Source: Cyclobacteriaceae bacterium | GTDB taxonomy: Bacteria > Bacteroidota > Bacteroidia > Cytophagales > Cyclobacteriaceae | Reading direction: 5' to 3' | Length of the DNA stretch: 64,000 nucleotides | Assembly: GCA_016787665.1 (NCBI GenBank) | Contig: JAEUUC010000010.1 | Coordinates: 310,001 to 374,000 of the forward strand | Shown here: piece after piece, positions 1-64,000 of the stretch | Position numbering within the stretch: the first letter of the stretch is position 1 | Layout: each line of letters starts with the position of its first letter | Position numbers and translations under genes: made by a program | Notes under the pieces: model-generated | What the model was told of the DNA's origin: nothing | The model's input: only the letters and a program-made list of their open reading frames with translations | Database searches by the model: none

Positions 1-177
1 ACGTACACCAAATTTTCGCGCCTCGTAACTGCAGGCGGCCACCACACCCCTTCGGCCGCTCCCGCCCACAATCAGGGGCAAACCATTCAACGAAGGGTTC
101 TTTCTTCGTTCTACGGATACAAAAAACGCATCCAGATCAAGATGGAGTATGCTGCGATACACGGAGGATCAAGGTAG
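1..177 (+). CDS. Possible C-terminal end of a gene entering from the left edge
   Basis: Frame 1 is open from the first base to a TAG at 175-177, about 58 codons, ending in the residues [10 protein letters not shown]. It converges on the reductase gene that ends at 188, leaving a 10-base gap, as expected for two convergent genes. No start codon is visible inside the window and I recognise no family. A chance open frame of this length is quite possible in GC-rich DNA, so this is only a candidate partial CDS. Confidence 0.25.
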
Positions 178-187
178 GAAAATACGG

Positions 188-1627
188 TCACACCTCAGCT
201 TCGGCTTCTATCTCCACGAGGTACTCATCGCCAATCAAATCGGCTCGCACCATGGTGTTGGCGGGCTGGATGTGCGCAAAGCGGCTGCCATGGGCACGCG
301 CTACGGCTTCCCAATCATTGATGTTTCGAATAAAAATGCGGGTGCGCACCACGTTTTCAAGTTTTGCACCCAGCGATTGTAATGCGCCCTCCAGTTTGTC
401 GATAACAAAGTGGGCTTGCGCAGCAGCGTCATGGCCACCAACCGCGCGGCTTCCATGGGTTGACGTAGTGCCCGAAACTAAAATGTGATTGCCTTTGCGC
501 ACCGCCCGACTGAAACCCGCGAGATCTTCCCACACCGTGCCGCTCAGCGCATGTGCTACGCCCTGTTCATCGCGCTTTACCGGATAAGGTTTGGGAAAGT
601 TGTTCACGTGATGACTCAAATCACCGGATGCGGTAAGAAAAGGAGGCTTGCGGTATTCATCTCCGCAATCTCCCGGAATAGGGTTGAGGTTCGCCTGCGC
701 GGCACGGATCGCATCACGATCGCTGGCGCTGAGCGAAAGATGCAACGCGGCTTTATTCTCATCGATCGTTTCAGCACTCGTCAACCGCGTTCCCACCATC
801 ACGCCTGCCACGGCCGGCTCATCTAACATACAACGCACGGCTACGGTTGAGATGGACGTGTTGTGTTGGCGGGCCACGGTGCGCAACACGTGAAGCAACG
901 CCTGAAATTTCTCCCAGCCGCCCGCTACATCAATAAAGCGTTTGTACTTCATCTGGCTCCAGGAAAGCGACTCGTTTAAAACCGGCTCGGGCTTGCCTAA
1001 CCACTTGTCCGACAAAAATCCGCCTGCCAGAACACCAAATGCCAACAGCTTCACACCAAAACGCTTGCAGAGATCGGACATCGCGCCAGCTGCGCGCGGA
1101 TCGAGCAGTGAGAAGCAGACCTGGTTACTCACAATGGGGATGCCACTAGCCAGCGCGATGTGCAAATGAGCGGTGTCAAAATTGGTAACACCGAGGTGCG
1201 CAATACGGCCTGCTTCTTTCTCTTCCGAGAGGAAATACAGCGCATCTAACCAGGCCGGGTGCGCGTAACTCCAGGCATGAAACTGCATCAGGTCGATGCG
1301 GTTGGTTTGCAAACGTGCACATGCGCGGTCTACGGCCGCCTTTACATCCGCGCGGGAAATAGCGCCCGGTTGCGGTACCCATTTCGTGAATGCCTGTATC
1401 TTTTGGTTGGGGTAGGCTCGCGTGAATGCTCCCACGATTTCTTCGGCCGAGCCGTAGTGATCGGCCATATCAAACGTAGTGAGTCCGGCTGCCACGTAAG
1501 GCAACATCGCTTTTGATGCTTCGCGCGGATCTACTTTCTGTCCGCTCCGTTCACGATCGGCAATCTGCCAAAGGCCATTTACCAATCGCGCAATGCGCAG
1601 GCCGGGTGCCAGTTCAACCGTATTCAT
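188..1627 (-). CDS. Aldo/keto reductase fused to a C-terminal RidA-like domain
   Basis: A 479-residue protein with two domains. Residues 1-330 are an aldo/keto reductase barrel with the full catalytic set D53, Y58 (DMADHYGSAE), K82 (FTKW) and H117 (MQFHAW), so an NADPH-linked carbonyl reductase is expected. Residues about 350-479 resemble RidA/YjgF, with the VRTRIFIRN arginine segment and the terminal VEIEAEA strand; RidA proteins hydrolyse reactive enamines and imines. The start at 1627 is the ATG of MNTVELAPGL; upstream sequence in frame belongs to the permease gene. The ATG overlaps the permease stop by four bases (ATGA), so the two are translationally coupled. The substrate is unknown; a coupled imine or amino-ketone route is only an inference from the fusion. 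Confidence 0.85.
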   Translation of the reverse strand: MNTVELAPGLRIARLVNGLWQIADRERSGQKVDPREASKAMLPYVAAGLTTFDMADHYGSAEEIVGAFTRAYPNQKIQAFTKWVPQPGAISRADVKAAVDRACARLQTNRIDLMQFHAWSYAHPAWLDALYFLSEEKEAGRIAHLGVTNFDTAHLHIALASGIPIVSNQVCFSLLDPRAAGAMSDLCKRFGVKLLAFGVLAGGFLSDKWLGKPEPVLNESLSWSQMKYKRFIDVAGGWEKFQALLHVLRTVARQHNTSISTVAVRCMLDEPAVAGVMVGTRLTSAETIDENKAALHLSLSASDRDAIRAAQANLNPIPGDCGDEYRKPPFLTASGDLSHHVNNFPKPYPVKRDEQGVAHALSGTVWEDLAGFSRAVRKGNHILVSGTTSTHGSRAVGGHDAAAQAHFVIDKLEGALQSLGAKLENVVRTRIFIRNINDWEAVARAHGSRFAHIQPANTMVRADLIGDEYLVEIEAEAEV

Positions 1628-3084
1628 TCGTTCGGTAATTTGGTGAAGATTTCCGAAGTCTTGCCATTTTGTTTGAGCTTTTGATACTTCACGAGGAAGA
1701 TGAGCGAGCCAATGAACATCACCAGAAGCCACGCCCAGGTGGAATGAAAATACCAAGGCAGGTCGGAAGCCAGATCGCGCCTCACGTGGATGACGAAAAA
1801 TAATCCAAGTGCAACGATCCCGGCTATCGCAATCACGTGCTGCACCCTTCGATTTCGAATCACTGTGATGTCGCCTGCCAACCCAGGGTTTACCCGGTGG
1901 ATGGCGAGCACCGTAACACACATCAGCAAAAAGTTAAATAGCATTGCAATGACCAGCACATCAACACCAAGAAAAAAATCGCCAGCAAGGTGGCACCCCA
2001 CAATGCCCACAGTAGCCATCAGGCCGCTGAGCACGATAGCGCGATAAGGCGTTTGGTAGCGGGTGTGAATAGCGGCTACGCCTGCGGGAAAAACACCATC
2101 GGCAGCCCACGCAAATAACAACCGCGACACGGACAGCAACATGGCGGGTAAATCGTTGGTGAGTGCTACCGCAGCACCGCTTACGATCCAAACGGAAAGC
2201 CCGGCTGGCACCACGTACGCCAATAAGCCCGGAGCAGTAACGTCTGTCTGCTGCGCTTCGACCGCTACAAATTGCCACGGCACGGTGTGGTACACAGCCG
2301 AGGCAAACAAAAAGTAAAATGCACCTACAATGCCCACCGCAAGTGCGATAGCGCGTGGCAGCAGCGTACCCGGTTCGCGGGCTTCGCCACCGGCCTGCGC
2401 AATGGAGTCGAAGCCAATGAAACTGGAGAACAAAACAGCAGCAGCCGACAAAAGTACCGACCAGGAAAAAGGTGCGGAGATTTCGGGTAACGCACGGCCG
2501 CTACGTTGCAGCGCAGCCATAAATTCAGTTGAATTAAAATAGAACCCGATGATGATCACGATGAAGCCGAGACCAAACATGAGCATCATCAGTGGCAGCA
2601 GCGTTTTCTCATACGCCTTAATGCCGCGGATGTTCACGGCCACGAACGTCCACAACAACGCCAGCGCCAGCAACAGCCGCACCGTGGGCATGCTGAGCTG
2701 TGCGGCAAGCGCTTGCCAGCCCGCGGCCACGGCAATGTCGCGCAGGAAGGGTACAATAACATACGACACAACACCAATAGCGATACACAGGCCGAACCAC
2801 TGCGAGAAGCTCGCTACAAAACCCCAGTAGGGGTGTAGCCCGCGACTGGCAAAAATGTAACTGCCGCCCGCACGCGGCATGGCTGAAGCCAATATGGCGT
2901 AGGCAAACGCTGCGAGCACAGCCGGTACAGCCGCCAGCAAAAACGCGGCCCACACATACGGCCCGATGCCCGGCACGTGGCGCTGCACCATAAACGGTAC
3001 CACATAGATGGACGCCCCGATCATCGAGCAGATGCCCGTAGCGGTGAGCGATAGCAGGCCGAGTTGGCGGGGGAGTTGGGGCAT
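1624..3084 (-). CDS. APC-family amino acid permease
   Basis: A 486-residue integral membrane protein with about 12 hydrophobic segments. The start has the APC signature: a short N-tail, then GLLSLTATGICSMIGASIYVVPF for TM1 with its unwound GxG-type helix, followed by the conserved PRAGGSYIFASRGLHP loop after TM2. The family imports amino acids or related cations by proton or sodium symport or by exchange. It lies upstream of and overlaps the reductase-RidA gene by four bases, so the two probably handle the same nitrogen compound. The specificity cannot be read from the sequence. Confidence 0.85.
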   Translation of the reverse strand: MPQLPRQLGLLSLTATGICSMIGASIYVVPFMVQRHVPGIGPYVWAAFLLAAVPAVLAAFAYAILASAMPRAGGSYIFASRGLHPYWGFVASFSQWFGLCIAIGVVSYVIVPFLRDIAVAAGWQALAAQLSMPTVRLLLALALLWTFVAVNIRGIKAYEKTLLPLMMLMFGLGFIVIIIGFYFNSTEFMAALQRSGRALPEISAPFSWSVLLSAAAVLFSSFIGFDSIAQAGGEAREPGTLLPRAIALAVGIVGAFYFLFASAVYHTVPWQFVAVEAQQTDVTAPGLLAYVVPAGLSVWIVSGAAVALTNDLPAMLLSVSRLLFAWAADGVFPAGVAAIHTRYQTPYRAIVLSGLMATVGIVGCHLAGDFFLGVDVLVIAMLFNFLLMCVTVLAIHRVNPGLAGDITVIRNRRVQHVIAIAGIVALGLFFVIHVRRDLASDLPWYFHSTWAWLLVMFIGSLIFLVKYQKLKQNGKTSEIFTKLPNE

Positions 3085-3218
3085 GATGAAAAAGGAAAGA
3101 TAGGGAATAGCGAAAATAGTTGAAGAACGACTGGGTTCGCACTCAAATCGATTATTATGAAAATCTAACTTTCAATTTTCACGATTGAAAATTCCTTCGG
3201 GTGCTGTGCGAGAGATGC

Positions 3219-3325
3219 CCCGCCTTGGCGGGATAAACTGCGGGCTTGGTGGCCGCGCGTTTCGCGGGGCCACTTGAGCGCAAGTGAACCCCAGAGCAGC
3301 CCGACCCCGAGGCACGAGGGGGGGG
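3219..3325. repeat. Cluster of three GC-rich hairpins, possible dispersed repeat
   Basis: Three inverted repeats follow one another. The first is CCCGCC-tt-GGCGGG at 3219-3232. The second is an 11-bp stem with one mismatch at 3249-3273 (arms GTGGCC and GGCCAC at the base). The third is CACTTG-agcg-CAAGTG at 3271-3286. A G8 run follows at 3318-3325. The density of stems resembles a REP- or MITE-like intergenic element. No second copy exists in this window, so its dispersed nature is inference. Confidence 0.4.
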
Positions 3326-3412
3326 CGCCCAAAAAATGGTGTATCGGGTAAAACTGCCTTTTGTTTAACCTGTGGATTGCGCAGAGGCGCATGTACGGCA
3401 TGGCCTGCTGTA

Positions 3413-3420
3413 TATCTTTG
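3413..3420 (+). promoter_or_regulatory. -7 promoter box TATCTTTG
   Basis: An exact match to the Bacteroidota TAnnTTTG -7 element, 11 bases before the ATG at 3432, so the 5' leader would be only a few bases. No good TTTG -33 element is seen at the usual distance. Confidence 0.45.
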
Positions 3421-3431
3421 AATAAAAAGCC

Positions 3432-4550
3432 ATGACGTTTCGTTTCACAACCACGCCCCAGCAACTGAGTTTCGAGCGCATCGATCGCAGGCGGGCCTAC
3501 GGTTTGGTGGTTTTCGTAGCGCTGCTTTTTATGCTGGTAGGCATCTTCGTGTTGTTGCGGGGGGAAGGCCTGTTTGGTGCTTTTTTTGCCGCGCTGGGAT
3601 TTCTGATTTTTCTGGTGGGCGTATTTTCTCCGGATGAAAAAAAGCGCATTATTCCGAAACGGTTTGTGTTTAACAATACGGCCGGCCGGCTGGATGTGGT
3701 AATGAGTGCAACGGGGCGGCAGAGTTTTATTCCGTACGCTGAAATTGAAGGCTTTTTTCAACATACGCTGCGGTTTGTCAAAGGCGGCTATCAGCGTGAG
3801 ATTCACATGATTTACGTGCGCAAGAAAGATGGTGGAGTTTGGTTCGTGTACGACCACGTGTCAAAGCGCAATGCGGATGACGTGTTTCAGCAATTGGTGG
3901 CGGGCGTGAACCTGCAAGCACCTTTGATTGCACCCACCCAAACTGCGGGGCTGGGCGGCTTTAAAAACGTGTCAGCACCGCAAAGACCCGTGCTGGAATG
4001 GGGCGGAGAGATTGGATGGCTGGGCTTACTGATCGTGGGCCTCTTCATTGGGATGTTTGGCCTTATACCGGCCTCCATGATTTTGGATCCAACGGCCTCT
4101 CCATCCAGGCAGGCGGGCGGCTGGGTTTTGGCGGTGGTGGTTTCGTTGGTTTTTGTGGTTACGATCGCGCTACTGCTGCGAAAAATGTTGCGGATACATC
4201 GGATTTCGTTTGATGCACAACACCTGAATTATACTACCCGGTTTCGGTTTTTCGGTGGTAATGAAAAACGGACTGCACTGCCGTTGCGCCACGTGGTGCG
4301 CGTGGTGTTTTCGTTTATGCAAACCGATCAGGAGATCATTGCTCCGGAAATTTTTCTGCTCACCAAAGAACAAGCGGAAAAGGTAAGCACGCGCGAACGG
4401 AAACCGGAGCAGCCCATAGATGTCGTGTTTTGGGAAAATGATAAACCCTTGTCGCTGCCGATTACAGGTCTCACACCGGTGGATGGGTTAGCCTTGGAGC
4501 AGTGGTTACAGGCGCAAATCTCCAACCGCAGCGGGTTGCCGGTGGCGTGA
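3432..4550 (+). CDS. Membrane protein with two repeated TM-pair/PH-like halves, unknown function
   Basis: A 372-residue protein. Residues about 23-68 form a hairpin of two membrane helices, then a soluble segment (KRFVFNNTAGRLDVV...FIPYAEIEGFF). Residues about 195-250 form a second hairpin, then ISFDAQHLNYTTRF...LPLRHVVRVVF. The two halves have the same order and the soluble parts share the strand/strand/'I-P-L or I-P-Y plus hydrophobic strand' pattern of bacterial PH-like domains, so an internal duplication is likely. No catalytic motif is visible. It stands alone on its strand behind its own -7 box. I do not recognise a named family. Confidence 0.7.
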   Translation: MTFRFTTTPQQLSFERIDRRRAYGLVVFVALLFMLVGIFVLLRGEGLFGAFFAALGFLIFLVGVFSPDEKKRIIPKRFVFNNTAGRLDVVMSATGRQSFIPYAEIEGFFQHTLRFVKGGYQREIHMIYVRKKDGGVWFVYDHVSKRNADDVFQQLVAGVNLQAPLIAPTQTAGLGGFKNVSAPQRPVLEWGGEIGWLGLLIVGLFIGMFGLIPASMILDPTASPSRQAGGWVLAVVVSLVFVVTIALLLRKMLRIHRISFDAQHLNYTTRFRFFGGNEKRTALPLRHVVRVVFSFMQTDQEIIAPEIFLLTKEQAEKVSTRERKPEQPIDVVFWENDKPLSLPITGLTPVDGLALEQWLQAQISNRSGLPVA

Positions 4551-4626
4551 CGTGATGCACTTTCTTTGAAGTAGTTTTTATTTGGATGTTAAGGGGTATC
4601 TTTGATTAATTCCGCTTTTAAATGAA

Positions 4627-4695
4627 GTGAGATGTGAGATATGAGACAAAGCATAGTTCATTGGTCTCAAATCTCAAGTCTCATATCTCAAATCT
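4627..4695. repeat. Heptamer-phased palindromic repeat (GTGAGAT / ATCTCAA type)
   Basis: The left arm is three contiguous heptamers: GTGAGAT at 4627 and 4634, then ATGAGAC at 4641. After a 16-base spacer the right arm has four heptamers of the complementary type: GTCTCAA 4664, ATCTCAA 4671, GTCTCAT 4678, ATCTCAA 4685. The core GAGATATGAGAC (4636-4647) pairs perfectly with GTCTCATATCTC (4678-4689). The element touches the stop codon of the TPR gene that ends at 4694. It could act as a transcript end or stabiliser; there is no U-run. Confidence 0.7.
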
Positions 4696-5182
4696 ATTTC
4701 TGCTTTCGCTTGCACCGCTTGATGCTCTCCTCCAGCACCCGGCAATTCCAAAGCTCAGCTGAGTGGCTTAAGGCATCGCGGTAGCTCTTGATCGCTTTCC
4801 GGTATTTTTTCTTCAGCTCCCACGCGTTGCCCACATTTTCCAGCAATTGCGATTTGTTCGCCTTCTTCACGTCCAAACCCTTCAGGCATACCTCGATGGT
4901 TTCATCGTGGCGTTCGCCTTTCTTCAGTATTTCGGCCAAATAAATGTACGCATCCGCTAATTCGGGGTTAAAGCGGATGGCCAGCCGGAAATGTTGCTCC
5001 GCCAGTGTATCGTCTTCGGGATACTGTGCATACACCATGCCAAGCGTTTGGTGCAATTTTCCGTAGCCGGGCTCCTCATATAGCAACCGGTCCAGCAACT
5101 TCAGGGCGCGTTCATGGCCTTCCAGGCAGGCTACTTCCATTGCGTGCTCGAGATATTCGTCTAACCATTTAATCTTTTCCAT
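4694..5182 (-). CDS. TPR protein, paralogue of the upstream gene
   Basis: A 162-residue cytoplasmic protein made of about four tetratricopeptide repeats, for example the helix pair with LAEQHFRLAIRFNPELADAYIYLAEIL. It starts MEKIKWLDEYLEHAM and ends in a basic tail, SIKRCKRKQK. It aligns along its length with its neighbour at 5233-5730: both share LLYEEPGY, AELHFR/AEQHFR and ESIKRC. The two arose by tandem duplication. Both lie downstream of rtcB on the same strand, so they may be co-transcribed. TPRs mediate protein-protein contacts; the partner is unknown. Confidence 0.8.
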   Translation of the reverse strand: MEKIKWLDEYLEHAMEVACLEGHERALKLLDRLLYEEPGYGKLHQTLGMVYAQYPEDDTLAEQHFRLAIRFNPELADAYIYLAEILKKGERHDETIEVCLKGLDVKKANKSQLLENVGNAWELKKKYRKAIKSYRDALSHSAELWNCRVLEESIKRCKRKQK

Positions 5183-5194
5183 ATCATAAAGTGG

Positions 5195-5217
5195 GTGTTC
5201 CGCTTCGCGCGGAACAC
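5195..5217 (-). other. Perfect 9-bp hairpin between the two TPR genes
   Basis: GTGTTCCGC (5195-5203) pairs perfectly with GCGGAACAC (5209-5217) around a five-base loop. It lies 12 bases upstream of the downstream TPR start on the minus strand. No U-run follows, so it is more likely an mRNA processing or stability stem than a terminator. Confidence 0.6.
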
Positions 5218-5232
5218 TCCACGTTTACGTGT

Positions 5233-5730
5233 TCAATCAAACAACAGTACCCATCTCTTCGTCCGGCATCGCTTGATGCTTTCCCGAAGCTGGTTGAATT
5301 CCGATCCCGCGGAAACGGCAATCGCTTCTTTGTAGCATCGGATGGCCCGGCCAAACGCGCGTTGCATTTCCCATGTCAGGGCCATGCCTTCGAACAAGGC
5401 CGGACGGTTCGCGCCTTCGCATGCAAGTCCACGCTCGAAGTGCTCACGCGCTTTGGTGTAGAGCCCCATCCGGTTGTACAAATTACCGAGGTGCAGGTAC
5501 GGAGGCGCAAACGAGGGATCGAACCCGATCGCTGCCCGAAAGTGCAACTCGGCCTGGTTCGTGTCATTCCGGAAGTAGAGTTGTGCCCAACCCATGTGGT
5601 TGTGCAGGCTCGCGTAGCCCGGTTCTTCATAGAGCAAGCCATGAAGAATCGCCAGACCTTCGTCTACCCGGTTTTCCATAATCAGCCGTTCGGCATCCGC
5701 CATGTATTGATTCATCCATTCCATGTTCAT
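5233..5730 (-). CDS. TPR protein, second copy of a tandem pair
   Basis: A 165-residue TPR protein when started at MNMEWMNQYM; a start two codons later (5724) would align best with the paralogue's MEKIKWL. The longer frame to 5760 adds MCEGRHTQKV, which has no counterpart in the paralogue and is rejected. Repeats include AELHFRAAIGFDPSFAPPYL and AREHFERGLACEGANRP. It follows rtcB by 48 bases on the same strand; the gap contains a short CACAC-gcga-GTGTG stem (5756-5769). The function is unknown. Confidence 0.8.
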   Translation of the reverse strand: MNMEWMNQYMADAERLIMENRVDEGLAILHGLLYEEPGYASLHNHMGWAQLYFRNDTNQAELHFRAAIGFDPSFAPPYLHLGNLYNRMGLYTKAREHFERGLACEGANRPALFEGMALTWEMQRAFGRAIRCYKEAIAVSAGSEFNQLRESIKRCRTKRWVLLFD

Positions 5731-5778
5731 CACTTTTTGTGTGTGTCGGCCCTCACACACGCGAGTGTGGGAACCGGA

Positions 5779-7194
5779 TTAATCTTCGGCTGGCGAGTCA
5801 TCACCGCACATCCGAACGATGCGGGGTGAAAAAGTAGCCAGCACGTCTATCAAATCCGCCTGGTGTCGCATCACCGTGCGGATGTCTTTGTATGCCATCG
5901 GTGCTTCATCCAAGCCACCGCCCAGCAAGGTCACTTGGTGTTTTTCCAGTTCCTGCTTCACCATTTTGTTGGTGATGCGCTGTCGCGCAGCACTTCGCGA
6001 CATTAGTCGCCCGGCTCCGTGCGAAGCTGAGTTCAACGAAGCTGCTTCGCCTTTGCCCCGCACGATAAAGCCCGGTGCCGTCATGGAACCGGGAATAATG
6101 CCCAGCACTCCGCTGCCGGCCGGTGTGGCTCCTTTGCGGTGCACAATCACTTCGGTGCCATCGCCCAACTTTTCGCGCCACGCGAAGTTGTGGTGATTCT
6201 CCACCCGCAGTGCCGGGCGCTCGCCCAACGCCTGCGCGATCCGTTCATGAATCTGCTGATGACAAGCCGAGGCATAGTCGCCCGCCAGATTCATGGCCTG
6301 CCAGTACTCCTGACCGGCTGCGGTGTTCAGATCCAACCACGCCAGGTTGGCGGCCTCACCCGGCAGCAAGCACACTTGCTTCGCCACGCGCGTGTAGTGC
6401 CGGGCAATCTCTGCCCCCAACCCACGCGAGCCCGAGTGCGACAGCAAACCGAGGTAGGTTCCCTGCGGCAGTTGCCACTCGTTTTCAGCAGGCACCTCCA
6501 GGAGACCAAACTCCACAAAGTGGTTGCCACTGCCGGATGAGCCGATTTGGTGTGCGGCCTTTCCCTGCAGCGGCTTCAATACCGTGATCTCCCTAAACAG
6601 TGCACGATCCAACACCTCGTGTTCCTTTGGGCGAGCAACCGTTTCACGGCCAAAACTCGTGTTGGCCAACAGCACCTGCTTCAGGTTGCTGCGGTGGCGC
6701 TCCAGATAGGCAGCATCAATCGCAAACGCGCTGAAACACATGCGACAGCCGATATCAACCCCAACGCCATAGGGGATCACCGCTTCACGTGTCGCCAGCA
6801 CACCGCCAATGGGCAAGCCATATCCCTGGTGTGCATCGGGCATTAACGCCCCCGCTACGGTTACCGGGAGCTTCATCGCGATTTCCATCTGGTTGCGAGC
6901 GCCCTCTTCAATTTCGCCCGCCCCGTAAATCCGATAATCCAGGCGCTGCGTGTTCAATTGATGCACGAGTGACTTCTTTTCTGTCGGCACCAACTCCAGC
7001 GCTACTTTGCTCCATACCGTATCGTTGATGTAAGCACGCGGATCGGCCAACACATTTCGCAACATCGTGTAGATCTCTTCCTTCTCGCTTCTGCGAAAAT
7101 GTCTATGCACGGTGTTGATGGCCATGCCAATCGCCCGCCCTTCCGGGTAGCCCAACTTCATCACATCTTTTCCACTCAACATTTTTCTTTTCAT
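5779..7194 (-). CDS. rtcB: RNA-splicing ligase RtcB
   Basis: A 471-residue RtcB ligase, which joins a 2',3'-cyclic phosphate or 3'-phosphate RNA end to a 5'-OH end using GTP and Mn2+. The metal ligands are all visible: D147 and C150 (GVDIGC), H225 (GSGNHFVE), H253 (LSHSGSRGLG) and the ENHHNFA histidines at 334/335. The guanylylated histidine is H392 in SASHGAGRLMSR. Length and motifs are complete. No archease, PrfH or RtcA neighbour is present; instead two TPR genes follow. A structured leader with an attenuator-like terminator precedes it, suggesting regulated expression. RtcB paralogues repair RNA, including rRNA and tRNA cut by toxins. Confidence 0.95.
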   Translation of the reverse strand: MKRKMLSGKDVMKLGYPEGRAIGMAINTVHRHFRRSEKEEIYTMLRNVLADPRAYINDTVWSKVALELVPTEKKSLVHQLNTQRLDYRIYGAGEIEEGARNQMEIAMKLPVTVAGALMPDAHQGYGLPIGGVLATREAVIPYGVGVDIGCRMCFSAFAIDAAYLERHRSNLKQVLLANTSFGRETVARPKEHEVLDRALFREITVLKPLQGKAAHQIGSSGSGNHFVEFGLLEVPAENEWQLPQGTYLGLLSHSGSRGLGAEIARHYTRVAKQVCLLPGEAANLAWLDLNTAAGQEYWQAMNLAGDYASACHQQIHERIAQALGERPALRVENHHNFAWREKLGDGTEVIVHRKGATPAGSGVLGIIPGSMTAPGFIVRGKGEAASLNSASHGAGRLMSRSAARQRITNKMVKQELEKHQVTLLGGGLDEAPMAYKDIRTVMRHQADLIDVLATFSPRIVRMCGDDSPAED

Positions 7195-7315
7195 CGTCTT
7201 TCATTTTTTCCCTTGCGGGAGTTTTCAAACAGGCAAAGTGATTTCACATCACCTGCTGGTGATTTATTTCTTCTCATCGAGCTTTTGTTGATGCTGCTCC
7301 GAACGGAGCGGGCAT

Positions 7316-7342
7316 AAAAAAACCCGGTCAAAGCCGGGTTTT
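7316..7342 (-). terminator. Intrinsic terminator / candidate attenuator ahead of rtcB
   Basis: On the minus strand AAAACCCGG (7342-7334) pairs with CCGGGTTTT (7327-7319) around a six-base loop, and the T run continues to 7316. It is downstream of gdhA by 180 bases and upstream of rtcB by 122 bases. The stop codon of the leader ORF (7344-7342) touches its first base, so a ribosome paused there would cover the 5' arm. Confidence 0.75.
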
Positions 7343-7410
7343 CAGCGTTCGATCACACGGTGATCAACTGAAAATCCGCGGCCCAAACCAAATATCACTA
7401 CCTGGCTCAT
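7342..7410 (-). CDS. 22-codon leader ORF upstream of rtcB
   Basis: An ATG at 7410 opens a frame starting MSQVVIFGLGRGFSV and ending DHRVIER before TGA at 7344-7342. It begins about 39 bases after the -7 box and ends exactly at the terminator stem. The peptide has no obvious run of one amino acid that would sense a charged tRNA. It resembles a leader peptide by position only; I recognise no family. Confidence 0.45.
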   Translation of the reverse strand: MSQVVIFGLGRGFSVDHRVIER

Positions 7411-7448
7411 TTTTAAGTCGATATGTTGCTTTTACTTGAAGCATGATG

Positions 7449-7480
7449 CAAAGGTAAATCAACGCGTTTCGTTTTTGCAA
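7449..7480 (-). promoter_or_regulatory. Promoter of the rtcB leader (TTG - 21 - TACCTTTG)
   Basis: On the minus strand TACCTTTG (7456-7449) matches the TAnnTTTG -7 consensus exactly. A TTG (7480-7478, context GTTG) lies 21 bases upstream as a -33 element. Transcription would start near 7442, inside the gdhA-rtcB gap, making rtcB independent of gdhA. Confidence 0.6.
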
Positions 7481-7524
7481 CGCCCGCGGCAAAAAGATTT
7501 TTTATTCGAATGATTCAGAAAGAA

Positions 7525-8880
7525 TTAAATCACTCCCTGTGCCTGCATCGCGCGTGCAACTTTGAGGAAGCCCGCAATGTTCGCACCGGCCATATAGTTG
7601 CCCGGCTTGCCGTATTCCTTCGCTGCCGCTAAACACGTGTCGTGTATGCCCTTCATAATGTCCTGAAGTTTATCATCCACTTCTTCGCGCGTCCAGTTCT
7701 GGCCCATGTAGTTTTGCGTCATCTCCAATCCGGAGGTGGCCACGCCCCCGGCATTACTCGCTTTGCCAGGTGCATACATCACCCCCGCATCCAGAATCAC
7801 GTTGATACCCTCAATGGTGGTCGGCATGTTGGCACCTTCAGCCAACAACTTCACTCCACCTTTCACCAGATTGCGCGCATCCTTTTCATTCACCTCATTC
7901 TGCGTGGCACAGGGGAAAGCACAATCCGCCTTCAACGCCCAAAGCGGATTATGATCGGCCTTGGCATCAATGTCCTGATACACTACGCCCTTGAATTTAT
8001 CCGCATACTCTTTGATTCGCCCGCGTCTTACATTCTTCAACTCTTTGAGAAACTCCAGTTTTTCTGTCGTGAAGCCTGCTTCGTCATATACAAAGCCGTT
8101 GGAGTCAGAAGCGGTTACCGCTTTGCCTCCCAACTGCATGATCTTTTCGATGGCATATTGCGCCACATTGCCCGAGCCGGAGACCAAACAGACTTTCCCT
8201 TTTAGGGAATCGCCCTTGGCTTGCAGCATGTTTTGCGCAAAGTAAATCAAGCCATAACCGGTGGCTTCCGTGCGAATGAGGCTTCCGCCCCACCCGATGC
8301 CTTTACCCGTGAGCACACCGGTGAATTCATTCTTGATTTTTTTGTACGTGCCGAACAGGTAACCTATCTCGCGGCCACCAACACCAATATCACCAGCCGG
8401 CACATCGGTGCGGTCATCGATATGCCGCGCCAACTCGCCCATAAACGCCTGGCAGAATTTCATGATCTCGTTTTCGCTTTTGCCCTTCGGATCGAAATCG
8501 CTACCCCCTTTTCCGCCACCCATGGGTATACCGGTGAGGGCGTTCTTAAAGATCTGCTCAAATGCCAGAAACTTGAGCACGCTGGGCGTTACGGAGGGAT
8601 GAAAACGCAAACCACCTTTGTACGGACCAATGGCGCTGTTCATTTGCACCCGATACCCACGATTGACTTGCACATCACCTTTGTCATCGAGCCAAGTAAC
8701 GCGAAAGGAAATGAGGCGCTCGGGTTCCGTCATGCGCTCAAACAACTTCAACTTCCGGAACTCGGCATGACGCTCGAGCACCGGGTACACGGATTGAAGT
8801 ACTTCGTCTACCGCCTGCAGAAATTCAGGCTCGTGGGCGTTCCGTTGCTTTACATATTGGAGGTAGTCGGCTAATAACAT
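7525..8880 (-). CDS. gdhA: NADP-type glutamate dehydrogenase
   Basis: A 451-residue hexameric-class glutamate dehydrogenase, which aminates 2-oxoglutarate with ammonium. Active-site residues K88 (GPYKGGLRFHP), K112 (FKNALTGIPMGGGKGG), K124 and D164 (PAGDIGVGGREIGY) are all present and keep the spacing of the E. coli enzyme with a constant offset of four. The Rossmann domain starts near GKVCLVSGSGNVAQ; the residue after it and family resemblance favour NADP(H). It is transcribed alone; rtcB downstream has its own promoter. Together with gltBD at 51.6-57.6 kb the window carries both ammonium assimilation routes to glutamate. Confidence 0.95.
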   Translation of the reverse strand: MLLADYLQYVKQRNAHEPEFLQAVDEVLQSVYPVLERHAEFRKLKLFERMTEPERLISFRVTWLDDKGDVQVNRGYRVQMNSAIGPYKGGLRFHPSVTPSVLKFLAFEQIFKNALTGIPMGGGKGGSDFDPKGKSENEIMKFCQAFMGELARHIDDRTDVPAGDIGVGGREIGYLFGTYKKIKNEFTGVLTGKGIGWGGSLIRTEATGYGLIYFAQNMLQAKGDSLKGKVCLVSGSGNVAQYAIEKIMQLGGKAVTASDSNGFVYDEAGFTTEKLEFLKELKNVRRGRIKEYADKFKGVVYQDIDAKADHNPLWALKADCAFPCATQNEVNEKDARNLVKGGVKLLAEGANMPTTIEGINVILDAGVMYAPGKASNAGGVATSGLEMTQNYMGQNWTREEVDDKLQDIMKGIHDTCLAAAKEYGKPGNYMAGANIAGFLKVARAMQAQGVI

Positions 8881-8953
8881 AGCGAGGGTCTTGTTTGAGC
8901 AGCCAAATTAGCAGAAGAAATGCGAAAGGCCGCATTTCAAACGAATGAAGCTG

Positions 8954-9364
8954 TCAATCCGGCAAAAACCGCTGGAATCGGCCAAAGGTCCAGGTGCCCG
9001 CCAGCGCTGCCAGCAGGCCTACGATCACAACCGAAAAACCCGCACCGATCTGTGCATACAGCGGGCCCGGGCACGCCCCGGTAAGGGCCCATCCAAATCC
9101 AAAGATTAAACTGCCGATGATGATGCCGTGGTGGTATTTCTTTTGGGGAACTACGAGCGGCTCCCCTTCGAACGTCTTCGCATTAGTCTTCCGAAGCAGC
9201 CAAAGTGTAAGGGCACCGGTTGGGATGGCGGTCATAAATATTCCAAACATGTGGAAACTCTCGAACCGGAACATTTCCTGAATGCGGTACCACGAAATGG
9301 CTTCGCCTTTGGTAAGCGCCAGGCCAAAAACCATTCCCACTAACGCGTATTTCCAGTTCTTCAT
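8954..9364 (-). CDS. YeeE/YedE-type sulfur transport protein, second half (DUF6691-like)
   Basis: A 136-residue membrane protein with four hydrophobic helices and the motif GWALTGACPGPLYAQIGAG, the conserved Cys-containing loop of the YeeE/YedE (TsuA/PmpB-like) family that passes thiosulfate or persulfide sulfur through the membrane. The start is MKNWKYALVG at 9364; the longer frame to 9577 only reads the upstream gene in another frame. Its ATG overlaps the stop of the partner gene by four bases. The two halves together equal one full-length YeeE protein. Confidence 0.8.
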   Translation of the reverse strand: MKNWKYALVGMVFGLALTKGEAISWYRIQEMFRFESFHMFGIFMTAIPTGALTLWLLRKTNAKTFEGEPLVVPQKKYHHGIIIGSLIFGFGWALTGACPGPLYAQIGAGFSVVIVGLLAALAGTWTFGRFQRFLPD

Positions 9365-9921
9365 AAAGCCAAAATGAAAGGGAGAATGAGGCGTGAAAAC
9401 AAAATACCGCCCAGAAAAAACGAACACGTGGCCAATAAAGAAGGCCATTGCAGGGCGGATAATCCGGTGATCCCGTGGCCACTCGTGCAGCCTCGCGCGT
9501 AGCGCGTTCCAAAGCCAACCAGGAAACCGCCCAGCACCATGAGCAACCAACCTTTCACCGTGGCTAACTCTTGCCATGCAAAAAGCGAAGCTGGCATCAG
9601 CCCGGTTTCATGCGCAATGTTGAACTGGGCGATGTATGCAATGGTGCTTCCTGAAAGAGCAACCGGTTTTGGATTCGCCAACACCACGCCACCTAAAAAC
9701 CCCCCCAGCAGCACCCCCCCAACAAAAAACAAGTTCCAACTGTCTTTCTTCCAATCATACTGAAACAGCGGAATGCGGGCGGGCACGCACGCAGCGCAGA
9801 TTTGCCTCAAGGTTGACGAGATGCCCAGCTTCCTATTACCCATGAGCAGGAGCAACGGCACCGTGAGGCCGATGATTGGGCCGGCAACATACCACGGCCA
9901 GGGGGCTAGTAAAAAATCCAT
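9361..9921 (-). CDS. YeeE/YedE-type sulfur transport protein, first half
   Basis: A 186-residue membrane protein starting MDFLLAPWPWYVAGP. It carries the family signature GFGTRYARGCTSGHGITGLS with the conserved Cys. The upstream ATG at 9951 would add ten residues but lies on the far side of the -7 box at 9936-9929, so the start at 9921 is chosen. It overlaps the second half by four bases. A rhodanese lipoprotein is encoded divergently, which supports a role in moving reduced sulfur (thiosulfate or sulfane sulfur). Confidence 0.8.
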   Translation of the reverse strand: MDFLLAPWPWYVAGPIIGLTVPLLLLMGNRKLGISSTLRQICAACVPARIPLFQYDWKKDSWNLFFVGGVLLGGFLGGVVLANPKPVALSGSTIAYIAQFNIAHETGLMPASLFAWQELATVKGWLLMVLGGFLVGFGTRYARGCTSGHGITGLSALQWPSLLATCSFFLGGILFSRLILPFILAL

Positions 9922-9928
9922 AAGGGCG

Positions 9929-9936
9929 CAAAAATA
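9929..9936 (-). promoter_or_regulatory. -7 promoter box TATTTTTG for the sulfur transport pair
   Basis: An exact TAnnTTTG match on the minus strand, ending seven bases before the ATG at 9921, so the message is almost leaderless. It decides the start codon of that gene. No clear -33 box is seen. Confidence 0.5.
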
Positions 9937-10010
9937 TAAAACTCTACTCAACCAGTAGAGATTAATTCGGGGCCGCCTTAAACAAACCCACCTGCAATCG
10001 TTTTAATCGC

Positions 10011-10040
10011 TTGCAAAGGACCCTTTGTTTTGTATTTTCG
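10011..10040 (+). promoter_or_regulatory. Promoter TTG - 19 - TATTTTCG for the rhodanese lipoprotein
   Basis: TTG at 10011-10013 and TATTTTCG at 10033-10040 (one mismatch to TAnnTTTG) are 19 bases apart, 22 bases before the ATG at 10063. Confidence 0.45.
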
Positions 10041-10062
10041 AAGCGCCTAAACCCACAACCTC

Positions 10063-10686
10063 ATGCGCCTCTTGCTTTTTGTTGCCGTTTTTGCGATCGC
10101 CTGGTCTTGCGGCCCCTCCGAAAAAAAGGCGGAAAGCACTTCGTTGGACGCGGTTGCCTTTCTGCAAAAGGCAAAAGAAGCGAACACGGAAATGCTGGAC
10201 GTGCGTACGCTGGAAGAACTAACGGCTGGCTATGTTCCCGGCAGCCGACACCTGGACATCAACAGCACGGCTTTTGAGATGACGTTTGACTTTATCGACC
10301 GCTCGAAAACATATCTCGTGTTCTGTGCTTCTGGTATTCGCAGCGGCCGGGCTGCCGAAGCTTTGCGCGCCAAGGGATTTGCTTCCGTTTTTACTTTGGA
10401 GGGTGGGCTAAAAGCCAATCCGGGCATTAGCACGGTGGCCGGCCAGCCGTTACCCGAGGGTCTGACTGTAACCGCGGGCAGCGAAGACGATCTTCAGAAC
10501 TGGAGCTACCTCCGCGCAGACGGCTACGGCTTTGCCGAGATCACCTGTGCCACGCAGGTCAACGATGTTTGCCTGGGCTATACCCTTGACTTCGCGAAAG
10601 ACGAATACGGGCCCGACTCGGTATTCCAGAATTTCCCGGAAGCCCAAAATTGGATCATCACAAACTTCAACCGACAAAATCAATAG
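10063..10686 (+). CDS. Lipoprotein with a rhodanese-like domain
   Basis: A 207-residue protein with a lipoprotein signal, MRLLLFVAVFAIAWSC, giving a lipidated C16. Residues about 25-115 are a rhodanese domain: the DVRTLEEL strand, then the active-site loop C88-ASGIRS, in which C88 would carry the persulfide. The last about 70 residues (with ITCATQVNDVCLGYTLDF, two cysteines) are an extra segment I do not recognise. It is divergent from the YeeE-type pair and would sit in the envelope, so delivery of sulfane sulfur to or from that transporter is a reasonable inference. fadD follows two bases downstream. Confidence 0.8.
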   Translation: MRLLLFVAVFAIAWSCGPSEKKAESTSLDAVAFLQKAKEANTEMLDVRTLEELTAGYVPGSRHLDINSTAFEMTFDFIDRSKTYLVFCASGIRSGRAAEALRAKGFASVFTLEGGLKANPGISTVAGQPLPEGLTVTAGSEDDLQNWSYLRADGYGFAEITCATQVNDVCLGYTLDFAKDEYGPDSVFQNFPEAQNWIITNFNRQNQ

Positions 10687-10688
10687 CT

Positions 10689-12359
10689 ATGCAAGATAAA
10701 CCCTGGGTACAACATTATCCGGCCTATATGCCGGCCGAGATTACCAAGCCTCCATTTGATTCACTGGTGGATTTGATTCGACAAAACACCAAGCAATTCG
10801 GCTCGTCCCCCGCATTCGAAAACATCGGCAAAACCATCAGCTACGCTGAGCTCAACCGGTTGAGCGATGACTTTGGGGCCTTTCTGCAAAATGAATGTAA
10901 GCTGAAACGGGGCGACCGCATCGCCATTCAGATGCCGAACCTCTTACAGTTCCCGATTGCGATGGTCGGTGCGATGAAGGCCGGGTTAATCATTGTGAAT
11001 ACGAACCCCCTCTACACCGCCCGAGAAATGGAACATCAGTTCCGCGACAGTGGTGCCGTGGCGATTGTCATACTGGCGAACTTCGCCCACAATCTGGAAA
11101 AGATTATCAGCAACACGGGAATCAAAACCGTGATCGTAACCGAAATTGGTGACATGCTGGGCGGGGTAAAAAAGCTGCTCGTCAATTTTGTGGTGAAAAA
11201 GGTGAAGAAGATGGTGCCCCCCTATCAGTTGCCCGGTGCCATTTCATTTTCAACCGCGCTGGCAGGCGGCAGAAATCACAAAGTAACAGTGCCCCCGCTG
11301 AAGAATGAGGATACGGTGTTTCTCCAGTATACGGGCGGTACTACGGGGTTATCAAAAGGTGCCGAACTGACGCACGGAAACTTGTTGGCTAACCTCACGC
11401 AGTGTTTACCCGTGCTGCGAGCAACCAATAAGGGCGATATCGTTCCGGGCGATGTTGCAGTTATTCCGTTGCCGATGTATCACATTTTTGCCCTGACGGC
11501 AAGCTTTGCCTACCTGAGCATTGGTATGAACGTGTTGCTGATTACCAATCCGAAAGACCTGCCGGCTTTCATCAAGGAGCTCAAGAAAAAACCTTTCCAT
11601 GTGATGATTGGCGTGAACACGCTGTACAATGCCCTGCTCAATCACCCCCTGTTTAAAGAAGTCGATTTGAAGCCGGTGAAGAGTTGTGTGGCCGGTGGTA
11701 TGGCCCTTCAAGAGATTGTGTTCAAACGTTGGAAAGAAATGACCGGCTGTACCATTGCCGAAGGTTACGGGCTGAGCGAAACCTCACCTGTGCTTACCTT
11801 CCAAATGCCAGGCAAAGAGCGCATGGGAAGTATTGGTGTGCCGATCCCCAGTACGGAAATAGCCATGAAGGATGATGCCGGCAACACCATGCCCTATGGC
11901 GAGGCCGGTGAGTTGTGCGCACGCGGTCCACAGGTATTCAAAGGCTATTGGCAAAAAGACAACAGCCAGGTGTTTCATACGGGCGGTTGGTTTAAAACGG
12001 GTGACATTGCTGTGATGGAAGCTGACGGATACATTCGGATTGTTGATCGCAAAAAAGACATGATCCTGGTCTCTGGCTTCAACGTGTACCCGAATGAAAT
12101 TGAGAACATCGTGGCAACGCACCCCAAGGTATTGGAGGTGGCTGCGGTTGGCGTCAAAGATGAACATTCAACTGAAGCCGTAAAACTCTATGTCGTCAAG
12201 CGGGATGATTCTTTGACGGAAGAGGAGCTTAGAGAATTCTGTAAAGAGAATTTCACTTCCTATAAGCGCCCGAAACATATCGAGTTCATCAAGGAATTAC
12301 CCAAGACCAACGTGGGTAAGATCTTGCGAAGGGCGTTGCGGGAGGAAGCAGCCGCATAA
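10689..12359 (+). CDS. fadD: Long-chain-fatty-acid-CoA ligase
   Basis: A 556-residue acyl-adenylate-forming enzyme that activates fatty acids to acyl-CoA via an acyl-AMP. The phosphate loop YTGGTTGLSKGAE lies near residue 213, the adenine-binding EGYGLSETSPV near 358, TGD near 436 and the C-terminal lysine in KTNVGKILRR near the end. The ATG at 10689 (MQDKPWVQHYPA) is chosen because the longer frame overlaps the preceding gene and matches no family N-terminus. It follows the rhodanese gene with a two-base gap, so they share a transcript. An intrinsic terminator follows immediately. Confidence 0.92.
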   Translation: MQDKPWVQHYPAYMPAEITKPPFDSLVDLIRQNTKQFGSSPAFENIGKTISYAELNRLSDDFGAFLQNECKLKRGDRIAIQMPNLLQFPIAMVGAMKAGLIIVNTNPLYTAREMEHQFRDSGAVAIVILANFAHNLEKIISNTGIKTVIVTEIGDMLGGVKKLLVNFVVKKVKKMVPPYQLPGAISFSTALAGGRNHKVTVPPLKNEDTVFLQYTGGTTGLSKGAELTHGNLLANLTQCLPVLRATNKGDIVPGDVAVIPLPMYHIFALTASFAYLSIGMNVLLITNPKDLPAFIKELKKKPFHVMIGVNTLYNALLNHPLFKEVDLKPVKSCVAGGMALQEIVFKRWKEMTGCTIAEGYGLSETSPVLTFQMPGKERMGSIGVPIPSTEIAMKDDAGNTMPYGEAGELCARGPQVFKGYWQKDNSQVFHTGGWFKTGDIAVMEADGYIRIVDRKKDMILVSGFNVYPNEIENIVATHPKVLEVAAVGVKDEHSTEAVKLYVVKRDDSLTEEELREFCKENFTSYKRPKHIEFIKELPKTNVGKILRRALREEAAA

Positions 12360-12360
12360 A

Positions 12361-12392
12361 AAAATCCCGGTCTTCACAGGCCGGGATTTTTT
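12361..12392. terminator. Bidirectional intrinsic terminator
   Basis: AAAATCCCGG (12361-12370) pairs perfectly with CCGGGATTTT (12381-12390) around a ten-base loop, with T or A runs on both sides. It serves fadD (plus, stop at 12359) and the ompH/bamA operon (minus, last stop at 12411). Confidence 0.9.
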
Positions 12393-12410
12393 GTTTCTTC
12401 TGCGTGTGCT

Positions 12411-12956
12411 TTAATTGGGCTTAGTCCCGGCCGGTGCCGGCTGAACCGTGATGCCCATCTTCTTTAATACCAGGCTTGAGATGTTATACTTCTCATCACT
12501 GTATAACAATACGTCACCGCCTCCCATCATTTGTGGATTAATGATAAACGAATAGCCGTTTTCTTTTGCGACATCCTCAATGGCCTTGCCTACTTTTTTG
12601 AAAACGGGATCCATGAGATCCGTCTGCTTTTTTTGTAGAGAGGCCTGAGCATCTTGCTGGAATTTCTGAATGTTCTCCTGAAGCATCGTGATCTCACGCT
12701 CCTTGTCCGCGCGAATAGCTTCAGGCGTGGTGGCCGGCATGGCCTGATACGCCTTCACCTTGCCTTCGTACTCCTGCATTTTTGCTTTCAGCGAGGTCTC
12801 CAATTGGGCGCCATGCGTTTTTAGTTCGGCATCAATTTGCTTGAACTCCGGCATCTGGCTGAAAATGTACTCCCAATCGGCATAGCCGATTTTTTGCTCC
12901 TGTGCCAAAGCCGGCAGGGAAAGGGCGCAAAACAGGAGGATAACTAGTGTTCTCAT
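12411..12956 (-). CDS. OmpH/Skp-family periplasmic chaperone (copy 2)
   Basis: A 181-residue exported protein with the signal peptide MRTLVILLFCALSLPALAQ. The mature part begins KIGYADWEYIFSQMPEFKQ, the OmpH/Skp head strand, followed by a long charged coiled coil (about residues 45-120) and a return strand, YSFIINPQ. Skp-like trimers hold unfolded outer-membrane proteins in the periplasm. It is the last gene of uppS-bamA-ompH-ompH, 25 bases after its paralogue and ahead of a terminator. The chaperone pair directly behind bamA fits a supply role for barrel assembly. Confidence 0.88.
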   Translation of the reverse strand: MRTLVILLFCALSLPALAQEQKIGYADWEYIFSQMPEFKQIDAELKTHGAQLETSLKAKMQEYEGKVKAYQAMPATTPEAIRADKEREITMLQENIQKFQQDAQASLQKKQTDLMDPVFKKVGKAIEDVAKENGYSFIINPQMMGGGDVLLYSDEKYNISSLVLKKMGITVQPAPAGTKPN

Positions 12957-12981
12957 GTTAGTCGTATTAAAAATTTAGGTT

Positions 12982-13515
12982 CTATTTTATTTTATCGTTT
13001 GGATCTCCTAAGCCAAGTTCTTCGAGTACAAAGTCGGTGTAGTCGTGGCGCGGATCGGTGTAGATCATCACTAGCTCGCCCGCTTTATCAAAGATAATGG
13101 CGAGCCGGTTCGCTTTAGCCACTTTTTCTACCGCATCAAAGACTTTGTCCTGCAAAGGTTTAATCAATTCCTGTTTCTTCAAAAAAAACAACCCTTCAAA
13201 GCCGAAAACCTTCTTTTGGTATTCTTTCAGTTCCGTTTCCTTCTTCCGGATCTCGTCTTGTCGCTCCTTTTTCATTTCTTCGGTAAGCAATACCTGCTCA
13301 GCCGCGAACGTAGCATACAGAGCCTCCACCTTCTTTTGCATATCTTCAATCTCCTTCTGCCAGGCAGCGCTCAGTTGATCAATTTCACTCTGCGCCTTGC
13401 CATACTCGGGCATCTTGCTCAAAATAAAATCCGAGTCGATGTAGCCGAACTTCTGAGCTTTGGCAAAAGGCAGGCCAAAAACGGAAAGGATCAGAAAAAG
13501 CGCAAAAACCCTCAT
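12982..13515 (-). CDS. OmpH/Skp-family periplasmic chaperone (copy 1)
   Basis: A 177-residue exported protein with the signal peptide MRVFALFLILSVFGLPFAKAQ, then KFGYIDSDFILSKMPEYGKAQ, a coiled coil rich in K, E and Q (about residues 40-120) and LAIIFDKAGELVMIYTDPRHDYTDFVLEELG. The start at 13515 is chosen because the upstream 28 codons of the open frame lie inside bamA and lack a signal. It begins four bases after the bamA stop. It is paralogous to the next gene, and two ompH copies behind bamA are usual in this phylum. Confidence 0.88.
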   Translation of the reverse strand: MRVFALFLILSVFGLPFAKAQKFGYIDSDFILSKMPEYGKAQSEIDQLSAAWQKEIEDMQKKVEALYATFAAEQVLLTEEMKKERQDEIRKKETELKEYQKKVFGFEGLFFLKKQELIKPLQDKVFDAVEKVAKANRLAIIFDKAGELVMIYTDPRHDYTDFVLEELGLGDPNDKIK

Positions 13516-13519
13516 TTTA

Positions 13520-16234
13520 TTAACGAATTTGCTGACCGATGGTGAAGTGGAACTGCGTACCGCTCTTCTGGAAGGAGTTTGGCAGCGTATCAAAACCATA
13601 GGCCCAGTTCAAGCCGATCAAACCGAAAGCCGGCATAAAGATACGAACCCCGGCCCCGGCCGAGCGGTAAAGTTTAAACGGATTGAACTCCTGATAATTG
13701 TTCCAGTTGTTTCCGCCTTCGGTAAACAAAAAGGTGTAAATGGTAGCCGCCTGGCTGGTCGTTACGGGGTAGCGCAATTCCATGCTGTATTTGTTATACA
13801 CAATACCACCCTCGATTTCATTTGACGGCTGACCGCGGTTCGCATAGAGCGGTGGCGTCACCTGATTGTCTTCATATCCGCGCAAACCGATAATTTCCTG
13901 GCCTAACACAAATGAGTTGAACCCTCCGGCAAGGCCGGCACCGCCCATAACAAAGCGCTCGAATGGACCGTACCCAACTGCCGGGTTGTACTGGCCTACA
14001 AAACCCATATGAGCCCTCGTCTCCAGCACCAGACTTCGCCCCTCAGGTTTGGAGCTACCCGCCAGCTTGATATAGAATCGCGCATCAAACATCCACTTGT
14101 GCATTTCAATCCACTTGTAACGGGTATTCACATCCTGAAGCTCTTCTTCACTTCGCCACAGTGACCAGGGAGGCGTCAAACTTAGGCTTAGGGAAATCTG
14201 TGAGCCCGATGACGGGTACATCGGATTATCGATGCTGTTTCGTGCGAGCGTGGTGTTGAACATCAAGCTGTTGGTTACCCCGACCTGCGGCAATGAGGGT
14301 GTATTGAAATAGTTTGCATAGTCATAAATCAAATATGACAGTGAGTTATTCAGACTGAAATAATTGTCAGGCCACTCCAGGCGCCTGCCGAGTCCTACGG
14401 TGACTCCATAGTTTTTCAGTTGCCGGTTACTGGTGAATTCAAAATTCTGATCCGCAAAACGCGAAATCGAGTGGTTAAAGCTCAACGTGAGTGAATTGGG
14501 TTTGCGACCGCCCAGCCAAGGCTCGGTAAAGGATAGGCTATAGCTTTGAAATGATCGGCCATTTGCCTGGGCCTGGATAGATAATCGTTGACCATCACCC
14601 ACAGGAAGAGGCCGCCATTGTTTCAGGTAGGGCACTTTGCGCATGGAAAAATTATTGAACGTGACACCGACCGTGCCCACAAAGCCGAACGCACCGCCCC
14701 AGCCACCCGAAAGTTGAATCTGATCGTTGGATTGTTCTTCTAATTTCCATTCGATATCAACCGTTCCGTTTGCCGGATTCGGCCGAATGTCCTGCCCGAT
14801 TTTTTGCGGATTGAAATAGCCCATGGACGACAACATCTGTTGGGTGCGAATGATATCGGAGCGCCTGAACTTCTGGCCCGGGATCGTGCTCAACTCGCGC
14901 CTGATCACATGGTCGCTGGTGCGATCATTGCCGGAGATAATCACTTTGTCGATCGTAGCCTGATCGCCTTCAAAGATGCGCATCTCGATATCAATCGAGT
15001 CCCCTTCTACAGCAATTTCGAAGGGTGTAACCCGGAAAAAGAGATATCCATCATCCATATATAAGCCGCTGATGTCAGCCCCTTTTGGATTAAACGAAGT
15101 CTTTTTGTCCAACAGGTCCCGGTTGTAGACATCGCCCTTCTGAATATCCAGAATCTTGTTGAGCGTGGCGGTGCTGTGAATGTAATTGCCCGTCCAGGTA
15201 ATGTTGCGGAAGTAGTATTTGCGTCCTTCGTTAACCTGCATGACCACATCGATGTGCGAATCATCAACATTGTAAAGCGTATCAAAGAGCACGTCAGCAT
15301 CGCGATAGCCCAGTGAATTGTAATAGGAGATCATTTTCTGTTTGTCCTCATCAAAATCGGCCCGAATAAATTTTGATGAAGCAAAAACGTTCAGTTTCAC
15401 GTATTGACCGAAAAACTGTTTAACCTCCTGCCAAGAGGTTTGGCGCGTAGAATCGAAATACTCACGGACATACCGGGGTTTGAAATGAAGCGCTCCATTG
15501 AGCAGCGCCCGGTGCAGGGTAAACCGGGGATGCTCCTTCGTCTTCTTAAGTTGAGATTTTAATTTACTGTCGCTGACTTCCTGATTCCCCTCAATCCAAA
15601 CGCGATTGATCTTCACTTTCGACATCGGATTAACATCAATGCGCAAACGAACGTTACCGCGGCTAATGGTGTCAACCTCCTGATAGATTTTTACCTGCGT
15701 GTTTAAAAACCCCTTCTTCAAAAAGAACTTCCTGACCGACAGCTCGGTATTCCGAATCATCGCATCGTTCACAATCTTTCCTCTAATCAGGTTAATGTCT
15801 TCCTTGAGGGACGATTGCTTTCCCTTCGGTATTCCGGTAAAATAGAAGTCGGACAGACGTGGCCTCTCGGCTAATCGGAGTTGCAGGAATATCTGGTCTC
15901 CTTCCAGCCGATCAATGACCAGCGCGGCATCGCCCACCAAGCCCATTTTCCAAAGCTTCCGCAGGGCATTCGCAGTAGCATCACCCGGTATTTTGATTTT
16001 GTCCCCTACGCGTAAACCGGTGAGGGAAACAATAGCATTTTTATCCAGCACGTTCAAACCGGTCACCTCAATTCCGCCAATGGTGTACTCAACCGGGTTA
16101 GCGTAATTGGATGTTTGCTCCTCCAGCGTGGAAGGAGCCGAGGGAGAGGGGCTGGTACGGTTTCTGCGAAACTGGGCATCGGCAGAACCCCACGTCAGCA
16201 ATACAACCACACTAATCAAAAACACACGCCTCAT
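13520..16234 (-). CDS. bamA: Outer membrane protein assembly factor BamA
   Basis: A 904-residue Omp85 protein with the signal peptide MRRVFLISVVVLLTWGSADA, then a low-complexity linker, five POTRA-like repeats (about residues 50-490; e.g. IGGIEVTGLNVLDKNAIVSL and IDKVIISGNDRTSDHVIRREL) and a C-terminal 16-stranded barrel with SFTEPWLGGRKPNSL and the VMGGAGLAGG/RGY region. The final residues fit the beta-signal. BamA inserts outer-membrane barrels. Its ATG overlaps the uppS stop by four bases. POTRA and barrel look intact; the sequence is longer than E. coli BamA, as is common in Bacteroidota. Confidence 0.93.
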   Translation of the reverse strand: MRRVFLISVVVLLTWGSADAQFRRNRTSPSPSAPSTLEEQTSNYANPVEYTIGGIEVTGLNVLDKNAIVSLTGLRVGDKIKIPGDATANALRKLWKMGLVGDAALVIDRLEGDQIFLQLRLAERPRLSDFYFTGIPKGKQSSLKEDINLIRGKIVNDAMIRNTELSVRKFFLKKGFLNTQVKIYQEVDTISRGNVRLRIDVNPMSKVKINRVWIEGNQEVSDSKLKSQLKKTKEHPRFTLHRALLNGALHFKPRYVREYFDSTRQTSWQEVKQFFGQYVKLNVFASSKFIRADFDEDKQKMISYYNSLGYRDADVLFDTLYNVDDSHIDVVMQVNEGRKYYFRNITWTGNYIHSTATLNKILDIQKGDVYNRDLLDKKTSFNPKGADISGLYMDDGYLFFRVTPFEIAVEGDSIDIEMRIFEGDQATIDKVIISGNDRTSDHVIRRELSTIPGQKFRRSDIIRTQQMLSSMGYFNPQKIGQDIRPNPANGTVDIEWKLEEQSNDQIQLSGGWGGAFGFVGTVGVTFNNFSMRKVPYLKQWRPLPVGDGQRLSIQAQANGRSFQSYSLSFTEPWLGGRKPNSLTLSFNHSISRFADQNFEFTSNRQLKNYGVTVGLGRRLEWPDNYFSLNNSLSYLIYDYANYFNTPSLPQVGVTNSLMFNTTLARNSIDNPMYPSSGSQISLSLSLTPPWSLWRSEEELQDVNTRYKWIEMHKWMFDARFYIKLAGSSKPEGRSLVLETRAHMGFVGQYNPAVGYGPFERFVMGGAGLAGGFNSFVLGQEIIGLRGYEDNQVTPPLYANRGQPSNEIEGGIVYNKYSMELRYPVTTSQAATIYTFLFTEGGNNWNNYQEFNPFKLYRSAGAGVRIFMPAFGLIGLNWAYGFDTLPNSFQKSGTQFHFTIGQQIR

Positions 16235-16974
16235 ACTGCCGGGTCTAATACATTTCCAAATCTTCGTTCACGCTGCTGGTATGCCCAGATGGCTTCATAT
16301 AAATCTTCTTTGCGGAAGTCAGGCCAAAGCTTGTGCGTGATGTACAATTCGGTGTATGCAATTTGCCACAACAAGAAGTTGCTTACGCGCATTTCACCGC
16401 TGGTACGAATCAGTAATTCGGGGTCGGGTACACCGGCCGTTTCCAACAGATCAATGATTTTTTTCTCGTCAATATCGTCCGGACTCAGTTTGCCTTGTTG
16501 TACCTGCAACGCCATCTTGCGCATGGCTTGCACCAACTCCCATCGCCCGCTGTAGCTGAGGGCCAGAATCATTCGAAGGCCCGTGTTATTTTGAGTGGCC
16601 TCCTTGGCCGAAGCCAGGTTTCGCTGACAGTCAACCGGCAAATGATTGATATCCCCTATGGTCACCAATTTCACATCGTTATCCAGCAGTGTCTTGATTT
16701 CCTTCTGAAGCGTGTTGACCAACAACTCCATTAAGCCATCCACCTCGTCTTTCGGTCGGCTCCAATTCTCGGTGCTAAAGGCATACAACGTCAGGTACTT
16801 AATCCCCAGCTCACCACACCCCTCGGTTACATCTTTGACTGCCTGAATGGCATTGCGATGACCAAAGATGCGGGCCGCTCCTTTGTTGCGAGCCCACCGG
16901 CCATTGCCATCCATGATGACGGCCACATGGCGCGGCATCTTATTGGGGTCAATATTTTCCTTAAATGAACTCAC
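16231..16974 (-). CDS. uppS: Isoprenyl transferase (undecaprenyl diphosphate synthase)
   Basis: A 247-residue cis-prenyltransferase that extends farnesyl diphosphate with isopentenyl units to make the lipid carrier for peptidoglycan and glycans. The signature AVIMDGNGRWARNKG carries the catalytic Asp D22; TLYAFSTENWSRP and ELLIRTSGEMRVSNFLLWQIAYTELY complete the family pattern. It is first in the uppS-bamA-ompH-ompH operon and overlaps bamA by four bases. A -7 box (16989-16982) just before the ATG suggests an internal promoter after the DUF6089 genes. Confidence 0.95.
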   Translation of the reverse strand: MSSFKENIDPNKMPRHVAVIMDGNGRWARNKGAARIFGHRNAIQAVKDVTEGCGELGIKYLTLYAFSTENWSRPKDEVDGLMELLVNTLQKEIKTLLDNDVKLVTIGDINHLPVDCQRNLASAKEATQNNTGLRMILALSYSGRWELVQAMRKMALQVQQGKLSPDDIDEKKIIDLLETAGVPDPELLIRTSGEMRVSNFLLWQIAYTELYITHKLWPDFRKEDLYEAIWAYQQRERRFGNVLDPAV

Positions 16975-16981
16975 AAGCCGG

Positions 16982-16989
16982 CAAAATTA
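16982..16989 (-). promoter_or_regulatory. -7 promoter box TAATTTTG before uppS
   Basis: An exact TAnnTTTG match on the minus strand, seven bases before the uppS ATG, giving a nearly leaderless transcript. No -33 element at the expected spacing; a TTTG lies 28 bases upstream. Confidence 0.45.
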
Positions 16990-17024
16990 GCCTTTTTTAA
17001 AGATTATTCGAACTGCTCAAATTC

Positions 17025-17726
17025 TCACCGATACGGGCTGGTGGGGCAGGGGATTTCGTAAAAAGTATAGGTAAGCGAGAACCCCGTGTAGAAGTAATTG
17101 TCGTAGTCGAAACGATTTCCGTATTGGTAATTCTTGATCGTCACATCGCCATCCGAAACATTGTCCAGGTAGTCGAAAAAGGTTTTGCGAATGCCGAACT
17201 CGAACGACAGGTAATAGCGCGGGTTGAGCACATACTTTACGCCACCGCCAAACGGAATAGCCAGTTGAACGTTGCTGTACTCAGCCGTTTTGTTGGGTAC
17301 ACCTGAAATACCGAAGAGGGCCGCCCCCGCAAACAAGTATGGTGTAAATCGCAATCTCCTCACATCGTCACGCCAGTTCAAAAAGTGGTATTCAAATCCA
17401 GCACCTACCTCCATCAGGAATACATCGAAGGAGGCCGCCCTTTGAGCCGCAAAGGCATCCAGCGGATCTGCGGTATCGGACGCGCCAACTTTACCCGCGG
17501 TAAGGGTGGATCTGAAACTCACCACGTTGCTGATGTTGGATTTGTAAAAAACGGTTGCAGCCGGTTTGCTAAACCTCAGATTGTAAGATCGGGCAAGATC
17601 ACCCGTGTAATTAAAAACACCGAGTCCCCCGCCTACCTCGGCCCGTTGCACAGATAGCTGGGCTATGGACGGGGTCCATCCGACCCAAACCAGCACCACC
17701 AGGCTGATCGGATGAAACCTTTTCAT
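17025..17726 (-). CDS. DUF6089-like outer membrane beta-barrel protein (copy 2)
   Basis: A 233-residue exported protein with the signal peptide MKRFHPISLVVLVWVGWTPSIAQ. Alternating hydrophobic strands (EVGGGLGVFNYTGDLA, FTPYLFAGAALFGI, LAIPFGGGVKYVLNPRYYLSFEFGIRKTFFDYLDNVS) indicate a small barrel. The FDYLDNVS segment and the PFG-G-KY/RF strand recur in the next gene upstream (FTDYLDDVS), so the two are paralogues. In Bacteroidota such proteins stand between nadK and uppS-bamA. The role is unknown; the position suggests envelope assembly. Confidence 0.75.
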   Translation of the reverse strand: MKRFHPISLVVLVWVGWTPSIAQLSVQRAEVGGGLGVFNYTGDLARSYNLRFSKPAATVFYKSNISNVVSFRSTLTAGKVGASDTADPLDAFAAQRAASFDVFLMEVGAGFEYHFLNWRDDVRRLRFTPYLFAGAALFGISGVPNKTAEYSNVQLAIPFGGGVKYVLNPRYYLSFEFGIRKTFFDYLDNVSDGDVTIKNYQYGNRFDYDNYFYTGFSLTYTFYEIPCPTSPYR

Positions 17727-17744
17727 TTCGTTGGGGTCAGTTGA

Positions 17745-18800
17745 TTATCTGAATTTGGCACGGTGGATGTTACCCAAAATGTAGGTAAGCCGCACCGAAG
17801 TGACCATGTAGATGTCGCGGTCATTTTTGTTTCCCCGTACGTTATCCGGGTGCTCATGTCCATAACCCGGCAACACCGTATACCCGCCATAGGAGAAGGC
17901 ATTACCCTGGGCAATCTTTTGCTGCACTTCGGGCAATTCGCTCGATCGGTAAGACATCGCGCGAGCCAGTTCTGAGTCGAGTTCCGTAAGGTCAACAAAG
18001 TTCTGACTGACATCATCCAGGTAGTCGGTAAAGGTGTAGCGGAAGGACAGGTCTGCTGCGATATCAAAAACTTCATTGATCTTAAAACGTGCACCAATGC
18101 CAAATGGTATAGCCACTTGAACGGCTTTGTAGGGTTTTATGCCATGGTTAGCCGCGGTTGTCGGCAAGTCGGCATATTGACCCTCGGTGCCGAGCTTTCG
18201 GAGGTTGACCCAATCACCTGCTTCGGGCAACGGATTGCCATTAAGATCACGCTCAGGGGCCTTTCCTTGTGGATTGCTGATGAATCCGGCCACGCCCAGA
18301 AAAACGTAAGGTGTCCATCGGACGCGGCTCATATACGTTCCGGTATTTTCAAACAAGTCAAAGACGGCTACGAGGGAAAGCTCCTTGATCTGATTGCGAA
18401 AGCTAAGGTTGCGTTGGTACCGGTAGATACCATTGTCCAGGTCATCTGGCTTGGCCGATTCCGCATCGGAGCCCCTCAGCGTTCCAAACATGAATTGACC
18501 CATAAGCGAATACCGCGGGCCAAAACGGTGTGTAACGGAAAACGCGAAACCGGGACGGGTAAACGAGATGTCTGTACTCAGGCGCTTTGGTGCGGGTGCC
18601 AGATCGCCATAATAATTGAGCGCATTTACAGAGAAGCCGATGGAGTTATACACCTTGGATTTGAAACTTGACTTACTGCCGCGGAAACTGGCAATTTTGG
18701 TATTGCCCTTTTTGATCGCCTTGCGATTAAATTGAGCCATAGACTCGCCCGCGAGACCGACCCAAAAGAGGGCCACCAAAACAAAAAATAACCTTCTCAT
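17745..18800 (-). CDS. DUF6089-like outer membrane beta-barrel protein (copy 1)
   Basis: A 351-residue exported protein with the signal peptide MRRLFFVLVALFWVGLAGESMAQ, a basic linker, then barrel-like strands (GFSVNALNYYGDLAPAP, FAFSVTHRFGPRYSLMGQFMFG, WTPYVFLGVAGFI, VAIPFGIGARFKINEVFDIAADLSFRYTFTDYLDDVS). It is larger than its paralogue at 17025 because of a loop with PEAGDWVNLRKLG and a C-terminal insertion. The gap to the paralogue is 18 bases. It has its own -7 box 23 bases upstream of the ATG. The function is not established. Confidence 0.75.
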   Translation of the reverse strand: MRRLFFVLVALFWVGLAGESMAQFNRKAIKKGNTKIASFRGSKSSFKSKVYNSIGFSVNALNYYGDLAPAPKRLSTDISFTRPGFAFSVTHRFGPRYSLMGQFMFGTLRGSDAESAKPDDLDNGIYRYQRNLSFRNQIKELSLVAVFDLFENTGTYMSRVRWTPYVFLGVAGFISNPQGKAPERDLNGNPLPEAGDWVNLRKLGTEGQYADLPTTAANHGIKPYKAVQVAIPFGIGARFKINEVFDIAADLSFRYTFTDYLDDVSQNFVDLTELDSELARAMSYRSSELPEVQQKIAQGNAFSYGGYTVLPGYGHEHPDNVRGNKNDRDIYMVTSVRLTYILGNIHRAKFR

Positions 18801-18823
18801 GCTCAGAGAGTATTTGGGAAGTA

Positions 18824-18831
18824 CAAAACTA
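18824..18831 (-). promoter_or_regulatory. -7 promoter box TAGTTTTG for the DUF6089 genes
   Basis: An exact TAnnTTTG match on the minus strand, 23 bases before the ATG at 18800, in the 86-base gap after nadK. No convincing -33 element. Confidence 0.5.
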
Positions 18832-18886
18832 AAAATAAACCTGACATCTACGTGCGGATCGGTGTGAAAAAAGGGCCTAATGGCTG

Positions 18887-19762
18887 TTAGTTTCGAAGAT
18901 CGAGTCCCCAGTTCAGCTTCTGGCGAAGGGTTTTGAAGTAGTGTTGGCCCGGTGTTTGGACCAACTTGACCTTAAATCGCTCGCGGGTAACCTTGAGTTT
19001 GACGGTTTCATCGATAGTTTCGAAGCGCGAGTCAAGCGATACCAGATACTTTTTGCTGCGCCCTTCGACCTGAAACGTGATTTCCGCATCATCTGATATT
19101 ACAATGGGGCGCGTGCCCAGGTTGTGCGGGCTCACAGCCGTAATGATCAGGCTTTCAGACCGCGGGTAAACGAGCGGCCCCCCGCAACTGAGGGAATATC
19201 CTGTTGAGCCGGTAGGGGTCGATACAATTACCCCATCGGACCAATACGAATTGAGCAACTCGCCATCCACATACACATGAACGGTAATCATGGATGAGGT
19301 GTCCTTCTTCATGATCGTAAAGTCATTCAACGCAAAGCTAAGTCCGCCAAATAGCCGGGGTGTTGCGGTCAACTTCAGTAGGGTCCGAGAATCGATGGAA
19401 AAATTTCCATTTAACAGGTGCGCAATAGCTTTCTCAGAATCCTCACGGCTCGTGGTCGCCAAAAATCCAAGTCGGCCGGTGTTGATGCCAAGGATTGGAA
19501 CCTCCGCCTTGTTGACATAGGTAACCGATTCGAGTAAGGTGCCATCACCGCCAAGGGAAAGAAAAAAATCGAGGCCCTTCAGGCTTTGGCCCAGCGAAAA
19601 CGACTTGAGCTTGGCCGATTGAATTCGGGGAGATTTGACTTGCTTTAGAAACTTGTCCGAAACCCAAATCTCAACACGATTCCGGTGGAGGTAATCGACC
19701 AGACGTTCGATGAATCGATTTGATTTCTGCTGGAAGTCGCGGCCGTGAATACCAAAGCGCAT
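18887..19762 (-). CDS. nadK: NAD kinase
   Basis: A 291-residue NAD kinase that makes NADP+ from NAD+ and ATP. The signature GGDGT is at 71-75 (FFLSLGGDGTLLESV), NDF at 146-148 and the substrate loop STPTGSTGYSLSCGGP at 181-196. Length and all motifs are normal. It follows the CBS-domain gene on the same strand (22-base gap); this CBS-nadK-DUF6089-uppS-bamA order appears to be conserved in Bacteroidota. Confidence 0.95.
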   Translation of the reverse strand: MRFGIHGRDFQQKSNRFIERLVDYLHRNRVEIWVSDKFLKQVKSPRIQSAKLKSFSLGQSLKGLDFFLSLGGDGTLLESVTYVNKAEVPILGINTGRLGFLATTSREDSEKAIAHLLNGNFSIDSRTLLKLTATPRLFGGLSFALNDFTIMKKDTSSMITVHVYVDGELLNSYWSDGVIVSTPTGSTGYSLSCGGPLVYPRSESLIITAVSPHNLGTRPIVISDDAEITFQVEGRSKKYLVSLDSRFETIDETVKLKVTRERFKVKLVQTPGQHYFKTLRQKLNWGLDLRN

Positions 19763-19784
19763 GAGCGAAGGTAAGCAAATGACC

Positions 19785-20450
19785 TCAGATATTCAGGTAA
19801 CGCATGAGCAAGTCAATGCGTTCTTTCCCTTCGTCTTCGCGCTTGGTTTCCCGGTAGCGGGCAATAACCCGATAACCAAAGCGCTCAAGCGTGGCCACGA
19901 TGCGCGACAAATCATCCTGATTGATTTTCAATGTCAGCTTAATCTTGCCCTTGTCCATGGGGTCTTCCACGAGCGTGCTGCTCAACACCTTGGCGTTATT
20001 CTCTTCGATGTATCGGCAAATCTCAGCAAGAGAATAATCAATCAGGTCCATCGACAGCACCAGGATGCTCCCCGGCATTTGTACCGCAGCCGATTGCGCA
20101 AAGGAGGTCATAACGTCTTGCACCGTTATAACACCTGCGTAATGGTTGTCCTCATCCAGCACAGCCACAATGCCAAGCTTATTGTCGCCCGCTACCTTTA
20201 GAATATCATAAAAGTGCGAGTCAAGGGAGACGAAGCAATCCTCACCTTCGAGGCGAAAATCTCCCAGTCGTTTGTCAATCTCGTTCGACTCCAGAATAGC
20301 CTCTTCCGATATAAAGCCCAGTAGCTTACCATTTTCTACTACGGGCAAATGATTACAGCGGAATTCTTCGATCCACACAACCGCCTTATGGGCATCGTCC
20401 GTCACCTTGAGGGGCGGAATCATATAGTTGATAAGTTCTGCGGCAACCAC
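19785..20450 (-). CDS. CBS-domain protein (AcuB-like)
   Basis: A 221-residue cytoplasmic protein. Residues 1-125 hold two CBS motifs (VTDDAHKAVVWIEEFRCNHLPVVENGKLLGFISEEAIL and HFYDILKVAGDNKLGIVAVLDEDNHYAGVITVQDVM), which normally bind adenosine nucleotides. Residues about 135-205 look like an ACT-like segment (GSILVLSMDLIDYSLAEICRYIEENNAKVLSS). The position between a hydrolase (one-base gap) and nadK suggests it senses nucleotides in NAD(P) metabolism, but this is inference. Confidence 0.8.
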   Translation of the reverse strand: MVAAELINYMIPPLKVTDDAHKAVVWIEEFRCNHLPVVENGKLLGFISEEAILESNEIDKRLGDFRLEGEDCFVSLDSHFYDILKVAGDNKLGIVAVLDEDNHYAGVITVQDVMTSFAQSAAVQMPGSILVLSMDLIDYSLAEICRYIEENNAKVLSSTLVEDPMDKGKIKLTLKINQDDLSRIVATLERFGYRVIARYRETKREDEGKERIDLLMRYLNI

Positions 20451-20451
20451 G

Positions 20452-21204
20452 TTATGCGGATAAAAACTCGTCTACCAGTTCATTGAACTTCGCGGGATGC
20501 TCCATCATGGGCGCATGACAACACTTGTCGATAAACCGTAACTCGGAATTCGGTATCAGTCGGTTGAACTCATGGGCTACCATGGGCGGAGTGATCGTAT
20601 CGTTCAAGCCCCACACCAGCAGCGTGGGCACTTTAATGTTGGGCAATTCCAATGCCAGATTATTGCGCTGTGCCGATTTCGCAATGGCCACAATGCGCAT
20701 ACATTTCGGAATGCTCTTGGTTGTCTCAAACACTTCGTCAACGAGTTCTTTGCTGGCCACCTTAGGATCGTAGAACGTATAGGCCACGCGCTCCTGAATA
20801 TAATCGTAACTTCCCCTGCGGGGATACGATCCTCCCATGGTGTTCTCAAACAGTCCCGAACTGCCGGTGAGAATAAGCTTCGATACTTTTTCCGGATTGC
20901 TCAGCGTATAGAGTAAGCCCACATGGCCACCCAGTGAGTTACCCATGATGATCATGTTATCCAACTTCATCGTACTCACAAACTGCTCGGTGAACTGGCG
21001 CAATCCCTCCAGGCCTGCCTCTTTGATGGGCATTTCGTAGATCGGCAGCATGGGAATCACCACCCGGTACTTGGCCTGGAAACGATTGACTACACCTTCC
21101 CAGTTGCTCAGGGCGCCAAAGAGTCCGTGCAGCAACATCAGCACCTGGCCAGTGCCTTCGTCAACGTACTTAAACCCCTCTTTTTCCTTTACGTTTAGCG
21201 CCAT
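20452..21204 (-). CDS. Alpha/beta hydrolase
   Basis: A 250-residue alpha/beta hydrolase with a complete triad: S90 (MGNSLGG), D202 (WGLNDTITPP) and H230 (CCHAPMME); the oxyanion loop is LLHGLFG at 24-30. The N-terminus starts directly in the cytoplasmic fold with no signal peptide. Similar hydrolases accompany pdxJ and nadK in this phylum. The substrate cannot be inferred. The stop is one base from the CBS gene start, so the genes form one operon. Confidence 0.85.
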   Translation of the reverse strand: MALNVKEKEGFKYVDEGTGQVLMLLHGLFGALSNWEGVVNRFQAKYRVVIPMLPIYEMPIKEAGLEGLRQFTEQFVSTMKLDNMIIMGNSLGGHVGLLYTLSNPEKVSKLILTGSSGLFENTMGGSYPRRGSYDYIQERVAYTFYDPKVASKELVDEVFETTKSIPKCMRIVAIAKSAQRNNLALELPNIKVPTLLVWGLNDTITPPMVAHEFNRLIPNSELRFIDKCCHAPMMEHPAKFNELVDEFLSA

Positions 21205-21289
21205 ACGGGCCCGATTTGGGGATAAATAACTGAAAAATCAGCGAAAGCGGAAAAATTAAAAAAATGAACGCTGGGCGGCATTTGGCCAA

Positions 21290-21805
21290 TCAGCCATTTT
21301 TGAAATCGAGGAAAATTTCTTTGAGGAACGGCAAAAACGAAGCGAACCAATCGGTTACTCGAGGCGCAAAATCAACCACCTGCGGATACAACCAGGAACC
21401 GGCCGTCCAGCCCTGGGGCAATTCCAGACTCACTGCACGCATCAGCCACAACACAATGCTGATACAAAAGGTATACTTGAACAAGCCGAGTAAAGCACCG
21501 GCTATTTCGTCTACCCGTCCCAGAAAGGTTTTGTCCACCCGGTCGCTCACCCAGCGGCCCAACACCACCACCACAATCACCACAATGAGAAAAACAGTGA
21601 AGAAGGCAATGTACGGCAGGTACACGCGGTCGGCATTAAACTCGCGCGCCAGGTATTCCATGGCCACGGCCATCAGCTTAAAACCCAACCACACGCCCAG
21701 CAAAAGCGCCAGCAGGTAGAACAACTCCATTAAAAACCCTTTTCGATAGCCGAAAAAGGCGCCCAAGGCTAATATGATCAGCAGAGCAATGTCAGCGTAA
21801 CTCAA
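21290..21805 (-). CDS. CvpA family membrane protein
   Basis: A 171-residue protein with four membrane helices and the CvpA N-terminal pattern L-SYADIALLIILALGAFFGYRKGFLMEL. I choose a TTG start at 21805: it aligns with the family methionine of M-x-x-x-D and overlaps the yqeY stop as TTGA. The first in-frame ATG is at 21829 and would add MGEKTAQP inside yqeY. CvpA proteins influence colicin V production, purF expression and envelope integrity in other bacteria; the molecular activity is unclear. Confidence 0.8.
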   Translation of the reverse strand: MSYADIALLIILALGAFFGYRKGFLMELFYLLALLLGVWLGFKLMAVAMEYLAREFNADRVYLPYIAFFTVFLIVVIVVVVLGRWVSDRVDKTFLGRVDEIAGALLGLFKYTFCISIVLWLMRAVSLELPQGWTAGSWLYPQVVDFAPRVTDWFASFLPFLKEIFLDFKNG

Positions 21806-22254
21806 GGGTTGAGCAGTTTTTTCACCCATTCGGAAATCACTTTGCCATCGGCCTGACCCGCCAGCGCTTTGGTGGCCGCACCCATTACCTTGCCCATGTC
21901 TTGGGGACCTGTAGCGCCTACCTGGGCGATCACTTTCTTGACCGCCTCAACAATCTCGGCTTCGGTCAATTGCTTGGGCAAATAGCGGCTGATGATATCC
22001 AACTGGAATTGTTCTTTTTGGGCAAGGTCCGTACGGCCTTCTTTCTGAAAAATCTCAGCCGACTCTTTGCGCTGCTTGGCGGCCTTCATGAGCAATTTGT
22101 TTTCCGCCTCAGGGGTTAGCTCCGTTGCTGCGCCCTTCTCCGTTTCGGCCAGTAAGATCATGGACTTGATGCTGCGCAGGGCATCTAACTCCTCTTTATT
22201 TTTAGCCAGCATGGCCTTTTTGATATCGCCATCAATCGTAGTCTTTAAGCTCAT
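21802..22254 (-). CDS. GatB/YqeY domain protein
   Basis: A 150-residue YqeY-like protein: SLKTTIDGDIKKAMLAKNKEELDALRSIKSMILLAE at the start and YLPKQLTEAEIVEAVKKVI...MGKVMGAATKALAGQADGKVISEWVKKLL at the end. The fold equals the tRNA-binding tail of GatB and is suspected of a tRNA-related role. It is transcribed divergently from pdxJ with a -7 box in the 43-base gap. The stop overlaps the cvpA start. Confidence 0.88.
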   Translation of the reverse strand: MSLKTTIDGDIKKAMLAKNKEELDALRSIKSMILLAETEKGAATELTPEAENKLLMKAAKQRKESAEIFQKEGRTDLAQKEQFQLDIISRYLPKQLTEAEIVEAVKKVIAQVGATGPQDMGKVMGAATKALAGQADGKVISEWVKKLLNP

Positions 22255-22275
22255 GGTTTTCCTTTAATTTCGGGA

Positions 22276-22283
22276 CAAAATTA
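22276..22283 (-). promoter_or_regulatory. -7 promoter box TAATTTTG for yqeY-cvpA
   Basis: An exact TAnnTTTG match on the minus strand, 21 bases before the ATG at 22254. On the plus strand the same gap has TAATTTCG at 22265-22272, a one-mismatch -7 box for pdxJ, so the two promoters overlap back to back. Confidence 0.5.
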
Positions 22284-22297
22284 TCAAACCAAACGGA

Positions 22298-23011
22298 ATG
22301 ACGCGCCTTAGTGTCAACATCAACAAACTCGCCACACTGCGCAATTCCCGCGGGGGTAACAACCCAGACGTGGTGCGTGGCGCATTGGACTGCGAACGTT
22401 TTGGCGCGCAGGGCATCACCGTTCATCCGCGGCCCGATGAGCGCCACATTCGCTACCGCGATGTGTTGGACTTACACCGGGTGGTAACCACTGAATTCAA
22501 CATTGAGGGTTACCCGGATGAACGTTATCTGAAGATCATCAGCGAAGTGAAGCCTGCCCAGGCAACGCTGGTGCCTGATGGACCGCACGTGCTTACCTCC
22601 AATGCCGGTTGGAATACACACGAACATCGCCCCTTTCTTACGGACATCATCCGCGAACTTAAAAAAAGCGGTTGCCGGGTTTCCGTTTTTGTTGATGCTG
22701 ATGCGGGTATGGTGGAGGGCGCTGCTGCGGCCGGGGCGGATAGGATTGAATTGTATACAGAGCCTTATGCAGCTGGTTATGATAAGAATCGCACGGAGAC
22801 CGTTCGCCCCTATGTAAAAGCAGCGGAAGCCGCCATCGACTGCGGGATGGGCATCAATGCCGGCCACGATTTAAATCTGCTGAACTTGAAATTTCTCAAG
22901 CAATCACTTCCGGCATTGGATGAGGTTTCCATCGGCCATGCTTTGATTTGCGATGCGTTGTATTTTGGATTAGAGAATGCGATTCAACTTTATCTGAGGG
23001 AGTTGAAATGA
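22298..23011 (+). CDS. pdxJ: Pyridoxine 5'-phosphate synthase
   Basis: A 237-residue TIM-barrel enzyme that condenses 1-deoxyxylulose 5-phosphate with 3-amino-1-hydroxyacetone phosphate in DXP-dependent vitamin B6 synthesis. Seen motifs are [40 protein letters not shown] (43-54) and the C-terminal [12 protein letters not shown]...[17 protein letters not shown]. Length is normal. It converges with the patatin gene (19-base gap) and is divergent from yqeY. Confidence 0.95.
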
Positions 23012-23030
23012 AGTTCGATCCAGAAAGTCA

Positions 23031-23921
23031 TTAAATCCAGGCATCTTTCATTTCGTTTCGAGGCTCCTCCATGGCTTTATAAAACGCCCTTCGCCCCTCC
23101 TCAATAACCTCATTGGCGCGGTAGAACTCGAAGATGCCGCACACGTTGGTGTGGATGTTGACCACCACATCGGGCTGATGTACTTTGATCATAAGTTCGG
23201 TGACTCGTTCTTGCACCATGTCGGCCGATTTGTTCAACAGGTCGAACAGGCCTAACTTCTCCACTTTCTCTTCGGCCTTGTTATCGATCCGCAGGATTTG
23301 CGTGCGAAAGGCCTCAAGCATTTTTTCATAAGCCGCTTTCTCCTGATTCACCACTTCCTGTTTTTTCTCTTGTGGCCAATACGCGTTGAGATTTACCGCC
23401 ACCAGCAAATCGCCCGGCTCGCGTTTAACCACATCCAGCGGAAGCGGATTGAGCACACCGCCATCGACCAATTGCATGCGGCCTTCCGTAACGGGCGTGA
23501 ATATGGTCGGGATGGCCATCGATGCGCGCAGGGCACGAAACAAGCTGCCCGAGCGGAAGTGAACCTCCTTGCGGGAGACCACATCGGCAGCAACGGCTGT
23601 AAACGGGACGCTGAAGTTTTCAATGAAATGGTCGCCAATCAATTGCTCAACCGCTTTCAGCACCCGCTCGCCCTTCACGAACCCCTGGGCGTTCAGGGTA
23701 AAGTCAAGGAGATTGAAAACGTCCAGTTTACTTAGCCCCACCAAGAAATGCTTGTACTCGGGCAAGTGACCCGTGCAGTAAATGCCGCCCACGATGGCCC
23801 CCATCGAACTGCCCGCCACCTCCACAATCCGGTAGCCATTCCTTTCCAGTTCTTCAATTACCCCGATGTGAGCCATACCCCGCGCGCCTCCACTCCCCAG
23901 CACCAAACGCACCGATTTCAT
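23031..23921 (-). CDS. Patatin-like phospholipase (RssA-like)
   Basis: A 296-residue cytoplasmic patatin. The oxyanion hole is GSGGARG (9-15), the nucleophile is S39 in GSSMG and the dyad Asp is D163 in LVDGG. There is no signal peptide or barrel, unlike the second patatin at 33968. It is expected to hydrolyse acyl esters of phospholipids. The C-terminal part (about 180-296) is helical and charged. It is a single gene on its strand. Confidence 0.88.
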   Translation of the reverse strand: MKSVRLVLGSGGARGMAHIGVIEELERNGYRIVEVAGSSMGAIVGGIYCTGHLPEYKHFLVGLSKLDVFNLLDFTLNAQGFVKGERVLKAVEQLIGDHFIENFSVPFTAVAADVVSRKEVHFRSGSLFRALRASMAIPTIFTPVTEGRMQLVDGGVLNPLPLDVVKREPGDLLVAVNLNAYWPQEKKQEVVNQEKAAYEKMLEAFRTQILRIDNKAEEKVEKLGLFDLLNKSADMVQERVTELMIKVHQPDVVVNIHTNVCGIFEFYRANEVIEEGRRAFYKAMEEPRNEMKDAWI

Positions 23922-24003
23922 TCAACTAAAATTTTTGTGTACCAAGATAATGACAGATTGTATCGTTTACGCATCGTTTTTCGTTATATCTTCACCTTGC
24001 CCT

Positions 24004-24549
24004 ATGATTCGATACCTGTATTTGTTGGCCTTGTTTTGTACGCTGGTGGCGTGCAAAGAAGTAAGTTTCCCCGAACCCCAACCTCGTGGAATTGAAGCTG
24101 CGAGAGAAATTCCGGCCCCACTTCGCGGGCAATACCTCGCGCGCGAGTCGAATGGCTCGGGTGGCGACACGATTACGGTGGAAGCGTGGGGATATCATCT
24201 GCGCGATAAAGACGACAAAGACTGGCTGGGGCAGGGGCGACTAAGCGACAGCCTGGTTGTGAAGGCCCATCAGAATTATTATTTCGTCAACTTTCGCTCG
24301 GGTGATCAATGGGTACTGCGCGTTATTAAACGTTTGCCGAATGGCGACCTTCACTTTATGGGGCTGGACGTAGAGGACAACGAAAATCGAAAAACCCTTC
24401 TGAAGAAGCTATCGAAGTACGGTCCGGTGAAAGAGATCAAACGTGACCAAGACACGTACTATCAGATCAACCCGTCCGCGGCACAGCTGATGGAAATAAT
24501 TAAAGAAGGCCATTTTAAAAAGGAAACCCTTGAACGAATTGGAAACTAG
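24004..24549 (+). CDS. Lipoprotein of unknown function
   Basis: A 181-residue protein with a lipoprotein signal MIRYLYLLALFCTLVAC; the lipobox LVAC gives lipidated C17. The ATG at 24004 is chosen because the longer frame places a non-signal stretch before it. The mature part has alternating strands (GQYLARESNGSGGDTITVEAWGYHL, VLRVIKRLPNGDLHFMGLDVED) and no motif I recognise. It is followed three bases later by a small beta-rich exported protein, so the two may be co-expressed envelope components. Confidence 0.65.
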   Translation: MIRYLYLLALFCTLVACKEVSFPEPQPRGIEAAREIPAPLRGQYLARESNGSGGDTITVEAWGYHLRDKDDKDWLGQGRLSDSLVVKAHQNYYFVNFRSGDQWVLRVIKRLPNGDLHFMGLDVEDNENRKTLLKKLSKYGPVKEIKRDQDTYYQINPSAAQLMEIIKEGHFKKETLERIGN

Positions 24550-24552
24550 GAC

Positions 24553-24969
24553 ATGAATAAAATTTTTACGCTTCTCTTTGTAACTATAAGTTCAGCTTCG
24601 ATTTGTCATGGACAAATCGGTATCGCTTACCATCAATCCAACTTGCCCTTTGTCGGAATTAACTACGAGTTCAAAGACCGCCTCAGAATCGAACCACGAG
24701 TGGGTGTTGACTCATTTTTGGATGAGTTATCCGTAGAATTGATCGCGACCTACGACATCGTGAACAAAGCGCACGTTGAAATTTATGCCGGTCTGGGTGC
24801 TCGTAGCGGAGATTACTCCGGCCCGCTGCTGCCGATAGGGGCAAATTTTTTTCCGTTTGAATCAAAGAACTTTGGATTTCATCTTGAGGTTGCACCTATA
24901 TTTAGTGAGTCCGAAATACTGCGAGGTAGTTGGGGTATACGCTACAGGTTCCTGAAACGGCAAGAATAA
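24553..24969 (+). CDS. Small exported beta-rich protein, probably outer membrane
   Basis: A 138-residue protein with the signal peptide MNKIFTLLFVTISSASICHGQ. Five or six amphipathic strands follow (IGIAYHQSNLPFVGINYEF, RLRIEPRVGVDSF, AHVEIYAGLGARSGDYSG, FGFHLEVAPIFSESEILRGSWGIRYRFLKR), ending in an aromatic strand, as in small outer-membrane barrels. It is coupled to the lipoprotein upstream by a three-base gap. No family is recognised. Confidence 0.6.
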   Translation: MNKIFTLLFVTISSASICHGQIGIAYHQSNLPFVGINYEFKDRLRIEPRVGVDSFLDELSVELIATYDIVNKAHVEIYAGLGARSGDYSGPLLPIGANFFPFESKNFGFHLEVAPIFSESEILRGSWGIRYRFLKRQE

Positions 24970-24981
24970 ACTTGCCCTGAT

Positions 24982-25692
24982 TTACCTGTTCGGGGGCACG
25001 GTTAACGCTAAAATGTCCTCCTCCAATTCATTGAATCGGGCGTGTACCCGGCCAGATTGATCAATCGCGCATGAACACCCCCCGCAAGTCATCCCATGAG
25101 CCTCACCCACGGCATTGGCCACGAGCACCCAAATCCGATGCTCTCGGGCAAACGAGGTGAGCATTTCGGTTGCTGTGGCCATTCCCGGTCTCGTTTTCGC
25201 CACGCTTACCAGATATACATCCGCTCCAAGTTGCACGGCACGCTGGCGGTGAGCCGGCACCGACAATTCATAACAAATGGCGGGAGCCATTCGGGGATAT
25301 TCATAGAACGTTTCGCGCTCATTATGTCCGGGTACGAAAAAGGGTTCCTCATCGGCATGTAGGTACTTTTTAGTGTACACCCAGCGGGGTTGGTGGGGAT
25401 GAAACATGATCATACCGATGCCAATGCCCGGGCCTGTTCGGATAGGGGCACCTGCACCCACGCTCATACCGTGTTGATCGCAAAAAGCCTGAATCAGATC
25501 CAGTCGAGCGTCATGCAGGTCAATAGCCAGCGCTGAGGCCAGCGTGGGTTCGTACCCGGTGAGGGAAAGTTCCGGGAAAATGAGCAACTCGGTGCCGATC
25601 GTTGCCGCTTTCTCCATCCAACGAAGATGTACATTCAAATTTGCCTTGATGTCGCCCCTAATGGCCCGAACCTGGGCCACACCCATTTTCAT
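24982..25692 (-). CDS. Carbon-nitrogen hydrolase (nitrilase superfamily)
   Basis: A 236-residue hydrolase of the nitrilase/omega-amidase type. The Glu-Lys-Cys triad is E41 (FPELSLTGYEP), K109 (YTKKYLHADEEPFF) and C140 (PAICYELSVP). Such enzymes cleave amide or nitrile bonds of small molecules; the substrate is not evident. It starts three bases after the AsmA stop on the same strand, so it is likely read from that transcript. Confidence 0.88.
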   Translation of the reverse strand: MKMGVAQVRAIRGDIKANLNVHLRWMEKAATIGTELLIFPELSLTGYEPTLASALAIDLHDARLDLIQAFCDQHGMSVGAGAPIRTGPGIGIGMIMFHPHQPRWVYTKKYLHADEEPFFVPGHNERETFYEYPRMAPAICYELSVPAHRQRAVQLGADVYLVSVAKTRPGMATATEMLTSFAREHRIWVLVANAVGEAHGMTCGGCSCAIDQSGRVHARFNELEEDILALTVPPNR

Positions 25693-25695
25693 CGA

Positions 25696-28680
25696 TCAGT
25701 TGTTCTTTTTCTTCTTCAATAAGTTGTTCAGCTTGTTCTTCAACTCGGGGTTGTTGATGATCTGATTAACGGCATCCTTCTTGGTTGTATCAGCCGGGTT
25801 TGTTGTCTTCGTGGTGTCCTTCTTGCCGCCACCCACAATACTGTTCAACACATCCTGAGGTTTGTCGCCTTTCAACAACTGATCAACGGCCTCCTGCCCT
25901 TTCTGTTGGGCGGCCTCGGTAACGGCCTGCTGCACCTGCTGCTTTTGCTCACTGGCGAGCAGGCTGAATTTGGGATCGGTAAATGTGCCGCCCATACCGA
26001 TGTTGAGGGGAATCTCGCTGGTGGAGCTGGTGCTGCCGGTATATTGATTCACAAAGCTTTGCATCTGACTTCCCAGCTTACCGGCCGGCACCATCATTTT
26101 CAAATTGTACGCCAGCGACATATCCAGCCCAGAGCTGCCGCTTACCGTGGTCACGTAATCGCCAAACTTCACATTGAACGGTTTTACGCTCAGGCGACCA
26201 TCTTTGATTTGCGCACTCATCACTACATCTTTTAATGTCACCTGGTTCGTGTCATCCAATTTAGTTAGCGAAGTAATGCCGGCCACAAGTTTGGATTGCG
26301 TAAGTGCAGCCTGAACAACTTTGACTAGCCCTTCCGCATTTACGGTACCGAGGTTAGGCATCATGTCTTGTTGCAGCTCCCCATTGATCTTGAAATCGGT
26401 GTTGAACGTGCCATTGGCTAACCCGGCCACGGGGGCATATTTTTGAATAATGGAGAAAGAATTGGCTGCCTGTTGGATGGACATGTTGTCAATTTTCACA
26501 GCCATGTCGTAGCGTGGATGGCTGAGATCACGGGTGTCATAGGCCCCATTAATCACAAAAGCACCGCCCAACAAATTAAACTTTACTCCGCTGAGGTTAG
26601 CTACTCCGTCTCTTACGACTACATCGCCCTGCGCATTGGTGATGGTGTAATCCATCATTTTCACAGTCTTAATATCGGAATGCAGTACGAAGTCCAGATT
26701 CTGAGGTACCGGGATAACACCATAGGATGCAGAATCCGTGGTTGCGCTCTCCTCCGTCTCGGTCATAAATTCATTCAGATCCAGGAGGTTTGACGAAAAA
26801 TCCAGATTGCCTTTCACCGTCTCGGTGCCGAATACGTAACCGATATAATTCGTCAGGGCACCGGCTACCGTAAAGTCACTCTTACCGATGGTTCCGGTCG
26901 TGGTTTTGATCTCGATTTTTCGCGGATCAAATGTGGCGGCCGATTGGGCAATGGTAACCGCGTAAGGCAAATCCGCAGACATGAACCTGAAGTTATTCAG
27001 CGAAGCATTACCGCTGGTCGGCAGCTTATCATAACGCTGGGCATTCAGGTCTGACATCTTACCCTTTGTTTCAAGGTCAGCTTTTACTTTACCGGCCAGC
27101 GTCATGCCCTCCAGCGGAAAAATTTTGGTGATCTTCTCCAGGTCAATTCCGCCATTGGCCTTCACATCCCAGGTGTAGTCGTTGAGGTTTTGCAGCAGCA
27201 GCGAGGCGGTAAACTTTTCGCCATCCATAAGCATGGCAAATGGGTTTACGGCTATTACCGTCTCGGCCATTTTGCCCGAAGCATTCTTCACAGTGGCCTC
27301 CATCTTCAAATCTTCCAAAGGAATCGGAAACTCAGACGACTTCACATATCCACTGCTTAAGTTTAGCGCGGCATCCACGGCCGGCATTACATTCCGAACG
27401 CTGTCGTAAATCCCTTTTGCGGACGCGTTGATGCCCAAGATGCCTTTCATCTCCAGCCCTTCGATCGGAAACATGCGCGAAAGTTCAGCCAGGTTGAGTT
27501 TAGCCTGCAGGTTTCCGTCCATGCGATAGTCCCTCAGATTTTCGATCAGTAAGCGGGCGTCCACCGGGTTGGCGCCAAAATCAAGATGGAGTTTTTTCAA
27601 ATCGATTACGGTATTCTCGATAACTCCCGTCTTGTTATCCACCAACAAATCCATTTGAATGTTGGAGATGGCCGTGGGCAGATCGGGATATTTGAACATG
27701 GCATCGTTGACGTTCAACGCCAGATTAAAAGCCGGCATTTGCGTATCGCTGTAGGTGCCTTTTACAAATCCCGCAAAAGCGAGATCGCCCTTGGTTTCAA
27801 TTGAGCCAAAATCCTGAGTATAGACACCGGGCACCAACGACAGTAAACTCTTGAATGAATTCTCGGGGCTCTTGAATGCGATGTCCATGCCGTAGTCGCT
27901 CTCATTCATTTTGAACCAACCATCAAAGCTCATCACAAAGTCATTGACCCGGGCTGTGTTTTCCTTAAAGGTGTATCGGGTATAGGCCTCACTGATGCCC
28001 AACACAGCATCGATCTCAACGCGCTTGTTCGTGAGGTACTCCACTCCGTCATACGCCACCGTAACGGTGTCAGCCACCGTGCGGGTATTAAGGTCGAACT
28101 GTTGTTCGTTGAAATTGCCGCTGCCCGTGTGGTTGAGGTGTTTCAAATCCAACCGAAAGGTGAGCGACTGATCATCATAGGTCAGGTCGCCATCGATAAT
28201 TTGCCAACGTTCGATAGCGAGCGAAAACTTCGCGGGCTCATCAGTCGCTGCGGACACGGTATCAGCCGATGGCATGGCAATGTCATAGTTGGCACGACCA
28301 TCAGGCAGTACCTTAACCAGGATTTGGGGTTGCTCCAGCGTGATGCCTTTGATCGAAAGCTGGTCGCCAAAAAGCACGTCCATCAGGTTGACCTCCACAT
28401 CGAAGCGGTTGGCAACAAAGAGCGGCACGCCTTCGAAAGGTGCCCGGTTAAACACCCCGATCTCCCGAATTTCAGCCGTGATGTTGGGAAAGTTGCGAAA
28501 CACGGACAAGCTGAATTTATCCAGATCGATTACGACATCGGCATTCACATTTTCAGCAAGAGCCTTATCCAGCGCTCGCTTGATATCATCTTTGAATACA
28601 ACCGGAATAATGAACGCAGCTGCAACAATCAAAATCAGCACCACGCCAACGGCAATACCTATTCGCTTAACCCATTTCAT
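25696..28680 (-). CDS. AsmA-family protein
   Basis: A 994-residue protein anchored by one N-terminal helix (residues about 8-30, KRIGIAVGVVLILIVAAAFIIPVVF) with a large periplasmic beta-rich part. The AsmA pattern FSLSVFRNFPNITAEIREIGVFNRAPFEG is near residues 57-85, and the C-terminal AsmA-like region contains LSGVKFNLLGGAFVINGAYDTRDLSHPRYDMAVKI and the GLDMSLAYNLKMMVP segment. The end is Lys/Asn-rich. AsmA-like proteins are proposed bridges for phospholipid transfer to the outer membrane. It has a -7 box 22 bases before the ATG and is followed by the nitrilase gene. Confidence 0.85.
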   Translation of the reverse strand: MKWVKRIGIAVGVVLILIVAAAFIIPVVFKDDIKRALDKALAENVNADVVIDLDKFSLSVFRNFPNITAEIREIGVFNRAPFEGVPLFVANRFDVEVNLMDVLFGDQLSIKGITLEQPQILVKVLPDGRANYDIAMPSADTVSAATDEPAKFSLAIERWQIIDGDLTYDDQSLTFRLDLKHLNHTGSGNFNEQQFDLNTRTVADTVTVAYDGVEYLTNKRVEIDAVLGISEAYTRYTFKENTARVNDFVMSFDGWFKMNESDYGMDIAFKSPENSFKSLLSLVPGVYTQDFGSIETKGDLAFAGFVKGTYSDTQMPAFNLALNVNDAMFKYPDLPTAISNIQMDLLVDNKTGVIENTVIDLKKLHLDFGANPVDARLLIENLRDYRMDGNLQAKLNLAELSRMFPIEGLEMKGILGINASAKGIYDSVRNVMPAVDAALNLSSGYVKSSEFPIPLEDLKMEATVKNASGKMAETVIAVNPFAMLMDGEKFTASLLLQNLNDYTWDVKANGGIDLEKITKIFPLEGMTLAGKVKADLETKGKMSDLNAQRYDKLPTSGNASLNNFRFMSADLPYAVTIAQSAATFDPRKIEIKTTTGTIGKSDFTVAGALTNYIGYVFGTETVKGNLDFSSNLLDLNEFMTETEESATTDSASYGVIPVPQNLDFVLHSDIKTVKMMDYTITNAQGDVVVRDGVANLSGVKFNLLGGAFVINGAYDTRDLSHPRYDMAVKIDNMSIQQAANSFSIIQKYAPVAGLANGTFNTDFKINGELQQDMMPNLGTVNAEGLVKVVQAALTQSKLVAGITSLTKLDDTNQVTLKDVVMSAQIKDGRLSVKPFNVKFGDYVTTVSGSSGLDMSLAYNLKMMVPAGKLGSQMQSFVNQYTGSTSSTSEIPLNIGMGGTFTDPKFSLLASEQKQQVQQAVTEAAQQKGQEAVDQLLKGDKPQDVLNSIVGGGKKDTTKTTNPADTTKKDAVNQIINNPELKNKLNNLLKKKKNN

Positions 28681-28702
28681 ACATCCTGGAGTTTGAGTAG
28701 AA

Positions 28703-28710
28703 CAAAATTA
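28703..28710 (-). promoter_or_regulatory. -7 promoter box TAATTTTG for the AsmA gene
   Basis: An exact TAnnTTTG match on the minus strand, 22 bases before the ATG at 28680. No clear -33 box. Confidence 0.5.
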
Positions 28711-28757
28711 CAGAGTAATCCCATACCGGGCCGCTTTTTGGACCCGCCCGGGCTACG

Positions 28758-30188
28758 TCAGAACCAATTTAACATCAGATTAACGGAGCGCTTTACACTT
28801 TCCGTATAGGGCGGATGCAGCAGGTAGGGAAGGGCAAAACCCCGCTTCTGGCGCAATACCGGCTTCTCGTTCGAAAAAGCAATGAAACTGTACTTGCCGT
28901 GTGCTTTGCCGATGCCGCTGTTGTTCACGCCACCAAACGGCAAATTCGGATGTGTGTATTGCGTAATGCAGTCGTTCACACATACCGTGCCACTGGAGGT
29001 AAGCTGTAACAGGCGTTCCTGGGTGCTTTTGCTGGAGCTGAATACGTAAAGCGCCAACGGCTTTGGGTGCGCGTTGATGTGCACGATCACGTCATCGAGG
29101 TTTTGATACGTCAGCACGGGCAGCACCGGACCGAAAACCTCTTCTTCCATCAGCCGGGCATCCGGGGGTACATTGGCCAGCACCACCGGGTGCATAAATC
29201 GGGTGGCCACATTGTGCTCACCGGTCAATCGCACCGTGGCGCCACGCTGAAGGGCTTCATCAACCATGTCATAAAGCCGGGCGAAATGTTTATCGCTTAC
29301 TACACGGCCGTAGCTTGGACTCTGTTCATTGATGTGGTCGCCATCGCCAAATAGCTTCTTCACTTCGGCCACCAACAATTGTTGCCATTCTTCCGCAACG
29401 GTTTCGTGTACCCAGATGTGGTCGGGTGCAATGCAGGTTTGACCGTTGTTGAGAAACTTGCCGAATGCGACACGTTTAGCGGCATCTTTCAGGTTGGCCG
29501 TTTCGTCAATGATGGTGGGTGACTTTCCGCCCAATTCCAACGTCACCGATGTTAAATTCTCGGCAGCGGCCCGCATCACCACTTTGCCCACCTGCGGGCT
29601 GCCCGTAAAAAAAATGTGATCGAACGGCAACCGGAGTAACTCGCGGGTTTCGTCTACACCCCCCTCAACCACGGTAACCAAGTCCTCATCGAAGAATTCG
29701 TTCACCATGTCGCGGACCAGGCGCGAGGTGTGCGGTGTGTACTCCGAGGGCTTGATAAACGCGGTATTGCCGGCAGCCAATGCCGACACCAACGGACCAA
29801 AACAAATGTTTACGGGAAAATTCCAGGGCGAAATAATCAGGCATACACCTTTCGGCTCGCACCTCACTTCGGAGGAAGAGCCCAAATAGGTGAGCGGTGT
29901 ATCGATGTCCTCAGGCGCGGCCCACTCGTCAATATTGGCCAACGTGTGCCGCAATTCCGTTAAGACCGGGTACACCTCCGACATGTCCACCTCCGTTGCC
30001 GGCTTACCAAAATCAGCAAATACGGCCTGTTGAATGCGGGTGCGTTGGGCGGCAAAGTACTTTTCAAAGTCTTTCAGCAATCTCTTCCGCTCATTTAAGG
30101 GTTGCGTCCGTAGCCGAAGGCTGCGCGCCTTATGCGCAGCAAAAAGGCGGGTGAGTGAGTCGATCGAGGAAGATGCTACAGGTGACAT
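28758..30188 (-). CDS. Aldehyde dehydrogenase (class-3-like)
   Basis: A 476-residue NAD(P)-dependent aldehyde dehydrogenase. Catalytic residues N123 (SPWNFP), K146 (KPSEYTP), E218 (LELGGKSP) and C252 (NNGQTCIAPDH) are present. The short N-terminus and a C-terminal hydrophobic segment after PFGGVNNSGIGKAHGKYSFIAFS resemble ALDH3/YwdH enzymes that oxidise medium- and long-chain aldehydes. A one-mismatch -7 box (TATCTTTT, 30216-30209) lies 20 bases upstream. It is a single gene. Confidence 0.9.
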   Translation of the reverse strand: MSPVASSSIDSLTRLFAAHKARSLRLRTQPLNERKRLLKDFEKYFAAQRTRIQQAVFADFGKPATEVDMSEVYPVLTELRHTLANIDEWAAPEDIDTPLTYLGSSSEVRCEPKGVCLIISPWNFPVNICFGPLVSALAAGNTAFIKPSEYTPHTSRLVRDMVNEFFDEDLVTVVEGGVDETRELLRLPFDHIFFTGSPQVGKVVMRAAAENLTSVTLELGGKSPTIIDETANLKDAAKRVAFGKFLNNGQTCIAPDHIWVHETVAEEWQQLLVAEVKKLFGDGDHINEQSPSYGRVVSDKHFARLYDMVDEALQRGATVRLTGEHNVATRFMHPVVLANVPPDARLMEEEVFGPVLPVLTYQNLDDVIVHINAHPKPLALYVFSSSKSTQERLLQLTSSGTVCVNDCITQYTHPNLPFGGVNNSGIGKAHGKYSFIAFSNEKPVLRQKRGFALPYLLHPPYTESVKRSVNLMLNWF

Positions 30189-30241
30189 GCAAGGCCGGTA
30201 AGAAGATGAAAAGATAGCGGTTTCGGGCCAAATCTGCCGAA

Positions 30242-30302
30242 TGTTACCGAAATGTTACCTCATCATTGCTTCAGATTACCAAATTGTTACCTTAGTGTTA
30301 CC
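30242..30302 (+). promoter_or_regulatory. Five TGTTACC-type boxes spaced about 11 bases apart
   Basis: TGTTACC occurs at 30242, 30253, 30285 and 30296, and a variant (ATTACC) at 30275 lies in the same phase. Spacing is 11, 22 (one empty slot), 10-11 and 11 bases. The last copy ends four bases before the ATG at 30306. A possible promoter, ATTG - 20 - TACCTTAG (30289-30296), is embedded in the array. Such helical phasing suggests cooperative binding of a regulator on one face of the DNA. Confidence 0.5.
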
Positions 30303-30305
30303 AAA

Positions 30306-31115
30306 ATGAAGGTAGTCTTCACCATCGCAATCCTCATCGCACCCGCCTTTGCGACTGCGCAATCGGGTAACCTGTTCGGGCAACTGGTCCGAGCCGAAGG
30401 AGGTGCGGTTAATACATTGACGGAAAAGAAATACACGGGTCTGGTACGACATCTCGAGGAAAAGCAGGTGAGCAGCAATTCCGAACGGTTGTTTTTGGAA
30501 TACCTGTTTGCGAAAGTGCAGCGCCAGTTCCTGAGGACATACCAATCTCAGGTCGCTTTTTCCGATTTGTTCAGCACGGGACGCTACGATTGCCTCTCGG
30601 CAACCTCCCTATATGCTTCTTTATTGACTGAACTGGGCATTCCATTTCGAATCGTGGAGACGAACTACCACGTTGTGCTCATTGCTTCAACGGCTGAAGG
30701 TGAAATCATGCTGGAGGCAACGGATCGCTTTAACGGGTTTGTCAGGGGAGCAAATGACATTGAACAACGGCTTCTGCTGTACCAGTCGCAGTCACCCCAG
30801 GCAGACGGCAATACGGTGTCGTTTCAACTTCCGGGCGCATTGCTCCGCCAAGTGAACCCCAATCAATTAATTAATCTTTTTCACTATAACCGGGCGGTAG
30901 CCGCGTTCAACCATCAGAATTGGGTAGGCTGCGCTGTTGCTTTGGAAAAAGCTTCGATGGGATATTATTCACCGCGAATTTCAAGCTTGGGTGCACTGCT
31001 GATTACCGCAGTAGCCGAGGATTCTTCCTGGACGGACGAAAAAAGATTAAAGTTTGTGCGGCAGTTTTACACCGTTCTGCTCAGCCGCCAGCACGATGTG
31101 GCGACCAGCTACTAG
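30306..31115 (+). CDS. Exported transglutaminase-like protein
   Basis: A 269-residue protein with the signal peptide MKVVFTIAILIAPAFATAQ. Residues about 85-145 match the transglutaminase-like core: C96 (RYDCLSATSLYASLL), H122 (NYHVVL) and D140 (LEATD), the usual Cys-His-Asp order of papain-like transglutaminase folds. It could be a protease or an amidase of the cell wall. The start at 30306 is favoured because the upstream extension has no signal sequence. The remarkable array of TGTTACC boxes directly upstream suggests tight regulation. It converges with the OmpA gene, five bases apart. Confidence 0.7.
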   Translation: MKVVFTIAILIAPAFATAQSGNLFGQLVRAEGGAVNTLTEKKYTGLVRHLEEKQVSSNSERLFLEYLFAKVQRQFLRTYQSQVAFSDLFSTGRYDCLSATSLYASLLTELGIPFRIVETNYHVVLIASTAEGEIMLEATDRFNGFVRGANDIEQRLLLYQSQSPQADGNTVSFQLPGALLRQVNPNQLINLFHYNRAVAAFNHQNWVGCAVALEKASMGYYSPRISSLGALLITAVAEDSSWTDEKRLKFVRQFYTVLLSRQHDVATSY

Positions 31116-31120
31116 TTTGC

Positions 31121-31834
31121 TTAGTTCTCCAGAATCCGAACTTCCACCCGCCTGTTCAGCTTGTGTGCCTCTTCTGTATTCTCCCGCGAGATCGGTTGTG
31201 TACCGCCAAAGGCCTTGGTTCGCACCTTACCCTTGTGGACACCTTTTTTGATGAGGTAATCACGCACCGCAGTCACGCGTTGTTGAGATAACTCCATGTT
31301 TTTTCGAGGATCACCCCGCACATCCGTGTGGCCTTCAAGCTGAATAACCATCTTGGGGTTATTGCGCATCATCTGCACCACTTCGTCCAGTTCGGAGTAA
31401 GAGGTTGGATCAATCTTAGATTTTCCAACTTCAAAAATCAGGTTATCCAGGCGCATAACTTTGCCCACGGTATGCACCGTTTCGGCATGGCCCATGGCCG
31501 ACTGTGGAATAGTGAGTTCAATATCCCGAACAACTTTGCGGTCTGCATTCGCCTCTGCCGGATCGATCATATAGCGGGCACGCGCGAAGCCAGAAGCCTC
31601 CACTGTCAGCTCATATTTTTCATTGTCATAAAGTGGAAACGAGAATGTGCTGCCTTGCAACAGGCCCACTTTACTTCCATACGGCAAGCTTTGATAGGTG
31701 ATTTTGGCGGTAACTGGTTCCTTCGTGACCGCACTCACAATTTTTCCCACCGCATAAATCGTTGTGTCGGCCTGTGCGAATGCAGCGGCAGCCACGACCC
31801 AACTCACCATCAACACGATCAATACCTTTCGCAT
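31121..31834 (-). CDS. OmpA-family protein
   Basis: A 237-residue exported protein with the signal peptide MRKVLIVLMVSWVVAAAAFAQ. An N-terminal carboxypeptidase-regulatory-like beta domain (VGKIVSAVTKEPVTAKITYQSLPYG) precedes the OmpA C-terminal domain (about 125-237) with LEGHTDVRGDPRKNMELSQQRVTAVRDYLIKKGV and AFGG...LNRRVEVRI. This domain binds diaminopimelate in peptidoglycan. It is three bases downstream of a larger OmpA protein that shares the same two domains, so one probably derives from the other. Confidence 0.88.
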   Translation of the reverse strand: MRKVLIVLMVSWVVAAAAFAQADTTIYAVGKIVSAVTKEPVTAKITYQSLPYGSKVGLLQGSTFSFPLYDNEKYELTVEASGFARARYMIDPAEANADRKVVRDIELTIPQSAMGHAETVHTVGKVMRLDNLIFEVGKSKIDPTSYSELDEVVQMMRNNPKMVIQLEGHTDVRGDPRKNMELSQQRVTAVRDYLIKKGVHKGKVRTKAFGGTQPISRENTEEAHKLNRRVEVRILEN

Positions 31835-31837
31835 GAA

Positions 31838-33868
31838 TCAGAGCTTAACAATCTTGAACTCCACCCGTCTGTTCTTTCTGCGTCCCTCCACGGTTGAGTT
31901 TGAATCCACCGGCTTGGTTTCACCAAAGAAAGTGGTGGTAATGCGGTCTTGTGCAATGCCCTTCTTTGCCAGGTAGGCTGAAACGGAGCGCGCCCTGCGT
32001 CCAGACAGTTGAAGATTATAGTCTTCCGGCCCGGTAGCATCGGCATGGCCTGAAATCTCTACTTGCATAGTCGGTCTCTCGTTCATCAGGCTCACGATGC
32101 GATCCAATTCTACAAACGATTCCTTTCTCAGCGTTGCCTTATCAAAATCAAAGAAGATGTTGTTTAGCGTAATCGTTACGTTGGTGTCCACTGCAGCAAC
32201 TTGAATGGGCTCAAGCGTTACGTCTTTGCCGGTGATGGTCGCGTCTGATTTATAGTCGCGCAGATCAAGGCTCTGTGAAGACGAGATGTGGTTTTTCTCT
32301 TCGGCCCTGAATCCATACAACTCGCCACCAGGCAAGTGAATTTCATATTCTCCGGTTCGCGGATCAGAGAATGTCTCGCCTACCACCTTGCCATCGGAGA
32401 GGCGCTCATAAACGATCTTCGCACCAACGGGCTCTCCAGTTTTCGCATCCACCAACTTACCCTTGACAACAATAACGGGCTCAGGAACTTTGAACAGGGG
32501 CAACTTCACACGGAAGATGTCGAGGTTTTCGGGATCCATGCCCCGCGAATAATAGGCGTAGTCGCTATTGGAGGGGATGTTAAAAAACAGGTCGTCTAAT
32601 TTTGAGTTCACTTCCGATCCCAGGTTCTCAGGCGGACTCCAATTGGTCCAGGTGTCGTCTAAACGGGTGCTGACAAAAATATCTGCCATGCCGAAGCCAC
32701 TGAAGCCGGTTGACGAGAAATAGAGCGTCTTGTCATCGCTGGCCAAAAAAGGAGCAGATTCTTCTCCGGCTGTATTGATCACGGCACCCAGATTTAAGGG
32801 CTCGGTCCATTTTCCACCCTCTTTCGGAAAGCTCACGTACAAGTCGCGCGAGCCACGGGAGTCTTCGCGTTCCACCGACATGAGCAACGCCTTGCGGGTG
32901 TTGGTCATGAAATAGTTGGCACGCTCGTTAAAGTTGTAGTCGTTCTCAATCTCAAGTGCCTTCGGTTCGGACCAATTGCCTCCGACATTGTCGGCCATAG
33001 ATACCCCGGCCAGCATTTTACCATTGTCCAGGTATCGGTTGCCCACCAACATCAGGACCGACTTTCCATCAGGCGTGGCCGTTCCGATATAGTTCACAAA
33101 GTTAGGCCCAGCGTTATTGAATTTTGGACCCATGTTTTCCGCCAATTGCCATTTCCCGTCCGAGCCTAATTCTGAGTACCAGATATCTTCCTTATCATTC
33201 ACTCCGCCAACGTTGCCTTCGTGATTTTTTCGGCTGAAATAGAGCGTCTTACCATCAGGCGACAATAAGGGATTCAGTTCGCTGGAAGGGCTGTTCACCT
33301 TTTCATCCAGTCGCTCAATTTCCAAGCCCTTAGCTAACAACTCGGGCGTGTCAATATCCGGGATGATGCGAATGTCGGAATCAGAAATGGCCACCGCGTC
33401 AATCGAGAAGTAGTCGGACAGCACTTCGCCTTCAAACATCAACTTCACTGCGGTTACTTTATAGGGTGTCTTGTCGACCACAATATTCATCATGCGGCCC
33501 TGCAGCGGCACGGGTTGGGGATTGAAGGAGTGCACGAGGTACTCCTTCCCGGCTTCATCGTACAGGTAAACGCGGAACAAAGATCCGGGATTATACGACT
33601 CGGCTACTGCTATCTGGCGGATTTGCATCGGGTTAGCGTAACCCAACTTAATGAATTCACTTCTTTTCGGTTTGTCGGGAGTCCAGGCATTGGGGTTTTG
33701 GCCTCCGGCAGGCAACACGTTCGGCTTTCCCAGTGCCTGTTCGGCCGAGTACTGAACGGGCGTTAGCTCGGAGGAGAATTCAATTACTTTGGACGCCCAT
33801 TGAACAGTTTGGGCAAGTGCAAAAAACGGAGCGGCTATAACAACAACCACCAGTACAAGTCGCTTCAT
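31838..33868 (-). CDS. OmpA-family protein with PD40/TolB-like repeats
   Basis: A 676-residue exported protein with the signal peptide MKRLVLVVVVIAAPFFALAQ. Domains in order: a beta-sandwich of carbohydrate-binding type (about 25-165), WD40-like PD40 repeats (about 185-450; e.g. SELNPLLSPDGKTLYFSRKNHEGNVGG and ESAPFLASDDKTLYFSSTGF), a carboxypeptidase-regulatory-like domain (about 465-530) and the OmpA peptidoglycan-binding domain (about 560-676; EISGHADATGPEDYNLQLSGRRARSVSAYLAKKG, GRRKNRRVEFKI). It anchors an extracytoplasmic propeller to the cell wall. Such proteins are abundant in gliding Bacteroidota, but a link to gliding cannot be shown here. Confidence 0.85.
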   Translation of the reverse strand: MKRLVLVVVVIAAPFFALAQTVQWASKVIEFSSELTPVQYSAEQALGKPNVLPAGGQNPNAWTPDKPKRSEFIKLGYANPMQIRQIAVAESYNPGSLFRVYLYDEAGKEYLVHSFNPQPVPLQGRMMNIVVDKTPYKVTAVKLMFEGEVLSDYFSIDAVAISDSDIRIIPDIDTPELLAKGLEIERLDEKVNSPSSELNPLLSPDGKTLYFSRKNHEGNVGGVNDKEDIWYSELGSDGKWQLAENMGPKFNNAGPNFVNYIGTATPDGKSVLMLVGNRYLDNGKMLAGVSMADNVGGNWSEPKALEIENDYNFNERANYFMTNTRKALLMSVEREDSRGSRDLYVSFPKEGGKWTEPLNLGAVINTAGEESAPFLASDDKTLYFSSTGFSGFGMADIFVSTRLDDTWTNWSPPENLGSEVNSKLDDLFFNIPSNSDYAYYSRGMDPENLDIFRVKLPLFKVPEPVIVVKGKLVDAKTGEPVGAKIVYERLSDGKVVGETFSDPRTGEYEIHLPGGELYGFRAEEKNHISSSQSLDLRDYKSDATITGKDVTLEPIQVAAVDTNVTITLNNIFFDFDKATLRKESFVELDRIVSLMNERPTMQVEISGHADATGPEDYNLQLSGRRARSVSAYLAKKGIAQDRITTTFFGETKPVDSNSTVEGRRKNRRVEFKIVKL

Positions 33869-33967
33869 AGGCAGAAAACAGTCAGGTTACCAATCAAACT
33901 TTAAACATAAGTAAAAATTCGGAACCGAGATGCGGTTCGGCCTAGGATGTTAGAAATTGTTCCGGGT

Positions 33968-36265
33968 TTAATCCGTGGCCGCTTTATTAAACAGGAGGAA
34001 CCCCACATGGAGAAGGACGCCCAAGGGGTTCTCGTTGTCATCGTAGTAATTCACACTCAGGCTAATGGGTCCCACCGTAGAGTGCATGACCAAGCCCGCA
34101 GTACCGGCAAAGTAAACCTGGGTAACATCGGTGGTAAGTGAAGCTTCCTGGTTATCGGCCCTGACAATACTCTCAATGGGTTTGAAAAGGTAGCCTTCGA
34201 GTCGAAAATCAAGGCTTTTGGCCAGCGAGAAAACATTACGCCAGCCACCGGCAACAAAATTGAAGCTTCTAAAATTCTGGAGTAGCAGGGTGCGGCTGTC
34301 TTGAATGGGAAAGAAACCGGGCGCATTGACAATGGTACCCGTGTAATTGGTGAACACCGGCTGGTTGGAGAATGTGCCCTGAAGGAAATAACCGGTGCTA
34401 TAAGCCCCCAGACTGAAGTACTGCTCGGCCGTGAGGCCAATGCGCCACCACTGATGGGCGGCTTTGTTGGGTATGCTCTGCACCGAGGTGTTGCCGGGTT
34501 CAAAAAACTCGGTCATATCAAACCAGTCGACCGACACCTGAAATGCGCGACCGCGTGACGCATATTGTTTTCGGTTTAGCTGGCTGGTTCCAAACGACAC
34601 TCCGGCACGAAAACCGCGCAGGCGCAGAACATCCAGTGTGTCGGTAGAGGACAGCACCTCGGCATCGGTGAATTCATCCGTATTGCTGACGTAAAACCCA
34701 TACAACTCGGTTTTAAATTGCTTACCGGCCGGGATGCCGATGCGCACACCCAACCTGCGGTCAATTCGATCCAGCACCGTGGGCTTGAATTTTTGGACAA
34801 CCAGGTCGCGGCCCTCCAGAAAGTCCCAACTGTTAAATACCGCTTCCGGCTGAAGATAAAACTGCCCAAAGTTGGGTAAATCCATGCGGGCAATCAGGCT
34901 TGCCGACTTATAAAAGCTGCCCGTTGAAAAATTACCCTGAAAGTGGGTGAGGGCCCGATTGAAATTGTAATAATTCAATCCCAGAAAAATATTGCTGATG
35001 CTGCGCGAAGCAATCACGCCTCCAAAATCAACCTGAAAGTTGTTCTGGGGCCTTCGTGCTATCTTAAAGCGGTACTGCTGCCGCGCAGTGTCATAACCGA
35101 AACTGGGGTACACATTGTGGAAGTAGGGATTGGTCACCAGGGTATAATATCCCCTTTTAACATCCGTATAATACAGTGGTCGCTTACCATCGCGGAAAAA
35201 ACGGTTGATGAACCGTTGTTGGTTCGGGTTAAATCCATCGTATTGAATTTCACCCACCTCCAATGGCTTCATGCGGCTATTAAAGTGATTTCGCTGCAAC
35301 GCGACTTTATCGCATGATACGCGTCTTTGTACTTTCGATTTGATTTCCTCCATCTGGCGCATCGTTTGGCGGTAGCCGCTGTCGATCAGGGCGCGCGCTT
35401 TGGCAAAATCAAAGGCTGTGTATCCGTCAATCGGGGGTTGAATGTACACGCCCGTTGGGGGCACCTGGCCCGGGTCAGATTTGTCCAACAGCATATACAA
35501 CAACGAGCGCGAAATCAAGGCGTCATCTTCACCGTAGGGGTACTCGCGGTACAACTTCGATGACACATTACTACCAATGACCACATCCGGTTGAAAGTCG
35601 CGCTCGGCTACGTCCACCGGGAAGTTGTTATACACACCACCATCGAACAGGTACTTGCCGTCCACGCGAATCGGGGAGTAGAAGAACGGAACCGTTTGCG
35701 TGGCCCGGAGAGCATCGCTGAGTACACCGCTGCGCAATACCACTTCGGTTTGCGTGAAGACATCGGCCGCCACCACACGCAACGGCACAAACAGACTATC
35801 GAAGTTATTATTGGCAACCGCTGACGGCTGCGCCAGCTTTTCGGCCAGCGCGAAATTCAGTGACAAATCTTTCGCAATAGCCGAATTGAACTGAACATTG
35901 AAAAGTGAATCGAGCGAAAGATTAAGTTTCAGAAAACTTGCATTGTCGTCATCGCGGTGGAAGTAGTAGTTATGGCCTCGTTCCGGCCGGCCATTTACCC
36001 AGTTTAAAAAGTCATCGGAAAGTACAATGTCCTCAATTTGGGAAGGACTCATGCCGGCCGCATAACAACCGGCCACGATGCCGCCCATCGAAGTGCCCAC
36101 CACATAGTCAATCGGGATTTCGTTTTCTTCCAGCGCCTTCAGTACCCCGATATGCGCAATGCCTTTTGCGGCTCCACCGCTCATGACAACAGCCACCCGC
36201 TGCTGCTGCCCAAACGCAACCGGGGTGAAAATCAAAACCGCTATGATGGCTTGCAACACGCGCAT
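33968..36265 (-). CDS. Patatin-like phospholipase with POTRA and outer-membrane barrel (PlpD-like)
   Basis: A 765-residue protein with the signal peptide MRVLQAIIAVLIFTPVAFGQ. The patatin domain carries the oxyanion hole MSGGAAKGIAHIG, nucleophile GTSMGG and dyad DGGVYNNFP. A POTRA-like segment follows (VGEIQYDGFNPNQQRFINRFF), then a 16-stranded-type barrel up to a terminal strand FLLFNKAATD. The layout is that of type Vd secretion proteins of the PlpD/FplA kind, in which the barrel displays the lipase. The start at 36265 is preferred to 36295 because a TAAGTTTA -7-like box (36289-36282) lies between them. Confidence 0.85.
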   Translation of the reverse strand: MRVLQAIIAVLIFTPVAFGQQQRVAVVMSGGAAKGIAHIGVLKALEENEIPIDYVVGTSMGGIVAGCYAAGMSPSQIEDIVLSDDFLNWVNGRPERGHNYYFHRDDDNASFLKLNLSLDSLFNVQFNSAIAKDLSLNFALAEKLAQPSAVANNNFDSLFVPLRVVAADVFTQTEVVLRSGVLSDALRATQTVPFFYSPIRVDGKYLFDGGVYNNFPVDVAERDFQPDVVIGSNVSSKLYREYPYGEDDALISRSLLYMLLDKSDPGQVPPTGVYIQPPIDGYTAFDFAKARALIDSGYRQTMRQMEEIKSKVQRRVSCDKVALQRNHFNSRMKPLEVGEIQYDGFNPNQQRFINRFFRDGKRPLYYTDVKRGYYTLVTNPYFHNVYPSFGYDTARQQYRFKIARRPQNNFQVDFGGVIASRSISNIFLGLNYYNFNRALTHFQGNFSTGSFYKSASLIARMDLPNFGQFYLQPEAVFNSWDFLEGRDLVVQKFKPTVLDRIDRRLGVRIGIPAGKQFKTELYGFYVSNTDEFTDAEVLSSTDTLDVLRLRGFRAGVSFGTSQLNRKQYASRGRAFQVSVDWFDMTEFFEPGNTSVQSIPNKAAHQWWRIGLTAEQYFSLGAYSTGYFLQGTFSNQPVFTNYTGTIVNAPGFFPIQDSRTLLLQNFRSFNFVAGGWRNVFSLAKSLDFRLEGYLFKPIESIVRADNQEASLTTDVTQVYFAGTAGLVMHSTVGPISLSVNYYDDNENPLGVLLHVGFLLFNKAATD

Positions 36266-36338
36266 ACCCACTTCCCAACGAAGTAAACTTACCATTAGTT
36301 ACCGTTGGGCGTTAAATTGTAAGTAAAAAATATGACGT

Positions 36339-37646
36339 TTAGTTACCGGCCAGATCATGACCCGCAGAAAAAGATAGGCGATCCAGTTTGCGGATAATCA
36401 CTTGCCGCAGACTGTCGAATTGCGGTCGGTTGATTTCGGCAATAGGCTCTGCCGGTGGTAGTTTTACTTTCAGGGCGTCTACCTGAACACCCTGGCGATA
36501 GAACCGGTAACACAGATGGGGGCCCGTGGCCCAACCGGTGCTGCCAACAAAGCCAATCACCTGGCCCTGTTTTACCCGAATGCCCGGTTTGATCCCGCTG
36601 GCGATGCGCGACATATGCAAATAGCCAGTGGTATACGTGTCGTTGTGTTTCACCTTGACGTACCGGCCGCTGCGCGAGTTATACCGGGCTTCAAGCACCA
36701 CGCCATCGCCCACCGAGCGGATGGGCGTGCCCGGAGGAGCCGACAGATCGGTGCCCAGGTGAGGTTTGAAAACCTTGGCAATGGGGTGAAACCGCTTCTT
36801 GGAAAAGCGGGAGCTGATGCGCGTAAACTCAATGGGATATTTCAGAAATGCCTTGCGTAAACTTTTTCCCTGTTCATCGAAATAGTCAATGCCATTGCCC
36901 TGATCGAAAGCAAAAGCATAGTACCGTGTATTGTGTTGCTCAAAGTAGATGCCGGTGATGCCGCGAATGCCGATGGTGCGACCCTCTACTTGCTCTTCCT
37001 CATAAATCAATTTGTACCGGTCGTTCTTTTGCAGATGATAAAAATCCACCTGCCACGCAAAGACATCCACAAAGCGGTTGGTGAGTTCTGGTGAAAGCCC
37101 CTGTTCGCTTAAGCTTTCCGCCAGCGTACTGACAATAACACCGGACACGCTTTTCTCCACCACCTGAACCTGGCGCGCGCACGGTTCAACGCGAAGCGAA
37201 TCATCAAAATGGAAAATGACATACTCCACCTCGTTTGGCTCATACACGAGGGCATGAAGTGCCCGAAGGGAATCCGGTTGAAAGAGAACGGTGTACTTTT
37301 TTCCGGCTGTTACTTTTCGAAAATCAAACGTGTTGCGATCCAGTTGATTAAGTTGTTGCCAGACCACGGGCGATACGTAATAGCCCTGCAGCAAATCCGT
37401 GAATCGCTGATGTTTCTCTACCGTGTCGCGGTGGGTGTGAAGTCCGTTGGCCAGTATTCCTTCCACAAATTCCGGCTTAGGCAGGCGGGCCCAACGCACG
37501 GAATCAGGCTCGGGCAGGAGCGGTGGCGAGGGCGCAGGCCCAGCCTGCAAACCCGATTCCAACAGCCATAAGGCAAAGAAACCGACTGCGATAGTGGCTG
37601 ACATTGCCAGCAACGCTTGAGTTATCGATCTGCGTGACCATCTCAT
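36339..37646 (-). CDS. M23-family murein peptidase with HLC in place of HLH
   Basis: A 435-residue protein with one N-terminal membrane helix (about 10-30), a LysM-like/OapA-like middle and a C-terminal LytM domain. The zinc site has H296 and D300 (KPHLGTDLSAPPGTPI), H344 (TGYLHMS) and H377, but the usual HxH is H377-L-C379 (ATGPHLCYRFY): the third zinc ligand is Cys. The domain otherwise looks intact, so it may use Cys as ligand or be a modulator. It would cut peptidoglycan cross-links. It lies 70 bases downstream of dsbD on the same strand. Confidence 0.85.
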   Translation of the reverse strand: MRWSRRSITQALLAMSATIAVGFFALWLLESGLQAGPAPSPPLLPEPDSVRWARLPKPEFVEGILANGLHTHRDTVEKHQRFTDLLQGYYVSPVVWQQLNQLDRNTFDFRKVTAGKKYTVLFQPDSLRALHALVYEPNEVEYVIFHFDDSLRVEPCARQVQVVEKSVSGVIVSTLAESLSEQGLSPELTNRFVDVFAWQVDFYHLQKNDRYKLIYEEEQVEGRTIGIRGITGIYFEQHNTRYYAFAFDQGNGIDYFDEQGKSLRKAFLKYPIEFTRISSRFSKKRFHPIAKVFKPHLGTDLSAPPGTPIRSVGDGVVLEARYNSRSGRYVKVKHNDTYTTGYLHMSRIASGIKPGIRVKQGQVIGFVGSTGWATGPHLCYRFYRQGVQVDALKVKLPPAEPIAEINRPQFDSLRQVIIRKLDRLSFSAGHDLAGN

Positions 37647-37716
37647 GGTTCTTCAACCAACGAATATCAAGTATAGTTATTTTTCGAGCAGGCGCAAAGA
37701 GGCACCTTGGATGCCA

Positions 37717-39795
37717 TCACGGATACAACTCTTCGTATTTTTTCTTTCCGCGTTCGAGAAAGGCAACAAACTCCTCCACGCTACGGTCATAGCCGTAGGG
37801 CCAGGCGAGCACGCGCTCATCCGCCCCGACCAGCACATAAAAAGGCTGCGCATTGTTTTCAAGGTTACGAATCTGAAGGTCGGCATTTTGCTTACCAATC
37901 GTCTTCTTCACCTTGTTGTCGTACGAAGACGTATACCATTCGGATTCCGGCAACTGGGTTTTGTCATCCACATACAGCGCCACAAGAACAAAATCATTTT
38001 GCAAACGCTGAAGCACCTGCGGGTCGCTCCACACTACGGCTTCCATTTCGCGGCAGTTGGTGCAGCCGTGGCCGGTGAAATCAATAAACAGTGGTTTCTT
38101 TTGCTCGCGGGCACAAGCTAACGCCTGCTGATAATCAAAATAGCCTTGCAGGCCATGGGGTAAATGCAGGAAATCAGAAAAGCGTGGTTCTTCGCACATA
38201 TCTTTTTCCTGCTGGGCGCGCGTCATCGCCACCAGATCAAAGTCCAACGTGTTTTGGGGGGGCAGGTAGCCTGCCAACGCTTTTAGCGGAGCGCCCCACA
38301 TGCCGGGAATCAGGTAGAGCACAAACGAAAAGATAAACGCAGCGATCAACAACCGCGGCACGGTTACACGTTCAACGGGCGTGTCGCTGGGCATGCGGAT
38401 TTTTCCCAGTATGTAAAAACCGAGCAGGGCAAACAAAACAATCCAGATGGCGATGTTTACTTCACGATCGAGCAAGCCCCAGTGGTAAGCCTGATCCGCA
38501 ATGCTGAAGAACTTGAGGCACAAAGCCAGTTCCAAAAAACCCAGCGTGACTTTAACCGTATTCAGCCATCCGCCCGATTTGGGCAAGGATTTGATCCACT
38601 CCGGGAAAATGGCAAAGAGTGTAAACGGAAGCGCAAACGCCAGCGAGTAAAAAAGCATCGCGAGTACGGGCTTAATCACCTGCCCGCCTGCCGCCATCAC
38701 CACCACATTACCCACAATAGGAATCGTGCAGGAGAAGGAAACCAGCACCAGCGTGGCCGCCATAAAAAAGATGCCTCCCCATCCACCCTTCTCGGCCTGC
38801 TGATCCACTTTGTTCACCAACTGATGGGGCGCATTGATTTCGAATAAACCAAGAAACGACAATGCGAAAACGATAAAGATGACAAACACAAAAAGGTTGG
38901 GCGCCCAGTGGGTAGCCAGTGCATTTAGTCCATCCGCTCCCAACAGCACGGCAAACAGCGTTCCGGCCAGGGTGTAAATGGCAACAATCGAAAATCCAAA
39001 AACCAGGGCTTTGCGTATACCGGCTGCCCGCGATTGATCATCTTTTAAAAAGAAAGTCACCGTCATGGGAATCATCGGGAACACGCACGGGGTAATGAGT
39101 GACGTGAGCCCCAGGACAAACGCGAAAACCAGATAAGCCCAAAAGGACTCCTGCTCTACTTCCGACTGTCCCTCCAGAATGGTGGGGTCCAACCGCGGAC
39201 CTTCAATTTTTGCAGTAAATCGGGGCGGAGAGGGCTTCGTGTTGGTCGTGTCATCGGCTGCCGGAACGGGAGTCTCTGCGTCCGGCTTTTTCTCCTCGGT
39301 TTTGGGTTTGGGTGCCTGGCCCGATGCCGTAAAGCCATCAAAAACAAAATCGTGTTCGCCCGGCACGCACTGGCCGTTAACCTCCGTGCACGTCTGAAAT
39401 TCGATGTTGCCGGCAATTTTTAAGTTGGCCGCAAGCACCTTTACCTTCTGCCGGAACTCGCCCGTCCCTTTGAAAATCTTAACGTTACACTCAAAAATTT
39501 CATCGTACTTATCCACCGGCTTCACCGGCACGATGCCTCCCACCAGGCGATAAGAATCATTCGGCTCAAACGTAAAGGCGGTTTTCAGCGGCCCGTCTTC
39601 GCAGGGAAATTCCGTTGAATACAGGTACCAGGTCTTCTCGATTTTAGCGGTGAACACTAACTCAATCTCTTGCCCGATCGTTACCTGTTTAGGTGCTGTG
39701 TGCGAAAATTTGGTGGGCGTTAGAATTTGCCCGTGGGCGGACAAAGTCAACACAAAAACAAAAAGAGCCAGAAGTCGCAGAGTCATAAGCTGCAA
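37717..39795 (-). CDS. dsbD: Thiol:disulfide interchange protein DsbD-like
   Basis: A 692-residue protein that moves electrons from cytoplasmic thioredoxin to the periplasm. It has a signal peptide (about 1-23), an N-terminal alpha domain with a Cys pair (EFQTCTEVNGQC), a linker rich in P, K and T, eight membrane helices with the two catalytic Cys (LITPCVFPMIPMTV and SFSCTIPIVGNV), and a C-terminal thioredoxin domain with GHGCTNCREME. All six redox Cys are present. An alternative ATG at 39786 would shorten it by three residues. Exported proteins with disulfides or c-type cytochromes would be the clients. Confidence 0.92.
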   Translation of the reverse strand: MQLMTLRLLALFVFVLTLSAHGQILTPTKFSHTAPKQVTIGQEIELVFTAKIEKTWYLYSTEFPCEDGPLKTAFTFEPNDSYRLVGGIVPVKPVDKYDEIFECNVKIFKGTGEFRQKVKVLAANLKIAGNIEFQTCTEVNGQCVPGEHDFVFDGFTASGQAPKPKTEEKKPDAETPVPAADDTTNTKPSPPRFTAKIEGPRLDPTILEGQSEVEQESFWAYLVFAFVLGLTSLITPCVFPMIPMTVTFFLKDDQSRAAGIRKALVFGFSIVAIYTLAGTLFAVLLGADGLNALATHWAPNLFVFVIFIVFALSFLGLFEINAPHQLVNKVDQQAEKGGWGGIFFMAATLVLVSFSCTIPIVGNVVVMAAGGQVIKPVLAMLFYSLAFALPFTLFAIFPEWIKSLPKSGGWLNTVKVTLGFLELALCLKFFSIADQAYHWGLLDREVNIAIWIVLFALLGFYILGKIRMPSDTPVERVTVPRLLIAAFIFSFVLYLIPGMWGAPLKALAGYLPPQNTLDFDLVAMTRAQQEKDMCEEPRFSDFLHLPHGLQGYFDYQQALACAREQKKPLFIDFTGHGCTNCREMEAVVWSDPQVLQRLQNDFVLVALYVDDKTQLPESEWYTSSYDNKVKKTIGKQNADLQIRNLENNAQPFYVLVGADERVLAWPYGYDRSVEEFVAFLERGKKKYEELYP

Positions 39796-39843
39796 AGGTA
39801 ATGATCGCGATTACATAACCGGAAAATCAATACACCGTGCCAC

Positions 39844-39857
39844 GTGCACGCGTGCAC
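39844..39857. other. Perfect 14-bp palindrome between dsbD and the M20 gene
   Basis: GTGCACGCGTGCAC is a perfect palindrome located 49 bases upstream of the dsbD start and 25 bases beyond the M20 stop. It could be an operator for dsbD or a small terminator stem; no U-run follows. Confidence 0.35.
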
Positions 39858-39881
39858 ACCGGGCCCATCAAAACAGTGTTG

Positions 39882-41237
39882 TCAGCGGCCAAAATGTTTG
39901 TAGAAAGCCACAATCGTCTCGATTCCAATAAGAAAGTTTTTGATGCCGTAGCTTTCGTTGGGTGAGTGCAAGGCATCACTGTCAAGGCCGAAGCCCATCA
40001 ACACGGTGTCCAGCCCGAGTTCGTTTTTGAAGAGCGCCACAATGGGGATGCTGCCGCCATCGCGCGTTGGTATGGGTGTTTTGCCCCACACCTCTTCAAA
40101 TGCTTTTTCGGCTGCCTTGTAGGCTTTCGATGTGGTGGGCGTTACGGCTGCAAACCCGCCATGATGGGGCGTCACTTTCACCGTCACCGTTTTGGGCGCA
40201 ATGGAAATAAAATGTTTCCGGAACATCTCGGTGATTTCGTCCGGAGTTTGGTTAGGCACCAGGCGCATAGAAATCTTGGCGGAGGCTTTTGACGGCAGCA
40301 CGGTTTTGGCTCCTTCGCCCGTGTAGCCGCCCCAAATGCCGTTGCAATCCAGCGTAGGTCGAATACCCGTGCGCTCCAGCGTGGTGTAGCCCTTCTCACC
40401 GGTTACTTCGGCAATGCCCAACTCCTCTTTGTATTCGTTCAGGTCGAAAGGTGCTTTGTTCAGGGCTTCGCGTTCGGCTGCACTCAGCTCCATCACGTTA
40501 TCGTAGAATCCCGGAATCGTTACGCGTCCGTTTTCATCGTGCAGCGAGGCAATCATGCGGGCGAGCACGTTGATGGGGTTAGCCACCGCCCCGCCATACA
40601 CGCCACTGTGCAAGTCGCGGTTAGCACTGGTTACTTCCACTTCTACGTAGCTGAGACCGCGAAGGCCTACCGTGATGGACGGTTGATCGAGTGAAATCAG
40701 GGCGGTATCGGAAATCAGAATGGTATCGGCTTTCAGTTTTTCCCGGTATTGCTTCACGAAGGTGGGCAGGTTATCCGAACCCACCTCCTCTTCGCCTTCA
40801 ATCATGAACTTCACATTGCAATTCAGCAGGTTGTGCTTCATCAGAATTTCAAATGCCTTGATGTGCATGTAGAACTGTCCTTTGTCATCGCACGCACCGC
40901 GGGCATAGATTTTCCCATCGCGTACGGTGGGCTCAAAAGCGGGGCTCTTCCATAACTCCAGCGGATCGGGCGGCTGCACATCGTAGTGGCCGTACACCAG
41001 CACGGTGGGTTTAGCCGGATCAATTACTTTTTGCCCGAAGACAATCGGGTGACCTTTGGTTTCTACCAACTCTACATGGTCGGCTCCCGCCTCTTTAATG
41101 CGGTGCATCACCCGCTCGGCCGTTTTGCGCACATCGGCTTTATGGCGGCTGTCCGCGCTCACACTGGGCAGGCGCAGCAGCTCAAACAGTTCATCTAAGA
41201 AACGTTGCTTATTCGATTCAATGTAGGCGTGTACCAT
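39882..41237 (-). CDS. M20-family dipeptidase
   Basis: A 451-residue zinc metallopeptidase of the M20/CNDP type. Metal ligands and catalysis are visible: H84 (VYGHYDVQPPDP), D117 (YARGACDDKGQ), the catalytic Glu in EGEEEVGS (about 147-154), and a C-terminal His in LHSPNESYG. The dimerisation lid domain is in the middle (GLRGLSYVEVEVTSANRDLHSGVYGGAV). It probably cleaves dipeptides in the cytoplasm; there is no signal peptide. A -7-like TACCTTGC (41263-41256) lies upstream. Confidence 0.92.
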   Translation of the reverse strand: MVHAYIESNKQRFLDELFELLRLPSVSADSRHKADVRKTAERVMHRIKEAGADHVELVETKGHPIVFGQKVIDPAKPTVLVYGHYDVQPPDPLELWKSPAFEPTVRDGKIYARGACDDKGQFYMHIKAFEILMKHNLLNCNVKFMIEGEEEVGSDNLPTFVKQYREKLKADTILISDTALISLDQPSITVGLRGLSYVEVEVTSANRDLHSGVYGGAVANPINVLARMIASLHDENGRVTIPGFYDNVMELSAAEREALNKAPFDLNEYKEELGIAEVTGEKGYTTLERTGIRPTLDCNGIWGGYTGEGAKTVLPSKASAKISMRLVPNQTPDEITEMFRKHFISIAPKTVTVKVTPHHGGFAAVTPTTSKAYKAAEKAFEEVWGKTPIPTRDGGSIPIVALFKNELGLDTVLMGFGLDSDALHSPNESYGIKNFLIGIETIVAFYKHFGR

Positions 41238-41387
41238 AGACTAAAAATTGGTTGTGCAAGGTAGTGAAGGTTCCGGAATTGAATTCACCTTCACCCTTTT
41301 GGTGCCATTGCTTTTTTCTGAAGAAATCGTGGAACCGATCACCACTGCTGACATACCCTTGTCACGGTGATGTTATTTCTTTGTGGC

Positions 41388-42470
41388 ATGGACCCCCTGA
41401 AAGAAATGTTTAACCGGCCGTATTACGTCACGTTGGCCGAAGCGCTGAAGCGTGTCTATCCCGCATTCCCCAACGAGCGATTTCTTCGGCAGGCATTGAA
41501 ACCGTTGGCCTCGCTCTCACTTAATGAGCGGATGAGGCACACGAGTGTAGTCCTGAAGGAACATTTACCGCCCGACTATCCGAAAACGATCCGAATCCTG
41601 ACCGAAGCCATTCCGTTGCTTAACATGGGTTACACCACCCTGGTATTTCCGGATTTTGTGAGCCAGTTTGGTCAGCATGATTTCGAAACCAGTTTGAAGG
41701 CACTGCACTACTTTACGCGTTTCGGTTCTTCTGAATTTGCCATTCGTACTTTTTTGAAGCTGGATTTCGACCAAACGATCCGTCACCTCTACCGATGGAG
41801 TGAGGACGAAAACGATCACGTGCGGAGGTTGTCGTCCGAAGGCAGTCGCCCGCGGTTGCCGTGGTCGTTTAAGTTGGAGGCCGTGATCCGGCATCCGGAA
41901 ATCACACGACCGATCCTGGAGAATCTGAAGCAAGACCCCTCGCTTTACGTGCGGAAATCCGTGGCCAATCACCTCAACGATCTTTCAAAAGACTCACCCG
42001 AATACGTCTTGCAGCTCGTCAAACGTTGGGATCAGGTTCATCCCCACACCGCATGGATTATCAAACGTGGTTGTCGTTCGCTCCTCAAACAAGGTGATAA
42101 AAACTCACTAGCTGCATTTAACTTCACGAAGGACGTCAAGGTGGCAATACGAAATCTAAAGCTTTCAGCCACCGCCATCCGAATAGGCGATGCTTTATCT
42201 TTTCAATTCGAGTTGATCTCGAAAAAGAAATCGGCCCAAAAATTAATGGTGGACTATCGCATTCATTTTGTCAAGAAGAATGGCGCTCAGCTGCCGAAGG
42301 TTTTTAAACTAAAAGAACTCGGGTTGAAGCCGGGGGAGTCCGTTCTCATCTCAAAGAAACAGCGCTTCCAGGACTTTACCACGCGCAAGCATTTCCCCGG
42401 GAAACACAGGTTAGAATTGGTTGTGAATGGTGAAGTTGTGAAGGCTCAAGACTTTTGGCTAAAGAAGTAG
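41388..42470 (+). CDS. alkC: DNA alkylation repair glycosylase AlkC-like
   Basis: A 360-residue protein starting MDPLKEMFNRPYYVTLAEAL, the AlkC N-terminus. HEAT-like helical repeats occupy about 1-240, with SEDENDHVRRLSSEGSRPRLPW, the conserved R-x-x-SEG-x-RPRLPW stretch of the AlkD/AlkC superfamily, and DPSLYVRKSVANHLNDLSKD. Residues about 250-360 form an Ig-like beta domain (IGDALSFQFELISKKKSAQKLMVDYRIHFVKKNG), known in some AlkC enzymes to help capture damaged DNA. It removes 3-methyl-cytosine or 3-methyl-adenine bases. The start is the second ATG, at 41388. Confidence 0.88.
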   Translation: MDPLKEMFNRPYYVTLAEALKRVYPAFPNERFLRQALKPLASLSLNERMRHTSVVLKEHLPPDYPKTIRILTEAIPLLNMGYTTLVFPDFVSQFGQHDFETSLKALHYFTRFGSSEFAIRTFLKLDFDQTIRHLYRWSEDENDHVRRLSSEGSRPRLPWSFKLEAVIRHPEITRPILENLKQDPSLYVRKSVANHLNDLSKDSPEYVLQLVKRWDQVHPHTAWIIKRGCRSLLKQGDKNSLAAFNFTKDVKVAIRNLKLSATAIRIGDALSFQFELISKKKSAQKLMVDYRIHFVKKNGAQLPKVFKLKELGLKPGESVLISKKQRFQDFTTRKHFPGKHRLELVVNGEVVKAQDFWLKK

Positions 42471-42602
42471 AGGTCGGGCAAACTTCGCGTCTGCCGCTAC
42501 CTTTTCAACCTCCTAGTCGCCCCTTGTCACTTTTGTATTCCCCTGATCACTAGTTTTTGTACCTTCCGCCCGTTAAGCCTGGCCCGCTCAAAAAACACAA
42601 TC

Positions 42603-42977
42603 ATGCGAGGTGAAATATTCAGAACGGTTGACGACTATGTGGCCGCCCAGTCGCCCGCGCTGCGCGAGAAGCTGGAAACGATCCGTCACATCATTTTTAA
42701 AACCGTGCCGGGCGTAGAAGAGAAGATCAGCTACGGCATGCCTGGATACCAATACAAAGGTGTATTAATCTACTTCGGAGTGGCACAAAGACATATTGGG
42801 CTGTATGCGATGCCTTCCGCCATCGAAGCTTTTAAGAAAGAGCTGAAACCCTACGACACCTCGAAAGGCACCATTCGTTTTCCGCTGGATGAGCCGCTGC
42901 CCAAAAAGCTGATTGCGGACATTGTAAAGTTTCGAAAGAAGAGGAATGAACTCAAGCAGGCAAACAAGCCGAGTTGA
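42603..42977 (+). CDS. DUF1801 (YdhG-like) protein
   Basis: A 124-residue single-domain protein with the DUF1801 pattern: TVDDYVAAQSPALREKLETIRHIIFKTVPGVEEKISYGMPGYQYKGVLIYFGVAQRHIGLYAMPS, then KGTIRFPLDEPLPKKLIADIVKFR. Such proteins are cytoplasmic and are often called iron-chaperone-like by similarity to frataxin-type folds; the biochemical role is not established. It lies between alkC and a GNAT gene on the same strand, possibly as part of a stress-response group. Confidence 0.85.
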   Translation: MRGEIFRTVDDYVAAQSPALREKLETIRHIIFKTVPGVEEKISYGMPGYQYKGVLIYFGVAQRHIGLYAMPSAIEAFKKELKPYDTSKGTIRFPLDEPLPKKLIADIVKFRKKRNELKQANKPS

Positions 42978-42994
42978 TCTTCAACCCGACCGGG

Positions 42995-43002
42995 TATCTT
43001 TA
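42995..43002 (+). promoter_or_regulatory. -7 promoter box TATCTTTA for the GNAT gene
   Basis: One mismatch to TAnnTTTG, 15 bases before the ATG at 43018. It supports this start over the upstream in-frame ATG at 42946, which lies inside the preceding gene. Confidence 0.4.
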
Positions 43003-43017
43003 CGTTCTTCAAACCCT

Positions 43018-43575
43018 ATGACCAGCCGGCCAAAATACCTGCTCGATGGACATACTACCGACCGGCTTTCCTTTCGGAAAATCGAGGTTACCGATTTTGA
43101 CGCCTGTCGTCCGTTTTTTCTGAATCCCCAATCCAACCGGTATTGGAAAAGTGCCATCACCGACCCGAATGAACTGGCGCGGGAGTGGTTTAACAAACAG
43201 CTGTGGCGTTATGAACACGACCGTGGCGGCATGAATTTGTTGGTTCACCGCGAATCAAAACAGGTGGCGGGTTGGTGTGGCCTGTTGCTGCAGGAAGTTG
43301 ATGCGCAAGAGGAGTTGGAAGTAGCGTACTCCATTATGCCAGAGTATTGGCGACAAGGTTTTGCCACCGAGGCTGCCCGCGCCTGCATTGACTATGCCTT
43401 CACACATCGCTTGCGCGATTCCCTGATATCGATCATTCATGTCGAAAATGTAGAGTCTACCCGGGTCGCGATTAAGAATGGGTTGACCTTGTCCCGAACG
43501 ACCACCTACCGCGACAACCCCGTAAACATTTTCAGGATTTGGAACCCCGCGATAACGCCCAAGGCGGGTTCCTGA
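43018..43575 (+). CDS. GNAT-family N-acetyltransferase (RimJ-like)
   Basis: A 185-residue acetyltransferase. The acetyl-CoA loop region is YWRQGFATEAARACIDYAF (motif A, Q/R-x-x-G-x-A), preceded by a beta strand ELEVAYSIMPE and followed by IIHVENVESTRVAIKNGL, the motif B pattern typical of RimJ/RimL enzymes. It probably acetylates an N-terminal or small-molecule amine. The first 24 codons of the longest open frame lie in the DUF1801 gene and are rejected. The stop is followed by a convergent gene 31 bases away. Confidence 0.85.
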   Translation: MTSRPKYLLDGHTTDRLSFRKIEVTDFDACRPFFLNPQSNRYWKSAITDPNELAREWFNKQLWRYEHDRGGMNLLVHRESKQVAGWCGLLLQEVDAQEELEVAYSIMPEYWRQGFATEAARACIDYAFTHRLRDSLISIIHVENVESTRVAIKNGLTLSRTTTYRDNPVNIFRIWNPAITPKAGS

Positions 43576-43606
43576 CTGGTCGCCCGGCTGCGTTTCAGCC
43601 TCTCGG

Positions 43607-44671
43607 CTAGAACTGATACCGCAGCGTCATGCCGAAGGCAAAGCTCTTGAAGTCATTGGTGAGGTAAAACTCAGGGACAAGTTGAACGCGGTTGCCGGCT
43701 ACATGATGCGTGACAAAAAACTTGGCCGTATTGCCCGTGAAATAATCCCCGCTTCTGCGTAGTAATACACCGGCCCCCAGCCCCGACCACCGTGCGGCAC
43801 CATTTCCACGATTAAAGTTGATCTCATACGTGCCGGATAAAAACGAATTGACGTTTGTGGTAAACCCCCCTTCGGGAGCACGCTCGGCAAAAAACATGAA
43901 GTTATAGGTAAGCGAAGCGCGGAAATTCTCTCTGCGGAAACGGTCGCGGAACTGAGTACCCAGCCTCACGGACAACTCGGGAAAGAACTTGTCGCGGAAA
44001 AGACCTACACCTGCCTGGGCCGACAGCGAAATTTGATCGCCCGGAAATGTATAGTTAATCGTGCGCTCCGAGATCTCGCTATTTCGCAATACGTACACGG
44101 ACTCAATGCTGCTGCGCCCAAGTTCCTTCACCCGCTTCTCGGAACCAAGAGACGAGACGATCGCACTAAAATCCTGTTTGGCAATGTTCTCCAGACCTGC
44201 CAGATCGGCCGCATAGATTTTTGCTTTGTACCGCGGTGTGATGACGTACATTTCCCAGCCGGGGGGCAGCAATTCGATGATTCCCTTCTCTGCGGTAATG
44301 GTCATTTGGGTAATTGCATTTTGCTGAGCGCTCAAGTTCACGACTTGCTTTTGCCCAAAAGGTACTTGCTTGAGCTTGACTTCCTTTACACCCTCGGGCG
44401 TTTCGTTCACCTCAATGCGCATGGGCCCTTTCCCGAAAACTTCAGGGCTGTAGCCCACTTTGATGTGCTCAAGCAATTGGCCAAGATGGGTTGGAAAATT
44501 TCGCAAAAGCAAACTGTCCTTCCGGTACTCCCGCATTTCCACGACCACCAGCGCCTGGATGTCGGTCATTTCAATGCGAATGGAATCCGGATACAAATTG
44601 AACTTCGGTTGCGAAATAGCAAGGGAAATACTGGTCAGCACCAGGGCTGACATCAATGTCATCGTCTTCAT
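43607..44671 (-). CDS. Exported beta-rich protein of an ECF sigma operon
   Basis: A 354-residue protein with the signal peptide MKTMTLMSALVLTSISLAISQ. The N-terminal half is a soluble alpha/beta or beta region with no recognised motif; the C-terminal half (about 205-354) has alternating amphipathic strands (SLSAQAGVGLFRDKFFPELSVRLGTQFRDRF, FAFGMTLRYQF) ending in Phe, as in outer-membrane barrels. It begins five bases after the membrane anti-sigma gene, so sigma, anti-sigma and this protein form one transcript. It may be the signal detector or a target. Confidence 0.7.
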   Translation of the reverse strand: MKTMTLMSALVLTSISLAISQPKFNLYPDSIRIEMTDIQALVVVEMREYRKDSLLLRNFPTHLGQLLEHIKVGYSPEVFGKGPMRIEVNETPEGVKEVKLKQVPFGQKQVVNLSAQQNAITQMTITAEKGIIELLPPGWEMYVITPRYKAKIYAADLAGLENIAKQDFSAIVSSLGSEKRVKELGRSSIESVYVLRNSEISERTINYTFPGDQISLSAQAGVGLFRDKFFPELSVRLGTQFRDRFRRENFRASLTYNFMFFAERAPEGGFTTNVNSFLSGTYEINFNRGNGAARWSGLGAGVLLRRSGDYFTGNTAKFFVTHHVAGNRVQLVPEFYLTNDFKSFAFGMTLRYQF

Positions 44672-44676
44672 AACTG

Positions 44677-45318
44677 TTAGTTGGGTTTTTGCTTTAATCC
44701 GGCTACGATGTCAACCTCTGAAACCGTAATGGGTTGCTCGGTGAGATCAGGATCGGACAAAATAAGGCGAAACGAAAATCGTTTGGAGCGGGCATAGGCA
44801 GCACCTTGTGAGCGCCCCAGAATAATGGGAATTGATGGCCTTTCGACTGCAGCAGTCGGTTCCGTTACGGTTGGTTGTTCTTGCGGCTGCAGGGCTACGG
44901 TTGTTCGCTGCGTTGAGTCTATGGCTGGCTTGAGCTGATCGGCTATGAGTACCGATGGGAGGGCAGGTTTTATGCGGGGCTTTACTCGTTGAATTTCTTG
45001 CGGCTGCACGGCCATCTCCGGTGCACACATACGCCCCGGATCAGGTGAGGCAAGAATAAGCTTGTCACCCGCCTGCGCCAGACGTATTTCAAGTGCAGCA
45101 ATACGATCGTGCAACGCAGAGCTATTGAACTTCATGCTATCATATAACACCCAACTACCAACCACAATGACCAAGGCCGCAGCAGCATACGCGAAAACGG
45201 ATATCCTTTTTCGCCTTGGCTTCTCTAACCGCAGCCATGTTGCTTGCTTATTCCATTTTACGGGCTGGCTTTCCAGTTGCCGCAGTTTGTGTTGAATCAA
45301 TTGTTCACTATGTTCCAT
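44677..45318 (-). CDS. Single-pass membrane protein, probable anti-sigma factor
   Basis: A 213-residue protein: a cytoplasmic N-tail of about 36 residues rich in Q and charged residues (MEHSEQLIQHKLRQLESQPVKW), one membrane helix (about 39-60, SVFAYAAAALVIVVGSWVLY), then a periplasmic Pro/Gln-rich region. It overlaps the ECF sigma gene by 11 bases. The topology and position are those of an anti-sigma factor, although the N-tail has no zinc-binding anti-sigma motif. The call rests mainly on context. Confidence 0.6.
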   Translation of the reverse strand: MEHSEQLIQHKLRQLESQPVKWNKQATWLRLEKPRRKRISVFAYAAAALVIVVGSWVLYDSMKFNSSALHDRIAALEIRLAQAGDKLILASPDPGRMCAPEMAVQPQEIQRVKPRIKPALPSVLIADQLKPAIDSTQRTTVALQPQEQPTVTEPTAAVERPSIPIILGRSQGAAYARSKRFSFRLILSDPDLTEQPITVSEVDIVAGLKQKPN

Positions 45319-45850
45319 ACTGAAACCCCTCCCGGATGAGCATTTTTTTCAGTTGCGCTTTCGCTTTAAATAATTGTGTTCGGGCCGTGCTTTCGCTGAT
45401 GCCCAGCTGTTCCGCAATTTCCTGATGACTATACCCTTCGACCACATGCAGGTTAAAAACGGTACGGTAACCAGCCGGCAACTCCATCACCAGGCGAAGA
45501 ATATCTTCTGCTGGCAAATGACAAACGTCATTCAAGTCCGGAACCGGCAAGGTGTCGTCCAGACTCTCGACCATGTTGAAGTTGTGCCTGCGCCTGAGCC
45601 AGCCGAGCGACTCGTTTACCACTATTTTGCGTAACCACGCGTGCAGGCTTCCCTCACCCTGTGGCCTAAAACTGGTGATGTGGCGAAACGCTTTGGTGAA
45701 TGACATCATCACAATATCCTCCGCATCAACATCTGTCTTTACATACCGAAGCGCCACCCGGTAGAGGGAGTCGGCCCACCGGTCGAACAGCTCTTGCTGG
45801 CCCCGCGGGCTGGCTTGCTGACAAAGGTGGATCAGTTCAGATTCGGTCAC
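45308..45850 (-). CDS. ECF RNA polymerase sigma factor
   Basis: A 180-residue sigma-70 family ECF protein. Region 2 is LFDRWADSLYRVALRYVKTDVDAEDIVMMSFTKAFRHITSFRPQGEG; region 4 is LPAGYRTVFNLHVVEGYSHQEIAEQLGISESTARTQLFKAKAQLKKML, a helix-turn-helix that reads the -35 element. The start codon is GTG at 45850: an in-frame TAA is two codons upstream and no ATG is available before the conserved region. It overlaps the membrane partner by 11 bases and heads the three-gene operon. Confidence 0.9.
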   Translation of the reverse strand: MTESELIHLCQQASPRGQQELFDRWADSLYRVALRYVKTDVDAEDIVMMSFTKAFRHITSFRPQGEGSLHAWLRKIVVNESLGWLRRRHNFNMVESLDDTLPVPDLNDVCHLPAEDILRLVMELPAGYRTVFNLHVVEGYSHQEIAEQLGISESTARTQLFKAKAQLKKMLIREGFQYGT

Positions 45851-46103
45851 GTGTTAAGACAAGTGTCTAATCCAGTAAATGCCCGAAAGGGTGGCGCTGT
45901 TGCCTGAGGTCGAAAAAATATCGTAGTAATGGTTGGCTACCTCGGGTCCTGCTTCTCCCTTGCCGGCAAAAGCGTCCGTGATTGAACGGTTTTTCCCATT
46001 TACGGGCGCAAAGTCGCACCAAGATCGGCCGAACAGATCATATTTCCATGACCGACCAAATGGCACCGTTATTGTCGTCCTTAAAGGTTACTCACCCTGT
46101 CCT
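45851..46103. other. 253-base gap between the divergent sigma-factor and permease genes
   Basis: No convincing gene. A 70-codon minus-strand frame (45854-46066) runs up to the sigma gene and is in its frame, separated by one stop codon; it has mixed composition and I could not match it to a family. No perfect TAnnTTTG box was found here. Confidence 0.4.
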
Positions 46104-48482
46104 ATGCTCAAAAGCTATCTCCTCATCGCCTTGCGCAGCCTGCGCAGAAATAAGTTGCACGCTACCATCAATATCGTAGGTCTTGCCATTGGCATGGCGT
46201 GCTGCATCCTGATTACGCTGTTTGTGCAGTTTGAGTTAAACTACGACCGCTACAACCGCAGGGCCGACCGCATTTATCGCCTGGTGCTCAATCTTGAAGC
46301 CAACAACTGGGCCATTTCGGCTTTCCCGATCGGACAGATGCTGAAGGACAATTTTGCGGAGGTCGAGACGTTTACGCGCATCAAACCCAGCGAAATTTTT
46401 GTGCGGAACTCCGAGCGCGACATCAAAATCAAAGAAAAAGTATTTTTTGCCGACTCCTCGGTGTTTGATGTGCTCGACATTCGTCTGCTGAAAGGCGAGG
46501 CGGCTACTGCCTTGGCGGAAGTAAACTCAATGGTGCTCACGCCTGAGAAAGCACGGGCCTTTTTTGGTGATGAAGATCCCATCGGCAAAACGCTTACGCT
46601 GCTCAACGACAATAAAGAGTACAAGATTACCGGGGTGTTCGAACCGTTGCCGTCAAACGCGCATGTGCATCCGGAAGTCATGGTCTCGTCCGACAACTTT
46701 GAGCCGATGCGCCCCGGCTCACCGCAAGGCTGGAGTTACCTCACCAACCACTACACCTACCTGGTGCTGCCGGCCGGCATTGATCACGTTGCGTTCAGCA
46801 AAAAGATTTCGGAGTTCATGGACAAGTTTCAACAGCTCACGCCCGATCAGCCGCGCAACGATCTGCCCCTGCAACCGCTCACGTCCATTCACCTGCACTC
46901 CAACCGCGGGCTGGAGGTGGAGGCCAACGGCAGCATGACTACCGTGTACGTGATGTCGGCCATCGCCTTTTTCATTCTGATCATTGCCTGTATCAACTTT
47001 ATGAACCTGACCACTGCGCAATCGCTGAAGCGGGCGCGCGAAGTGGGCATTCGCAAAGTGGTGGGCAGCCGCAGGGCGCAACTCATCTTCCAGTTTCTCA
47101 GCGAGTCGGTGGTGATCAGCTTTGTTTCGCTCGTGCTGGCCGTGGTTATTCTGGCCGCGGTAATTCCGGAGTTTAATAACGCATCGGGCAAGCAACTGGA
47201 GCTTAATCCACTAGCCAATGGCTTTGTGCTGGCCCTTTTCGCGATCATCACATTTTTTGTGGGTGTGTTGGCCGGCACGTACCCTGCGTTTTTTCTTTCC
47301 AACTTCAAACCAACGGCTGTGCTGAAGGGCAATTTTGTAAGCAACCTGAAAGGGCAGTTGTTGCGCAAAGGGCTGGTGGTTTTCCAGTTTGCCATTGCCT
47401 TCGTGATTATGGTGGGCACCTACATCATTTATGCGCAGCTCGATTTCATGGTGAACAAAAACATGGGCTTCGACCGCGAGCAGGTGCTGGTAGTGAAACT
47501 GCCGCAGGACAGCGTGGGCGACCTGACGCTAAAAAACGAGATGCTGAAACTGGCGGGCGTGCAGGCCGTTACGCGGAGTTTGGAAATTCCCGGCAAGATG
47601 GTGCGCACCACAAACTTCTGGTATGAAAATGCCAAAGACAATCAGCCGCAGAATATGTACTTCTTCAGTGGCGATGCGGATTTGTTGCAAACCCTGGGCA
47701 TGAAGATGAAAGTGGGCGAGTATTTCCATCCCGAATCAAAGCAGTACGGAAAGGAATTTGTAATCAACGAAACCGCGTGTGCCCTTTTTGGCTGGAAGCC
47801 GGAGGAGGCGATTGGCAAGTTGATGAACTTTGGCGAGCGCGGTGATGCCCCCGGCAAAATCATTGGTGTGATTGAAGACTTCCACTTCAAGCATTTGCAT
47901 GACAAGATTGATCCGCTGGCCATGCACCTGGAGCCAATGTACGAGGGGCAGTTCATGAGCATCCGCATGAAGTCGAATGACGTAAAAGCAACTCTTGCTG
48001 ACGTAGAGCGCGTCTGGAAAACGATTATTCCCGCCTATGAGTTTGAATACCAGTTTCTGGATGAAACATTCGATAAACTATTCGATCAGGAACGCAGGCT
48101 GGGCCGGCTGTTCGGCATCTTTTCCGGCCTTGCGATTTTTGTTTCGTGCCTCGGTTTGTTTGGTTTGGCTTCGTTTACGATGGAGCAAAGCCGCAAATCG
48201 GTGGCTGTACGGAAAGTATTGGGCGCATCGGTATCGAACATCGTGGTGATGATGTCCAAAGATTTTCTCACGCTGGTGCTGATCGGGCTGGTGATTGCCG
48301 CGCCTGTAGCCTGGTATGCCATGACGCAGTGGCTCAACGGATTTGCCTACAACGTGGGCTTTACGTGGGTGGTGTTTGTGTATGCCGCGGTTGCAGGGGC
48401 GGTGGTGGCTTTTGGCACCGTAAGCTACCACTCGCTGCGGGCCGCGACCACCAACCCCGTAAATTCGTTGAAAGATCAGTAG
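46104..48482 (+). CDS. ABC transporter permease (MacB/FtsX type)
   Basis: A 792-residue membrane protein with the MacB periplasmic-core plus FtsX layout repeated twice. TM1 follows MLKSYLLIALRSLRRNKLHATINIVGLAIGMACCILI. The FtsX motif LKRAREVGIRKVVGSRRAQLIFQFLSESV is near residue 310 and its second copy EQSRKSVAVRKVLGASVSNIVVMMSKDF near 695. No ATPase is encoded nearby, so it must use one from elsewhere. The start at 46104 is chosen because upstream codons have no TM or signal. Such proteins export lipoproteins, toxins or peptides, or act mechanically. Confidence 0.9.
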   Translation: MLKSYLLIALRSLRRNKLHATINIVGLAIGMACCILITLFVQFELNYDRYNRRADRIYRLVLNLEANNWAISAFPIGQMLKDNFAEVETFTRIKPSEIFVRNSERDIKIKEKVFFADSSVFDVLDIRLLKGEAATALAEVNSMVLTPEKARAFFGDEDPIGKTLTLLNDNKEYKITGVFEPLPSNAHVHPEVMVSSDNFEPMRPGSPQGWSYLTNHYTYLVLPAGIDHVAFSKKISEFMDKFQQLTPDQPRNDLPLQPLTSIHLHSNRGLEVEANGSMTTVYVMSAIAFFILIIACINFMNLTTAQSLKRAREVGIRKVVGSRRAQLIFQFLSESVVISFVSLVLAVVILAAVIPEFNNASGKQLELNPLANGFVLALFAIITFFVGVLAGTYPAFFLSNFKPTAVLKGNFVSNLKGQLLRKGLVVFQFAIAFVIMVGTYIIYAQLDFMVNKNMGFDREQVLVVKLPQDSVGDLTLKNEMLKLAGVQAVTRSLEIPGKMVRTTNFWYENAKDNQPQNMYFFSGDADLLQTLGMKMKVGEYFHPESKQYGKEFVINETACALFGWKPEEAIGKLMNFGERGDAPGKIIGVIEDFHFKHLHDKIDPLAMHLEPMYEGQFMSIRMKSNDVKATLADVERVWKTIIPAYEFEYQFLDETFDKLFDQERRLGRLFGIFSGLAIFVSCLGLFGLASFTMEQSRKSVAVRKVLGASVSNIVVMMSKDFLTLVLIGLVIAAPVAWYAMTQWLNGFAYNVGFTWVVFVYAAVAGAVVAFGTVSYHSLRAATTNPVNSLKDQ

Positions 48483-48590
48483 CGTTTTATGCGCCAGGTC
48501 AGCGGAGCCTTGGCGCGCCCCAGGTTACCTGCATATTGCCTTTGATGAATGTAACAAAAGCGCGTGTCGCACGTCTGGCACTATAAACGC

Positions 48591-49124
48591 ATGGCGCTCC
48601 GGACTCGTTTGTTGATCGTTGGTGGCGTAACCCTGTATGTCTGGGCGTTGCTGGTTTGGGATTATTTTCATGGCGGTGTTCCCGTTCATCACTTTCTGGC
48701 CCGCGGAGACATGCCTGCCTTCCCCAACTGGTGGGGCGGTCTGCTGCTTCCGCTTCTTGCCGCCTTCGTTACGTATCGTGTTCAGCAACGCGTAGCCACA
48801 ACAAACCCGGAGACGGAAATTCCAACTTCCGTCATCCTTACCTTTCTCAGTGCGCTGGTGTATGGCGGGGCGATTGCGTTTTGCTTTAGTCAGGGCGTGG
48901 AAGACGTTCCCTTTTATATGCTCGTGACCCTGATTGCGTTTTCATTGTTCTTTCCGATCTACCGGGGTGAATTTTTTCTTGGCCTCATTGTCGGGCTCAC
49001 CTATACCTTTGGCGGAGTGCTTCCGGTTATCATTGTATCCCTCTTGTGCGTCATTGGGTTGTTCTCCTACAAGCTCGTCCGGCCGGCCGCCATGTGGTGT
49101 GTGGCCCAGATTCGGGGAAAATAG
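48591..49124 (+). CDS. Small polytopic membrane protein, unknown function
   Basis: A 177-residue protein with about five hydrophobic helices (LLIVGGVTLYVWALLVWDYF, WWGGLLLPLLAAFVTYRV, VILTFLSALVYGGAIAFCF, FYMLVTLIAFSLFFPIY, FFLGLIVGLTYTFGGVLPVIIVSLLCVIGLF). No motif recognised. The ATG at 48591 is chosen over a GTG at 48564. It stands between the ABC permease and a flavin oxidoreductase on the same strand with gaps of 108 and 50 bases. Confidence 0.65.
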   Translation: MALRTRLLIVGGVTLYVWALLVWDYFHGGVPVHHFLARGDMPAFPNWWGGLLLPLLAAFVTYRVQQRVATTNPETEIPTSVILTFLSALVYGGAIAFCFSQGVEDVPFYMLVTLIAFSLFFPIYRGEFFLGLIVGLTYTFGGVLPVIIVSLLCVIGLFSYKLVRPAAMWCVAQIRGK

Positions 49125-49174
49125 TTGGCATTTGATATTGCTCGCCAGGCGGAATTATTCTGTTTCTTTACAAC

Positions 49175-50140
49175 ATGAATGTTCGCCCTACGCTCACCCA
49201 GATGCTCGGCATTGACTACCCCGTCATTGTCGCGCCCATGTTTTTGATTTCCAACACCAAGATGATCAAGGCCGCCCTGGCCAGTGGCGTAACCGCTGCC
49301 TTTCCCGCGTTGAATTACCGCACCGATGCGGAGTTGCGCGCGGCCATCCGCGAAATCAAAGAGTTTTCATCCAAGCCGTTTGGGGTAAACCTGATTGTGA
49401 ACAAATCGAATCCCAAATACAAATCGCAACTCAAAACCTTGCTGGAGCTGAAGGTCGATTACATCATCACGTCACTCGGCAGCCCCAAAGAAGTGATCGA
49501 TCAATGCAAGCCGCTGGGCATTAAAGTGTTTTGCGATGTGGTCGATCTGGCCTACGCCAAAAAGGTGGAGCAGATGGGGGCCGATGCGCTGATTGCCGTG
49601 AACTCGCGCGCGGGCGGTCATGCGGGCAACATTGCACCTCGCGAGTTGATCACCATGTTGAAAGAAAATTGCGGCCTGCCCATTATTTCCGCGGGCGGCA
49701 TCGCCACCGGCCAGCAACTAACCGAAGTGATGGCATGGGGCGCGGCCGGTGCATCGGTGGGCACGATCTTCATTGCGTGCGAGGAGGCTGACATCTCGCC
49801 CGAATACAAGCAAGCCATGATCGACTATGGCGAAAAGGACATTGTGCGCACCACCAAGCTTTCGGGTTCCGCACTTACGGTTATCAACACACCGTACGTG
49901 CAGCAACTGGGCACCAAGGCCAACTGGCTGGAGTGGATTTTGAACAACAACAAAACGCTGAAGAAATACGCCAAGATGCTGCTGGCCTTCCGCGGCATGA
50001 AAGCCGTGGAGAAAGCCGCCTTTGGCGCCACCTACAAAACCGTGTGGTGCGCAGGCCCCGCGATTGAACACGTGCACAGCATCCGGCCGCTACGCGAAAT
50101 TGTCAAGGACCTCACCAACGGATATCAACCTCCGCGCTAG
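49175..50140 (+). CDS. NAD(P)H-dependent flavin oxidoreductase (nitronate monooxygenase family)
   Basis: A 321-residue TIM-barrel FMN enzyme of the 2-nitropropane dioxygenase family. Motifs are the start MLGIDYPVIVAPMFLISN, ALIAVNSRAGGHAG (the conserved HAG loop that binds flavin) and LPIISAGGIATGQQLTEVMAWGAAGASVGTIFIACEEA. Possible substrates are nitronates or enoyl thioesters. The last four bases overlap a convergent small gene (50137-50334). Confidence 0.88.
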   Translation: MNVRPTLTQMLGIDYPVIVAPMFLISNTKMIKAALASGVTAAFPALNYRTDAELRAAIREIKEFSSKPFGVNLIVNKSNPKYKSQLKTLLELKVDYIITSLGSPKEVIDQCKPLGIKVFCDVVDLAYAKKVEQMGADALIAVNSRAGGHAGNIAPRELITMLKENCGLPIISAGGIATGQQLTEVMAWGAAGASVGTIFIACEEADISPEYKQAMIDYGEKDIVRTTKLSGSALTVINTPYVQQLGTKANWLEWILNNNKTLKKYAKMLLAFRGMKAVEKAAFGATYKTVWCAGPAIEHVHSIRPLREIVKDLTNGYQPPR

Positions 50141-50334
50141 TCCTCCACCCACACCAGGAAAGAGATCATCACCAACTGATCGGTCAGGTATTGCACAATC
50201 GGGTCTTCCGGGTCAAACTGGTTACCGTATTTTTCACGAATCATCTTCAGCTCATCGTCTGTGGCGTACTCCGTGGCAATGAGCTTGTGCGAAGGGTCAA
50301 CCCTCTTTTTAATCGTGACGAGCAGGCGTTTCAT
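50137..50334 (-). CDS. Small protein of unknown function (65 residues)
   Basis: Starts MKRLLVTIKKRVDPSHKLIATEYATDDELKMIREKYGNQF and ends LVMISFLVWVED. The N-terminus is basic, the middle has charged helical character and the C-terminus is hydrophobic. The amino-acid pattern looks like a real protein rather than a shadow: the opposite strand here has no gene beyond four bases of overlap. No family is recognised. The ATG at 50334 is preferred over 50367 because it leaves a normal-looking N-terminus. Confidence 0.5.
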   Translation of the reverse strand: MKRLLVTIKKRVDPSHKLIATEYATDDELKMIREKYGNQFDPEDPIVQYLTDQLVMISFLVWVED

Positions 50335-50400
50335 ACGTGTCGGGATTTGGGTAGGCAAGACTACCACACCGGCACGAAACCGTAAATGACAATTGTCAGG

Positions 50401-50718
50401 TTATAAAATCGGCTGGCGCGAGCGCCTCTCCATGTGCAGAATCAATTTCTTTTCGCGTTCCGTGAAATCAAGGTCACCCGTTGTATCGGGTTGCTCAATA
50501 ACGGGCGAAAAACGAAGCCTGTATTTCCAAATCAAATCCGAACCTATTGCCTCCTTGAGTGCACGCAACGTAACCGACTCCGCAATCCAGTATAAACAGC
50601 TGCCGCTGACCGTTCCGGATGTTCCGTTCATCACGGCAATGTCAGCCCGGTCTAGCTTGCGCTGTACCTCACGTTCAAAACCTGCCTTTCCCGTAATATA
50701 TATTGTACTCCAATTCAT
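50401..50718 (-). CDS. Protein of unknown function (105 residues)
   Basis: Starts MNWSTIYITGKAGFEREVQRKLDRADIAVMNGTSGTVSGSCLYWI and continues SVTLRALKEAIGSDLIWKYRLRFSPVIEQPDTTGDLDFTEREKKLILHMERRSRQP. It is likely alpha/beta and soluble. The start at 50718 is chosen over the longer frame to 50820, whose first 34 residues are Cys/Phe-rich and look untranslated. No family recognised. Upstream on the minus strand 'gaattttt ATG' gives no clear ribosome site, as usual here. Confidence 0.55.
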   Translation of the reverse strand: MNWSTIYITGKAGFEREVQRKLDRADIAVMNGTSGTVSGSCLYWIAESVTLRALKEAIGSDLIWKYRLRFSPVIEQPDTTGDLDFTEREKKLILHMERRSRQPIL

Positions 50719-50877
50719 AAAAATTCTTGACCAAACAAGCTTTGGTGAATTACTCTTCCCACAAAAGAATTGCTTAGGTATTGTGCCTTGCAAAAAATTT
50801 TCCGCGCAGGCTACTGACAATCTTGTCAGCTACTGACGAGGTAACGGAAAAGAAGAGCAGAAAGTTGCCGCAGCGAC

Positions 50878-51462
50878 CTAATTTGCCTGCAGACCGAAGA
50901 GTTGCTTGGACGTAACGTAACCCTTCGCTTTGGGCACGTATACTTCCACCAGCGAGTACGACACGGTCACCGATTTCCCGATCAAAATCTTTGGGTCACC
51001 TACATAGGCATCAGAGCCGGGGAAGTAATGAATCCAAAGTAAACGATGTTCCTTGCCGGATGACTCCTGCAAAACCACGGTCGTGTAATCATTGTACTCG
51101 ACCGACTTTACCTTGCCGCTTACTTCCACGTATTCGGGCTCTGCGCCCGGGGCTTCGGTTTCCTCACCGATGAAGGATTGAAAAATGCTCGGGCAGAGGC
51201 CGGCCATCCGGATACCTACCTTCTCACCCAACGCTTCCATGGCTTTGCCATCGGTTACGTCCACTTTTACGCCAACGGCCTTTGCCGCGTCCAACATACA
51301 CAAGCCCAGCGCCATCTCGACTTCTGACCTGTTTGTGAGATTGGGATTTTTCTGAGTAACGCAATCGCACGTTTTCTGCGCGATTTTGTCAAACTCAGCT
51401 TCCGTCTGGGCCACAGCCCCGAAGCTGATGCTGCACAAAAGGACGATGTGTAGGTAACGCAT
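50878..51462 (-). CDS. Exported Cys-containing protein, unknown function
   Basis: A 194-residue protein with the signal peptide MRYLHIVLLCSISFGAVAQ. The mature N-terminus has KTCDCV (C32, C34) and further Cys at 55 and 90, spaced as in small all-helical disulfide-bonded domains. The C-terminal part is a beta-barrel-like OB-fold segment (VEVSGKVKSVEYNDYTTVVLQESSGKEHRLLW...IGKSVTVSYSLVEVYVPKAKGYVTSKQLFGL). Function not assigned. It is divergent from gltB. Confidence 0.6.
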   Translation of the reverse strand: MRYLHIVLLCSISFGAVAQTEAEFDKIAQKTCDCVTQKNPNLTNRSEVEMALGLCMLDAAKAVGVKVDVTDGKAMEALGEKVGIRMAGLCPSIFQSFIGEETEAPGAEPEYVEVSGKVKSVEYNDYTTVVLQESSGKEHRLLWIHYFPGSDAYVGDPKILIGKSVTVSYSLVEVYVPKAKGYVTSKQLFGLQAN

Positions 51463-51555
51463 GGTACGAAGGTAAGGGAAAATACAATCGTTTCCGCTAC
51501 TAACTGTTAGTTGGGTTTTAAAGATTTTTTGAAGAAAGTGAAACGAGAACTCGCA

Positions 51556-51582
51556 GAACCGTGCGCGGTTCGATAAATTTTG
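51556..51582 (+). promoter_or_regulatory. gltB: Candidate gltB promoter with operator-like inverted repeat
   Basis: GAACCG (51556-51561) and CGGTTC (51566-51571) form a perfect inverted repeat with a TGCG loop directly upstream of a -7-like box TAAATTTTG (51574-51582; one base longer than TAnnTTTG). A repressor bound there would block the promoter. This layout also argues that the TTG at 51580, which lies inside the box, is not the gltB start. Confidence 0.45.
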
Positions 51583-51600
51583 GATTCACTTTTCAACTAC

Positions 51601-56075
<4,475 letters not shown>

Positions 56076-56094
<19 letters not shown>

Positions 56095-56179
56095 TGGTTA
56101 TTGGCCGCAACAACCCACAACGAAAACGATCAACGACCAACTAATAACTAGACACTAACAACTAACAACCACCAACTAT
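56076..56179. repeat. Heptamer-phased palindromic repeat between gltB and gltD
   Basis: The left arm (56076-56103) is four contiguous heptamers, starting GTTGTTA then GTTGGTA; it also encodes the last residues of GltB (LLVGS and stop). The right arm (56131-56179) is seven contiguous heptamers of the complementary kind, including CAACTAA twice, CAACGAC, CAACCAC and CAACTAT. The arms are imperfect reverse complements and end two bases before the gltD ATG. It may form an mRNA hairpin between the subunits. Confidence 0.75.
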
Positions 56180-56181
56180 TC

Positions 56182-57585
56182 ATGGGCAAGCCAACCGGAT
56201 TTTTAGAAATACCTCGCGAGCTTCCTGCCAGGCGAAGCGTGCCGGAGCGCGTGCGCGACTACTTCGAAGTAGAAGGGGCGGTGGATGCCGGACTCACGCA
56301 AAAGCAAGCCGCCCGCTGTATGGATTGCGGCATCCCGTTTTGCAACCAGGGCTGCCCGCTGGGCAACATCATTCCTGAGTTTAACGATGCGGTGTATCAG
56401 GGTAACTGGAAACAAGCCTATGATATTCTCATCGCCACTAACAACTTCCCGGAGTTTACCGGCCGCATCTGTCCGGCCCCTTGCGAAGCTGCATGTGTGC
56501 TGGGCATCAACAAACCGGCCGTGGCCATCGAATACATTGAGAAGTCAATCATTGAAAAGGCCTTTGACAACGGGTGGGTGCAACCACGCACACCCCTGCA
56601 CCGCTCGGGCAAGCGCGTGGTGGTGGTGGGCTCCGGTCCGGCCGGATTGGCCGCAGCGGCTGAGTTGAACTATGCCGGCCACGAGGTTACCGTGCTGGAG
56701 CGTGCCGATGAAATTGGCGGACTGCTGCGCTACGGCATTCCGGATTTCAAACTGGACAAGCAAGTACTCGACCGCAGGCTTGATCTCATGACGAAAGAGG
56801 GCGTGAAGTTCAAAACCCAGGTGCAGGTGGGCACCACCATTACTGCCCGGCAACTGCAGGAGGAATATGATGCCGTAGTGCTGTGCACCGGCTCAACCGT
56901 GCCGCGCGACTTACCCATACCCGGTCGGGAGTTGAACGGTGTGCACTTCGCCATGGAGTTTCTCACCCAGCAAAACCGGAGAGTGAGCGGACAACCCATA
57001 GCGGGTAACGAGATTATGGCGGCCGGCAAGCACGTGGTGGTGATTGGCGGTGGCGACACCGGTTCGGATTGCGTGGGCACGGCCAACCGGCATGGGGCCC
57101 GCTCGGTTACGCAATTGGAAATTCTGCCCAAGCCACCGGGCAACCGCACGCTGACCACGCCATGGCCCAACTGGCCGCTGATTTTGCGCACGTCTACTTC
57201 GCACGAAGAAGGGTGCGAACGGCAGTGGAGCCTGGTGACGAAGGCATTTACCGGCAACGACCGCGGTGAGGTCACCGGCCTGCGCGTGGTGGATGTAGAG
57301 TGGCCGGCCGGTGAAAACGCTTTTCGCGAAGTGGCGGGCAGCGAGCGTGTGTTGCCGTGCGACCTGGCGTTACTGGCGATGGGATTTCTGCACCCGCAGG
57401 CTGCGCTGCTGGAGCAGTTCGGTGTAGAGCGCGATGAGCGCGGCAATGCGCGGACGAAAAACTTTCAAACCTCGGTGCCCGGTGTGTTTGCAGCGGGCGA
57501 TGCGCGCAGGGGGCAATCGCTGGTGGTGTGGGCCATCCGCGAAGGGCGCGATGTAGCGAAGGCGGTAAGTAACTCTATGAATTAA
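56182..57585 (+). CDS. gltD: Glutamate synthase small subunit
   Basis: A 467-residue NADPH-oxidising subunit that feeds electrons to GltB through flavin and Fe-S centres. The N-terminal Fe-S Cys set is CMDCGIPFCNQGCPLGN (C46, C49, C54, C58) and CPAPCEAAC; an FAD-binding GSGPAGLAAAAEL near residue 151, an NADPH-binding GGGDTGSDCVGTA near 288 and a C-terminal AAGDARRGQSLVVWAIREG follow. The frame is intact through PWPNWPLILRTSTSHEEG. It is expressed with gltB; the AT-rich accessory segment begins after its stop. Confidence 0.93.
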   Translation: MGKPTGFLEIPRELPARRSVPERVRDYFEVEGAVDAGLTQKQAARCMDCGIPFCNQGCPLGNIIPEFNDAVYQGNWKQAYDILIATNNFPEFTGRICPAPCEAACVLGINKPAVAIEYIEKSIIEKAFDNGWVQPRTPLHRSGKRVVVVGSGPAGLAAAAELNYAGHEVTVLERADEIGGLLRYGIPDFKLDKQVLDRRLDLMTKEGVKFKTQVQVGTTITARQLQEEYDAVVLCTGSTVPRDLPIPGRELNGVHFAMEFLTQQNRRVSGQPIAGNEIMAAGKHVVVIGGGDTGSDCVGTANRHGARSVTQLEILPKPPGNRTLTTPWPNWPLILRTSTSHEEGCERQWSLVTKAFTGNDRGEVTGLRVVDVEWPAGENAFREVAGSERVLPCDLALLAMGFLHPQAALLEQFGVERDERGNARTKNFQTSVPGVFAAGDARRGQSLVVWAIREGRDVAKAVSNSMN

Positions 57586-57651
57586 ATTATGTTGATTCCA
57601 CTAAGCAAGGAATTGAATTTGATTGTAGGGCATTTTCTGGATTTAAATTGG

Positions 57652-60273
57652 TCAACTGTCTGTTCCTTTTGTCGGGGGCGTAAGGGTGATCTTCGATATC
57701 TCATTGAGGGTTGGCTTTTTGGTACCAAACTCGTGCTTTGCCAAACACATCTTTATTAGATAACCGATCTCTCGAACTTCCTCTTCAGTTGTGAAATCAT
57801 AGCTATACTTAGCAGAAAGCGCTCGCTTGATGTCAAATAAATAAAAGGAATTCTTACTCAAGGATGTTATATAGTCTTCTATCTCCTTTCGCCACCCGCG
57901 TGGTCGTGTTGAAATGATTAGTAGAGCTATCTTATGCTTCTGATTTTCATCCTTTTCCGATTGGAAAAACTCAAAAAATAGCGGTCCGAGTTTGCTGGAA
58001 AAGATATCGTCCTTGAAAAATCTTACCACATTCATCATGTTGACTAATATGATCTTTTTAACTCTTTCTTCAAACGTATCACCAAAATTGCCATTCAGGA
58101 AAAAAGCTTGTCCCTCAAATTGAGCGCGACCTCGGTCAGCTAGTATAGGTGTAAGCGCAAGCAATACACGAGACACCTGTTGCCAGCTCCTCACAATTTC
58201 GTTAAAAATCTGTCTCTTTAGATCGGGGTCTCCATAGTCACTGTTTCTTAGTGCTCGTGATGCAGCGCGAATATTCTGCATTAGATTATACACCGAATAT
58301 TCTGCGAAAAATTTCTGAATGCTTTGGTTATAAGGCCGAATTTGATTGTAGCTCTTGTCGGCATGCTGGTCTTTAATTGTATCTGGAAGCCCAGAGGCCT
58401 TTACTCCATCGCTGAGGGCATTCTGTGCAAGTTGAATCTGCTCTTCGGTGGGTTGCCACTTTATGTGGGCGAAAGGATTCATGTCTTCGGGGAATTTCAC
58501 TTTGCTTGTCACGGTGTCACATGTCTCACGGATATCTTTGATGAGCACTTCAAGGGCGTTGTTACTATTGCGGTTGATACCAGTGTAAAACTCAATGATC
58601 TCTGGAAAAGCAATATACTTTTTTGATTCAAAAATGTATTTAGCAAATCCTGGATCATAATGCATTCTTTTAGCAGCAAAATAGAAAACCCAATAACTAG
58701 ACCTAAATCCAAAATCAACATCACGTCTTACAATAATGTTGTTAGCACATAAAATCTCAAACACACTCTCAATCTCAAGATCAATCAATTTGCTTTTGCA
58801 AAAAGCCTGAAGTTCAGTCATAAATTTCTCCTTTGAAAAGAGATAAGTTTCTTTCCGAATCATCATTTCGCAAAAATGCCCCAAGACATGCTCGCAATCT
58901 TTTAGGTCTGGCTTCGTTTTGTATCTATGCAATGAGTCCATTGTAAATAAGACAAATAGAATCATCTCAATCAGGTTTGTTCGATTTACTGGACTTTCGT
59001 CAAAATACTTTTCTGAGACTTTCAGAAGAGTTAAACAATTCATTGGTGTTCGATGAATATTCAAAACCTCCATGTCAGAGAGTACCTTCGAAAGCACCTT
59101 GTCCTCTGCGCCAATTCCCTTTGCTTTCACATATTCCGATACAACCTTCCGTATTTGCGTTCGGGGAAGCGCAAGCAAATGCAAAATTTTGAACTCTCTG
59201 TTAATTGAGACATTGTGGGTCTCATCATGGAATCGGGCATCGTCAATTGTGTGCATGACGATAATTGGAGTAGTTGGGTAACTATCACAAAGATTTTTCA
59301 GTTTCCTTATACTATCATTTTCAGAGCTACTCCATGAATCAAGCACAATTGCTTTTATTGGCTTCCCAGCTAGTCCTAACGCCTCAATTTCCCTATTTGC
59401 AGCATTATGAATATTATGAGACTTTGTCTTCTGCGAATCAATGTAGACCCAAATATCTCCTATGTTCCAAGCTTGACTGACTAGGTAATGAGCAAGGCAA
59501 GTCAGTCCAAACTGAGGCGGTGCCTTGACAATAGTGGAGATGGGGTTGGCAATAAGTTCAGAAGGCTTGTATCGGTTTTCGTAGTTCTCAGTAGGGTTAG
59601 TTGAAATTTCATTTGTTTTGCTCAAAATAGGGTCAACCCAAATAATGGGTTGAGAACTAAAAGCCTTTAAAGACAAGTTTAGCCGCTCTTCAAGCTTAAC
59701 ACGAATCATTTCAGCTTGGACATTTTCCTTTGTTGAAGTGGTCGGGTTAATATTATACTGATCCAAAAAATATTGAGTTACTTGAACTCGAAGCGTTTTT
59801 TCAAAATCTTGTGCCCCATTATAACTCCAGTGATAGCCACCTAGGTCACTTATCTTTCTTTTAAACGCGTTTATCCTTAAAATCTCATTTGGATCAACCG
59901 CGCTTTTCTTAATTGGCTCATCATTGAAGTAAAACATTATTTGAACAGGCTCTTTCTTAAGTATTCTCTGGTAGGCGTTGTTGAATTCCTCCTCCGTGCC
60001 TGATCCAGCCACTTTTGTCTCTGTCCCAAATCTGTTATTCATGATTCCTATGAAGATATCATAGTCGTAACCTAGTTGAGCACTTACCACCGCTTGAGGA
60101 TATTCGCCAAAACCGGGGCGTGTGTTATGCTCCCACATTCTCTTTTCAATAACAAATCCGAATCTTACCCCTAGGCTCTGATTAAGTTCCTCGAATATGC
60201 TTTCGCAAATTCTCCTCTCGACTGCCGTGTCACCAGGAGATGCTACAAGACATTTGAATACTTTTCTATCCAT
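57652..60273 (-). CDS. DUF4062 protein with degenerate P-loop, candidate STAND-type immunity protein
   Basis: An 873-residue cytoplasmic protein. Residues about 5-170 match the DUF4062 fold: VFKCLVASPGDTAVERRICESIFEELNQ, then YDIFIGIMNNRFG and a C-terminal DFEKTLRVQVTQYFL. DUF4062 often stands at the N-terminus of bacterial STAND NTPases. Residues about 243-350 look like an NTPase core with a degenerate Walker A, VKAPPQFGLTCLAHYL (no GK[ST]), and a Walker B-like AIVLDSW (D312). The remainder (to 873) is helical without a family I recognise. No partner gene, signal or membrane helix is seen. A sampled line of its DNA is about 32% GC against about 55% in a sampled gltB line. Function is inferred from architecture only. 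Confidence 0.65.
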   Translation of the reverse strand: MDRKVFKCLVASPGDTAVERRICESIFEELNQSLGVRFGFVIEKRMWEHNTRPGFGEYPQAVVSAQLGYDYDIFIGIMNNRFGTETKVAGSGTEEEFNNAYQRILKKEPVQIMFYFNDEPIKKSAVDPNEILRINAFKRKISDLGGYHWSYNGAQDFEKTLRVQVTQYFLDQYNINPTTSTKENVQAEMIRVKLEERLNLSLKAFSSQPIIWVDPILSKTNEISTNPTENYENRYKPSELIANPISTIVKAPPQFGLTCLAHYLVSQAWNIGDIWVYIDSQKTKSHNIHNAANREIEALGLAGKPIKAIVLDSWSSSENDSIRKLKNLCDSYPTTPIIVMHTIDDARFHDETHNVSINREFKILHLLALPRTQIRKVVSEYVKAKGIGAEDKVLSKVLSDMEVLNIHRTPMNCLTLLKVSEKYFDESPVNRTNLIEMILFVLFTMDSLHRYKTKPDLKDCEHVLGHFCEMMIRKETYLFSKEKFMTELQAFCKSKLIDLEIESVFEILCANNIIVRRDVDFGFRSSYWVFYFAAKRMHYDPGFAKYIFESKKYIAFPEIIEFYTGINRNSNNALEVLIKDIRETCDTVTSKVKFPEDMNPFAHIKWQPTEEQIQLAQNALSDGVKASGLPDTIKDQHADKSYNQIRPYNQSIQKFFAEYSVYNLMQNIRAASRALRNSDYGDPDLKRQIFNEIVRSWQQVSRVLLALTPILADRGRAQFEGQAFFLNGNFGDTFEERVKKIILVNMMNVVRFFKDDIFSSKLGPLFFEFFQSEKDENQKHKIALLIISTRPRGWRKEIEDYITSLSKNSFYLFDIKRALSAKYSYDFTTEEEVREIGYLIKMCLAKHEFGTKKPTLNEISKITLTPPTKGTDS

Positions 60274-60492
60274 AACCGAGTTATTCTATTGATTTTTAAA
60301 ATAATGAAGATTGGTTTAGGAAAAATTTTTCAATCAGATTCTACTTCTTCCATTTGCTCTCTAAGGTCTTACCCGCACTATTTGCACTATGCTAATTTGC
60401 CTATGTCAAACCCCAATTTACGGCTTCACCTCATACGCGTAACGCAGAGGGCCGGATTTTTTTGATGGGGGTAAAGAAAGGGCTGGTTACGG

Positions 60493-60646
60493 CACGCTTC
60501 GACAGTCCGATCGCTATCGGACTCAGCGTGACAAAAACTAATCATGTCAGTCTGAGCTAGTCAAAGACTGACAGTGCCCAAAACACGCTTCGACCGGCTC
60601 AGCGTGACAAAACCCTACTGTCAGTCTGAGCTAGTCGAAGACTGAC
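60493..60646. repeat. Four alternating palindromes (types A, B, A, B)
   Basis: Type A: CACGCT...AGCGTG arms at 60493-60530 (with an inner perfect stem AGTCCGAT/ATCGGACT) and a shorter copy at 60584-60606. Type B: GTCAGTCT...AGACTGAC at 60545-60573 and again at 60620-60646, with an identical centre apart from one base. All units are followed by a run such as ACAAAA or ACCATT. A third type A copy overlaps the end of the GIY-YIG gene (60984-61021). Confidence 0.85.
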
Positions 60647-60647
60647 C

Positions 60648-60679
60648 ATTGCACATAGATTTTGGCCGTCTTACCTTTA
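60648..60679 (+). promoter_or_regulatory. Promoter ATTG - 20 - TACCTTTA of the GIY-YIG gene
   Basis: ATTG at 60648-60651, immediately after the last B palindrome, and TACCTTTA at 60672-60679 (one mismatch to TAnnTTTG) are 20 bases apart. The -7 box ends four bases before the ATG at 60684, so the transcript would be leaderless. Confidence 0.55.
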
Positions 60680-60683
60680 GACT

Positions 60684-61022
60684 ATGAGTCGAGATCATCG
60701 ATACTTTGTCTACATTGTTGAATGTGCTGACGGCCTATATTACACAGGAGTAACCAACAACCTCGACAAAAGATTACACGAGCATAATGAAGGGGTTGAT
60801 CCCAAGTCCTTCACGTATAGGCGCAGGCCCGTAAAGCTTCGCTATTGGCTCGAATTCCAGGACGTTAATCAAGCCATTGAGTGGGAGAAGCAACTGAAAG
60901 GTTGGGGACGAAAAAAGAAAGAAGCGCTGTTCAACGAAGATTGGGAGAAGATCAAACTATTGGCGAAGAGTAGTATGCGTAGTCACCCTTCGACCGTCCG
61001 ATCGCTATCGGACTCAGCGTGA
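60684..61022 (+). CDS. GIY-YIG nuclease domain protein
   Basis: A 112-residue single-domain GIY-YIG protein: RYFVYIVECADGLYYTGVTNNLDKRLHEHNEGV holds the GIY/YIG-like strands and the catalytic Tyr and Arg, and AIEWEKQLKGWGRKKKEAL carries the conserved catalytic Glu and basic region. It is of the UPF0213/YhbQ type. The last ten codons lie inside a type A palindrome (60984-61021), which supplies the stop codon. It is preceded by four related palindromes. The family cuts DNA; the link to the palindromes is a hypothesis (see findings). Confidence 0.88.
   Translation: MSRDHRYFVYIVECADGLYYTGVTNNLDKRLHEHNEGVDPKSFTYRRRPVKLRYWLEFQDVNQAIEWEKQLKGWGRKKKEALFNEDWEKIKLLAKSSMRSHPSTVRSLSDSA
60984..61021. repeat. 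Third type A palindrome, overlapping the GIY-YIG stop
   Basis: CACCCT (one mismatch from CACGCT) and AGCGTG form the outer arms; the inner perfect stem GTCCGAT/ATCGGAC (60996-61002 and 61007-61013) has the CGCT loop of the first type A copy. The stop TGA of the GIY-YIG gene is at 61020-61022. Confidence 0.85.
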
Positions 61023-61034
61023 CAAACATTTGAC

Positions 61035-62144
61035 TCACTTCGGAAAAATCTTCGGATCCAAACCGGGAATAACTTTCAGCGCGTTTTTGTAGTACAGCTT
61101 CTTCAAAATGTCATCGGGCAAGCCAATACCATACATGCGCCAAAAGGCATGGTAGCGTTTGTGGTACGGAAAATATTCATCCTCGGTCTCCAGCACGCGG
61201 AAGTACGTCTCGTATTCATCCGGCTGCCAACTGTCCTTGCCAAACAAAATGCGATCCTGGTATTTCGTGAGAAACGCTTTCGCTGCGCGCGGCTGCCGTC
61301 CCAGTTCGGCAATCACCGCGCCAATTTCGCTGTACATGTTCGGCATCTCGTCCATCAGCGAGGCCAGTTTCTTCAAATCACTGCCGTACCAGCCCAGGTG
61401 AGCATTGATGAAGATGGTTTTCTGATGCTTGCGAAACACGTTGTGCTGCTCAGCAATCAGGGTCTCCCATTTCACAGGGTCGGTGTCGTGCCTGCGGCCG
61501 GGGTGCAGTTTAAGTTCCAGCCAGCGTTCGTTCTTCTCGTCAATGGGTTGCCAAAACTGTTTCGGGTCGGCCGAGTGAATGAGCACCGGAATACCCAACT
61601 CGCCACACTTGGCCCACACGGGATCAATACGGGGATCATCAATGGGAATACGATTGCCGTTGGCATCTTTCATCATGCCCAGGCTTTTGTAAATCTTCAA
61701 TCCCTTGGCGCCCGCCTTCACATCTTCCTCCAGTTGCCGGGCCGAGCGCGCACCCCAGTCCGCCTCGTGAATGCTGCGGAAGTCCACGTTGGTGAACACC
61801 ACAAAGCGCGCAGGGTAATTTTTCTGCACGTTGTCCATCGACTTCTCCAAATGTTCGCGGCTACCCATGCCTCGCCCGCTCAGGTTCACCATCACGGCCA
61901 TGTTGAGTGCGTCCATCTTTTTCACCAACTCACCCAGGTCCATCGTGGGCATGCTGAACTGATGATTATGAATATCAATAAACGGAAATTTGGCGCGCGT
62001 CACGCGGTGCTCCTCCACCACCAGCGATGATGGCGGATCATATTGTTCAAAATCCATTTTCATCTCCAGCGGTTTCTCCTGTGCGCGAAGCGAAAACGCA
62101 GACAACACCAGGAACGCGATAGGGCCAATTACCGGTTTTTTCAT
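61035..62144 (-). CDS. Exported amidohydrolase-family protein
   Basis: A 369-residue protein with the signal peptide MKKPVIGPIAFLVLSAFSLRAQ. The amidohydrolase-2 barrel starts FPFIDIHNHQFSMP, with the HxH metal pair; further ligands are H in PVLIHSADP, H in IFINAHLGWYG and D in RILFGKDSWQPDE. This fold covers decarboxylases and hydrolases of the ACMSD type; the substrate is unknown. Its stop converges with the GIY-YIG gene, 12 bases away. A stable hairpin lies in its upstream region. Confidence 0.85.
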   Translation of the reverse strand: MKKPVIGPIAFLVLSAFSLRAQEKPLEMKMDFEQYDPPSSLVVEEHRVTRAKFPFIDIHNHQFSMPTMDLGELVKKMDALNMAVMVNLSGRGMGSREHLEKSMDNVQKNYPARFVVFTNVDFRSIHEADWGARSARQLEEDVKAGAKGLKIYKSLGMMKDANGNRIPIDDPRIDPVWAKCGELGIPVLIHSADPKQFWQPIDEKNERWLELKLHPGRRHDTDPVKWETLIAEQHNVFRKHQKTIFINAHLGWYGSDLKKLASLMDEMPNMYSEIGAVIAELGRQPRAAKAFLTKYQDRILFGKDSWQPDEYETYFRVLETEDEYFPYHKRYHAFWRMYGIGLPDDILKKLYYKNALKVIPGLDPKIFPK

Positions 62145-62162
62145 GTTTCAAAGTTGATGGGT

Positions 62163-62197
62163 CCGCCCCACATCTCGTCAGAAAATGTGCGGGGCGG
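62163..62197. other. Strong hairpin upstream of the amidohydrolase gene
   Basis: CCGCCCC (62163-62169) pairs with GGGGCGG (62191-62197); the stem continues with ACAT (62170-62173) and ATGT (62185-62188) past a two-base bulge. It starts 18 bases upstream of the amidohydrolase ATG. There is no U-run on either side, so it could be an operator or an mRNA structure. Confidence 0.45.
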
Positions 62198-62279
62198 CAT
62201 TAAACCCTGACCAACGTCCGGGCTCTAAGAGCAAACGAAAGAAACCATTCGATGTTGGGATAAACTAAAGATTCCGGTT

Positions 62280-62510
62280 ATGAAGAAGCTGATTTCCTTT
62301 TCCGTGTTTGCGTTGCTGATGTTGTTGCTGGTTTGGGGCCAGTCGGCCCGCGCGGCTGAAACGCACACCCGTTATGCACCAAGACCCAGAATTCAGGTCT
62401 GGGTGGCTCCGTACTGGAAGTGGAATCCGCGACTTCGGCAATATGTGTGGGTGCCCGGCCGCTATGTGGTGCGGCCCGCACCCGTGGTGAGGATCAGGAG
62501 GGTTCGGTAG
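62280..62510 (+). CDS. Small exported protein with WVPGRY-type motif (YXWGXW-like)
   Basis: A 76-residue protein with the signal peptide MKKLISFSVFALLMLLLVWGQSARA. The mature part is Arg/Pro/Trp-rich: VWVAPYWKWNPRLRQYVWVPGRYVVRPAP, a single unit of the YXWGXW repeat type. Such proteins are exported and of unknown function. A terminator follows 10 bases after the stop. Confidence 0.75.
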   Translation: MKKLISFSVFALLMLLLVWGQSARAAETHTRYAPRPRIQVWVAPYWKWNPRLRQYVWVPGRYVVRPAPVVRIRRVR

Positions 62511-62519
62511 TTTGACACG

Positions 62520-62549
62520 GGGCTGCAGCGATGCAGCCCTTTGTTTTTT
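62520..62549 (+). terminator. Intrinsic terminator
   Basis: GGGCTGCA (62520-62527) pairs perfectly with TGCAGCCC (62532-62539) around a GCGA loop, followed by TTTGTTTTTT. It ends the 62280-62510 gene. Confidence 0.9.
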
Positions 62550-62595
62550 ACCCCGCCTGAAATCTTCCTAACTTGGCCGAGTAAAACCCCTTCGC

Positions 62596-63705
62596 ATGCG
62601 ATCGTTTCTTCTGTCGTGCTTTCTGTCCATAACCCTGATGTCATTCGGCCAGACGGACCCGCTGCTGGAAGCGGCCCGCAAAAAACTGGAGGCTAAAGAT
62701 TATAAAGGAGCCCGGATCGATGCCACCAAGGTGATTGATGCCGCCCCGAAAAACAAACTCGCCTACGTGCTGCGCGGCCGCGCCCGCATGGGGTTGCAAG
62801 ATGATTATGGCGCCATCAGCGATTTTACCTTCGCGCTGGACATCGACTCGCTGTTTGCCGAAGCCCTCAATCACCGCGGGGAAGCCAAAATCAACCTGGG
62901 CGATGATGATGGGGCGATCTCCGACCTGGACAAAGCCATCCGGCTGCGGCCGAACTACACCGATGCGTACACCAACCGCGGTTTTGCCAAGTATAACATC
63001 GAAGATTTGCAGGGCGCTTACTTCGACTTCTCGAAGGCGCTGGAACTGGGCCCGCCCGATGCCGACAAGTATTTCAACCGCGGATTGGTAAAAGCCGAAC
63101 TCGGTGAATTTGTGAGTGCCATTGACGACTACAGCAAAGCCATTGAATTGGACAAAACGGATGCCTCGTTGTTCAACTTCCGCGGAGTGGCCTTCTACAG
63201 CACCGGCAATTTTGATAAGGCCATTGCCGATTATGATCAGGCCATTAAGATGGATGCCAAAGACCCCACCAAATTCGAAAACCGGGCATTGGCGAAAAGC
63301 GCGAAAGAAGATTTCAAAGGCGCGTTGGAGGATTACAACAAAGCCATTGAGTTGGACGGTCAGGATCCCGAAACCTACAACCTGCGCGGAGTGCTTAAAC
63401 ACAACACCGAAGATTACCTCGGAGCGATTGCCGACTACACCAAAGCGATTGAGTTAGATGCCACCAACCCCACGTACTACGATAACCGCGCACTGAGCAA
63501 AACGGAGAAGGAAGATTACGCGGGGGCCATTGAAGACTATACCTACTCGATCGAGTTATTCCCCAGCGACCCCGAAACGTATTTTCAACGCGGGCTGGTG
63601 AAGATACTGGCCAACAACAACTACGATGGCTGCCTCGATTTGAAACATGCCGAAGAACTCGGCAGCCCCGATGCCAAAGCGGCCATTAAGAAGAATTGCA
63701 AGTGA
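62596..63705 (+). CDS. Exported TPR protein
   Basis: A 369-residue protein with the signal peptide MRSFLLSCFLSITLMSFGQ and about nine tetratricopeptide repeats of the form A-I-x-D-Y-x-K-A-I-E-L-D (for example GAIADYTKAIELDATNPTYYDNRALSKTEKEDYAGAIEDY). It ends with a Cys pair (YDGCLDLKHAEELG...KKNCK). It acts in the periplasm or envelope as a protein-protein scaffold; partners are unknown. The next gene starts 26 bases downstream. Confidence 0.85.
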   Translation: MRSFLLSCFLSITLMSFGQTDPLLEAARKKLEAKDYKGARIDATKVIDAAPKNKLAYVLRGRARMGLQDDYGAISDFTFALDIDSLFAEALNHRGEAKINLGDDDGAISDLDKAIRLRPNYTDAYTNRGFAKYNIEDLQGAYFDFSKALELGPPDADKYFNRGLVKAELGEFVSAIDDYSKAIELDKTDASLFNFRGVAFYSTGNFDKAIADYDQAIKMDAKDPTKFENRALAKSAKEDFKGALEDYNKAIELDGQDPETYNLRGVLKHNTEDYLGAIADYTKAIELDATNPTYYDNRALSKTEKEDYAGAIEDYTYSIELFPSDPETYFQRGLVKILANNNYDGCLDLKHAEELGSPDAKAAIKKNCK

Positions 63706-63731
63706 TGACCAGGTCGGGAGACTAACACCCG

Positions 63732-64000
63732 ATGAAAATCACCATCCTCCTCAACGGCATCAGCCCTGCGAAGAAAAAATTCTATCGAACGATATTGCCT
63801 CCTCTTCAGCGGGTGTTTGAGGTGCACGTGCGCGAAACGCAGTATGCCGGCCACGCCCGCCAATTAGCCCGGGAGGCCGACAGCGATATTGTTCTCGCAG
63901 CCGGTGGGGATGGCACGTTGCACGAAGTGATCAATGGCGTGATGGAGCGGCCGCAGCAGCCGGTGGTGGGCATCCTTCCGCTGGGGTCCGGCAATGACTT
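63732..64000 (+). CDS. Diacylglycerol kinase catalytic-domain protein, 3' end beyond window
   Basis: The first 89 codons of a lipid kinase-like gene, starting MKITILLNGISPAKKKFYRT. The ATP-binding signature GGDGTLHEVINGVM and GILPLGSGND match the DAGK/sphingosine-kinase family. The sequence runs off the right edge without a stop. It lies 26 bases after the TPR gene and probably shares its transcript. Typical products phosphorylate diacylglycerol or an isoprenoid lipid. Confidence 0.85.
   Translation, partial: MKITILLNGISPAKKKFYRTILPPLQRVFEVHVRETQYAGHARQLAREADSDIVLAAGGDGTLHEVINGVMERPQQPVVGILPLGSGND

What the first reader, a model, noticed from the sequence alone, without database searches (positions are those of the whole stretch)
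57652..60273. Candidate single-gene immunity protein: DUF4062 domain fused to an inactive STAND-like NTPase
Seen: 873 residues, N-terminal DUF4062 pattern (SPGDTAVERR), a P-loop position reading KAPPQFGLTCLA with no GKT/GKS, a Walker B-like LDSW at D312, and a long helical C-terminus with no recognised family. Local GC is far below the neighbours (sampled line about 32% against about 55% in gltB), which suggests acquisition. Established: DUF4062 accompanies bacterial STAND NTPases, many of which are anti-phage systems; catalytically inactive STAND (iSTAND-type) domains have been described. Inference: this is a phage-sensing protein that does not need ATP hydrolysis, or a regulator of one. I do not know this exact architecture as a described system.
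Basis: partly seen in the sequence, partly recalled or inferred. Interest (0 to 1): 0.85.

Follow-up and report, generated by a model that had tools for sequence, protein, structure and literature searches.

The report
NLR-like phage sensor with lysine-less P-loop
This gene encodes a single-protein bacterial immune receptor, probably against phage, that joins an NAD-destroying TIR-like domain to an animal-NLR-like core whose ATP-binding loop has lost its key lysine in every relative found, so it may sense infection without the usual ATP switch.

Summary
In detail: one intact 873-aa ORF (57652-60273, minus strand), N-terminal DUF4062, loop KAPPQFGLTCLA without GKT, and Walker B Asp312. GC is 39.7%, not 32%, against a window mean of 51%. 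DUF4062 is now reported as a TIR-like NADase (Swarozyc preprint, PMC13174449). Here the domain's best PDB profile hit is that same KpSwz protein, and window Glu96 (invariant in 34 homologues) aligns with its catalytic Glu97. Residues ~181-771 fold like an animal NLR (NLRP3 NACHT, Z 14.6). The core is homologous over 579 columns to the metallophosphatase-NACHT type of the validated DS-8 system, with a lysine where the window has Leu257. Across 59 readable homologues, none has Lys/Arg there, while the rest of the loop, Asp312 and other core motifs are strongly conserved. The same core carries four alternative effectors: DUF4062, metallophosphatase, trypsin-like protease (with Trypco1) and a divergent TIR-like domain. 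Homologues are rare, patchy, and several lie beside restriction or other defence genes; same-genus genomes have the site without the gene. Best reading: a single-gene NLR-like abortive-infection receptor. ATP independence is inferred, not shown. New variant of a known kind.

The parts
57652..60273 (-). Whole gene: DUF4062 (TIR-like) - lysine-less NACHT - WHD - helical C-terminus, 873 aa, single gene
   Evidence: Intact ORF; full-length homologues at 40-65% identity; purifying selection in close homologue pairs
59749..60273 (-). Residues 1-175: DUF4062, TIR-like putative NADase effector
   Evidence: PADLOC PDC-S60 residues 3-195, E 3e-52; profile's best PDB hit KpSwz DUF4062 10wc, E 0.0033; model pLDDT 85 matches TIR domains, Z 10-11
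59986..59988 (-). Glu96 codon: putative catalytic glutamate
   Evidence: Invariant in 34 of 34 aligned domains; aligns with the KpSwz E97 position, Ala in the E97A construct, Glu in wild-type relatives
58984..59661 (-). Residues 205-430: NACHT nucleotide-binding fold plus HD1
   Evidence: VIA-align to NLRP3 NACHT, Z 14.6, 399 residues aligned over 184-771
59500..59523 (-). Residues 251-258 APPQFGLT: degenerate Walker A, Leu257 at the lysine position
   Evidence: hhalign to DS-8-type GTKESGKT; 0 of 59 homologue loops have Lys/Arg
59338..59340 (-). Asp312: Walker B aspartate, retained
   Evidence: Asp in 61 of 61 rows with a residue there
59044..59064 (-). Residues 404-410 LNIHRTP: conserved HD1 motif, aligned with LNLPRTP of DS-8-type proteins
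   Evidence: Asn405 and Arg408 invariant; alignment
58675..58845 (-). Residues 477-533: Pfam nSTAND_NTPase4 (in the winged-helix region)
   Evidence: E 8.9e-8, 32.6 bits over cut-off 27; found again in the genome search
57655..58653 (-). Residues 541-873: helical C-terminal region (HD2-like and beyond), putative sensor, with PEIIEFYTG (557-565) and RALRNS (673-678)
   Evidence: Conserved motifs; HD2 part covered by NLR structures

Best explanation
A horizontally acquired, single-gene immune receptor built like an animal or plant NLR. The C-terminal helical region and NACHT-WHD core detect a conserved infection signal, probably a phage protein, and oligomerise. This brings the N-terminal DUF4062/TIR-like domains together, and they hydrolyse NAD+ through Glu96 and cause abortive infection. 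Because the Walker A lysine is lost throughout the family while the rest of the loop and the Walker B Asp stay conserved, the core probably works as a ligand-gated scaffold without a classical ATP-hydrolysis switch. Shown here: ORF, homology, fold by prediction, conserved glutamate, lysine loss, effector exchange, patchy spread. Inferred: NADase activity, phage trigger, oligomerisation, ATP independence.
For: Effector: best PDB profile hit is KpSwz DUF4062, the NADase executioner of a tested anti-phage system (PMC13174449); Glu96 invariant and matched to E97; TIR fold. Core: NLRP3/NOD2/NLRC4 fold; homologous to the DS-8-type core over 579 columns, E 1.7e-20; DS-8 is validated in defence (PMC13092281). 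Modularity: four effector types on one core, three effector changes on the core tree with DUF4062 and trypsin clades supported at 100 and 99. Lysine loss: 0 of 59 loops, including 31 found independently of the loop pattern. Spread: in 1 of 394 other sampled Bacteroidota genomes; scattered over several phyla; low GC; same-genus sites without the gene. Some homologues sit beside type I, II or III restriction genes, a pAgo-like gene or FRG (PDC-S15).
Against: No activity or phage data. Similarity to KpSwz is weak by sequence (E 0.0033), and the DUF4062 Pfam match is below its cut-off. The window gene itself has no defence neighbour (gltB, gltD, GIY-YIG ORF, amidohydrolase). Many homologue neighbours are ordinary metabolic genes, and enrichment was not tested against a control. 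DS-8, the nearest tested relative, needed a residue thought critical for NACHT ATPase activity, so the family may still use nucleotide. Human NWD1, NWD2 and NPHP3 carry DUF4062 without detected NADase activity (PMC13174449).
Confidence: 0.68

Rival explanations
1. Same immune receptor, but the core still binds nucleotide (ADP/ATP) tightly without the Walker A lysine and uses binding or exchange, not hydrolysis, as the switch.
For: Gly256, Thr258 and Asp312 are near-invariant or invariant and LNxHRTP is conserved, which is hard to explain if the pocket were empty. A lysine just upstream of the P-loop, Lys250, is present in 31 of 52 rows. DS-8 needed its presumed ATPase residue.
Against: Lys250 is not conserved across the family; position 257 is almost always Leu, never Lys/Arg; the residue after Asp312 is usually Ser instead of Asp/Glu.
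Confidence: 0.4
2. A single-gene abortive-infection receptor whose DUF4062 makes a signalling nucleotide (for example an ADP-ribose derivative) for a partner effector instead of emptying NAD+.
For: TIR-fold enzymes do both; the fold search also places deoxyribosyltransferase and DNPH1 structures at the top.
Against: No conserved partner gene was seen beside DUF4062-type homologues: apart from restriction genes, no defence family recurs in more than a few of 113 neighbour proteins, and the window gene stands alone. The alternative effectors include a protease and a phosphoesterase. KpSwz makes ADP-ribose and nicotinamide (PMC13174449).
Confidence: 0.12
3. Not phage defence: a stress or developmental regulator, or a receptor for other foreign elements such as plasmids.
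For: The window copy has no defence neighbours; human NWD1, NWD2 and NPHP3 share the DUF4062-NACHT layout without detected NADase activity.
Against: Rarity, atypical GC, sites without the gene in relatives, effector exchange, defence-gene neighbours in other genomes, and homology to two tested defence families.
Confidence: 0.15
4. A decayed, non-functional STAND relic.
For: Loss of the Walker A lysine alone would fit decay.
Against: Intact ORF; the altered loop is itself conserved from Bacteroidota to Pseudomonadota, Thermodesulfobacteriota and Chloroflexota; dN/dS 0.05-0.08 in close homologue pairs.
Confidence: 0.03

Closest known systems
Swarozyc (KpSwz, DUF4062 TIR-like NADase; PMC13174449)
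   Same: DUF4062 TIR-like domain with the catalytic Glu in the T-x-x-E-F motif at the same alignment column; single gene
   Different: KpSwz is ~330 aa with a small HTH/winged portal-binding AUX domain; the window protein has an NLR-like NACHT-WHD core of ~690 aa instead
DS-8 (metallophosphatase-NACHT single-protein system; PMC13092281, NF053861)
   Same: Homologous NACHT-WHD-helical core, 579 aligned columns; lysine-less relatives with metallophosphatase effectors exist, one in the same genus
   Different: DS-8-type proteins in related genomes keep GxxxxGKT; window effector is DUF4062; far below the DS-8 family cut-off (45.8 against 790 bits)
Avs / bNACHT-type bacterial NLR-like defence proteins
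   Same: Exchangeable N-terminal effector, central STAND/NACHT, C-terminal helical putative sensor
   Different: The window family lacks the P-loop lysine; trigger unknown. The comparison is from general knowledge; no Avs or bNACHT sequence was aligned here
iSTAND proteins (MoxR-vWA ternary systems, BrxB/BrxF/PglW of BREX; PMC7159879, PMC8195603, PMC12839542)
   Same: STAND fold with degraded Walker A, proposed sensor, sometimes fused to TIR or trypsin-like domains
   Different: BREX iSTANDs have lost both Walker motifs and the helical bundle; the window protein keeps Asp312, WHD and helical regions and stands alone without MoxR/vWA or BREX genes
Eukaryotic TEP1 / NWD1 / NPHP3 (DUF4062-NACHT)
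   Same: Same order of domains; TEP1 is reported to be an active NADase (PMC13174449); TEP1 TIR is the second PDB hit of the N-terminal profile, though weak (E 0.099)
   Different: Large eukaryotic proteins, several with WD40 repeats; homology of the NACHT parts was not tested here

Membership tests
DUF4062 / TIR-like NADase (Swarozyc effector) | DUF4062 sequence family | tested here: met
   34 of 34 domains in the alignment match PF13271 at E<=0.01, best 2.6e-10; the window itself 19.9 bits, just under the 24.7 cut-off; KpSwz is the top PDB profile hit
DUF4062 / TIR-like NADase (Swarozyc effector) | TIR-like fold | tested here: met
   Model pLDDT 85; plant and bacterial TIR structures Z 10-11
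DUF4062 / TIR-like NADase (Swarozyc effector) | Catalytic glutamate | tested here: met
   Glu96 invariant, aligned with KpSwz E97
DUF4062 / TIR-like NADase (Swarozyc effector) | NAD+ hydrolysis | not testable with these tools
   Needs enzyme assay
Swarozyc proper (KpSwz type) | Small C-terminal HTH/winged AUX domain binding phage portal | tested here: not met
   The rest of the protein is a ~690-aa NLR-like core
NLR/NACHT STAND ATPase | NACHT-WHD-HD2 fold | tested here: met
   NLRP3, NOD2, NLRC4: Z 12.5-14.6 over about 400 residues
NLR/NACHT STAND ATPase | Walker A GxxxxGK[ST] | tested here: not met
   APPQFGLT; 0 of 59 homologues with Lys/Arg
NLR/NACHT STAND ATPase | Walker B aspartate | tested here: met
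   Asp312 in 61 of 61
DS-8 | Homologous NACHT core | tested here: met
   hhalign probability 99.3, E 1.7e-20, 579 columns against DS-8-type proteins L003/L004
DS-8 | N-terminal metallophosphatase and score above family cut-off | tested here: not met
   DUF4062 instead; 45.8 against 790 bits
iSTAND (MoxR-vWA ternary) | Adjacent MoxR and vWA genes | tested here: not met
   Window neighbours are gltD, a GIY-YIG ORF and an amidohydrolase; no MoxR or vWA family in more than one of 113 neighbour proteins of homologues
[quoted passage not shown]
   Asp312 retained; helical regions and WHD present
Avs | Active STAND P-loop | tested here: not met
   P-loop lysine absent
Avs | Direct sensing of a phage terminase or portal protein | not testable with these tools
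   Needs escaper or co-expression experiments
PADLOC PDC-S60 | Full-length match to the candidate model | tested here: not met
   Only residues 3-195 match profile positions 2-193 of 906

The most novel reading that the evidence does not exclude
A widespread but rare family of NLR-type immune receptors that lost the ATP switch: one lysine-less NACHT core, conserved across several phyla, is gated directly by a phage ligand and carries exchangeable executioners (TIR-like NADase, phosphoesterase, protease), so nucleotide hydrolysis is not needed for NLR-style activation.
Probability: 0.4. Interest if true: 0.85.

Novelty: new variant of a known kind. Interest (0 to 1): 0.66.

Why it matters
NLR-type immune receptors are usually explained by an ADP-to-ATP switch in the NACHT/NB-ARC domain. 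A natural family that keeps the whole NLR architecture and several alternative effectors but has fixed the loss of the P-loop lysine gives a direct test of whether that switch is needed. It also puts a DUF4062-NACHT layout, the one reported for TEP1 in the human vault, into a bacterial single-gene immune context. With related single-gene variants carrying phosphoesterase or protease effectors, the modular design could be tested in a laboratory strain.

Tried and rejected
(1) A single-sequence search of genome contigs found nothing; the alignment-based search found 60 loci. (2) Phage records and viral contigs hold no relative, so the gene was not seen as phage cargo. (3) The gltD-amidohydrolase interval as a defence hotspot: rejected, the relatives' longer intervals listed (G006, G034, G022) hold mostly ordinary metabolic or membrane genes. 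(4) Pseudogene or decay: rejected by conservation and dN/dS. (5) Relocated lysine (WNK-like) at position 250: present in only 31 of 52 rows, not conserved. (6) Ascertainment bias of the FGLT search pattern: 31 loci do not fit the loop pattern and are also lysine-less; a core-profile search of 395 genomes found no lysine-bearing intermediate. (7) Direct phmmer against the PDB with the window protein, and hmmsearch with the full-length profile A2, found nothing. (8) Foldseek for the N-terminal domain alone was inconclusive; VIA-align and the profile search were informative. (9) A quantitative neighbour-enrichment control was not run: the batch search lists only 25 families, so the neighbour evidence is qualitative.

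Full report
WHAT IS THERE. The window holds one intact 873-aa ORF at 57652-60273 on the minus strand. Its GC is 39.7% (GC3 39.7%) against 53-60% (GC3 68-70%) in gltB, gltD, the amidohydrolase and the TPR gene around it; it is the lowest 2.6-kb stretch of the window, about 4 SD below the mean.

THE EFFECTOR. The N-terminal ~175 residues match PADLOC candidate PDC-S60 (E 3e-52) and weakly Pfam DUF4062. A profile of 34 such domains from homologues has as its best PDB hit the KpSwz DUF4062 protein (10wc, E 0.0033), then human TEP1 (E 0.099). A 2026 preprint (PMC13174449) reports that DUF4062 is a TIR-like NADase, that KpSwz defends E. coli against phages by NAD+ depletion when it binds phage portal, and that E97 is catalytic. 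In the PDB chain the aligned position is Ala (FTEKAF), as expected for the E97A construct; two wild-type relatives read TEKEF and TEMEY there. The matching residue in the window protein is Glu96 (TEEEF), invariant in all 34 domains and present as TxxE[FL] in 35 of 35 DUF4062-type proteins. The predicted domain (pLDDT 85) aligns with bacterial, plant and SPARTA TIR domains and with deoxyribosyltransferases (Z 9-11.7). NADase activity itself is inferred.

THE CORE. The AlphaFold model (54-sequence alignment, pLDDT 82.5) of residues ~181-771 matches animal NLRs: NLRP3 NACHT Z 14.6 (rmsd 4.5, 399 residues), NOD2 and NLRC4 Z about 13; Foldseek's top hit is NOD2. Sequence alone gives Pfam nSTAND_NTPase4 at 477-533 and a sub-threshold NCBIfam DS8_antiphage match at 211-537. 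Profile comparison with two DS-8-type proteins from the same genus and order (L003, L004) gives 579 aligned columns (E 1.7e-20) and places APPQFGLT opposite GTKESGKT, Leu257 opposite the Walker A lysine. DS-8, a metallophosphatase-NACHT protein, is experimentally validated in E. coli (PMC13092281).

LYSINE LOSS IS A FAMILY TRAIT. A scan of genome contigs with a four-sequence alignment gave 60 loci. In 59 readable loops the lysine position is Leu (55), Ala (3) or Ser (1), never Lys or Arg; 31 of these loci do not fit the loop search pattern, so the search did not impose it. Gly256 is invariant, Thr258 is Thr or Ser, and Asp312 is present in 61 of 61. Conserved LNxHRTP, PEIIEFYTG and RALRNS mark the rest of the core. 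Pairs of close homologues have dN/dS 0.05-0.08. Other Bacteroidota DUF4062 proteins have an intact GDPGAGKT-type loop, and DS-8-type proteins keep GKT, so the loss belongs to this clade. A core-profile search of 395 Bacteroidota genomes found only the window and one other lysine-less member and no intermediate.

EFFECTOR EXCHANGE. The same core (from about residue 180) carries four N-termini: DUF4062 in most, calcineurin-like metallophosphatase in about 17 (including a same-genus genome, L002/L087), Trypsin_2 in four (L068, L073-L075), and a divergent domain with a weak TIR_2 match in a Chloroflexota protein. On a core tree the DUF4062 class forms one clade (support 100) and the trypsin class one clade (99); three effector changes suffice (quick tree, some long branches). 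The trypsin class is preceded by a conserved 101-aa ORF that is Trypco1, a domain named in predicted conflict systems (PMC7159879).

SPREAD AND NEIGHBOURS. In the sampled relatives one DUF4062-type copy (the window) and one metallophosphatase-type lysine-less copy were found in the genus. Several same-genus genomes have gltD and the amidohydrolase convergent with 0.16-1.6 kb between them and no such gene (G030, G035, G019, G026, G021), against 3.5 kb here. The window copy has no defence neighbour, but homologues do: between hsdS and the nucleotidyltransferase/S-4TM/hsdR genes on a Chryseobacterium plasmid, after hsdM-hsdS in Myroides indicus, near type III and type II restriction enzymes, a pAgo-like gene and an FRG-domain PDC-S15 gene. 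Many other neighbours are ordinary genes; enrichment was not quantified.

HOW IT PROBABLY WORKS. Sensor (C-terminal helical region and NACHT-WHD core) detects a conserved infection signal, the core oligomerises, TIR-like domains become active and hydrolyse NAD+, and the cell stops phage growth by dying or arresting. Oligomerisation, trigger, NADase activity and abortive outcome are inferred from the related systems. Two versions of the switch remain: no nucleotide at all, or nucleotide bound without the lysine and without hydrolysis. Conservation of Gly256, Thr258 and Asp312 keeps the second open; DS-8's need for its presumed ATPase residue is a caution.

COMPARISON AND NOVELTY. It works like an Avs/bNACHT-type bacterial NLR with a Swarozyc-type effector. 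It is a DUF4062/TIR-like family member by sequence, fold and catalytic residue, a relative of DS-8 by its core, and not a member of DS-8, KpSwz-type Swarozyc, BREX-type or MoxR-vWA iSTAND systems, because defining features were tested and not met. A literature search for DUF4062 with NACHT found no description of this bacterial architecture (most subscription papers are not held). I rate it a new variant of a known kind; the ATP-independent reading is the novel part and is untested.

Noticed in passing
window 60493-61026: A small GIY-YIG ORF (60684-61022, Pfam E 1e-17) lies between two 43-nt copies (95% identical) of a repeat containing CGATCGCTATCGGACTCAGCGTGACA; two more distant GIY-YIG homologues are in the genome. 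It may be a mobile or repeat-associated mini-element beside the immune gene.
   Followed up: partly
L073:9145-9447, L074:3530-3832, L075:9127-9429, L078:8973-9275, L068:98-400: Trypsin-type members of the lysine-less family are directly preceded by a conserved 101-aa Trypco1 gene, linking this core to conflict systems described by Kaur et al. 2020.
   Followed up: partly
L135 and L136 (own genome, G000:C7:166151-166375 and G000:C6:461448-461696): The genome has two further loci with proteins matching DUF4062, next to genes that look like nSTAND1-type ATPases with intact GxxxxGK[ST]; possible separate conflict systems.
   Followed up: no
L006:12028-13044 (Pseudomonas mandelii plasmid NZ_CP005961.1): A remnant with residues 535-863 of the core at 50% identity, annotated as a hypothetical protein, near CBASS genes and the gamma-mobile-trio recombinase; relics can be missed by annotation.
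   Followed up: partly
L005:9060-20581 (Chryseobacterium plasmid NZ_CP041688.1): Full-length 40% homologue embedded in a type I restriction operon together with a nucleotidyltransferase and an S-4TM putative pore-forming effector.
   Followed up: partly
L009-L034: A large group of Bacteroidota DUF4062 proteins with an intact GDPGAGKT-type loop, often two per genome, forms a separate family from the window's.
   Followed up: partly

Follow-up and report, generated by a model that had tools for sequence, protein, structure and literature searches.

Whether a small GIY-YIG gene and the palindromes that enclose it belong together, much as REPs belong with their RAYT transposases, is the question raised by the window analyzed here, a stretch of 64,000 nucleotides (G000:C5:310001-374000) that is part of the 3.74 Mb genome of a Cyclobacteriaceae bacterium. 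Five copies of one palindromic repeat were found around the gene. Four alternate in orientation (+, -, +, -) within 154 bases upstream (60493-60646), and a plus-strand copy lies at the end of the gene (60984-61024).

60493..60533, plus strand: repeat copy 1 (type A of the sequence-only reading); arm CGCT, TCGA core, extra apical hairpin, CTC, arm AGCG, tag TGACA; fold as single-stranded DNA -12.9 kcal/mol, z -4.2
60545..60572, minus strand: repeat copy 2 (type B), inverted element; tag TGTCA at 60545-60549, arms GTC/GAC, TTTGAC for TTCGAC, one mismatch to the core
60584..60609, plus strand: repeat copy 3 (type A, short loop); arms CGCT/AGCG, tag TGACA at 60605-60609
60619..60646, minus strand: repeat copy 4 (type B); tag TGTCA at 60619-60623; closest upstream copy, in minus orientation as in most relatives
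60684..61022, plus strand: GIY-YIG (putative nuclease) gene, ORF of 112 aa, Pfam GIY-YIG match with E 1e-17
60984..61024, plus strand: repeat copy 5 (the third A); one mismatched arm pair, tag TGACA at 61020-61024; closest downstream copy

The hairpins and the gene

Read in its own orientation, the repeat consists of an arm, TCGA, a variable apex, CTC, the partner arm, and an unpaired tag TGACA. Its core is TTCGAC-NN-GCTCA, which places a TCGA/CTC mismatch inside the hairpin. An additional apical hairpin (GTCCGATCGCTATCGGAC) is present in copies 1 and 5 and missing from copy 3, and the five copies fold as single-stranded DNA with z values from -1.9 to -4.2. An automated repeat search with a 12-nt minimum listed no inverted pairs at the locus; the arms are shorter than that minimum. 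Rfam gave no match in 60300-61100. The A, B, A, B series that the sequence-only reading had described in the 154 bases ahead of the gene was seen at 60493-60646. Its alternation is real, but the two supposed palindrome types are one repeat lying on opposite strands with different arms. That a third A copy forms the last codons and the stop also held, as the tag of copy 5 provides the stop TGA (61020-61022) and the last codons are likewise derived from the repeat.

By its domain and predicted fold (mean pLDDT 80.9), the encoded protein belongs to the GIY-YIG family, with putative nuclease activity. Invariant Tyr, Arg, and Glu positions, which are catalytic in GIY-YIG nucleases, are present, and a C-terminal segment KQLKGW-RKKKEAL is conserved. 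Residues 100-108 and 110-112 had a pLDDT below 50, and the repeat-encoded C-terminal tail is disordered in the predicted structure. The nearest solved structures were those of UPF0213 (YazA-like; 1zg2 and 1ywl) and Slx1, and NCBIfam held no model for the gene. YazA/YhbQ-like UPF0213 proteins share the domain, but the two YazA-type genes examined have a tRNA on one side and an rRNA methyltransferase gene on the other and carry no repeats, unlike the gene of the window.

Association of hairpins with GIY-YIG genes

A search for related loci yielded 36 loci. Close homologues of the gene were found to sit between the same hairpins, whereas distant homologues do not. When 296 genomes of the phylum were searched with a profile, at most 16 candidates being scored per genome, at least 62 genomes had a match at E 1e-20. 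Of 53 clade-A Bacteroidota GIY-YIG genes, 52 had an NGAC-tagged hairpin within 300 bp, and the density of these hairpins was 5.63 per kb within 300 bp versus 0.114 per kb beyond 600 bp, about 49-fold. In the ACC clade, 15 of 20 genes had an ACC tag at a distance of up to 300 bp and 19 of 20 had any tag there, with densities of 4.83 versus 0.165 per kb. No tagged hairpin (NGAC or ACC) was found near the 23 distant GIY-YIG genes, and none arose in 1060 shuffled flanks. Some of the tested loci had served to define the hairpin motif, so these motif-based counts are partly circular, unlike the motif-free test below.

Because some flanks had been viewed while the motif was written, a motif-free test was added, in which the upstream flank was compared with the reverse complement of the downstream flank and had to exceed the 99% shuffle level. 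Of 53 clade-A genes, 46 passed and seven failed; of the 32 other Bacteroidota genes, 18 passed and 14 failed; and in the plasmid-borne set, mostly alphaproteobacterial, 10 of 11 passed. As controls, none of the 23 distant GIY-YIG genes and one of 90 mock positions in the same loci passed. L170-L172 formed a separate control in this test; L107, L114, L122, and L134 belong to set B and stand outside both the ACC and the CGTC groups in the association count. Left out of all sets were L031 (frame broken) and L058 (partial match of 37 residues), and L077 was skipped as a repeat of L099.

Where copies stood on both sides of a clade-A gene (43 genes), 26 showed a minus copy upstream and a plus copy downstream, giving outward-facing TGTCA...TGACA. 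The hairpin supplies the stop codon in four of the 53 clade-A genes, a scripted count in which the imperfect copy of the window is not included. The REP-RAYT-like pairing proposed earlier was recovered as an association, with hairpins that cluster at a GIY-YIG clade across many genomes and a hairpin class that tracks the nuclease clade.

Five of 11 other GIY-YIG genes in the window's own genome also passed the motif-free test; several of these lie between tRNA fragments and are a separate matter. At L012, L013, L016, and L017, several genes stand beside a tRNA gene, with an exact or near-exact tRNA piece of 21-35 nt repeated across the gene, and at L014 a stretch resembling a tmRNA end is repeated. 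The tRNA-adjoining genes look like a separate GIY-YIG element that targets tRNA genes.

Hairpin tags and cores along the nuclease tree

On a tree of 120 GIY-YIG proteins, which has only 102 columns and many open forks, the TGAC-type and ACC tag labels required one change. Genes with the ACC tag fall in a clade of 20 (support 98). The CGTC clade comprises 16 proteins (support 100) with five Rhizobiales, Azospirillum, and Sphingobium genes, Planktothrix and Spirosoma genes, and nine Bacteroidota rows, and the flanks of its genes mostly carry CGTC/TGTC-type palindromes. CGTC REPs flank GIY-YIG genes in Alphaproteobacteria. The loose CGTC hairpin model also matched in 260 of 850 shuffled flanks, a high background, so this class rests on hairpin density at its GIY-YIG genes (3.95 versus 0.33 per kb), the motif-free test, and the reading of flanks. 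In a smaller tree, the rows L014 and L016-L018 are valid, and L012, L013, L015, L019, and L020, translated on the wrong strand, are disregarded.

Three genomes (G057, G226, and G012) hold both TGAC- and ACC-clade genes, each with its own tag. The window's genome likewise has its TGAC-type gene plus another GIY-YIG gene in the CGTC clade, and five of the 12 genome copies of a second, CGTC-type repeat (GTCATGGCGAGG) lie within 500 bp of the latter. Since single genomes hold two clades with their tags kept apart, lineage alone cannot explain the match of tag and clade. Core length followed the same line, with all five short-core and all 18 long-core genomes carrying more of the matching repeat. 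Enzyme clades and hairpin tag and core thus appear to co-diversify. Among the Bacteroidota members of the CGTC clade, L135, L158, and L164 were seen to be flanked by palindromes of the TGTCATTCTGAG or TGTCATCCCGAG type.

Covariation of the hairpin arms

When 52 distinct copies were selected solely by their core, all three core-adjacent arm pairs were complementary in 50 copies each (shuffle means 37.5, 16.4, and 21.1). A selection by TCGA...CTC-N4-TGACA only gave 283 copies, of which 218 had arm pair 3 paired (shuffle mean 73, maximum 98) and 206 had arm pair 4 paired (shuffle mean 87, maximum 113). The tag in these 283 copies is fixed whatever stands opposite and does not covary. As the arms were left free in these counts, they can be said to vary in step with each other around a constant core and tag, and the hairpin appears to be selected as a structure.

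Distribution across genomes

In the window's genome, CTTCGACNNGCTCAGNNTGACA with up to three mismatches gave 23 matches versus two for the reversed control; three of the 23 copies lie in the 154-base array and 20 away from the gene. The expectation that a genome-wide count would place the palindromes at GIY-YIG genes was borne out in the densities at clade-A genes (5.63 versus 0.114 per kb); the 20 of 23 copies that lie elsewhere in this genome count against the proposed pairing. Dispersed inverted repeat pairs at C3:275276, C5:402424, C9:106924, C10:85413, and C7:322739 of the same genome are enclosed by a longer palindrome common to them (AGAAGCCATCTCAAAAA ... TTTTTGAGATGGCTTCT), so that the REP pair has a MITE-like shell.

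A single fixed pattern was too narrow as a genome-level test, and a second core and a generic hairpin were added. Among 66 repeat-rich Bacteroidota genomes (at least 10 copies of the two core patterns), 42 had a match to the A1 profile at E 1e-20, compared with at least 20 of the other 230 genomes, for which at most 16 candidates per genome were scored. The odds ratio was 18, with a p-value that is overstated because the genomes are related. The remaining 24 of the 66 had no close nuclease by the same profile and threshold. The sequence-only reading had named palindromes in genomes lacking the nuclease as counting against it, and to that extent they do occur.

A deeper rescan scored all candidates of 28 genomes, including these 24, and 25 loci were inspected. 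Beside a tagged repeat, G072 and G021 have a GIY-YIG frame interrupted by stops, and G166 has a weak but intact homologue. The remaining inspected loci showed no tagged repeat of the window's kind, with doubtful single matches in G274 and G035. Tagged repeats can outlive or lack a close nuclease, just as REPs outlive RAYTs or occur without them, and the genome-wide co-occurrence of repeats and nuclease is strong, not absolute.

Presence and absence of the unit

In Azospirillum lipoferum 4B, a GIY-YIG gene (protein WP_014249537.1) with REP dimers lies between sufB and sufC. At the same site, four Azospirillum relatives (flanks 89-97% identical) lack the unit and have only a short intergenic stretch, and the exact insertion boundaries of the Azospirillum unit could not be fixed. 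The site that gene and repeats occupy in Sinorhizobium C101 holds a single palindrome in S. meliloti Ak57 (flanks about 95% identical). Between S. meliloti strains, one site holds a REP dimer or monomer and another a dimer, a remnant, or a near-empty site. In the window's genus, the neighbouring amidohydrolase gene was matched in 20 of 24 genomes, none with the nuclease beside it; relatives of the GIY-YIG gene occur elsewhere in G300 and G315. The strain polymorphism that had been anticipated was accordingly met with in other species, both as repeat variation between S. meliloti strains and as presence or absence of the GIY-YIG unit. At the five compared sites, neither a clean target site nor a target duplication was found, and gain and loss were not distinguishable. 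Shinella H4-D48 and WSC3-e were rejected as a junction pair as they are too divergent around the unit, and tandem identical GIY-YIG genes in G154 showed no clean ends.

Relation to known repeat systems

The locus resembles REP-RAYT systems in its short tagged palindromes, its REPIN-like inverted pairs, the flanking of the gene by genome-dispersed copies, and the class-specific pairing of enzyme and repeat (PMC3733652 in part). It differs in that the enzyme is a GIY-YIG protein unrelated to HUH and in that the tag is TGACA/TGTCA or ACC instead of GTAG. PF01797 (Y1/HUH transposase) had no match in the window's genome, while the same search matched five of 14 control genomes. GIY-YIG homing endonucleases of the I-TevI type share the domain and the presence or absence at shared sites, but here no intron or intein host was seen, and a single small domain stands with hairpin repeats on both sides.

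GTAG and CGTC REPs were defined by Di Nocera 2013 (PMC3733652), where TGTC and CCTC variants are noted, A. lipoferum is listed, and CGTC REPs are said to ‘apparently lack a dedicated transposase’. The A. lipoferum and S. meliloti repeats fit the description given there, with a CGTC/TGTC/CCTC tag, an AT-starting stem of 8-9 bp, a loop of 4-5 nt, a CCA tail, and inverted dimers, and some Bacteroidota repeats beside GIY-YIG genes fit it as well. The window repeat shares the TGTC at the tag end but has short arms around a TCGA/CTC mismatch core in place of the 8-9 bp stem and 4-5 nt loop, and no CCA tail. That study reported no dedicated transposase for CGTC REPs, whereas here a GIY-YIG gene lies between the copies. 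The consulted passages of PMC12306157 mention no nuclease, transposase, or RAYT. No paper linking GIY-YIG genes with REPs was found among open-licence PubMed Central papers. Within that scope the link would be new, the CGTC-tagged repeats themselves having already been described without a partner gene in PMC3733652.

Weighing the explanations

Tagged hairpins with covarying arms flank the genes of a clade of short GIY-YIG proteins, and their tag and core follow the protein clade. Gene and hairpins are probably the GIY-YIG counterpart of a REP-RAYT pair, in which the enzyme would cleave and the unit would be mobile. From the co-diversification, the covariation, and the clustering, we infer that the nuclease recognises the folded tagged hairpin, for which the TCGA/CTC internal mismatch and the unpaired tag would serve, and, with single-stranded or cruciform DNA as substrate, it may nick next to the tag. 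Since GIY-YIG enzymes act by hydrolysis of DNA and are not known to carry out strand transfer, copies would probably spread by cut-and-copy, through homing-like repair from a donor copy, and not by the chemistry of a transposase. A gene enclosed by two inverted copies would form the autonomous unit, and REPIN-like inverted pairs elsewhere in the genome would be non-autonomous.

The nuclease could instead be a homing parasite of REPs, inserting where a hairpin already stands while the hairpins spread by other means. Such a parasite would suit the gene-less Ak57 site, with one palindrome where C101 has gene and repeats, and the repeat-rich genomes without a close nuclease, but it is unlikely, since tag and core of the hairpins follow the nuclease clade and no Y1/HUH transposase that could move the repeats is found in the window's genome. 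Neither two-sided inverted flanking in dozens of loci nor the presence and absence of whole units is predicted if the protein serves host maintenance, trimming or resolving hairpins and cruciforms as an Slx1-like structure-specific nuclease, with flanking copies that are autoregulatory or accidental. We consider this role quite improbable, even though Slx1, a nuclease of branched DNA, is among the nearest solved folds and the dimer and monomer states between strains fit deletion.

Hairpins just 3' of the gene, which sometimes supply its stop (four of 53 clade-A genes), could be terminators or attenuators of GIY-YIG and other genes, unlinked to nuclease action. They also lie upstream in the opposite orientation, are dispersed genome-wide, and keep a fixed tag without covariation, which leaves an RNA role very improbable. 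True transposition is equally improbable; here hairpin-bounded units would be excised and inserted, as in IS200/IS605, through GIY-YIG chemistry or with the help of a host partner. The outward-facing tags TGTCA...TGACA on both sides and the units present or absent at shared sites speak for it, but no target duplication or clean junction was seen at the compared sites, and GIY-YIG enzymes are not known to join DNA.

The preferred reading, a GIY-YIG counterpart of the REP-RAYT pair, may extend beyond this locus. The chances seem about even that GIY-YIG nucleases are the missing dedicated enzymes of a TGTC/CGTC and new ACC-tagged REP superfamily. They would then form a second system of REP propagation by hairpin-specific nicking and copying, evolved independently of HUH RAYTs in at least Bacteroidota and Alphaproteobacteria, with clades and tags co-diversifying. 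REP-like palindromes are widespread in bacteria, and the CGTC class had no known partner enzyme according to PMC3733652. A nuclease that tracks hairpin tag and core is a candidate partner, and matched enzyme-substrate pairs are at hand in culturable Azospirillum and Sinorhizobium; the origin and spread of the repeats are therefore directly testable. If the reading is true, a single-domain GIY-YIG protein convergently fills the role of an HUH transposase.

Two further observations concern the surroundings of GIY-YIG genes. Tandem arrays of near-identical GIY-YIG genes with a period of about 320-910 bp were found at G236:C1:120138-122186, at G132:C1:1384658-1385513 and 1733875-1734727, and at L099. 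In the window, the GIY-YIG unit is adjoined by a minus-strand gene (57652-60273) for an 873-aa protein with an nSTAND_NTPase4 match, possibly a defence gene.
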